Source of the DNA: an uncultured Bacteroidales bacterium
GTDB taxonomy: Bacteria > Bacteroidota > Bacteroidia > Bacteroidales > FEN-979
Assembly (NCBI GenBank): GCA_903925275.1
Contig: CAIYES010000239.1
Span: 1 to 32,882 of the forward strand
DNA: 32,882 nt
Reading direction: 5' to 3'
The notes under the pieces were generated by a model, which saw only the letters and a program-made list of their open reading frames with translations, had not been told where the DNA came from and made no database searches. The position numbers and the translations under genes were made by a program. This document shows positions 1-32,882 of this stretch, one piece after another (the stretch's first letter is position 1; every line of letters starts with the position of its first letter).

Positions 1-35
1 AAACGCGCCTCCGCGCAAGACGCGCGCATCCCGGC

Positions 36-737
36 TTGTTGGATCCTCGCGCCCGTCCTTTGCGTTGTATGGGTATAACCGGTGCAGGCTGCTGGCCCAT
101 TCCCACACATTGCCAGCAGGGTGAACGAATTCCTCAGATCGAATTTGATATCCTGATGGAAAATCTCCGGAAATTTTATGAGAATCTTCATTTATTGAAA
201 CGGTTGGATGATCCGCATTTTTCGTATGAAAAAAAGATGAAGCCCAAGGAAGTCTCAAAGACTGTCTCCACAGAATCACGCGAATTGAAAATGTCAAAGC
301 CATCGCAGGCTCCTGTTAATCCACAGGTTCCCCAACGCCAATCGAAACCGGCTGTTACGCCCGCTGTACAGCATGAAACCCAGTCATTTTCAAAGAAACA
401 TTCAACATCTGCCGAAATCGATCTCTTTGCGGTAGAAGAGTCACCCATGAACATTAAGTTGAAAGAGGCCAGGGAACGTACTTTCAGCCCCAAAATCCCA
501 TCCGACCGCATCGAGAATCTTAAAACAGCGATCATCATTAACGATAAGTTTATGTTCATCAACGAACTATTTGATGGCAACCTGCGCGAATACAATGAGA
601 CCATTGAAACCCTGAATGGTTTTAAAACCCTTGATCAGGCGGCCGACTACCTTGACCTGATGCGTAAGAAAAACTTCTGGAATACCGGTTCCGTTGCCTT
701 TAAAAAGCTGAAGGAGTTGGTTGAGCGGCGCTTTTAA
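36..737 (+). CDS. Conserved hypothetical protein of Bacteroidetes, 5' end uncertain
   Basis: I do not recognise a function. The last 75 residues or so (from NLKTAIIINDKFMFINELF to the end) look like a compact helical domain of a kind I associate with uncharacterised Bacteroidetes proteins. The stretch from IPQIEFDIL through FYENLHLLKR is probably an N-terminal helix, and the middle (about residues 65-140) is Ser/Pro/Gln-rich and likely disordered. There is no signal peptide or membrane segment, so it is probably cytoplasmic. The listed start is a TTG at 36, but the frame is open to the left edge of the window. Residues 1-28 are Arg/Cys/Pro-rich and unlike the rest, so the true start may lie outside the window, or the first 100 bases may be an assembly edge. 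The first ATG that gives a sensible protein is at 156, but that would remove residues that look native. Confidence 0.6.
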   Translation: MLDPRARPLRCMGITGAGCWPIPTHCQQGERIPQIEFDILMENLRKFYENLHLLKRLDDPHFSYEKKMKPKEVSKTVSTESRELKMSKPSQAPVNPQVPQRQSKPAVTPAVQHETQSFSKKHSTSAEIDLFAVEESPMNIKLKEARERTFSPKIPSDRIENLKTAIIINDKFMFINELFDGNLREYNETIETLNGFKTLDQAADYLDLMRKKNFWNTGSVAFKKLKELVERRF

Positions 738-836
738 AATTATAACGTCGGAACAGAATAATGAAACCAGTTTGTTAGTAAATATATTTCATCTATTCAG
801 TTAACCCAAGCAACACAAACCTTAAATTTTAAAATT

Positions 837-1538
837 ATGAACATGAAAAAGTATTTAGCAGAATTAATCGGCACTTTCAGCCTGGTGCTATTTGGTTGCG
901 GTTCCGCGGTAATCGCTGGAATGTCAGGAACAGGTCCAAGTGGTATCGGACTGCTCGGAATTTCAATAGCGTTCGGCTTTGCAGTGGTTGCTATGGCTTA
1001 CGCAATCGGTGGAATTTCTGGCTGTCACATAAATCCGGCAGTTACCATCGGTGTTCTTGCAGCAGGAAAAATGGAAGTAAAGGATGCAATCGGGTATATT
1101 GTGGCTCAATGTCTCGGTGCGATATTCGGAGCCGGTGTTTTGTATCTTATCCAAACGGGCAAGCCTGGCTTTACGATGGGAGAATGGGCGCTCGGTTCCA
1201 ACGGATGGGGTGAAGGCTATCTGGGTGGCTATAACACGATGAGTGCATTCGGTATTGAAATGGTGATGACTTTCCTGTTTATCTTCGTCATCCTTGCCAC
1301 TACATCAAAGTTTGGCAATGGAGCCATGGCAGGGCTCGCCATCGGTGTAACGCTGATGCTGATCCACCTGGTTACCATCCCTGTAACCGGAACATCCGTC
1401 AATCCGGCCAGGAGCCTCGGTCCTGCAATTTTTGCAGGGGGAAAAGCACTTGCTCAACTCTGGCTGTTTTTTGTTGCTCCAATCGTAGGTGCATTATTCG
1501 CTGCCATGGCCTGGAAATTCGGGTTTGAAAAAGAGTAA
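837..1538 (+). CDS. aqpZ: Aquaporin Z-type water channel
   Basis: A major intrinsic protein (MIP) family channel with six hydrophobic segments and two half-helices. Both NPA boxes are present, as NPAVT (residues 66-70) and NPARS (189-193). By comparison with E. coli AqpZ the selectivity filter is the narrow water type: Phe46 in AFGF, His177 in LIHLV, Thr186 in GTSVNP and Arg192. Glycerol facilitators normally have a Gly in place of this His. The length of 233 aa is typical of AqpZ. It acts in the inner membrane in osmotic water flow. Start is ATG 837 or the in-frame ATG 843 (MNMKK); the region before it is A/T-rich with no Shine-Dalgarno. It stands alone between a hypothetical gene and a REP-like hairpin that may end its transcript. 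Water selectivity is inferred from the filter residues. Confidence 0.93.
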   Translation: MNMKKYLAELIGTFSLVLFGCGSAVIAGMSGTGPSGIGLLGISIAFGFAVVAMAYAIGGISGCHINPAVTIGVLAAGKMEVKDAIGYIVAQCLGAIFGAGVLYLIQTGKPGFTMGEWALGSNGWGEGYLGGYNTMSAFGIEMVMTFLFIFVILATTSKFGNGAMAGLAIGVTLMLIHLVTIPVTGTSVNPARSLGPAIFAGGKALAQLWLFFVAPIVGALFAAMAWKFGFEKE

Positions 1539-1576
1539 CGCTGCTTTTTTCCCGATCCCCCCGGCAAACAGTAAAA

Positions 1577-1680
1577 CACCTCAACCCCCGACAAACAAAA
1601 AACACCTCAACCCCCGACAAACAAAAAACACCTCAACCCCCGGCCCCTTCTCCTTAAGGAGAAGGGGGGCAGGGTGAGAT
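1577..1680. repeat. REP-like palindrome with triplicated left arm
   Basis: A 26-bp unit beginning CACCTCAACCCCCG and ending ACAAACAAAAAA occurs twice exactly (1577-1602 and 1603-1628). The third copy (1629-1642) keeps only the first 14 bases and runs directly into a perfect 24-bp palindrome at 1644-1667 (CCCCTTCTCCTT and its complement). The right flank, GGCAGGGTGAGAT, roughly mirrors the left arm. The core ACCCCCGGCCCCT is shared with the element at 29044-29180, so both belong to one interspersed repeat family. It lies just after aqpZ and could also act as a transcription end or mRNA-stabilising hairpin, although no clear T-run follows. Confidence 0.8.
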
Positions 1681-1755
1681 AATTGTTCAAAATAAACCAA
1701 TCAATTTATCATTATTCCTTTTACTCGTCAGGAAAATGTGTTAAAATAATCTGCC

Positions 1756-4638
1756 ATGAAAAAAGCAATCAAAATCTTCGGGGGCATTCTGTTTGCTCTT
1801 TTATTAATCCTTATCATAGCCCCTTTTTTCTTCCAGGACAGAATCAAGCAGGAGGTGAAAAACCTGGCCAACAGGAAACTGAAAAGCGAGGTGAATTTCA
1901 CCAACATGAATGTCTCATTTTTCAGCCATTTTCCAAACCTCACGCTCACCCTCACCGACTTTTCCCTGAAATCCTCCGCTCCATTCGAAAAGGATACCCT
2001 CATCAGTGCGCATGAGATATCCTTCGGCGTAAATGTTAAAAGCCTTTTTGGAAAAACCATGCAAATCACACGCATTTATTTTGAAAAGGCAAAGGTCAAC
2101 ATCCTTTACAATGAGCGCGGAGTTGCCAATTACAACGTGTATGAATCGGCAGAAGCGACTGATTCAACATCAAAACAAGATACAGCCTCCTCCTCCGGGG
2201 CTGAACTGAACATTGATCATATCATTTTTAAAGATTGTCAGGTAGTCTATGCCGATCCTGCAATTCCGGTCAGGGTGGTAGCCAATGGGCTCAACTATGC
2301 TGGCTTCAGTAAAATGACAAACGACTTCTTTGACCTGACTTCCGAAGTTAAAATTGACGCGCTGGATGTGTTCTATAATCAAATAAAATATCTTGATTCC
2401 AAACCGGTCACTGCCAAACTTTCTACAAAAGTCAACAACAAAGACTTGTCTGTCAATCTTGAAAAAAATGATCTTAAGATTAAAGATATCCCCCTGCAAT
2501 TCAATGGGAAATTCTTTTTTGAGAAGGATGGGTACCAGTTAAACATCAACCTTTTATCGGTTTTGGAAAAGGAATTTCTCAGTGCCAGGTTCAAGATCAG
2601 GCAAACAACCGTACCCTGGATTTCTGCGAGGGTCAATGCCAGTCTTGACCTTGGAAAATGGTCAAAAGCGCTTGATATGAACTCCATTGAGGTGAGGGGG
2701 TTATATGAACTTAACCTGACCGCGGAAGGAAGCTATTTTTCAGGACCTGATCCAAAAAGTTTCAGGAAAGATTCAGTTCTCCTGTGCATTCCAAAATTCG
2801 ACCTGATGACAAAACTTACAGGCGGATATATGAAATTCAACTCCCTGCCACAGGCCCTCACCAATATGAACCTTAGCCTGAATGCTTCATGTCCCGACAA
2901 CAATTATAAAAACATCAATATCCATCTGAAAAATATGCAGGTCAGCTTTCTGAAAAACCAGATCAAAGGTTACCTGGATATCAACAGCATGAATAATATC
3001 CCCATAGAGGCTGATCTCAATGGGAGTTGCAACCTTGCCGAGCTGAAGCAGGTTATTCCGATGGACAGCATTGATGTTGCCGGAATACTTGATTTTGACG
3101 TGAAAGTAAAGGGAAATTATAATCCTGCGAAAAAGTTATTTCCGCTAACCACCGCCACCATCAATTTCAGGGATGGTATGGTCAAAACAACATATTATCC
3201 GCATCCAATTGAAAAGATTGAACTTCATACTACAGTCACCAGCAAAACCGGGACACTTCAGGATGTTCATATTGCTGTAAACCCGCTCACCTTCCTGTTT
3301 GAAGGAAAGACCTTTACCCTGAATTCAACGATGAACAACCTTGATGATTTGAATTATGACCTGCAGGCGAATGGGGTAATCGACCTTGGAAAAATCTACA
3401 AAGTTTTTTCGCAAAAAGGAATGACGTTGGATGGCTACATTGAATCCGACCTTTCATTGAAAGGCAGGCAGAGTGATGCAACCGCAGGTCGCTATGAACG
3501 CCTGAAAAACAGAGGAACCCTGTCATTGCGCGACATATCCTTCTCCTCCGAATTGTTTCCAAAACCGTTTATTGTTCATTCCGGGAATTTTCGGTTTGAT
3601 CAGGATAAAATATGGTTTGATAATTTTAAGGCCATTTACGGAACCTCAGATTTTAATCTCAAAGGTGCGTTGAGCAATATGCTGAACTATGCCTTATCAA
3701 AAGGAGGAACGCTGAATGGCAACTTTGAGCTGAATTCTGATTTGCTCGATGTTGACGAATTCATGGCTTTTGCACCGGAAACACCATCTGCTGCACCATC
3801 TGCTGAAACAGGTGTGGTCATCATTCCCGCTGATCTCGATATAGAGTTCAGGGCAATGATTAAAACCATAAAATTCGATGGATTGACCATCAAGGATTTA
3901 AAGGGTGAGCTGGATCTGAAAAAGGGAATCCTGGTTTTAAAGGAAACAGGTTTCAAACTGATTGATTGCAGCGTGTTGATGGAGTCGACCTATGGCAGCA
4001 TCACCCCTCAGAAAGCCTTTTTTGATTTCCACCTCAAGGCGGAGGATTTTGACATAAAACGGGGATACAAGGAAATTGCCCTGATCCGTGAACTTGCATC
4101 CTCGGCAGAAAAAGCAGAAGGAACCGTTTCGATGGACTATTCGCTCAAAGGCCGGCTTAACGGAGAGATGTATCCAATAATGCCTTCCCTGGAGGGCGGC
4201 GGGACTGTTTCCGTGAAAAAGATAAAATTTTACGGTCTGAAACTTTTCAACGACATCAGCAAAGGCACTGAAAAAGAGGGATTGAACAATCCCGATATGT
4301 CGAAGGTCGACATAAAGTCGACCATCAAAAACAACACCATCACCCTCGAACAGTTCAAGTTCAAGGTGAAGGGTATCCGTGTGAGGATATCAGGTACCAC
4401 TACCTTCGACAGCCGGCTGAATATGAAGGTCAGGCTTGGTCTTGGTCCCCTGGGAATTATCGGCATTCCCATGAAAATCACAGGCCCCATGGAAAACCTG
4501 AAGATCAAATACGGCCGCGGGAAGGATTCGGATGACATGAAGGAAGCGGATTATACCGATGAACTGCCGAAGGAGATGCTCGACCGGATCAAGAGCGTTA
4601 AAGATGAGGATGATAAAGACACTGAACAGCCTAAATAA
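1756..4638 (+). CDS. AsmA-family envelope protein
   Basis: A 960-aa protein with one N-terminal membrane anchor (residues 4-27, IFGGILFALLLILIIAPFFF) and an otherwise periplasmic, beta-rich body. The segment after the anchor (NMNVSFFSHFPNLTLTLTDF, then a block ending VKSLFGKTMQITRIYFEKAKV) matches the AsmA N-terminal pattern. The C-terminal third (GGGTVSVKKIKFYGLKLFNDI, then LGPLGIIGIPMKITGPMENLKIKYG) matches the AsmA C-terminal domain. Members of this superfamily (AsmA, TamB, YhdP) form long hydrophobic grooves and are thought to carry phospholipids between inner and outer membrane; applying that role here is inference. The acidic, Lys-rich tail after residue 925 is probably disordered. ATG 1756 gives a good anchor. 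The stop codon directly abuts the stop of the convergent dus gene, with no bases between them. Confidence 0.88.
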   Translation: MKKAIKIFGGILFALLLILIIAPFFFQDRIKQEVKNLANRKLKSEVNFTNMNVSFFSHFPNLTLTLTDFSLKSSAPFEKDTLISAHEISFGVNVKSLFGKTMQITRIYFEKAKVNILYNERGVANYNVYESAEATDSTSKQDTASSSGAELNIDHIIFKDCQVVYADPAIPVRVVANGLNYAGFSKMTNDFFDLTSEVKIDALDVFYNQIKYLDSKPVTAKLSTKVNNKDLSVNLEKNDLKIKDIPLQFNGKFFFEKDGYQLNINLLSVLEKEFLSARFKIRQTTVPWISARVNASLDLGKWSKALDMNSIEVRGLYELNLTAEGSYFSGPDPKSFRKDSVLLCIPKFDLMTKLTGGYMKFNSLPQALTNMNLSLNASCPDNNYKNINIHLKNMQVSFLKNQIKGYLDINSMNNIPIEADLNGSCNLAELKQVIPMDSIDVAGILDFDVKVKGNYNPAKKLFPLTTATINFRDGMVKTTYYPHPIEKIELHTTVTSKTGTLQDVHIAVNPLTFLFEGKTFTLNSTMNNLDDLNYDLQANGVIDLGKIYKVFSQKGMTLDGYIESDLSLKGRQSDATAGRYERLKNRGTLSLRDISFSSELFPKPFIVHSGNFRFDQDKIWFDNFKAIYGTSDFNLKGALSNMLNYALSKGGTLNGNFELNSDLLDVDEFMAFAPETPSAAPSAETGVVIIPADLDIEFRAMIKTIKFDGLTIKDLKGELDLKKGILVLKETGFKLIDCSVLMESTYGSITPQKAFFDFHLKAEDFDIKRGYKEIALIRELASSAEKAEGTVSMDYSLKGRLNGEMYPIMPSLEGGGTVSVKKIKFYGLKLFNDISKGTEKEGLNNPDMSKVDIKSTIKNNTITLEQFKFKVKGIRVRISGTTTFDSRLNMKVRLGLGPLGIIGIPMKITGPMENLKIKYGRGKDSDDMKEADYTDELPKEMLDRIKSVKDEDDKDTEQPK

Positions 4639-5631
4639 TCATTCCTGCATTTCTGTATTTCCAACAGGCCCGATCGCTGCCAGAATTTCGAAAAGCTCCT
4701 CTGTGGTTGCGGCAGTGACCATCTTCATCCGCCATAACCTGAAGTTCGGTATCCCCCGGAAATAGCCGCTGTATAGCTTGCGTATCTCGAACAGGGTGGC
4801 ACGTTCGCCTTTGTACGGGATAGAAGTTAAAAGGTGGTGACGAACCACGGCAATCCGTTCGCTGACCGGAGGAGGAGGCGGTACCGTGTGGGTTGACAAC
4901 CATGCCTTGATTTCTCGGAATATCCATGGGTTCCCGGTGGCAGCGCGGCCTATCAGGATGCCGTCGACACCAAAGCGGTTTTTCATCTCCTCTGCCTTCG
5001 GTCCCGAATCAACATCGCCATTTCCGAAAACAGGAATTTTCATACGGGGGTTGTTTTTCGCTTCACCGATCAGCGTCCAATCGGCTTCGCCACCATAAAG
5101 CTGGGCGCGGGTACGTCCATGGATGGCGATGGCGCTGATGCCCGTATCCTGCAAACGTTCGGCAATGTCAACAATATCTTTATGTGCATCATCCCAGCCA
5201 AGCCGGGTTTTCACGGTTACCGGCAGCCGGGTCGATTTCACCACAGCTTCGGTCATACGGATCATCTTGGGGATATCCTGAAGCAGCGCGGCGCCACCGC
5301 CTTTCATCACGATCTTGCGCACCGGGCATCCGAAATTAAGGTCGATGAAATCGGGATTTGCCGATTCTGCAACGGCTGCAGCCTTCATCATCGAGTCAAC
5401 ATTTTCGCCAAATATCTGGATACCGATGGGACGTTCGCCCGGCTCAAACCGCATCTTGTTACTGCTTTTCACCGCATCGCGGATCAACCCTTCGGCCGCG
5501 ATGAATTCGGTAACCAGTACATCGGCGCCATAGTGTTTGCAAATGCCCCGAAACGGAGAATCAGTAACGTCTTCCATGGGGGCAAGAAAGAGCGGAAAGT
5601 CGCCCAGCTCAATATTTCCGATCTTTGACAA
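4639..5631 (-). CDS. dusB: tRNA-dihydrouridine synthase (DusB family)
   Basis: An FMN-dependent enzyme that reduces uridine to dihydrouridine in the D-loop of tRNAs, in the cytoplasm. Family motifs appear in order: LAPMEDVTDSPFR (FMN site), DLNFGCP with catalytic Cys102, VKTRLGWDD, AIHGRTRAQLYGGEADW, PVFGNGDV and DGILIGRAATGNPWIF. The ORF track starts at GTG 5679, but I prefer TTG 5631, which gives (M)SKIGNIELGDF and 330 aa, the usual DusB length. A TAnnTTTG -7 box lies at 5657-5650, so the upstream codons would not be transcribed. An unusual PPPPP run (near residue 256) precedes the C-terminal helical domain. The specific tRNA position modified cannot be told from the sequence. Confidence 0.93.
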   Translation of the reverse strand: MSKIGNIELGDFPLFLAPMEDVTDSPFRGICKHYGADVLVTEFIAAEGLIRDAVKSSNKMRFEPGERPIGIQIFGENVDSMMKAAAVAESANPDFIDLNFGCPVRKIVMKGGGAALLQDIPKMIRMTEAVVKSTRLPVTVKTRLGWDDAHKDIVDIAERLQDTGISAIAIHGRTRAQLYGGEADWTLIGEAKNNPRMKIPVFGNGDVDSGPKAEEMKNRFGVDGILIGRAATGNPWIFREIKAWLSTHTVPPPPPVSERIAVVRHHLLTSIPYKGERATLFEIRKLYSGYFRGIPNFRLWRMKMVTAATTEELFEILAAIGPVGNTEMQE

Positions 5632-5649
5632 ATTGTGGTAATTTAGCGG

Positions 5650-5682
5650 CAAAAATAGCCATAATCCGTGTACCAGCACAAA
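5650..5682 (-). promoter_or_regulatory. Bacteroidetes-type promoter for dusB
   Basis: On the minus strand TTTG (5682-5679) is followed after 21 bases by TATTTTTG (5657-5650), an exact match to the Bacteroidetes TAnnTTTG -7 box. The expected transcript start near 5643 leaves only a short leader before TTG 5631. The GTG start of the divergent CPBP gene sits between the two boxes. Confidence 0.6.
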
Positions 5683-6627
5683 CCACCCATCCTTGACAGC
5701 CTGACCCCATTCACACGGCTTCTTTTTTCAGTATTGCTGATCATCACCTGTTTTGCCATTACATTTTTTTTGGGTTTGCTGCTCGCCGGCCCCCTGTTTG
5801 GTGTGAAGGTAAGCAATATGCTTTCCCTGATAAATGATTACCAGGATGTCAAAACAATCAGGTTGCTGCAATATTTTCAGATACTGCAATCTTTCGGTCT
5901 CTTTATCTTTCCTACACTCCTGGCAGGTTATTTTTTCGAACGAAGCAGCATGCGGTACCTGCATCTCGACAAGTCGTCGCGATGGCTGATCTACCTTATC
6001 ACTTTTGCCCTTATGTTTGCGGCCTTGCCACTCATCAACTGGATGGTAAGTGTAAACGAAATGATGAAACTGCCTGATTTTCTGAAGGGAATGGAGGATT
6101 GGATGAAATCTGCGGAGGATGAAGCGGCTAAACTTACCGAAGTCTTCATGAAAATGCCTGTTTTCGGTGCATTTCTCTTCAATCTGCTGATGATCGCCTT
6201 GCTGCCGTCCATCGGCGAAGAGTTACTGTTTCGTGGCCTGCTGCAACGCCTGATGCAAGAGTGGCTGAAGAACATTCATGTTGCAATTTTTATTTCGGCA
6301 TTTTTCTTTTCAGCCATGCACATGCAATTTTACGGTTTTCTGCCGAGGATGTTCCTGGGAGTCCTGTTCGGATACCTGTTTTATTGGAGCGGTTCGCTCT
6401 GGGTGCCGGTATGTGCCCATTTCATCAACAATGGCGCAGCAGTCAGCGTGGCTTATTTTAGCCAGCGCGGTGCGCTTAGCGGGGACTATGAAAACTTCGG
6501 GGCCACCGACAATATATTCCTGATCCTGCTAAGCATCATGGCTACCGGGGTTTGTTTATGGCTTATTTACAAGTTGAAACCGGGAAACAGTGTGGCCGTA
6601 TTGCAAAGCGATGATATCCCGAAATGA
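5668..6627 (+). CDS. CPBP-family intramembrane glutamic endopeptidase
   Basis: A 319-aa polytopic inner-membrane protein of the CPBP (Abi/CAAX-processing) family. The three family motifs are present: EExxxR as EELLFR (Glu184, Glu185, Arg189), FxxxH as FSAMH (Phe214, His218) and HxxxN as HFINN (His251, Asn255). The known relative Rce1 is a glutamate protease; bacterial members act in immunity to bacteriocins, protein maturation or unknown roles, and the substrate here is unknown. The start is GTG 5668, because an in-frame stop lies two codons upstream and no ATG occurs before the first membrane helix. The start overlaps the divergent dusB promoter, so its own promoter must lie in or beside dusB. 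The Omp85 gene follows 23 bases downstream and is probably co-transcribed. Confidence 0.88.
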   Translation: MYQHKPPILDSLTPFTRLLFSVLLIITCFAITFFLGLLLAGPLFGVKVSNMLSLINDYQDVKTIRLLQYFQILQSFGLFIFPTLLAGYFFERSSMRYLHLDKSSRWLIYLITFALMFAALPLINWMVSVNEMMKLPDFLKGMEDWMKSAEDEAAKLTEVFMKMPVFGAFLFNLLMIALLPSIGEELLFRGLLQRLMQEWLKNIHVAIFISAFFFSAMHMQFYGFLPRMFLGVLFGYLFYWSGSLWVPVCAHFINNGAAVSVAYFSQRGALSGDYENFGATDNIFLILLSIMATGVCLWLIYKLKPGNSVAVLQSDDIPK

Positions 6628-6650
6628 TTTATCAACCACGCATCTAAAAA

Positions 6651-8012
6651 ATGTTTATGAAACATTTTTACCCGTTGCTTCAACTGATCATTGTTTTATC
6701 CTTTTTTGGCTCAGTCGTTTTAGCGCAAGCCGATTCATCGGCATTTCCGCTGAAGGAGAAGATAAAAAAAGGCTGGACTTGGGCCGCATTGCCGGTAGTA
6801 GCCTATGATGCCGACATGGGCGTACAACTCGGCGCACTAGGGCAAATTTTTGATTATGGCGATGGTTCCACCTATCCGGAATATAAGCATACTGTTTATG
6901 CTGAATGTTCATGGTTTACCAAGGGCAGTGCGGTGTACGAAGTATTTTATGATTCTAAATACCTGATCCCCGGCGGGATACGTGTTACAGTTGACGTGGA
7001 TTACCTTCCGGAGCGGGCACTTGATTTTTATGGATTCAATGGGGCTGAAGCCAATTATTCAGCATCACTTACCCAGCAAGGCTCCGATGATTATCTTTCA
7101 CGTGTTTTTTATAAACTGGAGCGGAAGATGTACAGGGTCATGGCTGATTTCCAGGGACCAATCGCCGGGCAAAAGCTGCGGTGGATGGCAGGAATCAACA
7201 TCCTCGGGATTAAAACAGGTACGGTCGACATCGACCGCATCAACAAAGGGAAGAAAGAGGAAAACAAACTGCCTGATACCGCCTTGCTTTATGATCATTA
7301 TGTGGATTACGGACTGATTCGTCCGCAGGAAAAAAACGGTGGTACCACCATCTACCTTAAAACCGGGCTGATATATGATACCCGTGACAATGAAGCTGCG
7401 CCAAATAAGGGGATATGGTCGGAAATCCTGGTGCTGAGCGCCCCAACATTTCTGGGAAATAATCCGTATGCTTTCGTCAAGCTTGCCATTACGCACAGGC
7501 AGTATATTTCATTGGTGAAGAAAAGTCTGGTAGCCGCCTACCAATTGAGTTACCAGGGTACAATCGGCGGAACCACACCCTATTATATCATGCCCTACAT
7601 TTACAGCTCTTACAGCCTGACTACAAAACCCGATGGACTGGGAGGTGCAAAGACCCTCCGCGGGGTGCTTCGTAACCGCATAACGGGCGATGGCGTTGCA
7701 TTCGGCAATATAGAACTCCGGTGGAAGTTCTTCCGGTCGGTGGTATTGAAACAAAACCTGTATCTCGGGCTGACAGCCTTCCTGGATGGTGGAATGGTCG
7801 TGCAGGATCATAAAATATACACCAATACCGTTCCGGACGATCAGAAAGCATTTTATTTCAATCTACCCAACGACCGACTGCACCTGGCCGCCGGACTTGG
7901 ACTCCGCATTGCAATCAACGATAACTTTATCATTTCGGCCGACTGGGGAATGGCCATGAACAAACAGGATGGCACAAGCGGAGTATATCTTGGCATCGGG
8001 AATATCTTTTAG
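6651..8012 (+). CDS. Omp85/BamA-TamA-type outer-membrane beta-barrel protein
   Basis: A 453-aa protein with a signal peptide (about residues 1-25, ending VVLAQA) followed by a beta-barrel that fills most of the sequence. The conserved barrel phrases are typical of the bacterial surface antigen (D15) family: LIYDTRDNEAAPNKGIWSEI, then LGGAKTLRGVLRNRITGDG (the RGF-like loop region), IELRWKFF, and a final strand ending in Phe (VYLGIGNIF). No POTRA repeats fit in the roughly 25 residues between signal peptide and barrel, so it is a POTRA-less member, as also found fused to patatins. Start is ATG 6651 or 6657. It is likely in an operon with the CPBP gene and the GT51 protein. Whether it folds other proteins or is a simple pore or enzyme partner is unknown. 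Confidence 0.85.
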   Translation: MFMKHFYPLLQLIIVLSFFGSVVLAQADSSAFPLKEKIKKGWTWAALPVVAYDADMGVQLGALGQIFDYGDGSTYPEYKHTVYAECSWFTKGSAVYEVFYDSKYLIPGGIRVTVDVDYLPERALDFYGFNGAEANYSASLTQQGSDDYLSRVFYKLERKMYRVMADFQGPIAGQKLRWMAGINILGIKTGTVDIDRINKGKKEENKLPDTALLYDHYVDYGLIRPQEKNGGTTIYLKTGLIYDTRDNEAAPNKGIWSEILVLSAPTFLGNNPYAFVKLAITHRQYISLVKKSLVAAYQLSYQGTIGGTTPYYIMPYIYSSYSLTTKPDGLGGAKTLRGVLRNRITGDGVAFGNIELRWKFFRSVVLKQNLYLGLTAFLDGGMVVQDHKIYTNTVPDDQKAFYFNLPNDRLHLAAGLGLRIAINDNFIISADWGMAMNKQDGTSGVYLGIGNIF

Positions 8013-8047
8013 CCCCTAAAATTCTTTGTACTTTTAACAAAAAAATT

Positions 8048-10021
8048 TTGCTGCCTTCCATTAAAAAATTGTTGAATATTTCCGGCAAGCCACGGCAGAT
8101 CATATACTACCTGTTGATTGGAATGGTTGGTTTTGCGTTATTGGCATTCCTGCTCCGTACCCAAATGGCTTCCTGGTATCTGCACCATCGCGTCGACCGT
8201 TTCAATAAGGAAAACCAAGCCACATTGGCAATTTCCAGGGTGAAGATCCAGGGACTCGCTTCCATCCTGCTCACCGGTGTCAGCCTCAAACCCGACAAGG
8301 GAGATACTCTGTTGAAGGTCGATTCGGCCTATGCTTCTATCGGCATCCTGAAGCTATTTGCCGGTCGTATCGTATTGCATAATGTGAGGTTGATCAACAC
8401 CACGGTTCTGCTCGAAAGCCATGACAGTGTTTCAAATTTCAGGTTTCTGCTGCATGGTCATCAGGACAGGGCAGATACTGTTACCCGACAAGTCAGTAAT
8501 GCTGCAGCCATTGACCGGTTGTCGGGCTTCATCTTTGATAAGATCCCCCTTTCGCTCGACATCCGGAATTTTAACCTGATCAATGTTGATGAAGGGCACC
8601 GCCTTAAGGTCCACATCAGTCAATTCACGCTGACTGACCATTATTTCAGATCAACAGCAGAGATTAACGAAGACAGCATTGCTGCTAAATGGATAATGGC
8701 AGGTAAAATGGATAACAACAACCGGGTAGCGGAATTCCGCCTTTATTCGGCAGACACTGCGAAAGTGGCCATCCCGTTTATTGGTTATAAATGGCATACG
8801 ATGGTGGACTTTGATACGCTTGCATTCAGCATTGCCATGCATGAAGGCACCATAGACCTGTCTCAGATCAGTGGTTTTGCCTCGGTGAGCGGACTACGGG
8901 TCGATCACCGAAAAATTGCCTCAGGTGCCATAACATTCGAAAAATTATCGATCAATTATCAGATTAACATCGGTAAGGATTTTGCTGAGCTTGACAGTGT
9001 AACCCGGATTACCTTCAACAGAATCGATATTCACCCCTACCTGAATTACCGTGTAGGACCAGGGAAGCAGATCACATTACGGATAAATAAACCACAATTT
9101 CCGGCACAGGATCTCTTCTCCTCATTCCCGCAAGGGCTTTTTACAAATCTTGACGGAATCCGTGTTAAAGGCAACCTGTCGTGGCATCTCGATTTCTTTG
9201 TTGATCTGGCAAACCCTGATTCATTGCGTTTTGAGACCTCACTCGACCGGCACCAATTTAGCGTATTATCTTATGGAAATGCCGATTTTACCAAAATAAA
9301 CGAACCTTTTCCCTATACGGCTTACGACCACGACCTGCCGGTGCAAACCTTTATGGTTGGACCGGAGAATCCCAATTTCCGCACCCTTGATCATATATCA
9401 CCTTATCTTCAGTATGCCGTGCTTACCTCCGAAGATGGGGGCTTTTATCAGCACCGGGGTTTTCTTCCCGATGCATTCCGCGAATCGATCATCACCAACA
9501 TAAAGGATCACCGGTTTTCCCGCGGGGGAAGTACCATCAGCATGCAATTGGTGAAAAATGTATTTCTCAGCCGGAATAAAACCATCGCCCGCAAATTAGA
9601 GGAGGCGCTGATCGTATGGCTCATTGAAAACCAGGGTCTGAGTACCAAAGAACGGATGTATGAAGTGTATCTCAACGTCATCGAATGGGGGCCGATGATC
9701 TATGGTGCCAATGAAGCCGCACGTTTTTATTTCAGCAAAGATGCCGCTAAACTCACCCTGGCCGAAGCTATTTTTATGGCATCCATCATCCCCCGCCCCA
9801 AATGGTTTAAATACTCTTTCGATGAGAATGGACATCTTCGTGAATCGAATGCAGGATTCTACCGTTTGGTATCGGAAAAAATGTTGAACAAAGGTTGGAT
9901 CACGGCTTCGGATGCCGAAAAACTGATTCCCGATGTCGAATTAAAAGGCCCCGCCAGGCTGCAACTGAAACAACCTGATTCGATACCTGCTGATTCCCTT
10001 GATTTTCAGATCCCGGAATAA
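8048..10021 (+). CDS. Peptidoglycan glycosyltransferase (GT51) with AsmA-like periplasmic region
   Basis: A 657-aa inner-membrane protein. A single helix spans about residues 18-36. Residues 55-125 (ISRVKIQGLASILLTGVSL to HNVRLINTTVLL) closely resemble the AsmA N-terminal pattern, and beta-rich sequence continues to about 430. Residues 445-625 are a GT51 domain that polymerises lipid II into glycan strands: SEDGGFYQHRG with catalytic Glu462, GGSTISMQLVKNVFL, RKLEEAL with the second acidic site near Glu519, KERMYEVYLNVIEWG, and AEAIFMASIIPRP. No transpeptidase domain follows, so it is a monofunctional glycosyltransferase. The start appears to be TTG 8048; the next in-frame ATG lies within the membrane helix. 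It follows the Omp85 gene by 35 bases and is probably in the same operon. The AsmA comparison is by eye. Confidence 0.85.
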   Translation: MLPSIKKLLNISGKPRQIIYYLLIGMVGFALLAFLLRTQMASWYLHHRVDRFNKENQATLAISRVKIQGLASILLTGVSLKPDKGDTLLKVDSAYASIGILKLFAGRIVLHNVRLINTTVLLESHDSVSNFRFLLHGHQDRADTVTRQVSNAAAIDRLSGFIFDKIPLSLDIRNFNLINVDEGHRLKVHISQFTLTDHYFRSTAEINEDSIAAKWIMAGKMDNNNRVAEFRLYSADTAKVAIPFIGYKWHTMVDFDTLAFSIAMHEGTIDLSQISGFASVSGLRVDHRKIASGAITFEKLSINYQINIGKDFAELDSVTRITFNRIDIHPYLNYRVGPGKQITLRINKPQFPAQDLFSSFPQGLFTNLDGIRVKGNLSWHLDFFVDLANPDSLRFETSLDRHQFSVLSYGNADFTKINEPFPYTAYDHDLPVQTFMVGPENPNFRTLDHISPYLQYAVLTSEDGGFYQHRGFLPDAFRESIITNIKDHRFSRGGSTISMQLVKNVFLSRNKTIARKLEEALIVWLIENQGLSTKERMYEVYLNVIEWGPMIYGANEAARFYFSKDAAKLTLAEAIFMASIIPRPKWFKYSFDENGHLRESNAGFYRLVSEKMLNKGWITASDAEKLIPDVELKGPARLQLKQPDSIPADSLDFQIPE

Positions 10022-10036
10022 TGATCTGGGTTTTTT
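10007..10036 (+). terminator. Possible intrinsic terminator after the GT51 gene
   Basis: CAGATC (10007-10012) pairs with GATCTG (10023-10028), giving a 6-bp stem with a 10-base loop. GG and a run of six T follow (10031-10036). The stem overlaps the stop codon of the GT51 gene. The stem is short, so confidence is moderate. Confidence 0.42.
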
Positions 10037-10074
10037 AATGGTAAACTTATCAAGATGAACACAAAACAAAATTA

Positions 10075-10104
10075 CTTGCGTATTTAAGGATATTCTTAAT
10101 TTTG
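10075..10104 (+). promoter_or_regulatory. Promoter of the MFS transporter gene
   Basis: TAATTTTG (10097-10104) is an exact TAnnTTTG -7 box. CTTG (10075-10078), 18 bases upstream, is a three-of-four match to the -33 TTTG. The expected transcript start near 10111 lies about 15 bases before ATG 10126. Confidence 0.55.
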
Positions 10105-10125
10105 CTTTACTAAAAAATAATTTCA

Positions 10126-11274
10126 ATGAAAAACAGCAACTCTTTTTCCAAATTACTTCCTGTACTTTTCGGGTTCTTTATCATGGGATTTGTCGATGTG
10201 GTTGGCATTTCCACCAACTATGTTAAGCAGGATTTTGCCTTGAGCGATTCGCTGGCAAATCTTTTACCCATGATGGTGTTTCTCTGGTTTGCTGTATTTT
10301 CTGTGCCCACCGGGTTGCTGATGAATTCGATCGGACGTAAAAAGACCGTCGTCCTCAGTATGGCCATCACCTTTGTGGCCATGCTTGTTCCGTTAGCCGC
10401 CTATAAATTTGAGATTGTATTGATTGCTTTTGCACTATTGGGAATTGGAAACACCATCCTCCAGGTATCATTGAACCCGCTATTGTCGAATGTAGTCCGG
10501 GGCGACCTGCTCACCAGCAGTCTTACCTGGGGACAGTTCACCAAAGCAATCGCTTCGTTTCTTGGCCCGGTCATTGCCGGTTTTGCCGCGGTAACCTTAG
10601 GAAATTGGAAGATGCTGTTCCCGATATTCGCCGTGATTACCCTGGCATCTTCCCTATGGCTGATATTTACATCGATAGAAGAGCAGCCGGTTGAAGGGAA
10701 AACCTCCTCCTTTGGCGGTTGTTTCGCTTTGTTAAAGGATACCACCATCCTGATGTTCTTCCTCGGGATCATCTGCGTGGTTGGGATCGATGTCGGGTTG
10801 AATATTACCGTTCCGAAATACCTGATGGAACGGTGCGGCATTCCGCTGGAACAGGCAGGTTGGGGCACTAGTCTGTATTTTATTGCCCGTACTGCAGGAA
10901 CTTTCATCGGCGCCATTCTCCTGATCAGATTTTCACCACGCAAATTCTTTATACTAAGTATGGTAGTGGCCCTTGCAGGAATGCTGGTCATGCTCACCAT
11001 GCATAACCTGTGGGCAATTCTGGTCCTTGTATTTGTGGTGGGCTTTGCAGTTGCCAACGTATTTTCCATCATCTTCTCGGCTGCCCTGCAGAAGAAACCC
11101 GAACGTGCCAACGAAATTTCCGGGCTGATGATCATGGGTGTTGCAGGTGGTGCTGTCATTCCTCCCCTGATGGGGGTTGTTTCCGATGCCATGGGACAAG
11201 TCGGGGGTCTGGCAGTCCTGCTGGGTGCAATGGTTTACCTGTTGTTCTGTGCTTTTAGCCTGAAGAAGGTATAA
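10126..11274 (+). CDS. MFS transporter, FHS/FucP-like sugar permease family
   Basis: A 382-aa protein with about 12 hydrophobic segments, of the major facilitator superfamily. The opening FGFFIMGFVDVVGISTNYVKQDF and the phrase ILQVSLNPLLSNVV resemble the fucose/glucose-galactose-proton symporter (FHS) group common in Bacteroidetes. The MFS loop 2-3 signature is present as NSIGRKKT (residues 67-74). Asp24 lines up by eye with the proton-coupling Asp of FucP, but the FucP Glu of ETAANPY is replaced by Gln113. The substrate and even the coupling are therefore uncertain. The gene has its own promoter and sits alone between the GT51 gene and a 378-base gap. A sugar or sugar-derived substrate is likely but not shown. 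Confidence 0.8.
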   Translation: MKNSNSFSKLLPVLFGFFIMGFVDVVGISTNYVKQDFALSDSLANLLPMMVFLWFAVFSVPTGLLMNSIGRKKTVVLSMAITFVAMLVPLAAYKFEIVLIAFALLGIGNTILQVSLNPLLSNVVRGDLLTSSLTWGQFTKAIASFLGPVIAGFAAVTLGNWKMLFPIFAVITLASSLWLIFTSIEEQPVEGKTSSFGGCFALLKDTTILMFFLGIICVVGIDVGLNITVPKYLMERCGIPLEQAGWGTSLYFIARTAGTFIGAILLIRFSPRKFFILSMVVALAGMLVMLTMHNLWAILVLVFVVGFAVANVFSIIFSAALQKKPERANEISGLMIMGVAGGAVIPPLMGVVSDAMGQVGGLAVLLGAMVYLLFCAFSLKKV

Positions 11275-11652
11275 CAGAAAAAAGTTATCAACATTCCTTT
11301 CACCTTTCATTCTTTTCCGGATTAAGCATTATCAGGTTTCGGACTGAGCAGGTTGAGATGTGTTTTGTGGCGTGTCATCATGGCCTTTTTGACAAGCCTC
11401 AATAAATATCTCGAAATTGTTGCCTTTTCCTTGACAGCATCTTATATTTACACCTGTTAATGAAGTCACATTATGCTCAGACTGAATCTGACTGTTAGTT
11501 GTTTTAACTTTTTTTTATGAGCTGTTAGCGTCTGTTTCTGAATGAATAGAGATATAATCATAATGAAATATCCAATGAAACCATGTTCAGGCAAACCTTA
11601 CATGACAATCATGGATATTTTAGGTGATAATTAAAAATGAAATTGTCAGCAT
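11275..11652. other. Intergenic region before the seven-gene envelope operon
   Basis: These 378 bases hold no convincing ORF, hairpin terminator or RNA gene. TATATTTA (11443-11450), with TTGTTG 20 bases upstream, is the best promoter-like site, but it differs from the consensus at one position of the -7 box and lies 200 bases before the ATG. The region is A/T-rich, and the operon promoter very likely lies in it. Confidence 0.5.
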
Positions 11653-13461
11653 ATGAAAGATGGTGTGATATTTCTCTTTGTCATACTACTGAAAATCAGT
11701 ACTGTAAATGGCCAGGTTTCCATCAGTTCCACCAACGATGCTGCTGATCCTTCAGCAATGCTCGAGGTAAAATCAACCGTTAAGGGTTTTCTGGTTCCCC
11801 GTATGACGGCGGCTGAGCGGGATGCCATAGCCAGCCCTGCCACCGGGCTGCTGATCTTTTGTACCGACAACCAGCAATTTTACAGTAACCAGGGCACATC
11901 CATCGAAAAAAACTGGGTTATGGTGAACAGTCAATGGATTTCCACCGGATCCGACATTTATTTCAACACCGGAAATGTGGGAATCGGAACTTATTCGCCA
12001 GGGGCCAGGCTGCATGTTGCAGGAAACGCTATCGTTAATGGTACTGCGGAAGTAATCGGAAAACTTTCAACAACACCTTCTTCATTTTCAGGCTCAGGAT
12101 TTCTCCTGCCACATGGATCTGCCCCTTCGGCACCGGTTAACGGCGATTTATGGACTACGTCCAGTGGTCTTTATGCGCGGATCAGTGGAATGACAATTGG
12201 TCCTTTTGGCACAGGCAACGGCAACGGTACTGTTACCAATGTTTCTGCCACATCGCCATTGATAAGTTCAGGGGGAACAACGCCCGATATCTCAATTCCG
12301 AAAGCCTCCTTGCTTTCAAACGGATATCTCAGTGCGGCTGATTGGAATACTTTTTCCAACAAGGTCAATACGGTTTCAGCAACTTCTCCTTTATCCAGTT
12401 CAGGCGGGACATCCCCGAATATAACCATTTCCCAGGCATCTAACATCAATAGTGGCTATCTGACCTCTTCCGACTGGATTACATTCAATGGGAAAGAGAG
12501 TGTTTTAACATTTTCCTCCCCATTGTCGAGAGTTGGCAATACAATTTATTTACCGGCTGCATCTGCTTCACTCAACGGATACCTTTCCAGTTCGGATTAT
12601 TCCAGACTTCATGGAACAGCCGGCAGTGTTTTATTTTTCGATGGAAGCGGAATACAGCAAAACGCGGCTTCCTTTTTCTGGAATAACAGCAATAACCGCT
12701 TTGGGATTTTGACTAATAGCCCGGCGGCATCATTTTGTGTCGGATCGGGCTCCGAGTTTCAGGTTGCATCCAATGGGAGTTGCTCGGCAACGGTCAATTC
12801 AACCGGCGCTGCATTCGCCGCCACAAATTCCAGTGCTTCAGGAACAGGGATTATATCGTTTGGACAAGGTACTTCGGCATTTGATCAATCAACACCTTCC
12901 GGAGGGGCTTTTAAAGGGACTACGTTTGGGGTTTATGGTGAAGCTGTTTATTATGCGACCGGAGGACGTTTTGGCGGATATTTCTACACCAGAAAAAGCC
13001 CCACCGAAAGTTCCTATGCTTATGTTGGCGGTTATATCGGCGGAATTGCAAAAACTATTTACGGAGTTGGTTATACAAGTTTAATGGTTCCATCCCCGGA
13101 AGGAGGGAATGTTGATATGTTTGGCCAGGTAGCCCCTGAAATTTTGGTGAATGATTATGGTACAGGCACACTGGTCAAAGGCTTTTGCCATATTGTGATT
13201 GATCCCGTGTTCTCAAATAATATTATTTCCACCAAGGATCACCCGATAAAAATTTTCATTCAGCTGGAAGGTGACTGCAATGGCGTATATGTTACAAATA
13301 AATCCGTTTTTGGTTTCGATGTAATTGAACTGAAGGGGGGCGTCTCCGATGTAAGTTTTTCATGGTCCATTACGGCGAATCGCAAGGATGTCATTAACAA
13401 AGATGGTTCAATATCATCAAAACATATCGGGGTTCGTTTCCCCAAATCCGTTATTGATTGA
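11653..13461 (+). CDS. Secreted tail-fibre-like repeat protein
   Basis: A 602-aa exported protein with a signal peptide (residues 1-20, ending TVNGQ). Residues 22-125 form a head common in Bacteroidetes surface proteins (AMLEVKSTVKGFLVPRMTAAER, then GNVGIGTYSPGARLHVAG). A module of about 40 residues, VSATSPL.SSGGT.P.I.I.(A/S)S...GYL...DW.TF..K, occurs at 198-237 and 241-281 and in degenerate form at 285-321; it resembles phage tail-fibre repeats. The C-terminal region (HIVIDPVFSNNI, then IFIQLEGDCNGVYVTNKS and SFSWSITANRK) looks like a terminal domain shared by such proteins. Such repeats usually form trimeric fibres in phages; a surface fibre here is inference. It is the first gene of the operon, and the next gene starts 21 bases on. 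No T9SS sorting domain is seen. Confidence 0.8.
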   Translation: MKDGVIFLFVILLKISTVNGQVSISSTNDAADPSAMLEVKSTVKGFLVPRMTAAERDAIASPATGLLIFCTDNQQFYSNQGTSIEKNWVMVNSQWISTGSDIYFNTGNVGIGTYSPGARLHVAGNAIVNGTAEVIGKLSTTPSSFSGSGFLLPHGSAPSAPVNGDLWTTSSGLYARISGMTIGPFGTGNGNGTVTNVSATSPLISSGGTTPDISIPKASLLSNGYLSAADWNTFSNKVNTVSATSPLSSSGGTSPNITISQASNINSGYLTSSDWITFNGKESVLTFSSPLSRVGNTIYLPAASASLNGYLSSSDYSRLHGTAGSVLFFDGSGIQQNAASFFWNNSNNRFGILTNSPAASFCVGSGSEFQVASNGSCSATVNSTGAAFAATNSSASGTGIISFGQGTSAFDQSTPSGGAFKGTTFGVYGEAVYYATGGRFGGYFYTRKSPTESSYAYVGGYIGGIAKTIYGVGYTSLMVPSPEGGNVDMFGQVAPEILVNDYGTGTLVKGFCHIVIDPVFSNNIISTKDHPIKIFIQLEGDCNGVYVTNKSVFGFDVIELKGGVSDVSFSWSITANRKDVINKDGSISSKHIGVRFPKSVID

Positions 13462-13482
13462 AAACATCTGACAAGAAAACGT

Positions 13483-14832
13483 ATGAAAAACTGGTTACTT
13501 GTTTTTACAATCCTAAACATCAGTATTTCAACCATTGCAAATCCTGAGATCACAGAAGTTTATACGGTTTCTGTGGCAATTAACGACACTGTATGCAGGG
13601 ACAGCAGCGTGTGTTTTAGTGGCGTTCCTTTTAACCTGAATCTTTTATGCAGACCTGCCGGCGGGGTTTATTATGGTTCACCGGCTATTCTTGGAGATCA
13701 ATTTAACCCGATCACAGCAAATATCGGATCAAACATGGTCTACCATGGTTTTGTAACTGGGATTGATACAATCGAGTGTTGTTCATTTGTTATTTCGGTC
13801 ATTGATACGGTCTTTCCTGCAGGAATTATCAATGGATCCGGTAGTGTTTGCATAGGAGAAACTGAAACCTACAGCATTGACCCCATTGCAAATGCAAATT
13901 CCTATTCATGGAGTTTTTCCGGTTCCGCAATTGAGGATAGTATCACAAATACACCTTCAATATCTTTATTTTTCGATAATGCGTTTACCTCCGGGTCTTT
14001 AAACGTGCAGGGAATAAACGACTTGTGTGCAAATCCCGGAATGGTATCAACTAATTTTTTTATCAACATAAATGCACGCCCGGCGGCTACAATAAGAAAT
14101 GTTAACGATACCATCACTATAACAGATAATCTTTGTAAAAAAGCCCGTATTCATTATTATGTAGTTGAACCGTTTAAGCGTTACAAATGGGCGGTTCAAA
14201 ACGGTAAAATTTTAACAATTGACACTTCGCGCAATGTTACCATCGATTGGGATACCGTAGCAGGCAGTAGTTCTTTGACAGTTACCGTGGAAAATGAATC
14301 AGGATGTTCGGGGTCCTCTGTACGGCAGGTGAACATTATGAACGGAACTGCGCCCGACCCCTCAGTTATCTGGCTGTTTGGTTACAACATGCTTGTATGC
14401 AGCGATTCTTTGATAAATTCGTACCAATGGTATAATGATAATGCATTGATACAATATGCCACCAATCGTTATTTTCTGGCCGATACGAACAATAGAAACT
14501 GTTATTATGTGCAAACCTGCATTGATGCCTGCTGCAACATGTCCGACCCTTATTGCTTTTTCAACCCCTCTGCCATCGACGATTTAACCCGTCGTACAAT
14601 CCGGATTTTTCCGAACCCTGCGGGTGAAAAAATTCAAATCAGGATAGACTTAGCCAACGGTCATAATGGTCGTGTTAGTATTTTCAACCAATTTGGCGCA
14701 ATGGTAAAAGAGATGTATGTCGCCTCCGGCGATTTTCAAATTGATTTGTCATTGCTACCTCGCGGGTTGTACTATATCAGATACCTCAATGAATTGGATG
14801 GGGTGTTTATATCGAAGATCATTAAAATCTAA
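13483..14832 (+). CDS. Cys-rich T9SS cargo protein with PKD-like domain
   Basis: A 449-aa protein with a signal peptide (about residues 1-20). A C-terminal type A sorting domain spans the last 77 residues or so: IRIFPNPAGEKIQI, VSIFNQFGAMVKEM and LPRGLYYIRY. The middle has Ig/PKD-like beta segments (GSGSVCIGETETYSIDPIAN, SYSWSFSGSAI) used in adhesins and extracellular enzymes. It has about 15 cysteines, including a cluster CYYVQTCIDACCNMSDPYC before the sorting domain, which suggests disulfides after export. No catalytic motif is visible, so it is likely a structural or adhesive surface protein. It is second in the operon, 5 bases before the next gene, so it is probably co-produced with the barrel and TssR-like proteins. 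Confidence 0.82.
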   Translation: MKNWLLVFTILNISISTIANPEITEVYTVSVAINDTVCRDSSVCFSGVPFNLNLLCRPAGGVYYGSPAILGDQFNPITANIGSNMVYHGFVTGIDTIECCSFVISVIDTVFPAGIINGSGSVCIGETETYSIDPIANANSYSWSFSGSAIEDSITNTPSISLFFDNAFTSGSLNVQGINDLCANPGMVSTNFFININARPAATIRNVNDTITITDNLCKKARIHYYVVEPFKRYKWAVQNGKILTIDTSRNVTIDWDTVAGSSSLTVTVENESGCSGSSVRQVNIMNGTAPDPSVIWLFGYNMLVCSDSLINSYQWYNDNALIQYATNRYFLADTNNRNCYYVQTCIDACCNMSDPYCFFNPSAIDDLTRRTIRIFPNPAGEKIQIRIDLANGHNGRVSIFNQFGAMVKEMYVASGDFQIDLSLLPRGLYYIRYLNELDGVFISKIIKI

Positions 14833-14837
14833 GAAGC

Positions 14838-16223
14838 GTGAAGAAGTCCATAGTGTTTTGGTTGCCAGGATTGTTCTTTCTGGTGTTTTCAACAATTCGC
14901 CTTGGCGCACAAACTAAAGCAGACACCTTCGGGAAAATAGAGAAATTCCTTCAGGATTATCAGGATTTTTCTGCTTTGGGAAGATCCGGAAGTCCTTACA
15001 TTGATGAAGCTACCATCAGCTCGTTTAAAAACCTTTTTGAAATGGATGCGAACCTTTTCTGGGATCTTTTTAAGACCGAATCACAGCGGATCAATTACCT
15101 GCTGACTGTTGAGGAATATACAGATAGTGTTCAGCGGGTTTATGCCGGAAAGAAACCGGTTATTTCTTATGGGAAACATCATATTGCAATAAATGCGAGC
15201 GGAAAAACTGCGATTGCTTACCTGCACAAAACAAACAATGTTCCGGGTAAAAAGGATTCCAGGGATTTCAAGCTGAATAAAACAGGGTTGAACCTTCGAC
15301 TCCTTTTTAATATCCGGGAAGACACCATCTTAATTCAAAACATTACAGAAGATACACGACTTACCAGAATCAGAAACCTGAGCATTGAAGGTTGTTATAA
15401 TTTCGTAAGTAAAATTTCAGGCAGTTTCTTCGAAAATCCGGTATCTGCAATAAACCCCGAACTTACATCAGGCTATACCATTGGAAATCAAACAGGTTTT
15501 AACATTGGTGTGAATATGGATTTCCGGATAAACAGAAAAACACTTGATGGGCTTCTTATCAATGTTGGATTATTGTATTCGAGGACTGACGCTACTGTAA
15601 ATATAAATAATTATGTGAACTCATACCGTCAATCATTTGATCCTGATACAAATCCTTTCGAAATCTCTGTTTTTGACAGAACACCCGGGATCAGGGAGAA
15701 AATATCCCTCATGGGGTTTTCCATACCGGTTACGCTAAAATGGTATGTGTTGCACCGGTTTTATTTGAAAGCCGGTCCTCAGTTCAGCCTGTTTTCAGGG
15801 ACTTCGCAAGTTACCTACACTTTATCGCATACAGGAGGAGGTAAATGTCTGTTAATTAATGAAAATTCCCTTCCAGCAAATGAACAAAAGTGGTTTTACC
15901 TGGATGAGCAACATGAGATGGCTGATGCACAATATGGTTTTTTCAGAAACAGGGAATTTGCAGGATCATCAACCATCAGCCTGACCACCCTGAATGTAGC
16001 AGCAGTTTTTGCGATTGGTATTGAAGCAAGATTCAAAAAAATCGTTATCGGGATTGAGCCGTGGCTGACCCTGGGTTTAACGAATCTTACAGGAACATCA
16101 GGGGTTGAGGATTACAAATTGTACCCAGAAACAGTTTATAGCAGCTTTTTGCAAACCTTTAGATCACAAAAATTAAATACAGTCGGGCTCAAACTAATCA
16201 TAGGCAAAATGTTTACCAGGTAA
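14838..16223 (+). CDS. Outer-membrane beta-barrel protein with N-terminal helical domain
   Basis: A 461-aa protein with a signal peptide (residues 1-25, ending RLGAQ). The N-terminal region (about 28-170, FGKIEKFLQDYQDFSALGRSG, SSFKNLFEMDANLFWDLF) is helical and resembles an NTF2/SnoaL-like fold by eye. The C-terminal half (about 205-461) has alternating beta strands, such as GFSIPVTLKWYVLHRFYLKAGPQ and LNTVGLKLIIGKMF, typical of a small outer-membrane barrel. The start is GTG 14838, five bases after the upstream stop, giving MKKSIVFWLPG. Its place between a T9SS cargo gene and the TssR-like gene suggests an outer-membrane component of the operon's machinery. No specific function is known to me. 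Confidence 0.75.
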   Translation: MKKSIVFWLPGLFFLVFSTIRLGAQTKADTFGKIEKFLQDYQDFSALGRSGSPYIDEATISSFKNLFEMDANLFWDLFKTESQRINYLLTVEEYTDSVQRVYAGKKPVISYGKHHIAINASGKTAIAYLHKTNNVPGKKDSRDFKLNKTGLNLRLLFNIREDTILIQNITEDTRLTRIRNLSIEGCYNFVSKISGSFFENPVSAINPELTSGYTIGNQTGFNIGVNMDFRINRKTLDGLLINVGLLYSRTDATVNINNYVNSYRQSFDPDTNPFEISVFDRTPGIREKISLMGFSIPVTLKWYVLHRFYLKAGPQFSLFSGTSQVTYTLSHTGGGKCLLINENSLPANEQKWFYLDEQHEMADAQYGFFRNREFAGSSTISLTTLNVAAVFAIGIEARFKKIVIGIEPWLTLGLTNLTGTSGVEDYKLYPETVYSSFLQTFRSQKLNTVGLKLIIGKMFTR

Positions 16224-16233
16224 TTTAACAACT

Positions 16234-18615
16234 ATGACCGGAAGGGCATTCTTTTTAACCTTTTTGATTTGTGCCGCGATTACATATCCGGTTACTGGTC
16301 AGAAAAATGCCTTAAAGCAACCGGAATGTCTGCTGAATCCTGTAAAGGAAATCGACATTAACTTGATAATCAGTGCGCAATGCAGTCCGCAAAAAGGAAA
16401 AGCAAATCCATGGATTGTTTTTTCGAACAGGGGAGATGACTTTGGATGTAAATATTTTGTTGTTGGTGAAAACCTGACGCATTTTCATATCTGCTCGGGT
16501 ACCGGGGTGAATGGGCTGACAATATTAAACTTAAAAGATAAAGGGTTTAGACCAAAATCGGAATTTCTTTTTCATTTCTCGGCCGATTTTTCAGCTGATG
16601 CATTGATCCATCGCAAATGTGTCATATTAAATTCCCAGGGGTTGATCGATAGTATTTGCAAGGGTTTAATTGAAGAGTCGCGCATCCCGGTTTATGCTGA
16701 TCCCTATGTCAGGAATATGCAGAATTACACAGATGCCTTCGGGAATATTCTCCCGCGATTTTTACCCCTGTACTCAATTTACTTCATCTACCAGCGTGAA
16801 AATAACCGGTATCTGTTAGGAAGGGATTATAAATTTGAAACCAATCGCCCTTTCGGTGATCAGATTATCGGTTGGGTGGATGCTTACCGGGTGTTCGATT
16901 ATAACAACAGGTTATGCTTTGAACCCAATTTTGAAGCAGCAGCAGTGAGACAACGACGATGCGATACCTTATTTGGGAATGCAAAGGTTTTTGCAACCGC
17001 AAGTGAGTTGGAAGTGTTCCTGACTAATCAAAAAATTAACATTGAACCCTTCTGGGAGGAGCCAGGGACATTGTTTTTGCGTCAGCCCAAAAAATTTAAT
17101 GTTGCCGATACTTTCAACATATATTCCCTGAGAAATACCATTGCCAGAAACAACTGCGGTCCGGGGACCAAGTGTTTCATTGCCAATTTTACAAACACGG
17201 AGTTAAAAGCAGATTTTTTCAGATTTCCTTTCCTTGGCATAAACCGTGTTGATAAAAAAACTTTTCAGGTAGCAGCCACCGGAAGGTATATTAAAAGCCG
17301 TAAAAGCAACTGCGATTCATTGACCAGGGATAAATACAACCTGAAGGTGTTTTTCATACTCCCCGATTCCTTAGCCAACTTTTATCCCCTCTTTTTTTTA
17401 AATCAGCTTAACGGGAAATATGCCAATTTTAATAAAGAATATCATGCATGTTATTATCCTCAGCAAACCGATCTTTTGGTATCGTTCGGCTCAACAAACA
17501 GTGGACAGAAAAATTACGACATCATCCGGGACAGCCTGATAAATCATAAACCGAATGCTAAAAATCAAGCGAATGCCAATTGCTTTACCGTATTAAATCA
17601 GGTTCTCAGGAAGGAATCTTTCAATAACCGGGAAACAAATCTCATTGTTTTGATCAATACACGGCAAACCGGCAATACACCAAACAATTATTTAAACTCA
17701 ATTGCCAATAAGCTTGCAGAAAAAAACTGCTATCTGCTGGCATTTGATTTCGCAAATAATCAAACATTTAATTCATCGGTTGACAGTATTATCAGAAAAG
17801 CTGCCACATCCTATAAAGAGCGGTATAACTTACCGGCGTTTCCGATAGACTGGCAGCAATCGGGGAAATGTAAATTTTTGACGAATTATTTGCTGGCAGT
17901 CCTTTCCTCCATAGATACGACTGGGTTAAAAGGGCCACAAATTCTGGAATACATTCAAACATCCTATGATCCGTTAATTTCAACCGTTAACCGGATGATC
18001 ATGGCTGCGTGTACCAATAATCCTGATACCATTGTGCTGACCCCGAATGAAACCCGCTTCAAACAAGGATTGGAGAAAATAATCTCCGGTTGTTCAAGGG
18101 ATATCTCCTCGATGCGAATATTGAAAAAGGGATTTACCAGGATCAGATATGAGGATAACAGTCCCGATATATGGAAAGGGGAGGTAATTATGACAGAAAA
18201 TGAATTGCACGATCTGATCACACAGCTTGACGGGTTTCTCATCCCGCAAGCAGGCAGTACCCTTTGCGATAGAATCTGCACATTGTGGCAAACGCTGATC
18301 AGCCGGTTTATCGGACAACAATTGCTTGTCGACAATTCATACCTGGATCTGACAATCTGCCAAATAATCAACCGGATGATCGGTTCTAGTTTCGGTTACT
18401 ATTGCAATGAACCGATTAAACGATTCACGCTGAGAGATATATGTCAGGGCCAACAGAATGTTTTAGAACCCGCTTATGCCTATTTAAAGGAAATAGAAAT
18501 AAAAAACGACCTTCTGAAGCAAAAATACAACAGTGAATATTTTCACATAAGCGAAGATGCAGGCAACACAAATAGTATCAAGTATTATTGGGTTCCGGTA
18601 AGTTTATTGCCATAA
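16234..18615 (+). CDS. TssR-like envelope protein with SH3-like and vWA-like regions
   Basis: A 793-aa exported protein (signal peptide residues 1-22, ending VTGQ) with about 22 cysteines. From memory of the family it resembles TssR, the large periplasmic protein of Bacteroidetes T6SS. NPWIVFSNRGDD (59-70) parallels the TssR N-terminal phrase. RIPVYADP to RPFGDQIIGWVDAYR (150-219) looks like a bacterial SH3-type domain, with RLCFEPN after it. Residues 370-515 look like a vWA-like fold (KVFFILPDS, NLIVLINTRQTGN, CYLLAFDFANNQ), but the DxSxS metal site is degenerate. The C-terminus ends YYWVPVSLLP. No other T6SS gene is in the window. It is flanked by a barrel gene (10 bases upstream) and the ABC ATPase gene (18 bases downstream). 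The TssR assignment is tentative; a generic SH3/vWA envelope protein is the alternative. Confidence 0.5.
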   Translation: MTGRAFFLTFLICAAITYPVTGQKNALKQPECLLNPVKEIDINLIISAQCSPQKGKANPWIVFSNRGDDFGCKYFVVGENLTHFHICSGTGVNGLTILNLKDKGFRPKSEFLFHFSADFSADALIHRKCVILNSQGLIDSICKGLIEESRIPVYADPYVRNMQNYTDAFGNILPRFLPLYSIYFIYQRENNRYLLGRDYKFETNRPFGDQIIGWVDAYRVFDYNNRLCFEPNFEAAAVRQRRCDTLFGNAKVFATASELEVFLTNQKINIEPFWEEPGTLFLRQPKKFNVADTFNIYSLRNTIARNNCGPGTKCFIANFTNTELKADFFRFPFLGINRVDKKTFQVAATGRYIKSRKSNCDSLTRDKYNLKVFFILPDSLANFYPLFFLNQLNGKYANFNKEYHACYYPQQTDLLVSFGSTNSGQKNYDIIRDSLINHKPNAKNQANANCFTVLNQVLRKESFNNRETNLIVLINTRQTGNTPNNYLNSIANKLAEKNCYLLAFDFANNQTFNSSVDSIIRKAATSYKERYNLPAFPIDWQQSGKCKFLTNYLLAVLSSIDTTGLKGPQILEYIQTSYDPLISTVNRMIMAACTNNPDTIVLTPNETRFKQGLEKIISGCSRDISSMRILKKGFTRIRYEDNSPDIWKGEVIMTENELHDLITQLDGFLIPQAGSTLCDRICTLWQTLISRFIGQQLLVDNSYLDLTICQIINRMIGSSFGYYCNEPIKRFTLRDICQGQQNVLEPAYAYLKEIEIKNDLLKQKYNSEYFHISEDAGNTNSIKYYWVPVSLLP

Positions 18616-18633
18616 TGTTTATCACCTATTCCA

Positions 18634-19443
18634 ATGAATGTATTTGTCATAGAAAATCTGAAATGTTCCTACCCGTCGAGTGGGAAACCAATATTGTTCA
18701 TTGAAAACCTGGCGATTCCGAAGGGCAAAATGACTGTAATCCTTGGAAGATCGGGTAGTGGAAAATCAACACTTGTTGAAGCCCTCGGGTTGATGAACAA
18801 TACCATAGTGGCAGGGGAGGTCAACTATTTTTCACCCGGCGGAGTTGTGGATTTGGCGCAATTGTGGAATAAACGCAAAAAGGTTTCAGCCATCCGGCGG
18901 AATTACTTTTCGTTTATCTTTCAGGATGATTATTTAATGCCTTATTATACATGTGTTGAAAACATGCTGATCCCAAGACTTATTCAGCATAAAATGGCTT
19001 CTGCCCTTACGGGAAATTTTTTGGACAAACCCCTTGAGTTTTTGAACCTTTCGGGCAACGGAATCATGAAACAATTGCCTTGTCAGCTTGCAGGAGGACA
19101 AAAACAAAGGCTTTCGTTTATCAGGGCTGTTATAAAAGATTTTGATGTGCTTTTTGGCGATGAACCTACCGGAAATCTGGATCATGCCAATTCCGGAAAT
19201 CTGTTTGATTTTATTAAAGAGATCATCTATGAAAAATTCCGGACGGCTGTTATCGTTTCGCACAATGTCGAACTCTCAGTGGAGAAGGCAGACAGGATTA
19301 TTGTATTGACCCATTGCGAAGACAATACCCAATCTCATTTCAGGCTTCATCCGGATCATATTTTTGATCGCGATATAAACAATCATTGGGAAAACTTTTC
19401 CAACCCACAGGACCTGACAGATTATATCAAATTAATATTGTAA
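18634..19443 (+). CDS. ABC transporter ATP-binding protein, MacB/LolD/FtsE type
   Basis: A 269-aa cytoplasmic ATPase. The Walker A motif is GRSGSGKST (38-46), the Q-loop Gln lies in FIFQDDYLMP (about 97), the signature is LAGGQ (152-156, Ala in place of Ser), Walker B is DVLFGDEPTGNLD (171-183), and the switch His is His210 in VIVSH. The FGDEPTGNLD phrase is typical of the type VII (MacB/LolD/FtsE) group that pairs with FtsX-like permeases. About 45 residues follow the H-loop region, a modest extension. It starts 18 bases after the TssR-like gene and precedes a matching permease. By family it would drive mechanotransmission in the periplasm rather than transport across the inner membrane; that role here is inference. 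Confidence 0.9.
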   Translation: MNVFVIENLKCSYPSSGKPILFIENLAIPKGKMTVILGRSGSGKSTLVEALGLMNNTIVAGEVNYFSPGGVVDLAQLWNKRKKVSAIRRNYFSFIFQDDYLMPYYTCVENMLIPRLIQHKMASALTGNFLDKPLEFLNLSGNGIMKQLPCQLAGGQKQRLSFIRAVIKDFDVLFGDEPTGNLDHANSGNLFDFIKEIIYEKFRTAVIVSHNVELSVEKADRIIVLTHCEDNTQSHFRLHPDHIFDRDINNHWENFSNPQDLTDYIKLIL

Positions 19444-19483
19444 AAAAAATGACAGAGAAGATTTTTCCAGTATCGGCAAATCC

Positions 19484-21031
19484 ATGAAAAAATATTTAAG
19501 GTTCTATTCTGTTGTAACAAAAAATGAGTTTAAGGCAATCCGTGGATCCGGATTTCGTTCAATTATCTATTTGTCTGGAATCTTATATCTCACTTTTTTA
19601 TGTATCGGTTTTTCAAATAATGCGCTGCTCTATCAAAATAAACTGTCGAAAAATCCCCTTTCAAATTGGATAAATATTGAAATTAACAAGCGGACTCAGG
19701 ATTCAACTGAGCGTTTAATGAATGACTTGTCCGACCCGGTATTGAAAAACAAATATTGTATAAAAAACCTCTATTTCTCGAAAGAATTCGGAACATCTTT
19801 CCTCGACCGGACCGGACTGAGTTCCGGGTTGCCTTTACCAAAAGCCCGTACAACCGACCCGAAAAGTTCCATCATACATGATCTGTTTAATCGTGACAAC
19901 GTTGTTAAGGCCGTGGTTGCAGACAATATTTTTCAAATCGAACCATTCGGGTTTGTGGTAACGGAAACATTCCTGAAGAAATTAGGATTTCATTACGATT
20001 CAGTTTCTTATTTGTCATACCGTTTATACGGAGGCAAATATGTACCGGTACCCATTTTGGGGGTCGTAAAGGAGTTGCCCGACCATGCCGATATTGTTTG
20101 CACGGATTCATTTTATATGATGCAATTGCATATTTATCCCGATGATAGTCTTTTTTCAAAACTTTTTATCGACACGCATGACCTTGAGATGGTAAAACAG
20201 TTAAAAGATGTGATCAGGAAAAAAACCGGCCTTTCAAACGGGTTACCCGTTTTTGATTCCCTGAAAGGGTATAACAATGCACTCTGTGTCCTTTATTTTT
20301 CAAACAAATTTCCGGAAATCAGCCGGTTATTTAACGATAATCTGAGTGACTTGTACAAATTGAAGGAATTTCAGCATGTTCACTTTGGAACATTTTTCGA
20401 GGCAAAAATTGAAGTAACGGCGCAGCAAGCCAAAAACTTTATGCAAAATAAACGTGACTTTAATTTCGATTACCTGGCTGTTGAGTTCAGCAAGCTTGAC
20501 AAGATTAAAGATTTTTCAGCCTATATCAAAAACAGGTACAATATATCAATGAATATGGAGACCGTAACCCAACGGCAAAACTATCTGTTCTCTTTAAATA
20601 TTTCGTTGGGGGCCATTATCCTTGTTTTGATCCTGGCAGTGCTTTCGATTGTCATTTTTATTTCAAATACCCTGAAAAATCATCTCGACAGAGTTAAACG
20701 CAACCTTGGTAATTTCCTTGCATTTGGTACCAGTGGCCATAAAATAATTGGTATATATATCATCGTAGTCATGAAAATATTGTGGGTTTCCATGACCATC
20801 GCACTTATCCTTGCATATTTTTCAGGGGAATTATTCGACAGGTATTTATTAAAAAACATGTTAATCCTCGAAGGAGATCAGGACTTTTTTTCGCTGTTTA
20901 ATATCTGGCTTGTTTTGTTTATCATCGTAGTTATTGCAGTAGCAGTTTTAAAAACACTTGTTACTGTGACGCTGCTAGTAAGGCAATCCCCCGGAGATCT
21001 GATTTATGAAAGGGAAAAACATAAATGTTAA
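19484..21031 (+). CDS. FtsX/MacB-type ABC permease
   Basis: A 515-aa inner-membrane protein with the four-helix MacB topology: one helix near residues 23-46 (FRSIIYLSGILYLTFLCIGF), a periplasmic domain of about 320 residues, then helices near 374-397, 424-446 and 474-498. The cytoplasmic loop after the second helix (LDRVKRNLGNFLAFGTSGHKI) and the tail RQSPGDLIYERE are FtsX-like. The periplasmic domain contains MacB-like phrases (VVTETFLKKLGF, VPILGVVKELPDHADIVCTD). It is larger than FtsX and shorter than E. coli MacB because the ATPase is a separate gene. It begins 40 bases after the ATPase gene and is its evident partner. The substrate is unknown; no MacA-like adaptor or TolC homologue is encoded nearby. 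Confidence 0.87.
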   Translation: MKKYLRFYSVVTKNEFKAIRGSGFRSIIYLSGILYLTFLCIGFSNNALLYQNKLSKNPLSNWINIEINKRTQDSTERLMNDLSDPVLKNKYCIKNLYFSKEFGTSFLDRTGLSSGLPLPKARTTDPKSSIIHDLFNRDNVVKAVVADNIFQIEPFGFVVTETFLKKLGFHYDSVSYLSYRLYGGKYVPVPILGVVKELPDHADIVCTDSFYMMQLHIYPDDSLFSKLFIDTHDLEMVKQLKDVIRKKTGLSNGLPVFDSLKGYNNALCVLYFSNKFPEISRLFNDNLSDLYKLKEFQHVHFGTFFEAKIEVTAQQAKNFMQNKRDFNFDYLAVEFSKLDKIKDFSAYIKNRYNISMNMETVTQRQNYLFSLNISLGAIILVLILAVLSIVIFISNTLKNHLDRVKRNLGNFLAFGTSGHKIIGIYIIVVMKILWVSMTIALILAYFSGELFDRYLLKNMLILEGDQDFFSLFNIWLVLFIIVVIAVAVLKTLVTVTLLVRQSPGDLIYEREKHKC

Positions 21032-21123
21032 AAAATGAAATACCCATAGGAATAAAGTTCATGTAAACCGAGAATAACAATTATGGATATTCCAGTTGAC
21101 CATTCATAACAAATTTCAGGCAG

Positions 21124-22206
21124 ATGAAACAGTTCAAAAAATATCACCGGTCGATCATAACCAGGCTTCTTTTGTTGCTGGTGTTTATTGCCTTGAGTTG
21201 CACCCAGCGGAATAAAAGAATGGAAACCATTGACAGTGAACGTATACTTGCAGACCGGCCTGAAGAAAGACCTGCAAACTCAGATACCATAAAATTAACA
21301 GACCGGAATTGTTTTGAAATTGTATGTGCCCGGGAAAATTTAAAAATCAGGAAGGTTATAGGCCCGTTTAAAACCAATGTTCAGGCTGATTCAGTTTGCT
21401 GGGAGTTACTGGGCGCATCGCCGGGGATTACCATGGAACCCCGAAGGGGAATGGACAATAATTGCATTGTCACAATCATTCGTGAAAACAACAACTCAAC
21501 CGGAGAAATAATTTTAAAAACAACTCCCTTCAAATCCCGGTTTACATCAAAATCGTCAGAAGTTAAATTTCTGATTGAAAAATGTATAGATCCCTGCTAC
21601 TGTCGATTAAACCAAAGCAGGCATGAACTCCCTCCGTTTAATGATTCGGGATATTGCAACACATTTCGGGAACAACTTTCTGCAGGTCCCGCATCGTCCG
21701 ACAGCATTACCTGGGAGTTCCGGACATGCTCGGCCGGATTGAAAATAAACCTGCCGGGAAACAAGATAAAAGGAACCAATTTTATCCCATCCTTTCAGGT
21801 TACTAAAAATCCGGTGACATTATCAGGTACGGCTACATTCCATGTTGTCATCTATAAAGCAGGGTGCAACCTGATAACCCGGGAGGATTTTGTGTTTTGG
21901 TTTGGCAACACCCATCGTTGCGCAAGGGATACGGCGATTATCAATATTCAGAGGAGAAAAAACATAACGGAATTCAGAGACTTGTTATATATGTATGCCA
22001 AAACAACAAGTTCCAGAGAAAAGGAGTATTTTAAAATTGATGCAAAAAATAAATTGGATGAAATCCGCAACTGGATCATTGATATTTCACCCGGGAATGA
22101 GCTCCAGGCAATTTTCGATGATCCGGCGTGGTTAAACCCTGTTGTTATTCCCTTGTATGATAAGAACCAGTGTTACATTTCCGGGATAAAAGTCTTGCAA
22201 AAATAA
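21124..22206 (+). CDS. Cys-rich putative lipoprotein, last gene of the envelope operon
   Basis: A 360-aa protein I do not recognise. The N-terminus (positive residues, then ITRLLLLLVFIALSC) suggests a signal peptide with lipidation at Cys26, although Ala at -3 makes the lipobox imperfect. It has about 13 cysteines, including CIDPCYC near residues 153-159. Beta-rich stretches (SDSITWEFRTCSAGLKI, ATFHVVIYKAGC) suggest two Ig-like domains, with a helical C-terminal segment (ITEFRDLLYMYAKTT...NKLDEIRNWI). It starts 92 bases after the permease gene, a larger gap than elsewhere in the operon, so it may belong to the operon or have its own promoter. High Cys content is shared with the T9SS and TssR-like products, hinting at one disulfide-bonded assembly; that is inference. 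Confidence 0.6.
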   Translation: MKQFKKYHRSIITRLLLLLVFIALSCTQRNKRMETIDSERILADRPEERPANSDTIKLTDRNCFEIVCARENLKIRKVIGPFKTNVQADSVCWELLGASPGITMEPRRGMDNNCIVTIIRENNNSTGEIILKTTPFKSRFTSKSSEVKFLIEKCIDPCYCRLNQSRHELPPFNDSGYCNTFREQLSAGPASSDSITWEFRTCSAGLKINLPGNKIKGTNFIPSFQVTKNPVTLSGTATFHVVIYKAGCNLITREDFVFWFGNTHRCARDTAIINIQRRKNITEFRDLLYMYAKTTSSREKEYFKIDAKNKLDEIRNWIIDISPGNELQAIFDDPAWLNPVVIPLYDKNQCYISGIKVLQK

Positions 22207-22220
22207 ATTTCAATTGATAC

Positions 22221-22239
22221 CTCGCTGCTCTGCGGCGAG
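22221..22239 (+). terminator. Possible hairpin terminator at operon end
   Basis: CTCGCTGC (22221-22228) pairs with GCGGCGAG (22232-22239) with one mismatch and a 3-base loop, 14 bases after the lipoprotein stop. The downstream sequence TTGATTTATTAG is only moderately T-rich, so termination is uncertain. Confidence 0.35.
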
Positions 22240-22467
22240 TTGATTTATTAGATTCACCTTCCCGAAACAGAATTAACAACATTTGAATCAGGTAACGTTA
22301 AATCCGGGTTTTCTAAGTATTTTTACCTGTAATATCCGGACACTGCAGATTTGCTCAATCCGGAAAACTGTTCCTTCAGGCATAACAATCTGTTTGTCAG
22401 GATGATTTGAATCTTATACGGATCGTAGCCAGGGCAAAAATCAAGGAGTGTAAATTTTTAATCTGGT

Positions 22468-23466
22468 ATGATCATGAAAAAGAAAAACAAAATTTGGATT
22501 TACTCATTCATTTTGGCAGGAATTGCATTAATTCTTGTAAACAGTTGCAAGAAGAAGGATGACACTCCAATATCAAGCGGAACGGTTCCTGTATTGACAA
22601 CTGCAGAGGTTAACCAGATAAATGCAACGGTGGCCACCTGCGGGGGTACCATCACAAGCGATGGCGGAAGAACTGTAACTGCAAGAGGCGTTTGTTGGAG
22701 TACAGGTTCAACGCCTACCATAGCCGACAATAAAACAACCATTGGCGCAGGTGGTGGAAGCTTTACCAGTACCATTACCGGATTGAGCCCGAAAACTACG
22801 TTTTTTGTGAGGGCCTATGCCACCAACACTGCCGGAACAGGATATGGAGTTACGATGTCGTTTACAACACAGCAAGGGGTAACAGACATTGACGGCAATG
22901 TTTATAATACAGTAATCATCGGTACACAGGTTTGGATGGTTGAAAACCTGGTCGTAAGCAAATACCGCAATGGCGACCCCATTCCCAACGTTACTGAGAA
23001 CACGGCATGGATCGATCTTACAACGGGAGCTTGTTGTGATTATGAAAACACACCCGCCAACAGTATAATTTACGGTAAGATTTACAACTGGTATGCAGTG
23101 CACGACACCCGGAGACTGGCCCCCATGGGCTGGCACGTGTCCTCCGACGAGGACTGGACAATACTGACAACCTTTCTGGGAGGATCTGATGTTGCCGGAG
23201 GCAAAATGAAAGAAGCGGGAACACTTCACTGGAGCACCCCCAATGCCGGCGCTGATAACAGCAGCGGTTTTACGGCTTTGCCTGGTGGGTTACGCGGCGT
23301 GGATGGCTCATTCGCTACCATCGGGAAATACAGTCACTGGTGGTCGGGAAACGAAACTGATGTTGAAAAAGCAAGGGAATGGTCCATGGATTACAATAAA
23401 ACAATTGTGAACGATGGCAGTCTAAACAAGATTTTCGGCTTTAGTGTCCGGTGCGTGATGGATTAA
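22468..23466 (+). CDS. FISUMP-domain lipoprotein with fibronectin-like domain
   Basis: A 332-aa surface lipoprotein. The signal peptide ends in a lipobox VNSC with Cys27, followed by lysines and an acidic residue. Residues 40-137 match a fibronectin type III-like unit common in Bacteroidetes (TVTARGVCWSTGSTPTIAD, FVRAYATNTAGTGYG). Residues 138-332 are a FISUMP domain (Fibrobacter succinogenes major paralogous domain): DIDGNVYNTVIIGTQVWMVE, IYGKIYNWYAV, GWHVSSDEDW, FTALPGGLRG and FGFSVRCV. Its function is unknown. The start is ATG 22468 or 22474. The gene is separated from the upstream operon by 261 bases, in which I see no clear promoter, and is followed by a strong bidirectional hairpin. Confidence 0.85.
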   Translation: MIMKKKNKIWIYSFILAGIALILVNSCKKKDDTPISSGTVPVLTTAEVNQINATVATCGGTITSDGGRTVTARGVCWSTGSTPTIADNKTTIGAGGGSFTSTITGLSPKTTFFVRAYATNTAGTGYGVTMSFTTQQGVTDIDGNVYNTVIIGTQVWMVENLVVSKYRNGDPIPNVTENTAWIDLTTGACCDYENTPANSIIYGKIYNWYAVHDTRRLAPMGWHVSSDEDWTILTTFLGGSDVAGGKMKEAGTLHWSTPNAGADNSSGFTALPGGLRGVDGSFATIGKYSHWWSGNETDVEKAREWSMDYNKTIVNDGSLNKIFGFSVRCVMD

Positions 23467-23470
23467 AATG

Positions 23471-23504
23471 CAGAAAGCTGTCTCAACTCTGAGACAGCTT
23501 TCTG
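23471..23504. terminator. Bidirectional intrinsic terminator between convergent genes
   Basis: A perfect 15-bp stem (CAGAAAGCTGTCTCA and its complement) with a 4-base ACTC loop, followed by TTTAAAATTG. It starts 4 bases after the FISUMP stop and lies 61 bases beyond the stop of the convergent BNR gene, so it can serve both. Confidence 0.8.
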
Positions 23505-23565
23505 TTTAAAATTGTTGCAGCATTTCCTACACTTCGAAATTTTCTGCAGTGGGTTCAAAAGCAGG

Positions 23566-25485
23566 TTAACGGACGATCATTTTACCGGTGTACGAAGCCC
23601 CATCAATCAATACAGTATAGAAATAGAGTCCGGTAGTCAGACTGCTGCCATCGATCGTGACCCGGTTTGAACCTGAAGGCAGTACCCCCTTATCGAGTGA
23701 TAAAACCTTTTGTCCGGTAATCGTGGTGATCTGCACTTTAACCGAAGCGGTTCTGTCAAGGTTAACATTTATCGTTGTTACATCCCTGAAGGGGTTCGGA
23801 TAATTTGCCGAAACCGGAGAAACATCTGTATTCCTGGTAGTTTCCTGTTCACCAACAAGAAGAGAAAATTCACTGTCAGCAAATTCAATCCCGGTTAAAT
23901 ATTGATGAAGCAAGGGATCATTATTGGTAAGGCCGGGAATTGAAGTAGAAACGGCCAGCTTCGAAATATGGTTTTCTGCATCATAAAATACCTGGTCGGC
24001 CAGGCGAATCCACCAGTTCTCAAACCAATACGGGGTTTGGGCAGTGAAATTTTTGACTGCGGTTGCCATACCAGTAACTGCATCAAATCCGAAACCTTTT
24101 ATGTCGGGATTAACGTTTTCGGATGCAAAAGCCGGATCGGTATCGCCCCAGAGAAAAAAGACCTTGGAACCATCGGGGGTGCGTGACATCTGGCCTTGAT
24201 GATCCCAGGTAATCCCATAGGTGCCCGGATCAGGAGGGTTGACCGTTAACAGGCTGTCAACAAAGATGGCATCCCAGCCGCCGCCGGGTTTCATATAAAC
24301 ATCAAACATTGCCATTGGCTCTCCAGAGTAAAAGTAATTCAATGAATCGGCATGGATCGACAAAGTACTTCTCAGCAGTCCGAAAAGATGCAGGTTGCCG
24401 TGAATATCAACTGTTGAACCATTTTCGCGCTGATTCTGGGTTGAAGCCCATTTGTTATACCAGCGGGGGATAATTACGGTTGTATCAGCCCTGGTGGGAT
24501 AGAGGTAGTTTTTAAATATCGGGATTGTCGAAAAATCAAATGGTGGCGTCTTAGTCCAGGTAGCTCCATGATCAGTTGACTTGTAGATTACAGGCCATTC
24601 AACGCCATACGGGCAATATGCAGCACTGGAATCAACTGCGGTTCCGAAAAGGTATCCAACCGATCCATCTGGCGACCAGGCGACCCCGCTGGCGTCAATA
24701 CGTCCGGCCTCCTTTAATGCAGGCAACACCTTCACATAGGGAATCTGCCAGTCAAATTTATGGGTTCCGGAATTGAAGTTCCCGTTCAATACCTCCCAAC
24801 CTGCGAAAGTATAGCTGGTGGAGATACCGTTCAGCCGCTGGGATGCAACTGTAGCATGACCATCGGGTGAACAGAACAGGTTAATGTTCATGTGATTCAG
24901 GAATACATTGGATTCGTTAGGTGTGAAGAGGATGTCCTCAAACTGCCCGTCCATCCTCACGCTGCCGCAAAACTGGCTTGTCCAGACTGCTTCAAAGATC
25001 GGTCCTGACACGATGCCGTACATGTCGGCGGGATTGATGCTGTTCTCCGGATTGTAAACAATCAGGGAGGGATAACGGTAATTCCGGTTGTTCGAAGCCA
25101 CCAATACCACTGAATCCCATGTGCTGCCCTCATCGGTGGTGAACTTGAACTTCAGGTCATTGCCTGTGTTTCCGAAAGCACCTCCGGCGCGGTTGCCAAA
25201 TGTGAACATTTTGGCAGTTGGCTGGGTGGTCACATACCGTTCCTCATAACTGAACAAACCGTTGACATTCAGGGAGGATGACATGGAAATCTTTTGCAGC
25301 GTCCGGTTGCCGGGAATCCCGGATGGTTTCAAGGGACCTTGCAGTGATGCTGCTTCAGTGCCGATATTTAAACCCTGGTCGAAGGGGCGGACTGCGACTT
25401 TTTCAAACCGGTCAAGACGGTAATGTTGCGCCATCAACGCACCTGACAGAATTAATGTGCATAAAATCAATGTAAATTTTTTCAT
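23566..25485 (-). CDS. Secreted BNR-repeat protein with T9SS sorting domain
   Basis: A 639-aa extracellular protein. The signal peptide is MKKFTLILCTLILSGALMAQ. Asp-box (BNR) motifs TTDEGSTWDSVV (residues 116-127) and STDHGATWTKTP (about 300) indicate a sialidase-like beta-propeller. Other phrases fit blades (FCSPDGHATVASQRL, VAWSPDGSVGYLFG, MSRTPDGSKVFFLWG). The last 77 residues or so are a type A sorting domain: SANYPNPFRDVTTINV, VQITTITGQKVL and LTTGLYFYTVLIDGASYTGKMIVR. The sialidase catalytic Arg triad and RIP motif are not evident, so it is probably a binding or structural propeller rather than a sialidase. A promoter lies about 25 bases upstream. It is monocistronic. Confidence 0.87.
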   Translation of the reverse strand: MKKFTLILCTLILSGALMAQHYRLDRFEKVAVRPFDQGLNIGTEAASLQGPLKPSGIPGNRTLQKISMSSSLNVNGLFSYEERYVTTQPTAKMFTFGNRAGGAFGNTGNDLKFKFTTDEGSTWDSVVLVASNNRNYRYPSLIVYNPENSINPADMYGIVSGPIFEAVWTSQFCGSVRMDGQFEDILFTPNESNVFLNHMNINLFCSPDGHATVASQRLNGISTSYTFAGWEVLNGNFNSGTHKFDWQIPYVKVLPALKEAGRIDASGVAWSPDGSVGYLFGTAVDSSAAYCPYGVEWPVIYKSTDHGATWTKTPPFDFSTIPIFKNYLYPTRADTTVIIPRWYNKWASTQNQRENGSTVDIHGNLHLFGLLRSTLSIHADSLNYFYSGEPMAMFDVYMKPGGGWDAIFVDSLLTVNPPDPGTYGITWDHQGQMSRTPDGSKVFFLWGDTDPAFASENVNPDIKGFGFDAVTGMATAVKNFTAQTPYWFENWWIRLADQVFYDAENHISKLAVSTSIPGLTNNDPLLHQYLTGIEFADSEFSLLVGEQETTRNTDVSPVSANYPNPFRDVTTINVNLDRTASVKVQITTITGQKVLSLDKGVLPSGSNRVTIDGSSLTTGLYFYTVLIDGASYTGKMIVR

Positions 25486-25509
25486 AATAGGGTTTTTTAG
25501 TGGATAGGA

Positions 25510-25541
25510 CGAAAATACAATATTCCGGTCACATATAAAAA
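25510..25541 (-). promoter_or_regulatory. Promoter of the BNR/T9SS gene
   Basis: On the minus strand TTTT (25541-25538) is followed after 20 bases by TATTTTCG (25517-25510), one mismatch from TAnnTTTG. A transcript would start near 25503, about 18 bases before ATG 25485. Confidence 0.45.
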
Positions 25542-25631
25542 TTTACTCGGCAGAACCGGGGAAAAAGAATATGAACAACCTGTTTAACCCGACAGAATTG
25601 CTTTTTTGTTATGGCAGGACCAATGATTAGT

Positions 25632-26414
25632 TCATCTCCCAATCCCTAAAATCAAATCGATAACCGGGAGCAGATGCCACTGTGGACCGGCAGGATATTT
25701 CCCGAAACAGAGCTTGTATCCGGCTTCAATCCTGAGCGTCTCTTTTTTTGAGGTATAGGCCAATACCCCCTTGTTTTCAAGGAAGTAATTATTCCTGGTG
25801 CCACAGATAATGAAATTTTCAACATTGAAAAGCCATCCGAACCTGGTAAAAAATTGTCCACGGAAATCTACACCCGCATCGAATTCAGGTTCATTATAAA
25901 AAACGGCAAGTCTGGGATATATGACCGGAAGATCGATGGTAGTGCGCTTATCGAGCGGACCAAATTTGACCGCGAAGGTGATCCCGGCATGAGCGGTTAA
26001 AACAGCCATTTTAAATGGCTTGTAAGATAGGAGGAATCTGTTTGAAAATGCAAACATCTGCGGGATGGTAAATTCAGGGGAGATTAGTCCGCCTGTTCCT
26101 TTGGTTGCAACCAGTCGCATGAACTGTGTCGGATAAAATATCCCATGTTCGGTAGCCAGCCTGAAACCTGAAAATTCGCCCCAGCCCACCTTAACTTTCA
26201 CCTGTGGCATCAGGAAAAACATGAGAGGATGTGCTGAAAGTTCGAGGTTTTTGCCAATGCCATACCGGGAGGCGGTAAAAAGCCCGAGTTCCCACCTGTG
26301 TTTTGGTATGTTGCAGGCAGTTCCGTCGGTCCAGTATTGGTTTGTCAGCGAATCCTGTGAAAACGCACCGGTGAAGATGAAAATTCCGATCAGGGAAAGG
26401 AGAAATTTTTTCAT
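25632..26414 (-). CDS. Putative outer-membrane beta-barrel protein
   Basis: The likely start is ATG 26414 (MKKFLLSLIGIFIFTGAFSQ), which gives a clean signal peptide and 260 aa. The ORF-track start at 26441 adds nine residues that overlap the upstream gene. The rest is a run of amphipathic beta strands with aromatic girdles (HRWELGLFTASRYG, LELSAHPLMFFLMPQVKVKVGWG, FDAGVDFRGQFFTRFGWLFNVENF, LRIEAGYKLCFGKYP). I recognise no specific family or catalytic site. It begins 10 bases after the stop of the endonuclease-like lipoprotein gene, so the two are co-transcribed and may act together at the outer membrane. Confidence in the barrel type is moderate. Confidence 0.68.
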   Translation of the reverse strand: MKKFLLSLIGIFIFTGAFSQDSLTNQYWTDGTACNIPKHRWELGLFTASRYGIGKNLELSAHPLMFFLMPQVKVKVGWGEFSGFRLATEHGIFYPTQFMRLVATKGTGGLISPEFTIPQMFAFSNRFLLSYKPFKMAVLTAHAGITFAVKFGPLDKRTTIDLPVIYPRLAVFYNEPEFDAGVDFRGQFFTRFGWLFNVENFIICGTRNNYFLENKGVLAYTSKKETLRIEAGYKLCFGKYPAGPQWHLLPVIDLILGIGR

Positions 26415-26424
26415 TCCGGCTTGG

Positions 26425-27558
26425 TTATTTTGGTAAAACAAAAAGTACGCTCACCGGGGCATGGTCCGATTGCTTCGTTGCATCCTGGTGGGTTACAACG
26501 GAATTATCGGCCCATTGATAATTTGTAAAGAGGAAATCGAGGGTGCGATCCCAAAATTGGTCTGGCCGGGTGGTATGTGTGAAAAAGTTTACCTGGTTGT
26601 TTTTATAGAGATCACGGGGGACTGCGCATTTGTAGGTTGCATAAATTGTATCCAGCCAATTTTTTTCCGGCTCGTAATTGCTTCCTTCCTTATGCATCGG
26701 ATCATCGTAAGAATGGTGGAAGGATTCGCCCGGACACATATCCTCCATGCAATAATCGGTTGAATCAGAACCGGGGGGAAGGGTATTCAGGTCGCCACCC
26801 GCTACAAACCATCCCCCATTGTTGCTGATGCGATCCATCTCATCTTTAAACTGCATGATTTGTTTTTGCTTTGTATCATCGGTGGCGAAGGCAGAAGCAT
26901 GGATATTCACGGCAAAGAGGTTGTTCACATGCGGAATCTCAATCCTCGCGGTAACCATGCAGCAACGTTCATAAAAATAACGGGTCAGATTGTCCTGGTC
27001 TTTCCGCAACTCAAGTTGGGTCCGTCTGGCATCACTGATCTTCCAACGTGAAAGGATCGCATTTTCTTCATCCATCCGGCCCAGGCCGTCACTGGGGATA
27101 AATTGGGCTTTCCACTGGGAACCGCAAACAGCATAATTAAAATAGGTATGATCGAGCAACCATTGCAACTGATCAATATAACCGGAACGTTTTGAATTAA
27201 GATCGACCTCCTGGAGCAACAGGATATCCGGCTTTTCCTTATTGATCGTTTCAACAATGGCTTGCAGAGAGGCATAAACTTCGTCTTCCGATAAAATTAC
27301 CCGGTCACCACATGCATCGCCAAACCATGCGATCCTTCCGGCTCCAAAACGGATATTCCAGGTCATGACCCGTACCACCGTGAATGTGTCGGGCACTGTT
27401 ATGGTTTTTCCGGCAGCATAATAGGTTGCACCTACAGTATCATCAAAACCGGTTGCCAGTGGTTCACAGGAACAGAGAAAAAGCAATACCATGGAAATGG
27501 CTACTGCCGAAAACAGTTCCCTTAACAATGAGGAAGGAGGCACCGGATAGTCATTCAT
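26425..27558 (-). CDS. Endonuclease/exonuclease/phosphatase-family lipoprotein
   Basis: From ATG 27558 (MNDYPVPPSSLLREL) this is a 377-aa protein. A signal peptide ends in the lipobox LCSC, placing the lipidated Cys near residue 31. The EEP fold motifs occur in order: VMTWNIRFGAG, LLLQEVDLNSKR (metal-binding Glu), FAVNIHASAF, VAGGDLNTLPPGSD (catalytic Asp and Asn), WDRTLDFLFTN and QSDHAPVSVLF (catalytic His). The family hydrolyses phosphodiesters in nucleic acids, inositol lipids or sphingomyelin; the substrate here is unknown. The ORF track extends the start to 27663, but a TATCTTTG promoter box at 27584-27577 lies inside that extension, favouring 27558. The family is usually 250-300 aa, so the roughly 60 N-terminal residues are an export and linker region. 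It shares an operon with the barrel protein gene downstream. Confidence 0.85.
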   Translation of the reverse strand: MNDYPVPPSSLLRELFSAVAISMVLLFLCSCEPLATGFDDTVGATYYAAGKTITVPDTFTVVRVMTWNIRFGAGRIAWFGDACGDRVILSEDEVYASLQAIVETINKEKPDILLLQEVDLNSKRSGYIDQLQWLLDHTYFNYAVCGSQWKAQFIPSDGLGRMDEENAILSRWKISDARRTQLELRKDQDNLTRYFYERCCMVTARIEIPHVNNLFAVNIHASAFATDDTKQKQIMQFKDEMDRISNNGGWFVAGGDLNTLPPGSDSTDYCMEDMCPGESFHHSYDDPMHKEGSNYEPEKNWLDTIYATYKCAVPRDLYKNNQVNFFTHTTRPDQFWDRTLDFLFTNYQWADNSVVTHQDATKQSDHAPVSVLFVLPK

Positions 27559-27576
27559 ATAGAACTTGTAAGACAT

Positions 27577-27608
27577 CAAAGATAATGGAACCCAACGGCC
27601 GGAAAAAA
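27577..27608 (-). promoter_or_regulatory. Promoter of the EEP lipoprotein operon
   Basis: On the minus strand TTTT (27608-27605), N20, then TATCTTTG (27584-27577), an exact TAnnTTTG. The predicted transcript start near 27570 leaves about 12 bases before ATG 27558 and excludes the upstream in-frame starts. Confidence 0.5.
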
Positions 27609-27782
27609 TTATGGTCATCTTTTTTATATGATTTTTTGCAACTCCTACCATGAATACTTGCAAAAATTAATAATACGTACGACCGATGACAAGTAATTAA
27701 GATTATTTGCACGAAATTTAATTTATAACCACCTGTCTGATGAAATCCTGCAAGTTGCATATTGCCGGCTGCTGAATTCCGT

Positions 27783-27813
27783 ATTGTAAACAAGCCATCT
27801 TCAGCTAATTTTA
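27783..27813 (+). promoter_or_regulatory. Weak promoter candidate for the second FISUMP gene
   Basis: ATTG (27783-27786), N19, then TAATTTTA (27806-27813), with one mismatch in each box. The site lies about 45 bases before ATG 27859. It is the best candidate in the divergent gap between the EEP and FISUMP genes. Confidence 0.3.
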
Positions 27814-27858
27814 CAGTGAAGTTCCTGGTCAACAACAATTCATTTAAATGCATAAATT

Positions 27859-28962
27859 ATGAAAACATTTTTATTGATCCCAATTTTTTTCCTGAGTGTC
27901 ATTTCTTCAATTCAGGCACAAACCGATTCCCTTATCTTAAAGAATACCTACAGAATCTGGATTAGTCCGATAGAAAAGAGCAAGGTCAAACCTTGGGGTT
28001 TCCCGTCAAACAAAGGCCAGATCTTGCACGGGGTATTGTATGATGTAGCGGATTCTTCCATAATTATTTCGAAAACATCCCATTACAGCATGGATTCCCA
28101 GGTGAAACCGGACATGACGAAAATGGATGTCAGGTCAATGGATGTTATCAGAATCAGAAAAAATGGGAATACCGGCCAGGGGATTTTGATTGGCGCCATT
28201 AGCGGGTTGGTTTTGGGTGGCGTAGTGGATTTAATTTATTATTCATCATGGAAAAACTCAGCAACAAAGGAGACTGATAATCTTGGCGACGCAATTGCCA
28301 ATTCTGTAGAGAGGAGCTCCAGGGTTTTTGCAATATGCGCAAGTTTGATCGGATGCATCGGTACCGGTATCGGTATCGGAGCTGCCGTCGGGTCTGCGAA
28401 AATCACCATTCCTATAAATGGAAATCAGGCACAGTTTGAGCAGAATAAGTCAAGGCTGACCGGGTATTCGGTAAAACACAATCCCGGATTTGTGGAAAAA
28501 ACATTCTCAAAACTTCGGGACAGCGTGGTTGACATCGACGGCAATGTGTATCACCTGGTGGCGCTGGGTGCCCAGGTATGGATGGCTGAAAACCTGAAGG
28601 TTACGCATTTTAGCGATGGCTCGGAAATTTCAGGTGTATCCGGCAATGTTCCCGGATCAGGAAATCTGTACAATTGGGTTGCAGTAAGCGACAGCCGCAA
28701 ACTTTGCCCGGCCGGCTGGCATGTTCCCTTCCTTACAGAATGGAACTCGCTTTTCAGCTCCCTGGACATGCAGAATGGCCAGGGGAGCAAGCCGGATGCA
28801 AGTTTTTCAGCTATGGATAAGGTATGCCAATGGTGGTCATCGACAGAACAGGATGCCAAACAGGCGAAAAGCATTTATCTCAACAACGTAACAAACGTGG
28901 TTATGTTCACCGACAACGAGAAAACGTCCGGTTTTTCAGTGAGGTGTATCAGGGATTTTTGA
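27859..28962 (+). CDS. Exported FISUMP-domain protein with glycine-rich membrane segments
   Basis: A 367-aa protein with a signal peptide (residues 1-20, ending SIQAQ). Residues 22-100 are a beta-rich domain (RIWISPIEKSKVKPWGF, LHGVLYDVADSSIIISK). Two Gly-rich hydrophobic stretches follow, GQGILIGAISGLVLGGVVDL and IGCIGTGIGIGAAVGSAKI, with the look of a glycine-zipper hairpin. The C-terminal 145 residues or so are a FISUMP domain (DIDGNVYHLVALGAQVWMAE, LYNWVAVSDSRKLCPAGWHV, CQWWSSTEQD, SGFSVRCIRDF). It is shorter than the domain in the gene at 22468, lacking the tryptophan-rich middle portion. Both are single-copy genes with different N-terminal halves, so the domain has been reused rather than the whole gene duplicated. 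Function unknown. Confidence 0.78.
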   Translation: MKTFLLIPIFFLSVISSIQAQTDSLILKNTYRIWISPIEKSKVKPWGFPSNKGQILHGVLYDVADSSIIISKTSHYSMDSQVKPDMTKMDVRSMDVIRIRKNGNTGQGILIGAISGLVLGGVVDLIYYSSWKNSATKETDNLGDAIANSVERSSRVFAICASLIGCIGTGIGIGAAVGSAKITIPINGNQAQFEQNKSRLTGYSVKHNPGFVEKTFSKLRDSVVDIDGNVYHLVALGAQVWMAENLKVTHFSDGSEISGVSGNVPGSGNLYNWVAVSDSRKLCPAGWHVPFLTEWNSLFSSLDMQNGQGSKPDASFSAMDKVCQWWSSTEQDAKQAKSIYLNNVTNVVMFTDNEKTSGFSVRCIRDF

Positions 28963-29043
28963 TGCATAAAGATCATTTCAGATCCATATAATAATTGTAA
29001 TATTGAGCCTGCTCAGAAAAGTCTGTAAAAAATGTTCGCAGTC

Positions 29044-29180
29044 AATCTACCCACCCCCGGCCCCTCCCTTGAAAAGGGAGGGGAGCGACGCTACTATACC
29101 AACAGCAAGATATACAGTATTTTACCTGTGCAAAGCGCTCCCCTCCCTGCGGGCAGGGAGGGGTCGGGGGTGGGTAGATT
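29044..29180. repeat. Inverted REP pair (BIME-like element)
   Basis: Terminal inverted repeats of 26 bp (29044-29069 and 29155-29180) match at 25 positions. Each end also folds on itself: CCCCTCCCTT pairs with AAGGGAGGGG at 29061-29083, and CCCCTCCCTG with CAGGGAGGGG at 29140-29163. The inner flanks (AGGGAGGGGAGCG) are also complementary, so the whole 137 bp can form one long hairpin around an A/T-rich centre of about 50 bp. No coding capacity or target-site duplication is visible. It shares the ACCCCCGGCCCCT core with the repeat at 1577-1680. Confidence 0.82.
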
Positions 29181-29233
29181 CACCTAAAACCACTTTTCGG
29201 AGTGGACTCAATATTGGTAAAAAGACGTTGTAA

Positions 29234-30082
29234 ATGAACATCCGGTTGTACAAACCCCATAGCATCATACTTCAAAACTTCATAGAATACTTCTATATTT
29301 TAACGAAGGAGGCAGATGAGGAGGCTATCACCTATCTGACTTTTCCCAACATTTATTCCATGGTTTCCATCAATCACAATGCATTCATAAGAACCACGGG
29401 GAATAAGGTAACCGTTGAATTTAAAGGGGATAGTATATTGGAATCGAGACTTGCTGTCAGATATTTACAACCATTATTAATTGAATATGCCGGAGCAGCG
29501 AATGAAATCTCCATTTGCTTTAAACCGTTAGCGCTCAATGCGTTTTTAGACCATCCTGTAAACTATTATGCTAAAAGTGAAAACATATTGGATGTGTTTA
29601 TACCGTTTGACGATTTTTTGGAAACAATGAAAGCGATCATGCTCCTGCCACAAGATGAAGAAAAAATCGCGGCGATGGAAAGCTATTGGATCAGTAAGCT
29701 CAGGGGTGTAAGTCATCCTTTTCTGTATCAGGCACTCAACGACATGCTGCTTCCAAACAACAAGGAGATGACGATAGCGGCCATAGCCCGAAAACACAGG
29801 ATTACCCAAAAAACCCTGATAAAGCATTTTGAGCAGCATATTGGCAAAAAACCTTCTGATTTCAGAAAAATAGTTCGGTTCAGGAATGCCATGAAGCAAA
29901 AATCGCTGGAATCAAGAGAATATGATCTGACCGACATAACCTACATTTCCCATTATTTCGATCAATCGCATATGATCAAAGATTTTAAGGCTCTTACCGG
30001 GTTTACACCCAAAGATTTTTTCAAAAAACTGAGTTCCACCCATGATGGAAAAATAAACTGGATATTCCCCGGCGAAGGTTAA
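29234..30082 (+). CDS. AraC-family transcriptional regulator
   Basis: A 282-aa cytoplasmic DNA-binding protein. The C-terminal 100 residues or so carry the two AraC helix-turn-helix motifs: MTIAAIARKHRITQKTLIKHFEQHIGKKPSDF and the conserved tail DITYISHYFDQSHMIKDFKALTGFTPKDFFKKL. The N-terminal 170 residues (IRLYKPHSIILQNFIEYFYIL, ISICFKPLALNAFL) resemble the ligand-sensing part of Bacteroidetes AraC proteins that lack a cupin signature. The effector and targets are unknown. The gene follows the BIME by 53 bases, with no consensus promoter between them. The next gene is in the same orientation but has its own promoter. Whether it regulates that gene cannot be told. Confidence 0.88.
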   Translation: MNIRLYKPHSIILQNFIEYFYILTKEADEEAITYLTFPNIYSMVSINHNAFIRTTGNKVTVEFKGDSILESRLAVRYLQPLLIEYAGAANEISICFKPLALNAFLDHPVNYYAKSENILDVFIPFDDFLETMKAIMLLPQDEEKIAAMESYWISKLRGVSHPFLYQALNDMLLPNNKEMTIAAIARKHRITQKTLIKHFEQHIGKKPSDFRKIVRFRNAMKQKSLESREYDLTDITYISHYFDQSHMIKDFKALTGFTPKDFFKKLSSTHDGKINWIFPGEG

Positions 30083-30091
30083 ATTTTTACA

Positions 30092-30121
30092 ATTTAACGA
30101 AACAGGTGATCTGTAACTTTG
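30092..30121 (+). promoter_or_regulatory. Promoter of the FG-GAP/ASPIC gene
   Basis: TAACTTTG (30114-30121) is an exact TAnnTTTG box. The -33 region is weak (ATTT at 30092-30095, 18 bases upstream). The TTG used as start in the ORF track (30119) lies inside the -7 box, so translation must start at ATG 30146. Confidence 0.5.
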
Positions 30122-30145
30122 TCCGTGGAAAAATCCTGCGAAATC

Positions 30146-32443
30146 ATGAAAAAATTATTTATTTTTCTGCTCATTTCTTTTCTGAGCGCCTCAGCCTTTG
30201 CTACTGTCGATACACTCAGGCACTACACTCCCGGAACCCCAAGTCTCTATTTCCAAACTTATCCGGTTCAGATTGCCAGGTTCAATCTTCCACAACCGGG
30301 AAATATTCTCTCCCTTGTGGTGACATTGGGCGGGGATGATCCTTCGGGGTCGGCAACGTTGCATTTGTATGGGCACGAAGGCGGAAATATCATCCCTGAA
30401 ATTAAATTCGATCTGACATCACCTTTAACCCTACAGAAGACAATAGCCGGTGATGAAAAAATCGTTGTGACTGTTGCCACGCCGGTTCACCTCGACAATA
30501 ACCAGTTCTTTGTGTGGATAGACAATTTTCAGAATGGAGCCAAACTTGCTTCCGATAATGTTGATTATCCCCCCTTCTGCCTGGCAGGATCCTCAGGGGG
30601 AGATTTCTATTACGAATACATGCAAACGGCTTCCGGATCATCTGCTGCTCAGACCAAGGCTTTCAAAATTGATGTGATCATTGACTACGAGACGCTTCCT
30701 TCACCGGCATATTTTGAAGATTATACGGCATCTGCCGGGATTTTGTCTGATGCCTATTCCAACAGGGGTGCTTCCGCAGGCGATTTCAACAACGACGGAT
30801 GGGATGATTTTATCCGCCGAAATCTCCTTTACAAAAATGATCATGGCTCGTTTGTCGATATTACTGCATCGGCAGGCATTTCAGGAAATCCTTATGCCAG
30901 TGCCTTCGCAGATATGAACAACGATGGACTCCTGGATATTGTTTATGTGTTGATCGATTCCATTATCATCTACCGGAACAATGGAGATGAAACCTTTACA
31001 CCGTTCACTGCTGCCACCTCCAGTGCCAGTTACGGATATGACGGTACACAGACATTTAGTGTCGCGGATATCAACAATGACAAATACCCCGATCTGTTTA
31101 TCGGACGTTTATGGAAAACGTATCCCACCGCGCTTCCGAATTATCTCTATTTGAACAATCATGATTTCACCCTCACGGATATTACCACAACCTTATACCC
31201 GGTTGCGAGCCAGAACCTCCGCCGTACAAGAGCTTCCCAGTTTGTCGATTACAACGATGACGGGTTAATGGATTTATATGTGACCAATTATTACCTCGAA
31301 CGGGATGAATTCTGGCAAAATAACGGAAATACGACCTTTACCAATATCATTGCGGCCAAAGGAATTGATATCAATGCTACGGGGTCAAATCACGGAACAG
31401 GCGTCGCATGGGCTGATTACGACAATGACGGCGATATGGACCTCCTGTTGCCGCAGTTCGCGCACCCGGCATACGTCGGACTCTATGACCACAGAGGTAC
31501 AACCATCTATCAGAGTGATGGCCCACCAAACTACAACTTTACCGACCTCATCGGCACACCTTCCTTAGACGATGATATCGAATTTGAGGAAACACATGCC
31601 GGGGCGGTTTTTGGCGATGTAGATAATGATGGCCTGCTTGACTTCTATATTACCAATTTCTACAATTGCCGGTACTCCGATCTTTACCTGCAGAAACCGG
31701 ATCACCGGTTCGAACTGAAAACCCAGTATTTTCTGTCCACCCAATATTACAATACAGGGGAAGATGCTTTGATGTTTGATTTTAACAACGATGGCAAACT
31801 TGATCTTGTCACCGGGCAGTACAATAAATATGTAATACTTTTCAGGAATAACATTCCCGGGAATAATAATTATCTTAAGTTGCTGCTGCGTTCAACCAGC
31901 GGGAACAGCTATGCTTTGGGCGGCCGGGCTACCGTATATTCAGGAGGTATGCAACTTACAAGAGAGGTTTGCACGGGAAGAGGTGCACGAATGGGTGATC
32001 CATATACCCTTCACTTTGGTCTTGGCACTTCTGCTTCCATCGATTCTATTGTCGTAAAATGGCCTGTAAGTCCTCCTGTTTATGAAACCTTCAAAGGATT
32101 TGAAGTGAACCATGCCTACACATTATTTGAAGGCGGTCAGATTGTTAACATCAGCCAACCTGACAAGGAAATGGAAAGTATCTTTAGTGTTTATCCCAAT
32201 CCGGCGAAAGATCAGGTTACAGTTTCGGCACATTTCAACAAAGCATCTGAAATTGAATTGACAATTAGGGAGATTTCCGGAGCCGGAATTGTAAAAATCC
32301 TTCCTTTAACAAGGGTTCAGTCCGGGTCATTCTCCTATGAAATAACAGCGCAAAATCTCGCCAATCTGTCATCAGGAGTCTACCTGATCTGCCTGAAAAC
32401 TGACGGACTCGAACAGTATAAAAAACTGATACTGATTAGGTAA
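30146..32443 (+). CDS. Secreted FG-GAP/ASPIC-UnbV protein with T9SS sorting domain
   Basis: From ATG 30146 a 765-aa extracellular protein with a signal peptide (MKKLFIFLLISFLSASAFA). At least six FG-GAP/VCBS-type calcium-binding repeats are visible as D(F/V/I/M/Y)N(N)DG(W/L/K)xD: GDFNNDGWDDF, ADMNNDGLLDI, ADINNDKYPDLF, VDYNDDGLMDLY, ADYDNDGDMDLL, GDVDNDGLLDFY and FDFNNDGKLDLV. This predicts an integrin-like beta-propeller. An ASPIC/UnbV domain follows (LKLLLRSTSGNSYALGGRATVY, GARMGDPYTLHFGLG, IDSIVVKWP). The last 75 residues or so are a sorting domain (FSVYPNPAKDQVTV, LSSGVYLICLKTDGLEQYKKLILIR). It probably acts in surface binding; no enzyme motif is seen. It is monocistronic. Confidence 0.88.
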   Translation: MKKLFIFLLISFLSASAFATVDTLRHYTPGTPSLYFQTYPVQIARFNLPQPGNILSLVVTLGGDDPSGSATLHLYGHEGGNIIPEIKFDLTSPLTLQKTIAGDEKIVVTVATPVHLDNNQFFVWIDNFQNGAKLASDNVDYPPFCLAGSSGGDFYYEYMQTASGSSAAQTKAFKIDVIIDYETLPSPAYFEDYTASAGILSDAYSNRGASAGDFNNDGWDDFIRRNLLYKNDHGSFVDITASAGISGNPYASAFADMNNDGLLDIVYVLIDSIIIYRNNGDETFTPFTAATSSASYGYDGTQTFSVADINNDKYPDLFIGRLWKTYPTALPNYLYLNNHDFTLTDITTTLYPVASQNLRRTRASQFVDYNDDGLMDLYVTNYYLERDEFWQNNGNTTFTNIIAAKGIDINATGSNHGTGVAWADYDNDGDMDLLLPQFAHPAYVGLYDHRGTTIYQSDGPPNYNFTDLIGTPSLDDDIEFEETHAGAVFGDVDNDGLLDFYITNFYNCRYSDLYLQKPDHRFELKTQYFLSTQYYNTGEDALMFDFNNDGKLDLVTGQYNKYVILFRNNIPGNNNYLKLLLRSTSGNSYALGGRATVYSGGMQLTREVCTGRGARMGDPYTLHFGLGTSASIDSIVVKWPVSPPVYETFKGFEVNHAYTLFEGGQIVNISQPDKEMESIFSVYPNPAKDQVTVSAHFNKASEIELTIREISGAGIVKILPLTRVQSGSFSYEITAQNLANLSSGVYLICLKTDGLEQYKKLILIR

Positions 32444-32468
32444 TTGATACCGGAGTAGCGAGTTAGAT

Positions 32469-32548
32469 AGTGAAATGGTGAAATAGTGAAATGGTGAAAT
32501 GGTGAAATGGTGAAATGGTGAAATGGTGAAATGGTGAAATAGCGAAAT
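32469..32548. repeat. Tandem array of an 8-bp repeat, (A/G)GTGAAAT x10
   Basis: Ten head-to-tail copies of an 8-bp unit. Seven are GGTGAAAT, two AGTGAAAT and one AGCGAAAT; the first, third and last units carry the variants, and a degenerate copy AGTTAGAT precedes the array. It lies between the ASPIC gene and the rpsO promoter, outside any gene. Its minus-strand ORF (HHFTISPFHHFT...) is an artefact of the repeat. Confidence 0.92.
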
Positions 32549-32601
32549 TAATAAAATATCTGCCATCCATTTTCAAAAAACATGAAAATATCTCAGGAAC
32601 A

Positions 32602-32633
32602 TTTGGTAAAATAGAAAGAAAGATGTAATTTCG
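32602..32633 (+). promoter_or_regulatory. Promoter of rpsO
   Basis: TTTG (32602-32605), N20, then TAATTTCG (32626-32633), one mismatch from TAnnTTTG. Transcription would begin near 32640, giving an A/T-rich leader of about 42 bases before ATG 32682. Confidence 0.65.
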
Positions 32634-32681
32634 CAGCCCGAATTTATACCCTAAAAAAAAAAATCAATTATTTTTAAGAAA

Positions 32682-32882
32682 ATGAAATTATCGCCTGAAG
32701 TTAAGAAGAACGCATTTAAATTGCACGGAAAATAAGAGTTTGATACGGGATCGGCTGAGGCACAGATCGCATTATTTACCATGAAGATCCAGCATCTCAC
32801 CGAACACCTGAAAGTGAATAAAAAAGATATGGCTACCGAAAGATCACTGGTTGGTCTTGTTGGGAAGCGCCGCCGTTTGCTC
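32682..32882 (+). pseudogene. rpsO: 30S ribosomal protein S15, 3'-partial, with in-frame TAA at codon 18
   Basis: The frame from ATG 32682 reads MKLSPEVKKNAFKLHGK, stop, [14 protein letters not shown], then [21 protein letters not shown] and [12 protein letters not shown] to the window edge. This is S15, which binds helix 22 of 16S rRNA early in 30S assembly. The DTGS, QIALF, HLTEHL and GKRRRLL signatures are all intact and in frame on both sides of the TAA (32733-32735). Codon 18 normally encodes Ser (HGKS), and TCA to TAA is one change. A frame-shifting error cannot explain it. It may be a base-call error, a true nonsense mutation with a second copy elsewhere, or reinitiation at the ATG at 32781. 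The gene is cut by the window end. It is labelled pseudogene only because of the stop; the promoter looks functional. Confidence 0.75.

Follow-up and report, generated by a model that had tools for sequence, protein, structure and literature searches.

Gene and Domain Layout

The window analysed here, a stretch of 32,882 nucleotides from an uncultured Bacteroidales bacterium (contig CAIYES010000239.1), contains at positions 8048..10021 of the forward strand a gene with a TTG start and an open reading frame of 657 aa without internal stop, and homologs in the relatives compared begin at about the same place. The encoded protein is predicted to start with a membrane anchor helix (residues 14-35, 8087..8152, +), indicated by the AF2 model and its hydrophobic sequence, followed by a second helix (residues 37-56, 8156..8215, +) that AF2 secondary structure places at the mouth of a groove and that is Chorein-N-like by analogy with PMC6791001. 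A beta-groove domain of about 18-20 strands (residues 58-437, ~380 residues, 8219..9358, +) is assigned to the AsmA/TamB superfamily using Pfam, TamB profile alignment, AF2 and Foldseek, and its end (residues 351-409, 9098..9274, +; FPAQDLFSSxPxGLFxN...) is the best conserved and a length-invariant part in a comparison of 70 members. The C-terminal part is a GT51 peptidoglycan glycosyltransferase domain (residues 439-640, 9362..9967, +; PF00912 at 1e-42, Foldseek match to 3nb6 at 1e-10), in which the first catalytic Glu-Asp pair (E462-D463, 9431..9436, +) and the second catalytic-motif glutamate (E539 of the ExYLN motif, 9662..9664, +) are invariant in 70/70 members. A Pfam scan of the 657-aa protein reported neither the transpeptidase domain PF00905 nor the TamB C-terminal domain PF04357.

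The AF2 model of the full-length protein reached a pLDDT of 89.1 and a pTM of 0.80, the latter suggesting a defined arrangement of groove and GT51 relative to each other. The sequence-only reading had proposed an AsmA-type N-terminus and a complete GT51 domain in one polypeptide, and Pfam, the TamB profile alignment, AF2 and Foldseek agree on this combination. Judged from sequence comparison and structure prediction, an anchor, a lipid-transfer-type groove and a GT51 enzyme almost certainly make up one conserved Bacteroidota protein. An assembly or frameshift artefact is ruled out, as the single-frame fusion recurs in dozens of genomes.

Gene Neighbourhood

Directly upstream of the fusion gene, at a distance of 35 bp, lies a gene for an Omp85-family outer-membrane protein of 453 aa (6651..8012, +; NF047779 above cut-off). 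Its only Pfam match is the Omp85 barrel domain at residues 224-453, and Pfam reported no POTRA domain in this protein. In the window's family, 18 of 30 loci have an Omp85-family gene as the same-strand upstream neighbour of the fusion, mostly within 100 bp, which makes the encoded protein a possible local partner. It was not found at fusion loci of other families, and clustering of the genes flanking 58 distant loci revealed no conserved operon partner across the phylum. Since no neighbour is conserved outside the window's family, the fusion appears, from these gene neighbourhoods, to act without an obligatory operon partner.

Further upstream, 3.4 kb from the fusion, an AsmA-family protein of 960 aa is encoded (1756-4638, +; PF05170, 65.6 bits), and this protein is also present upstream of the fusion in several other loci of the window's family. 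A Dus gene (4639-5679, -) and a CPBP protease gene (5668-6627, +) are located between the two, and the block AsmA-Dus-CPBP-Omp85-fusion is retained in many close relatives. Downstream, four consecutive genes occupy about 11653-18615 (+), three of which (11653-13461, 14838-16223 and 16234-18615, +) are without Pfam match, while the remaining one (13483-14832, +) encodes a PKD_6 domain and a type IX secretion sorting tail. These are followed at 18634-21031 (+) by an ABC transporter ATPase gene and a 515-aa gene without Pfam match at E 1e-5.

The N-Terminal Groove Domain

Single-sequence comparison gives a faint signal for the N-domain of the window's protein, with a DUF748 match at residues 22-137 that scores 19.5 bits, below the Pfam cut-off of 50. 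Among 70 homologous N-domains, DUF748 matches 51 (best 4.5e-11) and the AsmA profile 10 (best 1.7e-5), both at E<=0.01, and YhdP matches three. A profile built from the N-domain and searched against 396 Bacteroidota genomes retrieved, besides the fusions, residues ~10-150 of many proteins of 1,000-1,700 aa with E-values down to 1e-16. Ten of these long proteins were retrieved and five scanned; all five carry PF04357, which identifies them as TamB. Profile-profile alignment of the N-domain with the TamB set extends over residues 33-406 (E 7e-14).

The AF2 model of the N-domain (mean pLDDT 89.6) starts with the membrane helix and the second helix, after which many antiparallel strands follow one another. 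Searched with Foldseek, this model has a sole PDB match below 1e-3, LPD-3 (E 7.7e-6, prob 1.00), at a TM-score of 0.26 that denotes poor global superposition and agreement of the local fold alone; the full-length model matches GT51 structures and LPD-3. The N-domain profile gave short or chance matches only when compared with PDB sequences, and no significant alternation that would indicate one hydrophobic face of the strands was seen across the whole N-domain (p 0.22). None of the homolog profiles, the TamB alignment, AF2 or Foldseek pointed to an N-terminal fold unrelated to AsmA grooves, and membership of the domain in the AsmA/TamB superfamily is thus supported by both sequence and model. 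As the N-termini of AsmA and TamB have been identified as Chorein-N lipid-transfer domains (Levine 2019, PMC6791001), the domain is referred to here as a lipid-transfer-type groove.

The Glycosyltransferase Domain and Its Origin

The GT51 domain scores far above threshold for PF00912 (Transgly; residues 439-589, 146 bits against a cut-off of 27), and its nearest solved sequence is the Aquifex aeolicus PBP1A-GT. The best NCBIfam match is TIGR02070 (MtgA) with 158.1 bits, under the equivalog cut-off of 182.65, and no NCBIfam model is passed by the fusion protein. The motifs ED..F..H, RGGST.S.Q..K, RK.EE and E.YLN are all present, and H469, R492, G493, Q500, K503 and R515 are invariant in 70/70 fusion members alongside E462, D463 and E539.

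A tree was built from 68 GT51 domains, most of them encoded in 17 genomes. It groups the fusion GT51s in one clade (100/99) and the MtgA proteins in a second (100/99), joins these two as sisters (98/94) and leaves all class A PBPs outside. From phylogeny and predicted domain content, the protein is best described as a putative monofunctional peptidoglycan glycosyltransferase that is anchored in the inner membrane and belongs to a sister clade of MtgA. Because the fusion GT51s form one clade, the fusion would most simply have arisen once and then spread in Bacteroidota by descent or transfer.

The genome of the window encodes two class A PBPs, a canonical MtgA of 231 aa and the fusion; its PBP1C-like protein carries the transpeptidase domain PF00905. 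In Bacteroidia, the fusion is an extra GT51: genomes with it have a mean of 4.2 GT51 genes and those without 2.6, a difference whose significance is indicative only, the genomes being related. MtgA and the fusion are both present in most sampled genomes, which rules out a general replacement of MtgA, and no short GT51 (MtgA) was seen in the fusion genomes G394, G043, G053, G323, G179 and G047. A divergent GT51 match of 66 bits was also observed in a 1,053-aa frame (G430:C1:1317072-1317659, +) unlike the usual PBP, MtgA and fusion types.

GT51 domains had been said to follow directly on the membrane anchor in the usual case, which is only roughly true: in E. coli PBP1B, the UB2H domain lies between anchor and GT51. 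The further expectation that ~400 intervening residues would keep the enzyme off the membrane fits less well with the composition of the membrane-contact jaw, whose mean hydropathy in the fusions (-0.53) is higher than in MtgA (-1.07) and lower than in the PBPs (0.11) of the same genomes. Given that the jaw is not depleted in hydropathy compared to MtgA, the fusion GT51 may still sit on the membrane.

Distribution and Conservation

A survey of Bacteroidota for the same architecture, as suggested by the sequence-only reading, identified the fusion in about 45 of 396 sampled genomes, a number that represents the author's count of N-domain profile matches within frames of 640-800 aa. Within the same class (Bacteroidia), 39 of 99 genomes have the fusion, and the N-domain was found in 32 of 43 genomes of the window's own family; named genomes that bear the fusion include Bacteroides, Parabacteroides, Phocaeicola and Rufibacter. 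GT51 follows the N-domain in every complete, uninterrupted homolog examined, a set outside which fall several homologs cut by contig ends and one with an early stop. In the latter (L063:5878-7536), the frame ends before GT51 at 553 aa, for which a frameshift, a sequencing error or loss of the enzyme are all possible. Fusion homologs were also encountered on one MAG contig each labelled 'Acidobacteria' (L103) and 'Candidatus Aminicenantes' (L105). As the GT51 of the 'Acidobacteria' contig nests among Bacteroidota in the GT51 tree, this case likely represents misbinning or transfer.

The spacing between the two halves is narrowly kept: in 70 diverse members, R37 at the anchor and E462 lie 412-461 residues apart (median 426, s.d. 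6.9). The segment corresponding to residues 351-409 is 59-60 residues long in all 70 members, and P361, F365 and, just after the segment, G410 are invariant in every one of them. Conservation of the N-domain by successive quarters amounts to 0.44, 0.36, 0.47 and 0.59, the last quarter comprising residues 341-437, compared to 0.73 for GT51. Invariant catalytic motifs, a kept spacing and segment length, and conservation that rises toward the enzyme are together not what one would anticipate for an inert linker.

A Groove That May Guide Lipid to the Enzyme

GT51 enzymes build the cell wall from a lipid-linked precursor, and AsmA-like proteins are the leading candidates for lipid movement across the periplasm. 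It is tentatively proposed, and could well be the case, that the groove of the fusion acts as a lipid guide between inner membrane and GT51 active site, with lipid II or its carrier as the likeliest cargo. In this scheme, a lipid tail would leave the outer leaflet of the inner membrane and enter the groove at its open end near the membrane. The best candidate is the undecaprenyl tail, belonging either to lipid II or to the growing chain, with a phospholipid as the second option. The tail would be led along the groove to its far end, where GT51 would be docked, so that polymerisation of lipid II would take place at a site held constant with respect to the membrane. Local delivery of the cargo is suggested by the length of the groove, about one quarter of TamB, and by a chain that ends in GT51 instead of a part reaching the outer membrane; bridging to the outer membrane by the groove itself is unlikely.

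Several results argue for such guidance: the homology of the N-domain to the N-termini of TamB and AsmA, with LPD-3 as the sole significant match among solved structures; the invariant motif residues, the spacing of 426±7 residues and conservation rising toward the enzyme (0.36 to 0.59); the one origin of the fusion GT51s and the presence of the groove partner in all checked complete members; and the confident full-length model, whose pTM suggests a defined arrangement of both parts. The absence of significant strand alternation, the low TM-score with LPD-3 and the retained membrane-contact jaw weaken it. The sequence-only reading had suggested a coupling of lipid handling with glycan synthesis, and such coupling would fit the single origin, the fixed spacing and the conservation gradient.

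The main rival explanation, plausible though on balance doubtful, is that the AsmA-like domain brings no lipid to the enzyme and instead determines where GT51 works, as a rigid arm or a docking surface, be it by fixing its height in the periplasm or through a complex with a partner in the envelope, for instance an Omp85 protein. The fixed length of the domain across the fusion family is in agreement with this explanation, as is the Omp85 gene next to the fusion on the same strand in the family of the window, even though that neighbour is not kept in other families. Lipid II is normally accessible to GT51s straight from the membrane, and the fusion keeps its membrane-contact jaw, so that the enzyme might take lipid II unaided and the groove might not be needed. 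On the other hand, an inert spacer need not retain a lipid-transfer fold, nor should its conservation peak beside the enzyme.

Alternatively, the groove could move or sense phospholipids, with GT51 being regulated by, or clearing a path for, the lipid supply of the outer membrane and lipid II not being a cargo of the groove. YhdP, TamB and YdbH are considered to move or sense phospholipids, and known AsmA-like proteins have been implicated in phospholipid transport (PMC12977461; PMC12045153); moreover, the N-domain is homologous to the inner-membrane end of TamB. This possibility is nevertheless improbable, as the fusion is without the C-terminal part by which TamB reaches the outer membrane and comparison of loci across the phylum gave no conserved outer-membrane partner. 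Least probable is that the fusion is an accessory glycosyltransferase of the MtgA kind, with a GT51 that works as in MtgA and an N-terminal extension of no particular function: the sister relationship to MtgA, the fusion genomes without the short enzyme and database models that name the fusion simply transglycosylase would suit it, but most sampled genomes have both proteins, which speaks against mere replacement, and the extension is conserved, predicted to be folded and fixed in length across the phylum.

Should the groove indeed guide lipid to GT51, the fusion might be a lipid-fed glycosyltransferase and its groove the first lipid-transfer groove known in bacteria to pass lipid II, or its carrier, straight to a wall polymerase, with peptidoglycan being made off the membrane plane and near the existing sacculus; this strongest form of the proposal is unlikely. 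A widespread single chain of lipid groove and GT51 would offer a direct handle on whether lipid traffic is coupled to wall synthesis in organisms that are dominant in the gut, and would suggest that AsmA grooves may serve cargo besides phospholipids. GT51 is already established as a target for antibacterials (moenomycin), to which the fusion would add a further one in Bacteroidota.

Comparison With Known Systems

Both halves of the protein are known families, and their combination as a conserved class of single origin is undescribed in the literature searched. The architecture is common and conserved in sequence collections; as to whether it is already a standard class, no description of an AsmA/TamB-like-GT51 fusion was found in a literature search whose coverage excluded most subscription journals.

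The closest GT51 clade is that of MtgA, which likewise has a single membrane anchor and GT51 only, with no transpeptidase. The fusion differs from it by having about 400 additional residues between its anchor and GT51, by its separate clade and by its score below the TIGR02070 cut-off, and many of the genomes that encode the fusion have true MtgA as well. Class A PBPs (PBP1A, PBP1B, PBP1C) share the GT51 catalytic motifs, whereas the fusion is without their transpeptidase and is split by the tree from all PBPs of the same genomes. The inner-membrane anchor and the N-terminal groove of the fusion are of the kind found in TamB (residues 33-406 aligned); however, TamB is 1,500-1,700 aa long and ends in PF04357, which meets the outer-membrane partner, while in the fusion GT51 replaces everything beyond the first ~400 residues. 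The AsmA, DUF748 and YhdP families share the superfamily fold, but the groove of the fusion is much shorter (the AsmA protein of the window has 960 aa) and is followed by a C-terminal enzyme. Finally, the eukaryotic bridge-like lipid-transfer proteins LPD-3/BLTP1, VPS13 and ATG2 possess the repeating beta-groove fold that is predicted for the fusion, which in contrast to them is short, bacterial and linked to an enzyme.

What the first reader, a model, noticed from the sequence alone, without database searches (positions are those of the whole stretch)
11653..22206. Seven-gene envelope operon: fibre, T9SS cargo, barrel, TssR-like protein, ABC pair and lipoprotein
Seven same-strand genes are separated by 5 to 92 bases, and all but the ATPase encode exported or membrane proteins. 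The combination of a tail-fibre-like protein, a T9SS adhesin-like protein, an outer-membrane barrel, a TssR-like protein and a MacB-type ATPase/permease pair matches no system I know. I infer a trans-envelope machine that builds or releases a surface fibre or disulfide-bonded complex, powered by the ABC pair.
Basis: partly seen in the sequence, partly recalled or inferred. Interest (0 to 1): 0.78.

Follow-up and report, generated by a model that had tools for sequence, protein, structure and literature searches.

The report
T6SS-related protein with ABC pump operon
This operon belongs to a conserved cell-envelope gene module, found across Bacteroidota, that pairs a protein family (TssR) published as found only in type VI secretion loci with an ATP-driven membrane machine; nearly all genomes carrying it lack that secretion system, so it is a candidate for the source the secretion system borrowed from.

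Summary
The seven genes are real, co-directional and tightly spaced. The 793-aa protein is a genuine, divergent TssR. Its family matches all four Pfam TssR domains, and the model contains a von Willebrand A (VWA) fold. The ABC pair is of the MacB/LolCDE type.

TssR–ATPase–permease is the conserved heart. A permease-profile search of species genomes gave 79 loci. In 60 of 61 loci with enough upstream sequence, TssR lies directly upstream on the same strand. Many loci add a Ser/Thr kinase, PP2C phosphatase and FHA proteins. Only one carries T6SS genes. Of 50 of these genomes tested, 4 have the T6SS-iii sheath gene tssC.

A 2024 study reported no homologues of the Bacteroidota T6SS membrane complex outside T6SS loci, and left the ancestral system unknown. 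This module is an exception for TssR and a candidate for that source; the root of the tree is not fixed.

In the window's genus, order barrel–TssR–ATPase–permease–lipoprotein is conserved and the genes co-evolve. The fibre and T9SS-cargo genes are accessory, and a fibre-building role is unproven. The lipoprotein gene may be transcribed separately.

Most likely mechanism: ATP-driven mechanotransmission from the inner membrane through TssR to the barrel and surface proteins.

The parts
11562..11649 (+). leader upstream of FIB, copy 1
   Evidence: about 72% identical over 88 columns to 21034-21119; score 34 against a maximum of 18 in 2000 shuffle pairs; the core motif matches exactly only at these two places and one unrelated site in the genome
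11653..13461 (+). FIB, 602-aa exported fibre-like surface protein (accessory)
   Evidence: no Pfam/NCBIfam match; homologues at the same place in L024-L028, L036, L104
13483..14832 (+). T9, PKD-like domains plus T9SS type A C-terminal sorting signal (accessory)
   Evidence: PKD_6 2e-15, Por_Secre_tail 7.9e-10; TIGR04183 3.6e-9
14838..16223 (+). BAR, outer-membrane barrel-like protein with an N-terminal domain
   Evidence: family in 13 loci; hhalign to the distant equivalent in L037, E 9e-7; only a weak barrel match of its own (TDE1717, 0.0027)
16234..18615 (+). TSSR, 793-aa divergent TssR with signal peptide and VWA domain lacking the MIDAS-like motif
18634..19443 (+). ATP, ABC ATPase with intact Walker A/B and signature
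   Evidence: PF00005 1.6e-18; LolD/MacB/FtsE-like; motifs GRSGSGKST, LAGGQKQR, GDEPTG read in the sequence
19484..21031 (+). PERM, type VII (MacB/LolCDE-like) permease
   Evidence: FtsX C-terminal 5.7e-5; model pLDDT 80.9, best PDB MacB 5lil 1.5e-9 and LolCDE
21034..21119 (+). leader copy 2, directly upstream of LIPO, where relatives carry gene X
21124..22206 (+). LIPO, predicted lipoprotein (LSC lipobox), shortened against group A relatives
   Evidence: family in 13 other loci
22221..22239 (+). intrinsic-terminator-like hairpin
   Evidence: 8 pairs, 6 G-C, T-rich tail

Best explanation
Shown: the operon is a lineage-specific form of a conserved Bacteroidota module, TssR–ABC ATPase–type VII permease, usually with an upstream outer-membrane-type protein and often with T9SS-exported surface proteins or a kinase/PP2C/FHA set. 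It occurs mostly in genomes without a type VI secretion sheath gene. Inferred: it works as a mechanotransmission machine across the envelope. The ATPase drives the permease, whose large periplasmic domain moves TssR. TssR bridges to the barrel and lipoprotein and so controls exposure, assembly or anchoring of surface proteins (here the fibre and the PKD/T9SS protein). In relatives the same unit is read out by, or controlled through, threonine phosphorylation, much as TagQRST feeds PpkA/PppA in Pseudomonas. TssR probably serves here as a scaffold, because its VWA metal-site motif is gone in the window's clade.
For: TssR identity: four TssR Pfam domains across the family, up to 1.2e-24; iterative profile reaches a T6SS TssR at 1e-141; hhalign of the genus/family profile to a T6SS TssR 1.3e-15 over 406 columns; VWA fold. 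Module: TSSR directly upstream of ATP/PERM in 60 of 61 informative loci, median gap 12 bases. Co-evolution r 0.90-0.99. Permease fold MacB/LolCDE. T6SS-independence: TssC PF17541 in 4 of 16 genomes of the first set and 4 of 50 of the second, while the same search finds it in all seven T6SS-type TssR genomes that it was run on. Kinase in 19 and PP2C in 17 of 79 loci, FHA proteins confirmed. Analogy: TagQ lipoprotein, TagS/TagT ABC and the TPP pathway (PMC6657622).
Against: No experiment. No kinase, phosphatase or FHA gene next to the window operon. Fibre and T9SS genes are variable, so the output is unknown. Barrel identity rests on weak evidence. Whole-chain TM-scores of PERM to solved structures are low (about 0.2-0.45), so the fold class is clear but not the substrate mode. 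The genome does carry T6SS genes elsewhere.
Confidence: 0.45

Rival explanations
1. The operon supplies TssR in trans, plus regulation, to the T6SS-iii encoded on another contig of the same genome.
For: G000 has a T6SS (ClpV, TssB/C/D/E/F/N and others) on C553 and no other TssR was found in it. The three TssC-positive genomes of 19 in the genus all carry the window-type TssR locus (6 of 19 do); chance about 0.02. In L187 TSSR-[ATP/PERM] lies directly before ClpV-TssB-TssC-TssD. PMC10781749 reports T6SS-iii loci often split over the genome and tssR absent or unidentified in 31%.
Against: Three of six genomes with the window-type locus lack TssC, one of them 99% complete. Genomes with only the second type of locus lack it too, as do 46 of 50 distant genomes. 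The window TssR falls outside the T6SS TssR clade and has no lipobox, unlike B. fragilis TssR.
Confidence: 0.17
2. A signalling sensor of envelope damage or contact (TagQRST-like) whose kinase partner lies elsewhere in the genome; the surface proteins are its ligand-binding part.
For: Kinase, PP2C and FHA genes next to the module in many relatives; lipoprotein present; an FGE-sulfatase protein (the TagR type, from my own knowledge) in the G056 locus.
Against: None of these genes is in the window cluster; sequence kinship to TagS/TagT was not tested.
Confidence: 0.2
3. An efflux or lipoprotein/peptide transporter of MacB or Lol type, with TssR and barrel as exit path.
For: Closest solved folds are MacB and LolCDE; barrel-like protein and lipoprotein in the operon.
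Against: No MacA-like adaptor or TolC match in the operon or flanks scanned; one permease, not the LolC/LolE pair; no efflux system known to me carries TssR.
Confidence: 0.13
4. Fibre export and anchoring machine.
For: FIB and T9 lie first in the operon, and also in L024-L028, L036 and L104; FIB has no T9SS tail, so its export route is open.
Against: Several loci keep the machine without FIB beside it (L029-L032); nearly all distant loci have none.
Confidence: 0.05

Closest known systems
T6SS-iii membrane complex TssNQOPR of Bacteroidota (PMC10781749)
   Same: TssR family with N-terminal barrel domain, second domain, VWA and C-terminal domains; exported, envelope-located
   Different: no TssN, TssO, TssP or TssQ, sheath or baseplate in the locus; no lipobox on TssR; paired with an ABC transporter
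TagQRST-PpkA-PppA-Fha of Pseudomonas H1-T6SS (PMC6657622)
   Same: ABC pair plus lipoprotein in the envelope; many relatives add kinase, PP2C and FHA proteins, one an FGE-sulfatase protein
   Different: no kinase set in the window; TssR and barrel are not part of Tag; mostly without T6SS
MacAB and LolCDE type VII ABC transporters
   Same: permease fold and ATPase family
   Different: no adaptor; single permease; separate ATPase gene (fused in some relatives)

Membership tests
TssR protein family | TssR N-terminal, M, VWA and C-terminal domains | tested here: met
   met at family level (M in 14, VWA in 10, N in 8, C in 6 of 18 members); the window protein alone reaches only TssR_VWA, 23.4 against cut-off 25.7
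TssR protein family | lipoprotein signal (as in B. fragilis TssR; not required by the Pfam definition) | tested here: not met
   N-terminus reads ...AAITYPVTGQKN, no lipobox cysteine; read by eye, no predictor run
T6SS-iii | sheath and tube genes in the locus | tested here: not met
   none among the window proteins scanned; one of 79 module loci has them
T6SS-iii | TssN, TssO, TssP and TssQ partners in the locus | tested here: not met
   no such Pfam match in the window; T6SS TssO/TssQ queries find none in related loci, TssP only PKD-type matches
T6SS-iii | sheath gene TssC elsewhere in the genome | tested here: inconclusive
   present in G000, absent in most genomes with the module
TagQRST | type VII ABC pair | tested here: met
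   works-like only, sequence kinship to TagS/TagT not tested
TagQRST | linked Ser/Thr kinase, PP2C and Fha | tested here: not met
   absent in the window; present in many relatives
TagQRST | activates a threonine phosphorylation pathway | not testable with these tools
   needs mutants and phosphoproteomics
MacAB-TolC | MacA adaptor gene | tested here: not met
LolCDE | two permease subunits with one ATPase | tested here: not met
   one permease only

The most novel reading that the evidence does not exclude
The TssR–ABC module is a widespread, undescribed T6SS-independent envelope machine, and the ancestral system from which the Bacteroidota T6SS took TssR for its membrane complex. L186 and L187, whose TssRs group with T6SS TssRs and still carry the fused ABC, would be intermediates.
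Probability: 0.4. Interest if true: 0.86.

Novelty: new variant of a known kind. Interest (0 to 1): 0.72.

Why it matters
[quoted passage not shown] Here one component, TssR, is found in a conserved ABC-linked module in many genomes with no detected sheath gene, including two named Portibacter strains and bins labelled Alistipes, Prevotella and Muribaculaceae. That makes the co-option question testable. It also means that a TssR match alone should not be taken as evidence of a T6SS.

Tried and rejected
P0004 alone against genome contigs found no relative; the permease profile did. PF05943 (VipB) is blind to T6SS-iii, as its zero in genomes that PF17541 finds positive shows, and was replaced by PF17541. 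A sequence search of the PDB with the TssR profile gave nothing. The Bacteroidota -33/-7 promoter pattern gave no site before FIB. The leader motif is not a genome-wide regulon signal: besides the window's two copies there is only one exact match, in an unrelated context. The first TssR tree held badly extracted T6SS fragments and was rebuilt without them. A strict MIDAS pattern undercounted and was replaced. Phage tail fibre was rejected for FIB: no phage gene was seen nearby and no family match exists.

Full report
The window is contig C239 of a 5.65-Mb, 95% complete genome assembly in 574 contigs; the nearest named kin are uncultured Bacteroidales assemblies. The seven ORFs are as described, with gaps of 5 to 92 bases and a terminator-like hairpin right after the last gene. 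Shorthand used here: FIB, T9, BAR, TSSR, ATP, PERM, LIPO, in order.

What each gene is. T9 has PKD-like domains and a T9SS sorting tail. TSSR gives a sub-threshold TssR_VWA match, ATP is an ABC ATPase, and PERM has a weak FtsX C-terminal match; FIB and BAR have no Pfam match. With 17 homologues the TSSR family matches all four TssR Pfam domains, VWA as low as 1.2e-24. A profile of only the window's genus and family aligns to a T6SS TssR with E 1.3e-15. The TSSR model (pLDDT 75.5) finds von Willebrand A1 domains in the PDB, including 5BV8, the entry that PMC10781749 names for TssR domain 2. The PERM model (pLDDT 80.9) matches MacB and LolCDE. TSSR of the window lacks a lipobox. The MIDAS-like DGxxSM motif is found at its place in no member of the window's clade (the one pattern hit, in L120, is elsewhere) but in 38 of 56 other ABC-linked TssRs.

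Conservation nearby. PERM homologues occur in 13 of 61 relatives, own genome included, and TSSR in 12 of 19 genomes of the genus. In the complete loci the order is BAR-TSSR-ATP-PERM, then an optional membrane gene X (weak DUF4231 match), then LIPO; one locus (L035) lacks ATP. FIB and T9 precede BAR in L024-L028, L036 and, in the second type of locus, L104, but not in L029-L032. Distances of the four core genes correlate at 0.90-0.99. The window has no X and a shorter LIPO than most of its nearest relatives; in place of X it carries a second copy of the FIB leader, with the shared motif 47 bases before the LIPO start against 48 for FIB.

Conservation far away. The PERM profile found 123 relatives in species genomes, 79 loci kept. 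TSSR is within two genes upstream, same strand, in 60 of 61 loci with enough sequence, with a median gap of 12 bases. Kinase genes are in 19 loci, PP2C in 17, T9SS tails in 28. FHA proteins, a barrel and TssR domains were confirmed in a Muribaculaceae locus, and kinase, PP2C and FHA in L037. One locus (G056) adds an FGE-sulfatase protein and SrfB/SrfC-family genes.

Relation to T6SS. TssC of T6SS-iii is in 4 of the 16 module genomes first studied, in 3 of 19 genomes of the genus, and in 4 of 50 genomes of the wider set; the same search finds it in all seven T6SS-type TssR genomes it was run on. The two sets overlap in several genomes (for example G056, G114, G221, G296 and G390 by contig name and length), so the counts must not be added. 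Assemblies are incomplete, so single absences mean little; the pattern does not rest on one. In the tree T6SS TssRs form one group (SH-aLRT 99) beside L186 and L187. Both of these have the ABC fused and both genomes have TssC; L187 has the T6SS genes in the same locus. The tree is midpoint-rooted, made by a quick method, and has long branches, so direction of descent is not shown.

Prior work. PMC10781749 states that no membrane-complex homologues are detected outside T6SS loci and that a search for the ancestral system found none. That search asked for a complete complex, which is not found here either; the exception concerns TssR. Full-text searches found no paper on TssR-like or TssR-domain proteins beyond T6SS; the library is open-access only.

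Mechanism. Shown: a conserved TssR-ABC unit with exported and outer-membrane-type partners, mostly without T6SS. Inferred: mechanotransmission through TssR to barrel and surface proteins, under phosphorylation control in many relatives. Against over-reading: no interaction, transcript or phenotype data exist, and in the window's own genome, which has a T6SS and no other TssR found, supply in trans is not excluded.

Noticed in passing
window 11562-11649 and 21034-21119: A duplicated leader (about 72% identical over 88 columns) precedes FIB and LIPO at nearly the same distance from the start codon; not found upstream of genes in the related loci.
   Followed up: partly
window 21032-21123: Gene X, present between PERM and LIPO in most relatives, is missing here and in L028.
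   Followed up: partly
L070 (G000:C553): The genome's T6SS-iii locus has no tssR, the only one found being that of the window; it carries Peptidase_M91 and CHAP-like genes beside its structural genes.
   Followed up: partly
L038 and L106 (G056:C15): The TssR-ABC cluster runs on into SrfB- and SrfC-family genes and a subtilase, with three tandem TssR-like genes upstream.
   Followed up: partly
L103 (G209:C170) and L105 (G202:C275): A TssR gene without ABC pair beside it, followed on the opposite strand by four genes of similar sizes in both genomes.
   Followed up: no
L135, L184: Contigs labelled Caldiserica and Thioalkalivibrio carry this Bacteroidota module; probably misbinned.
   Followed up: no
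L040, L176, L182, L186, L187, L194, L196: ATPase and permease are fused into one MacB-like protein.
   Followed up: partly
window 22468-23466 and 27859-28962: Two Fib_succ_major (FISUMP) proteins lie downstream of the operon.
   Followed up: no
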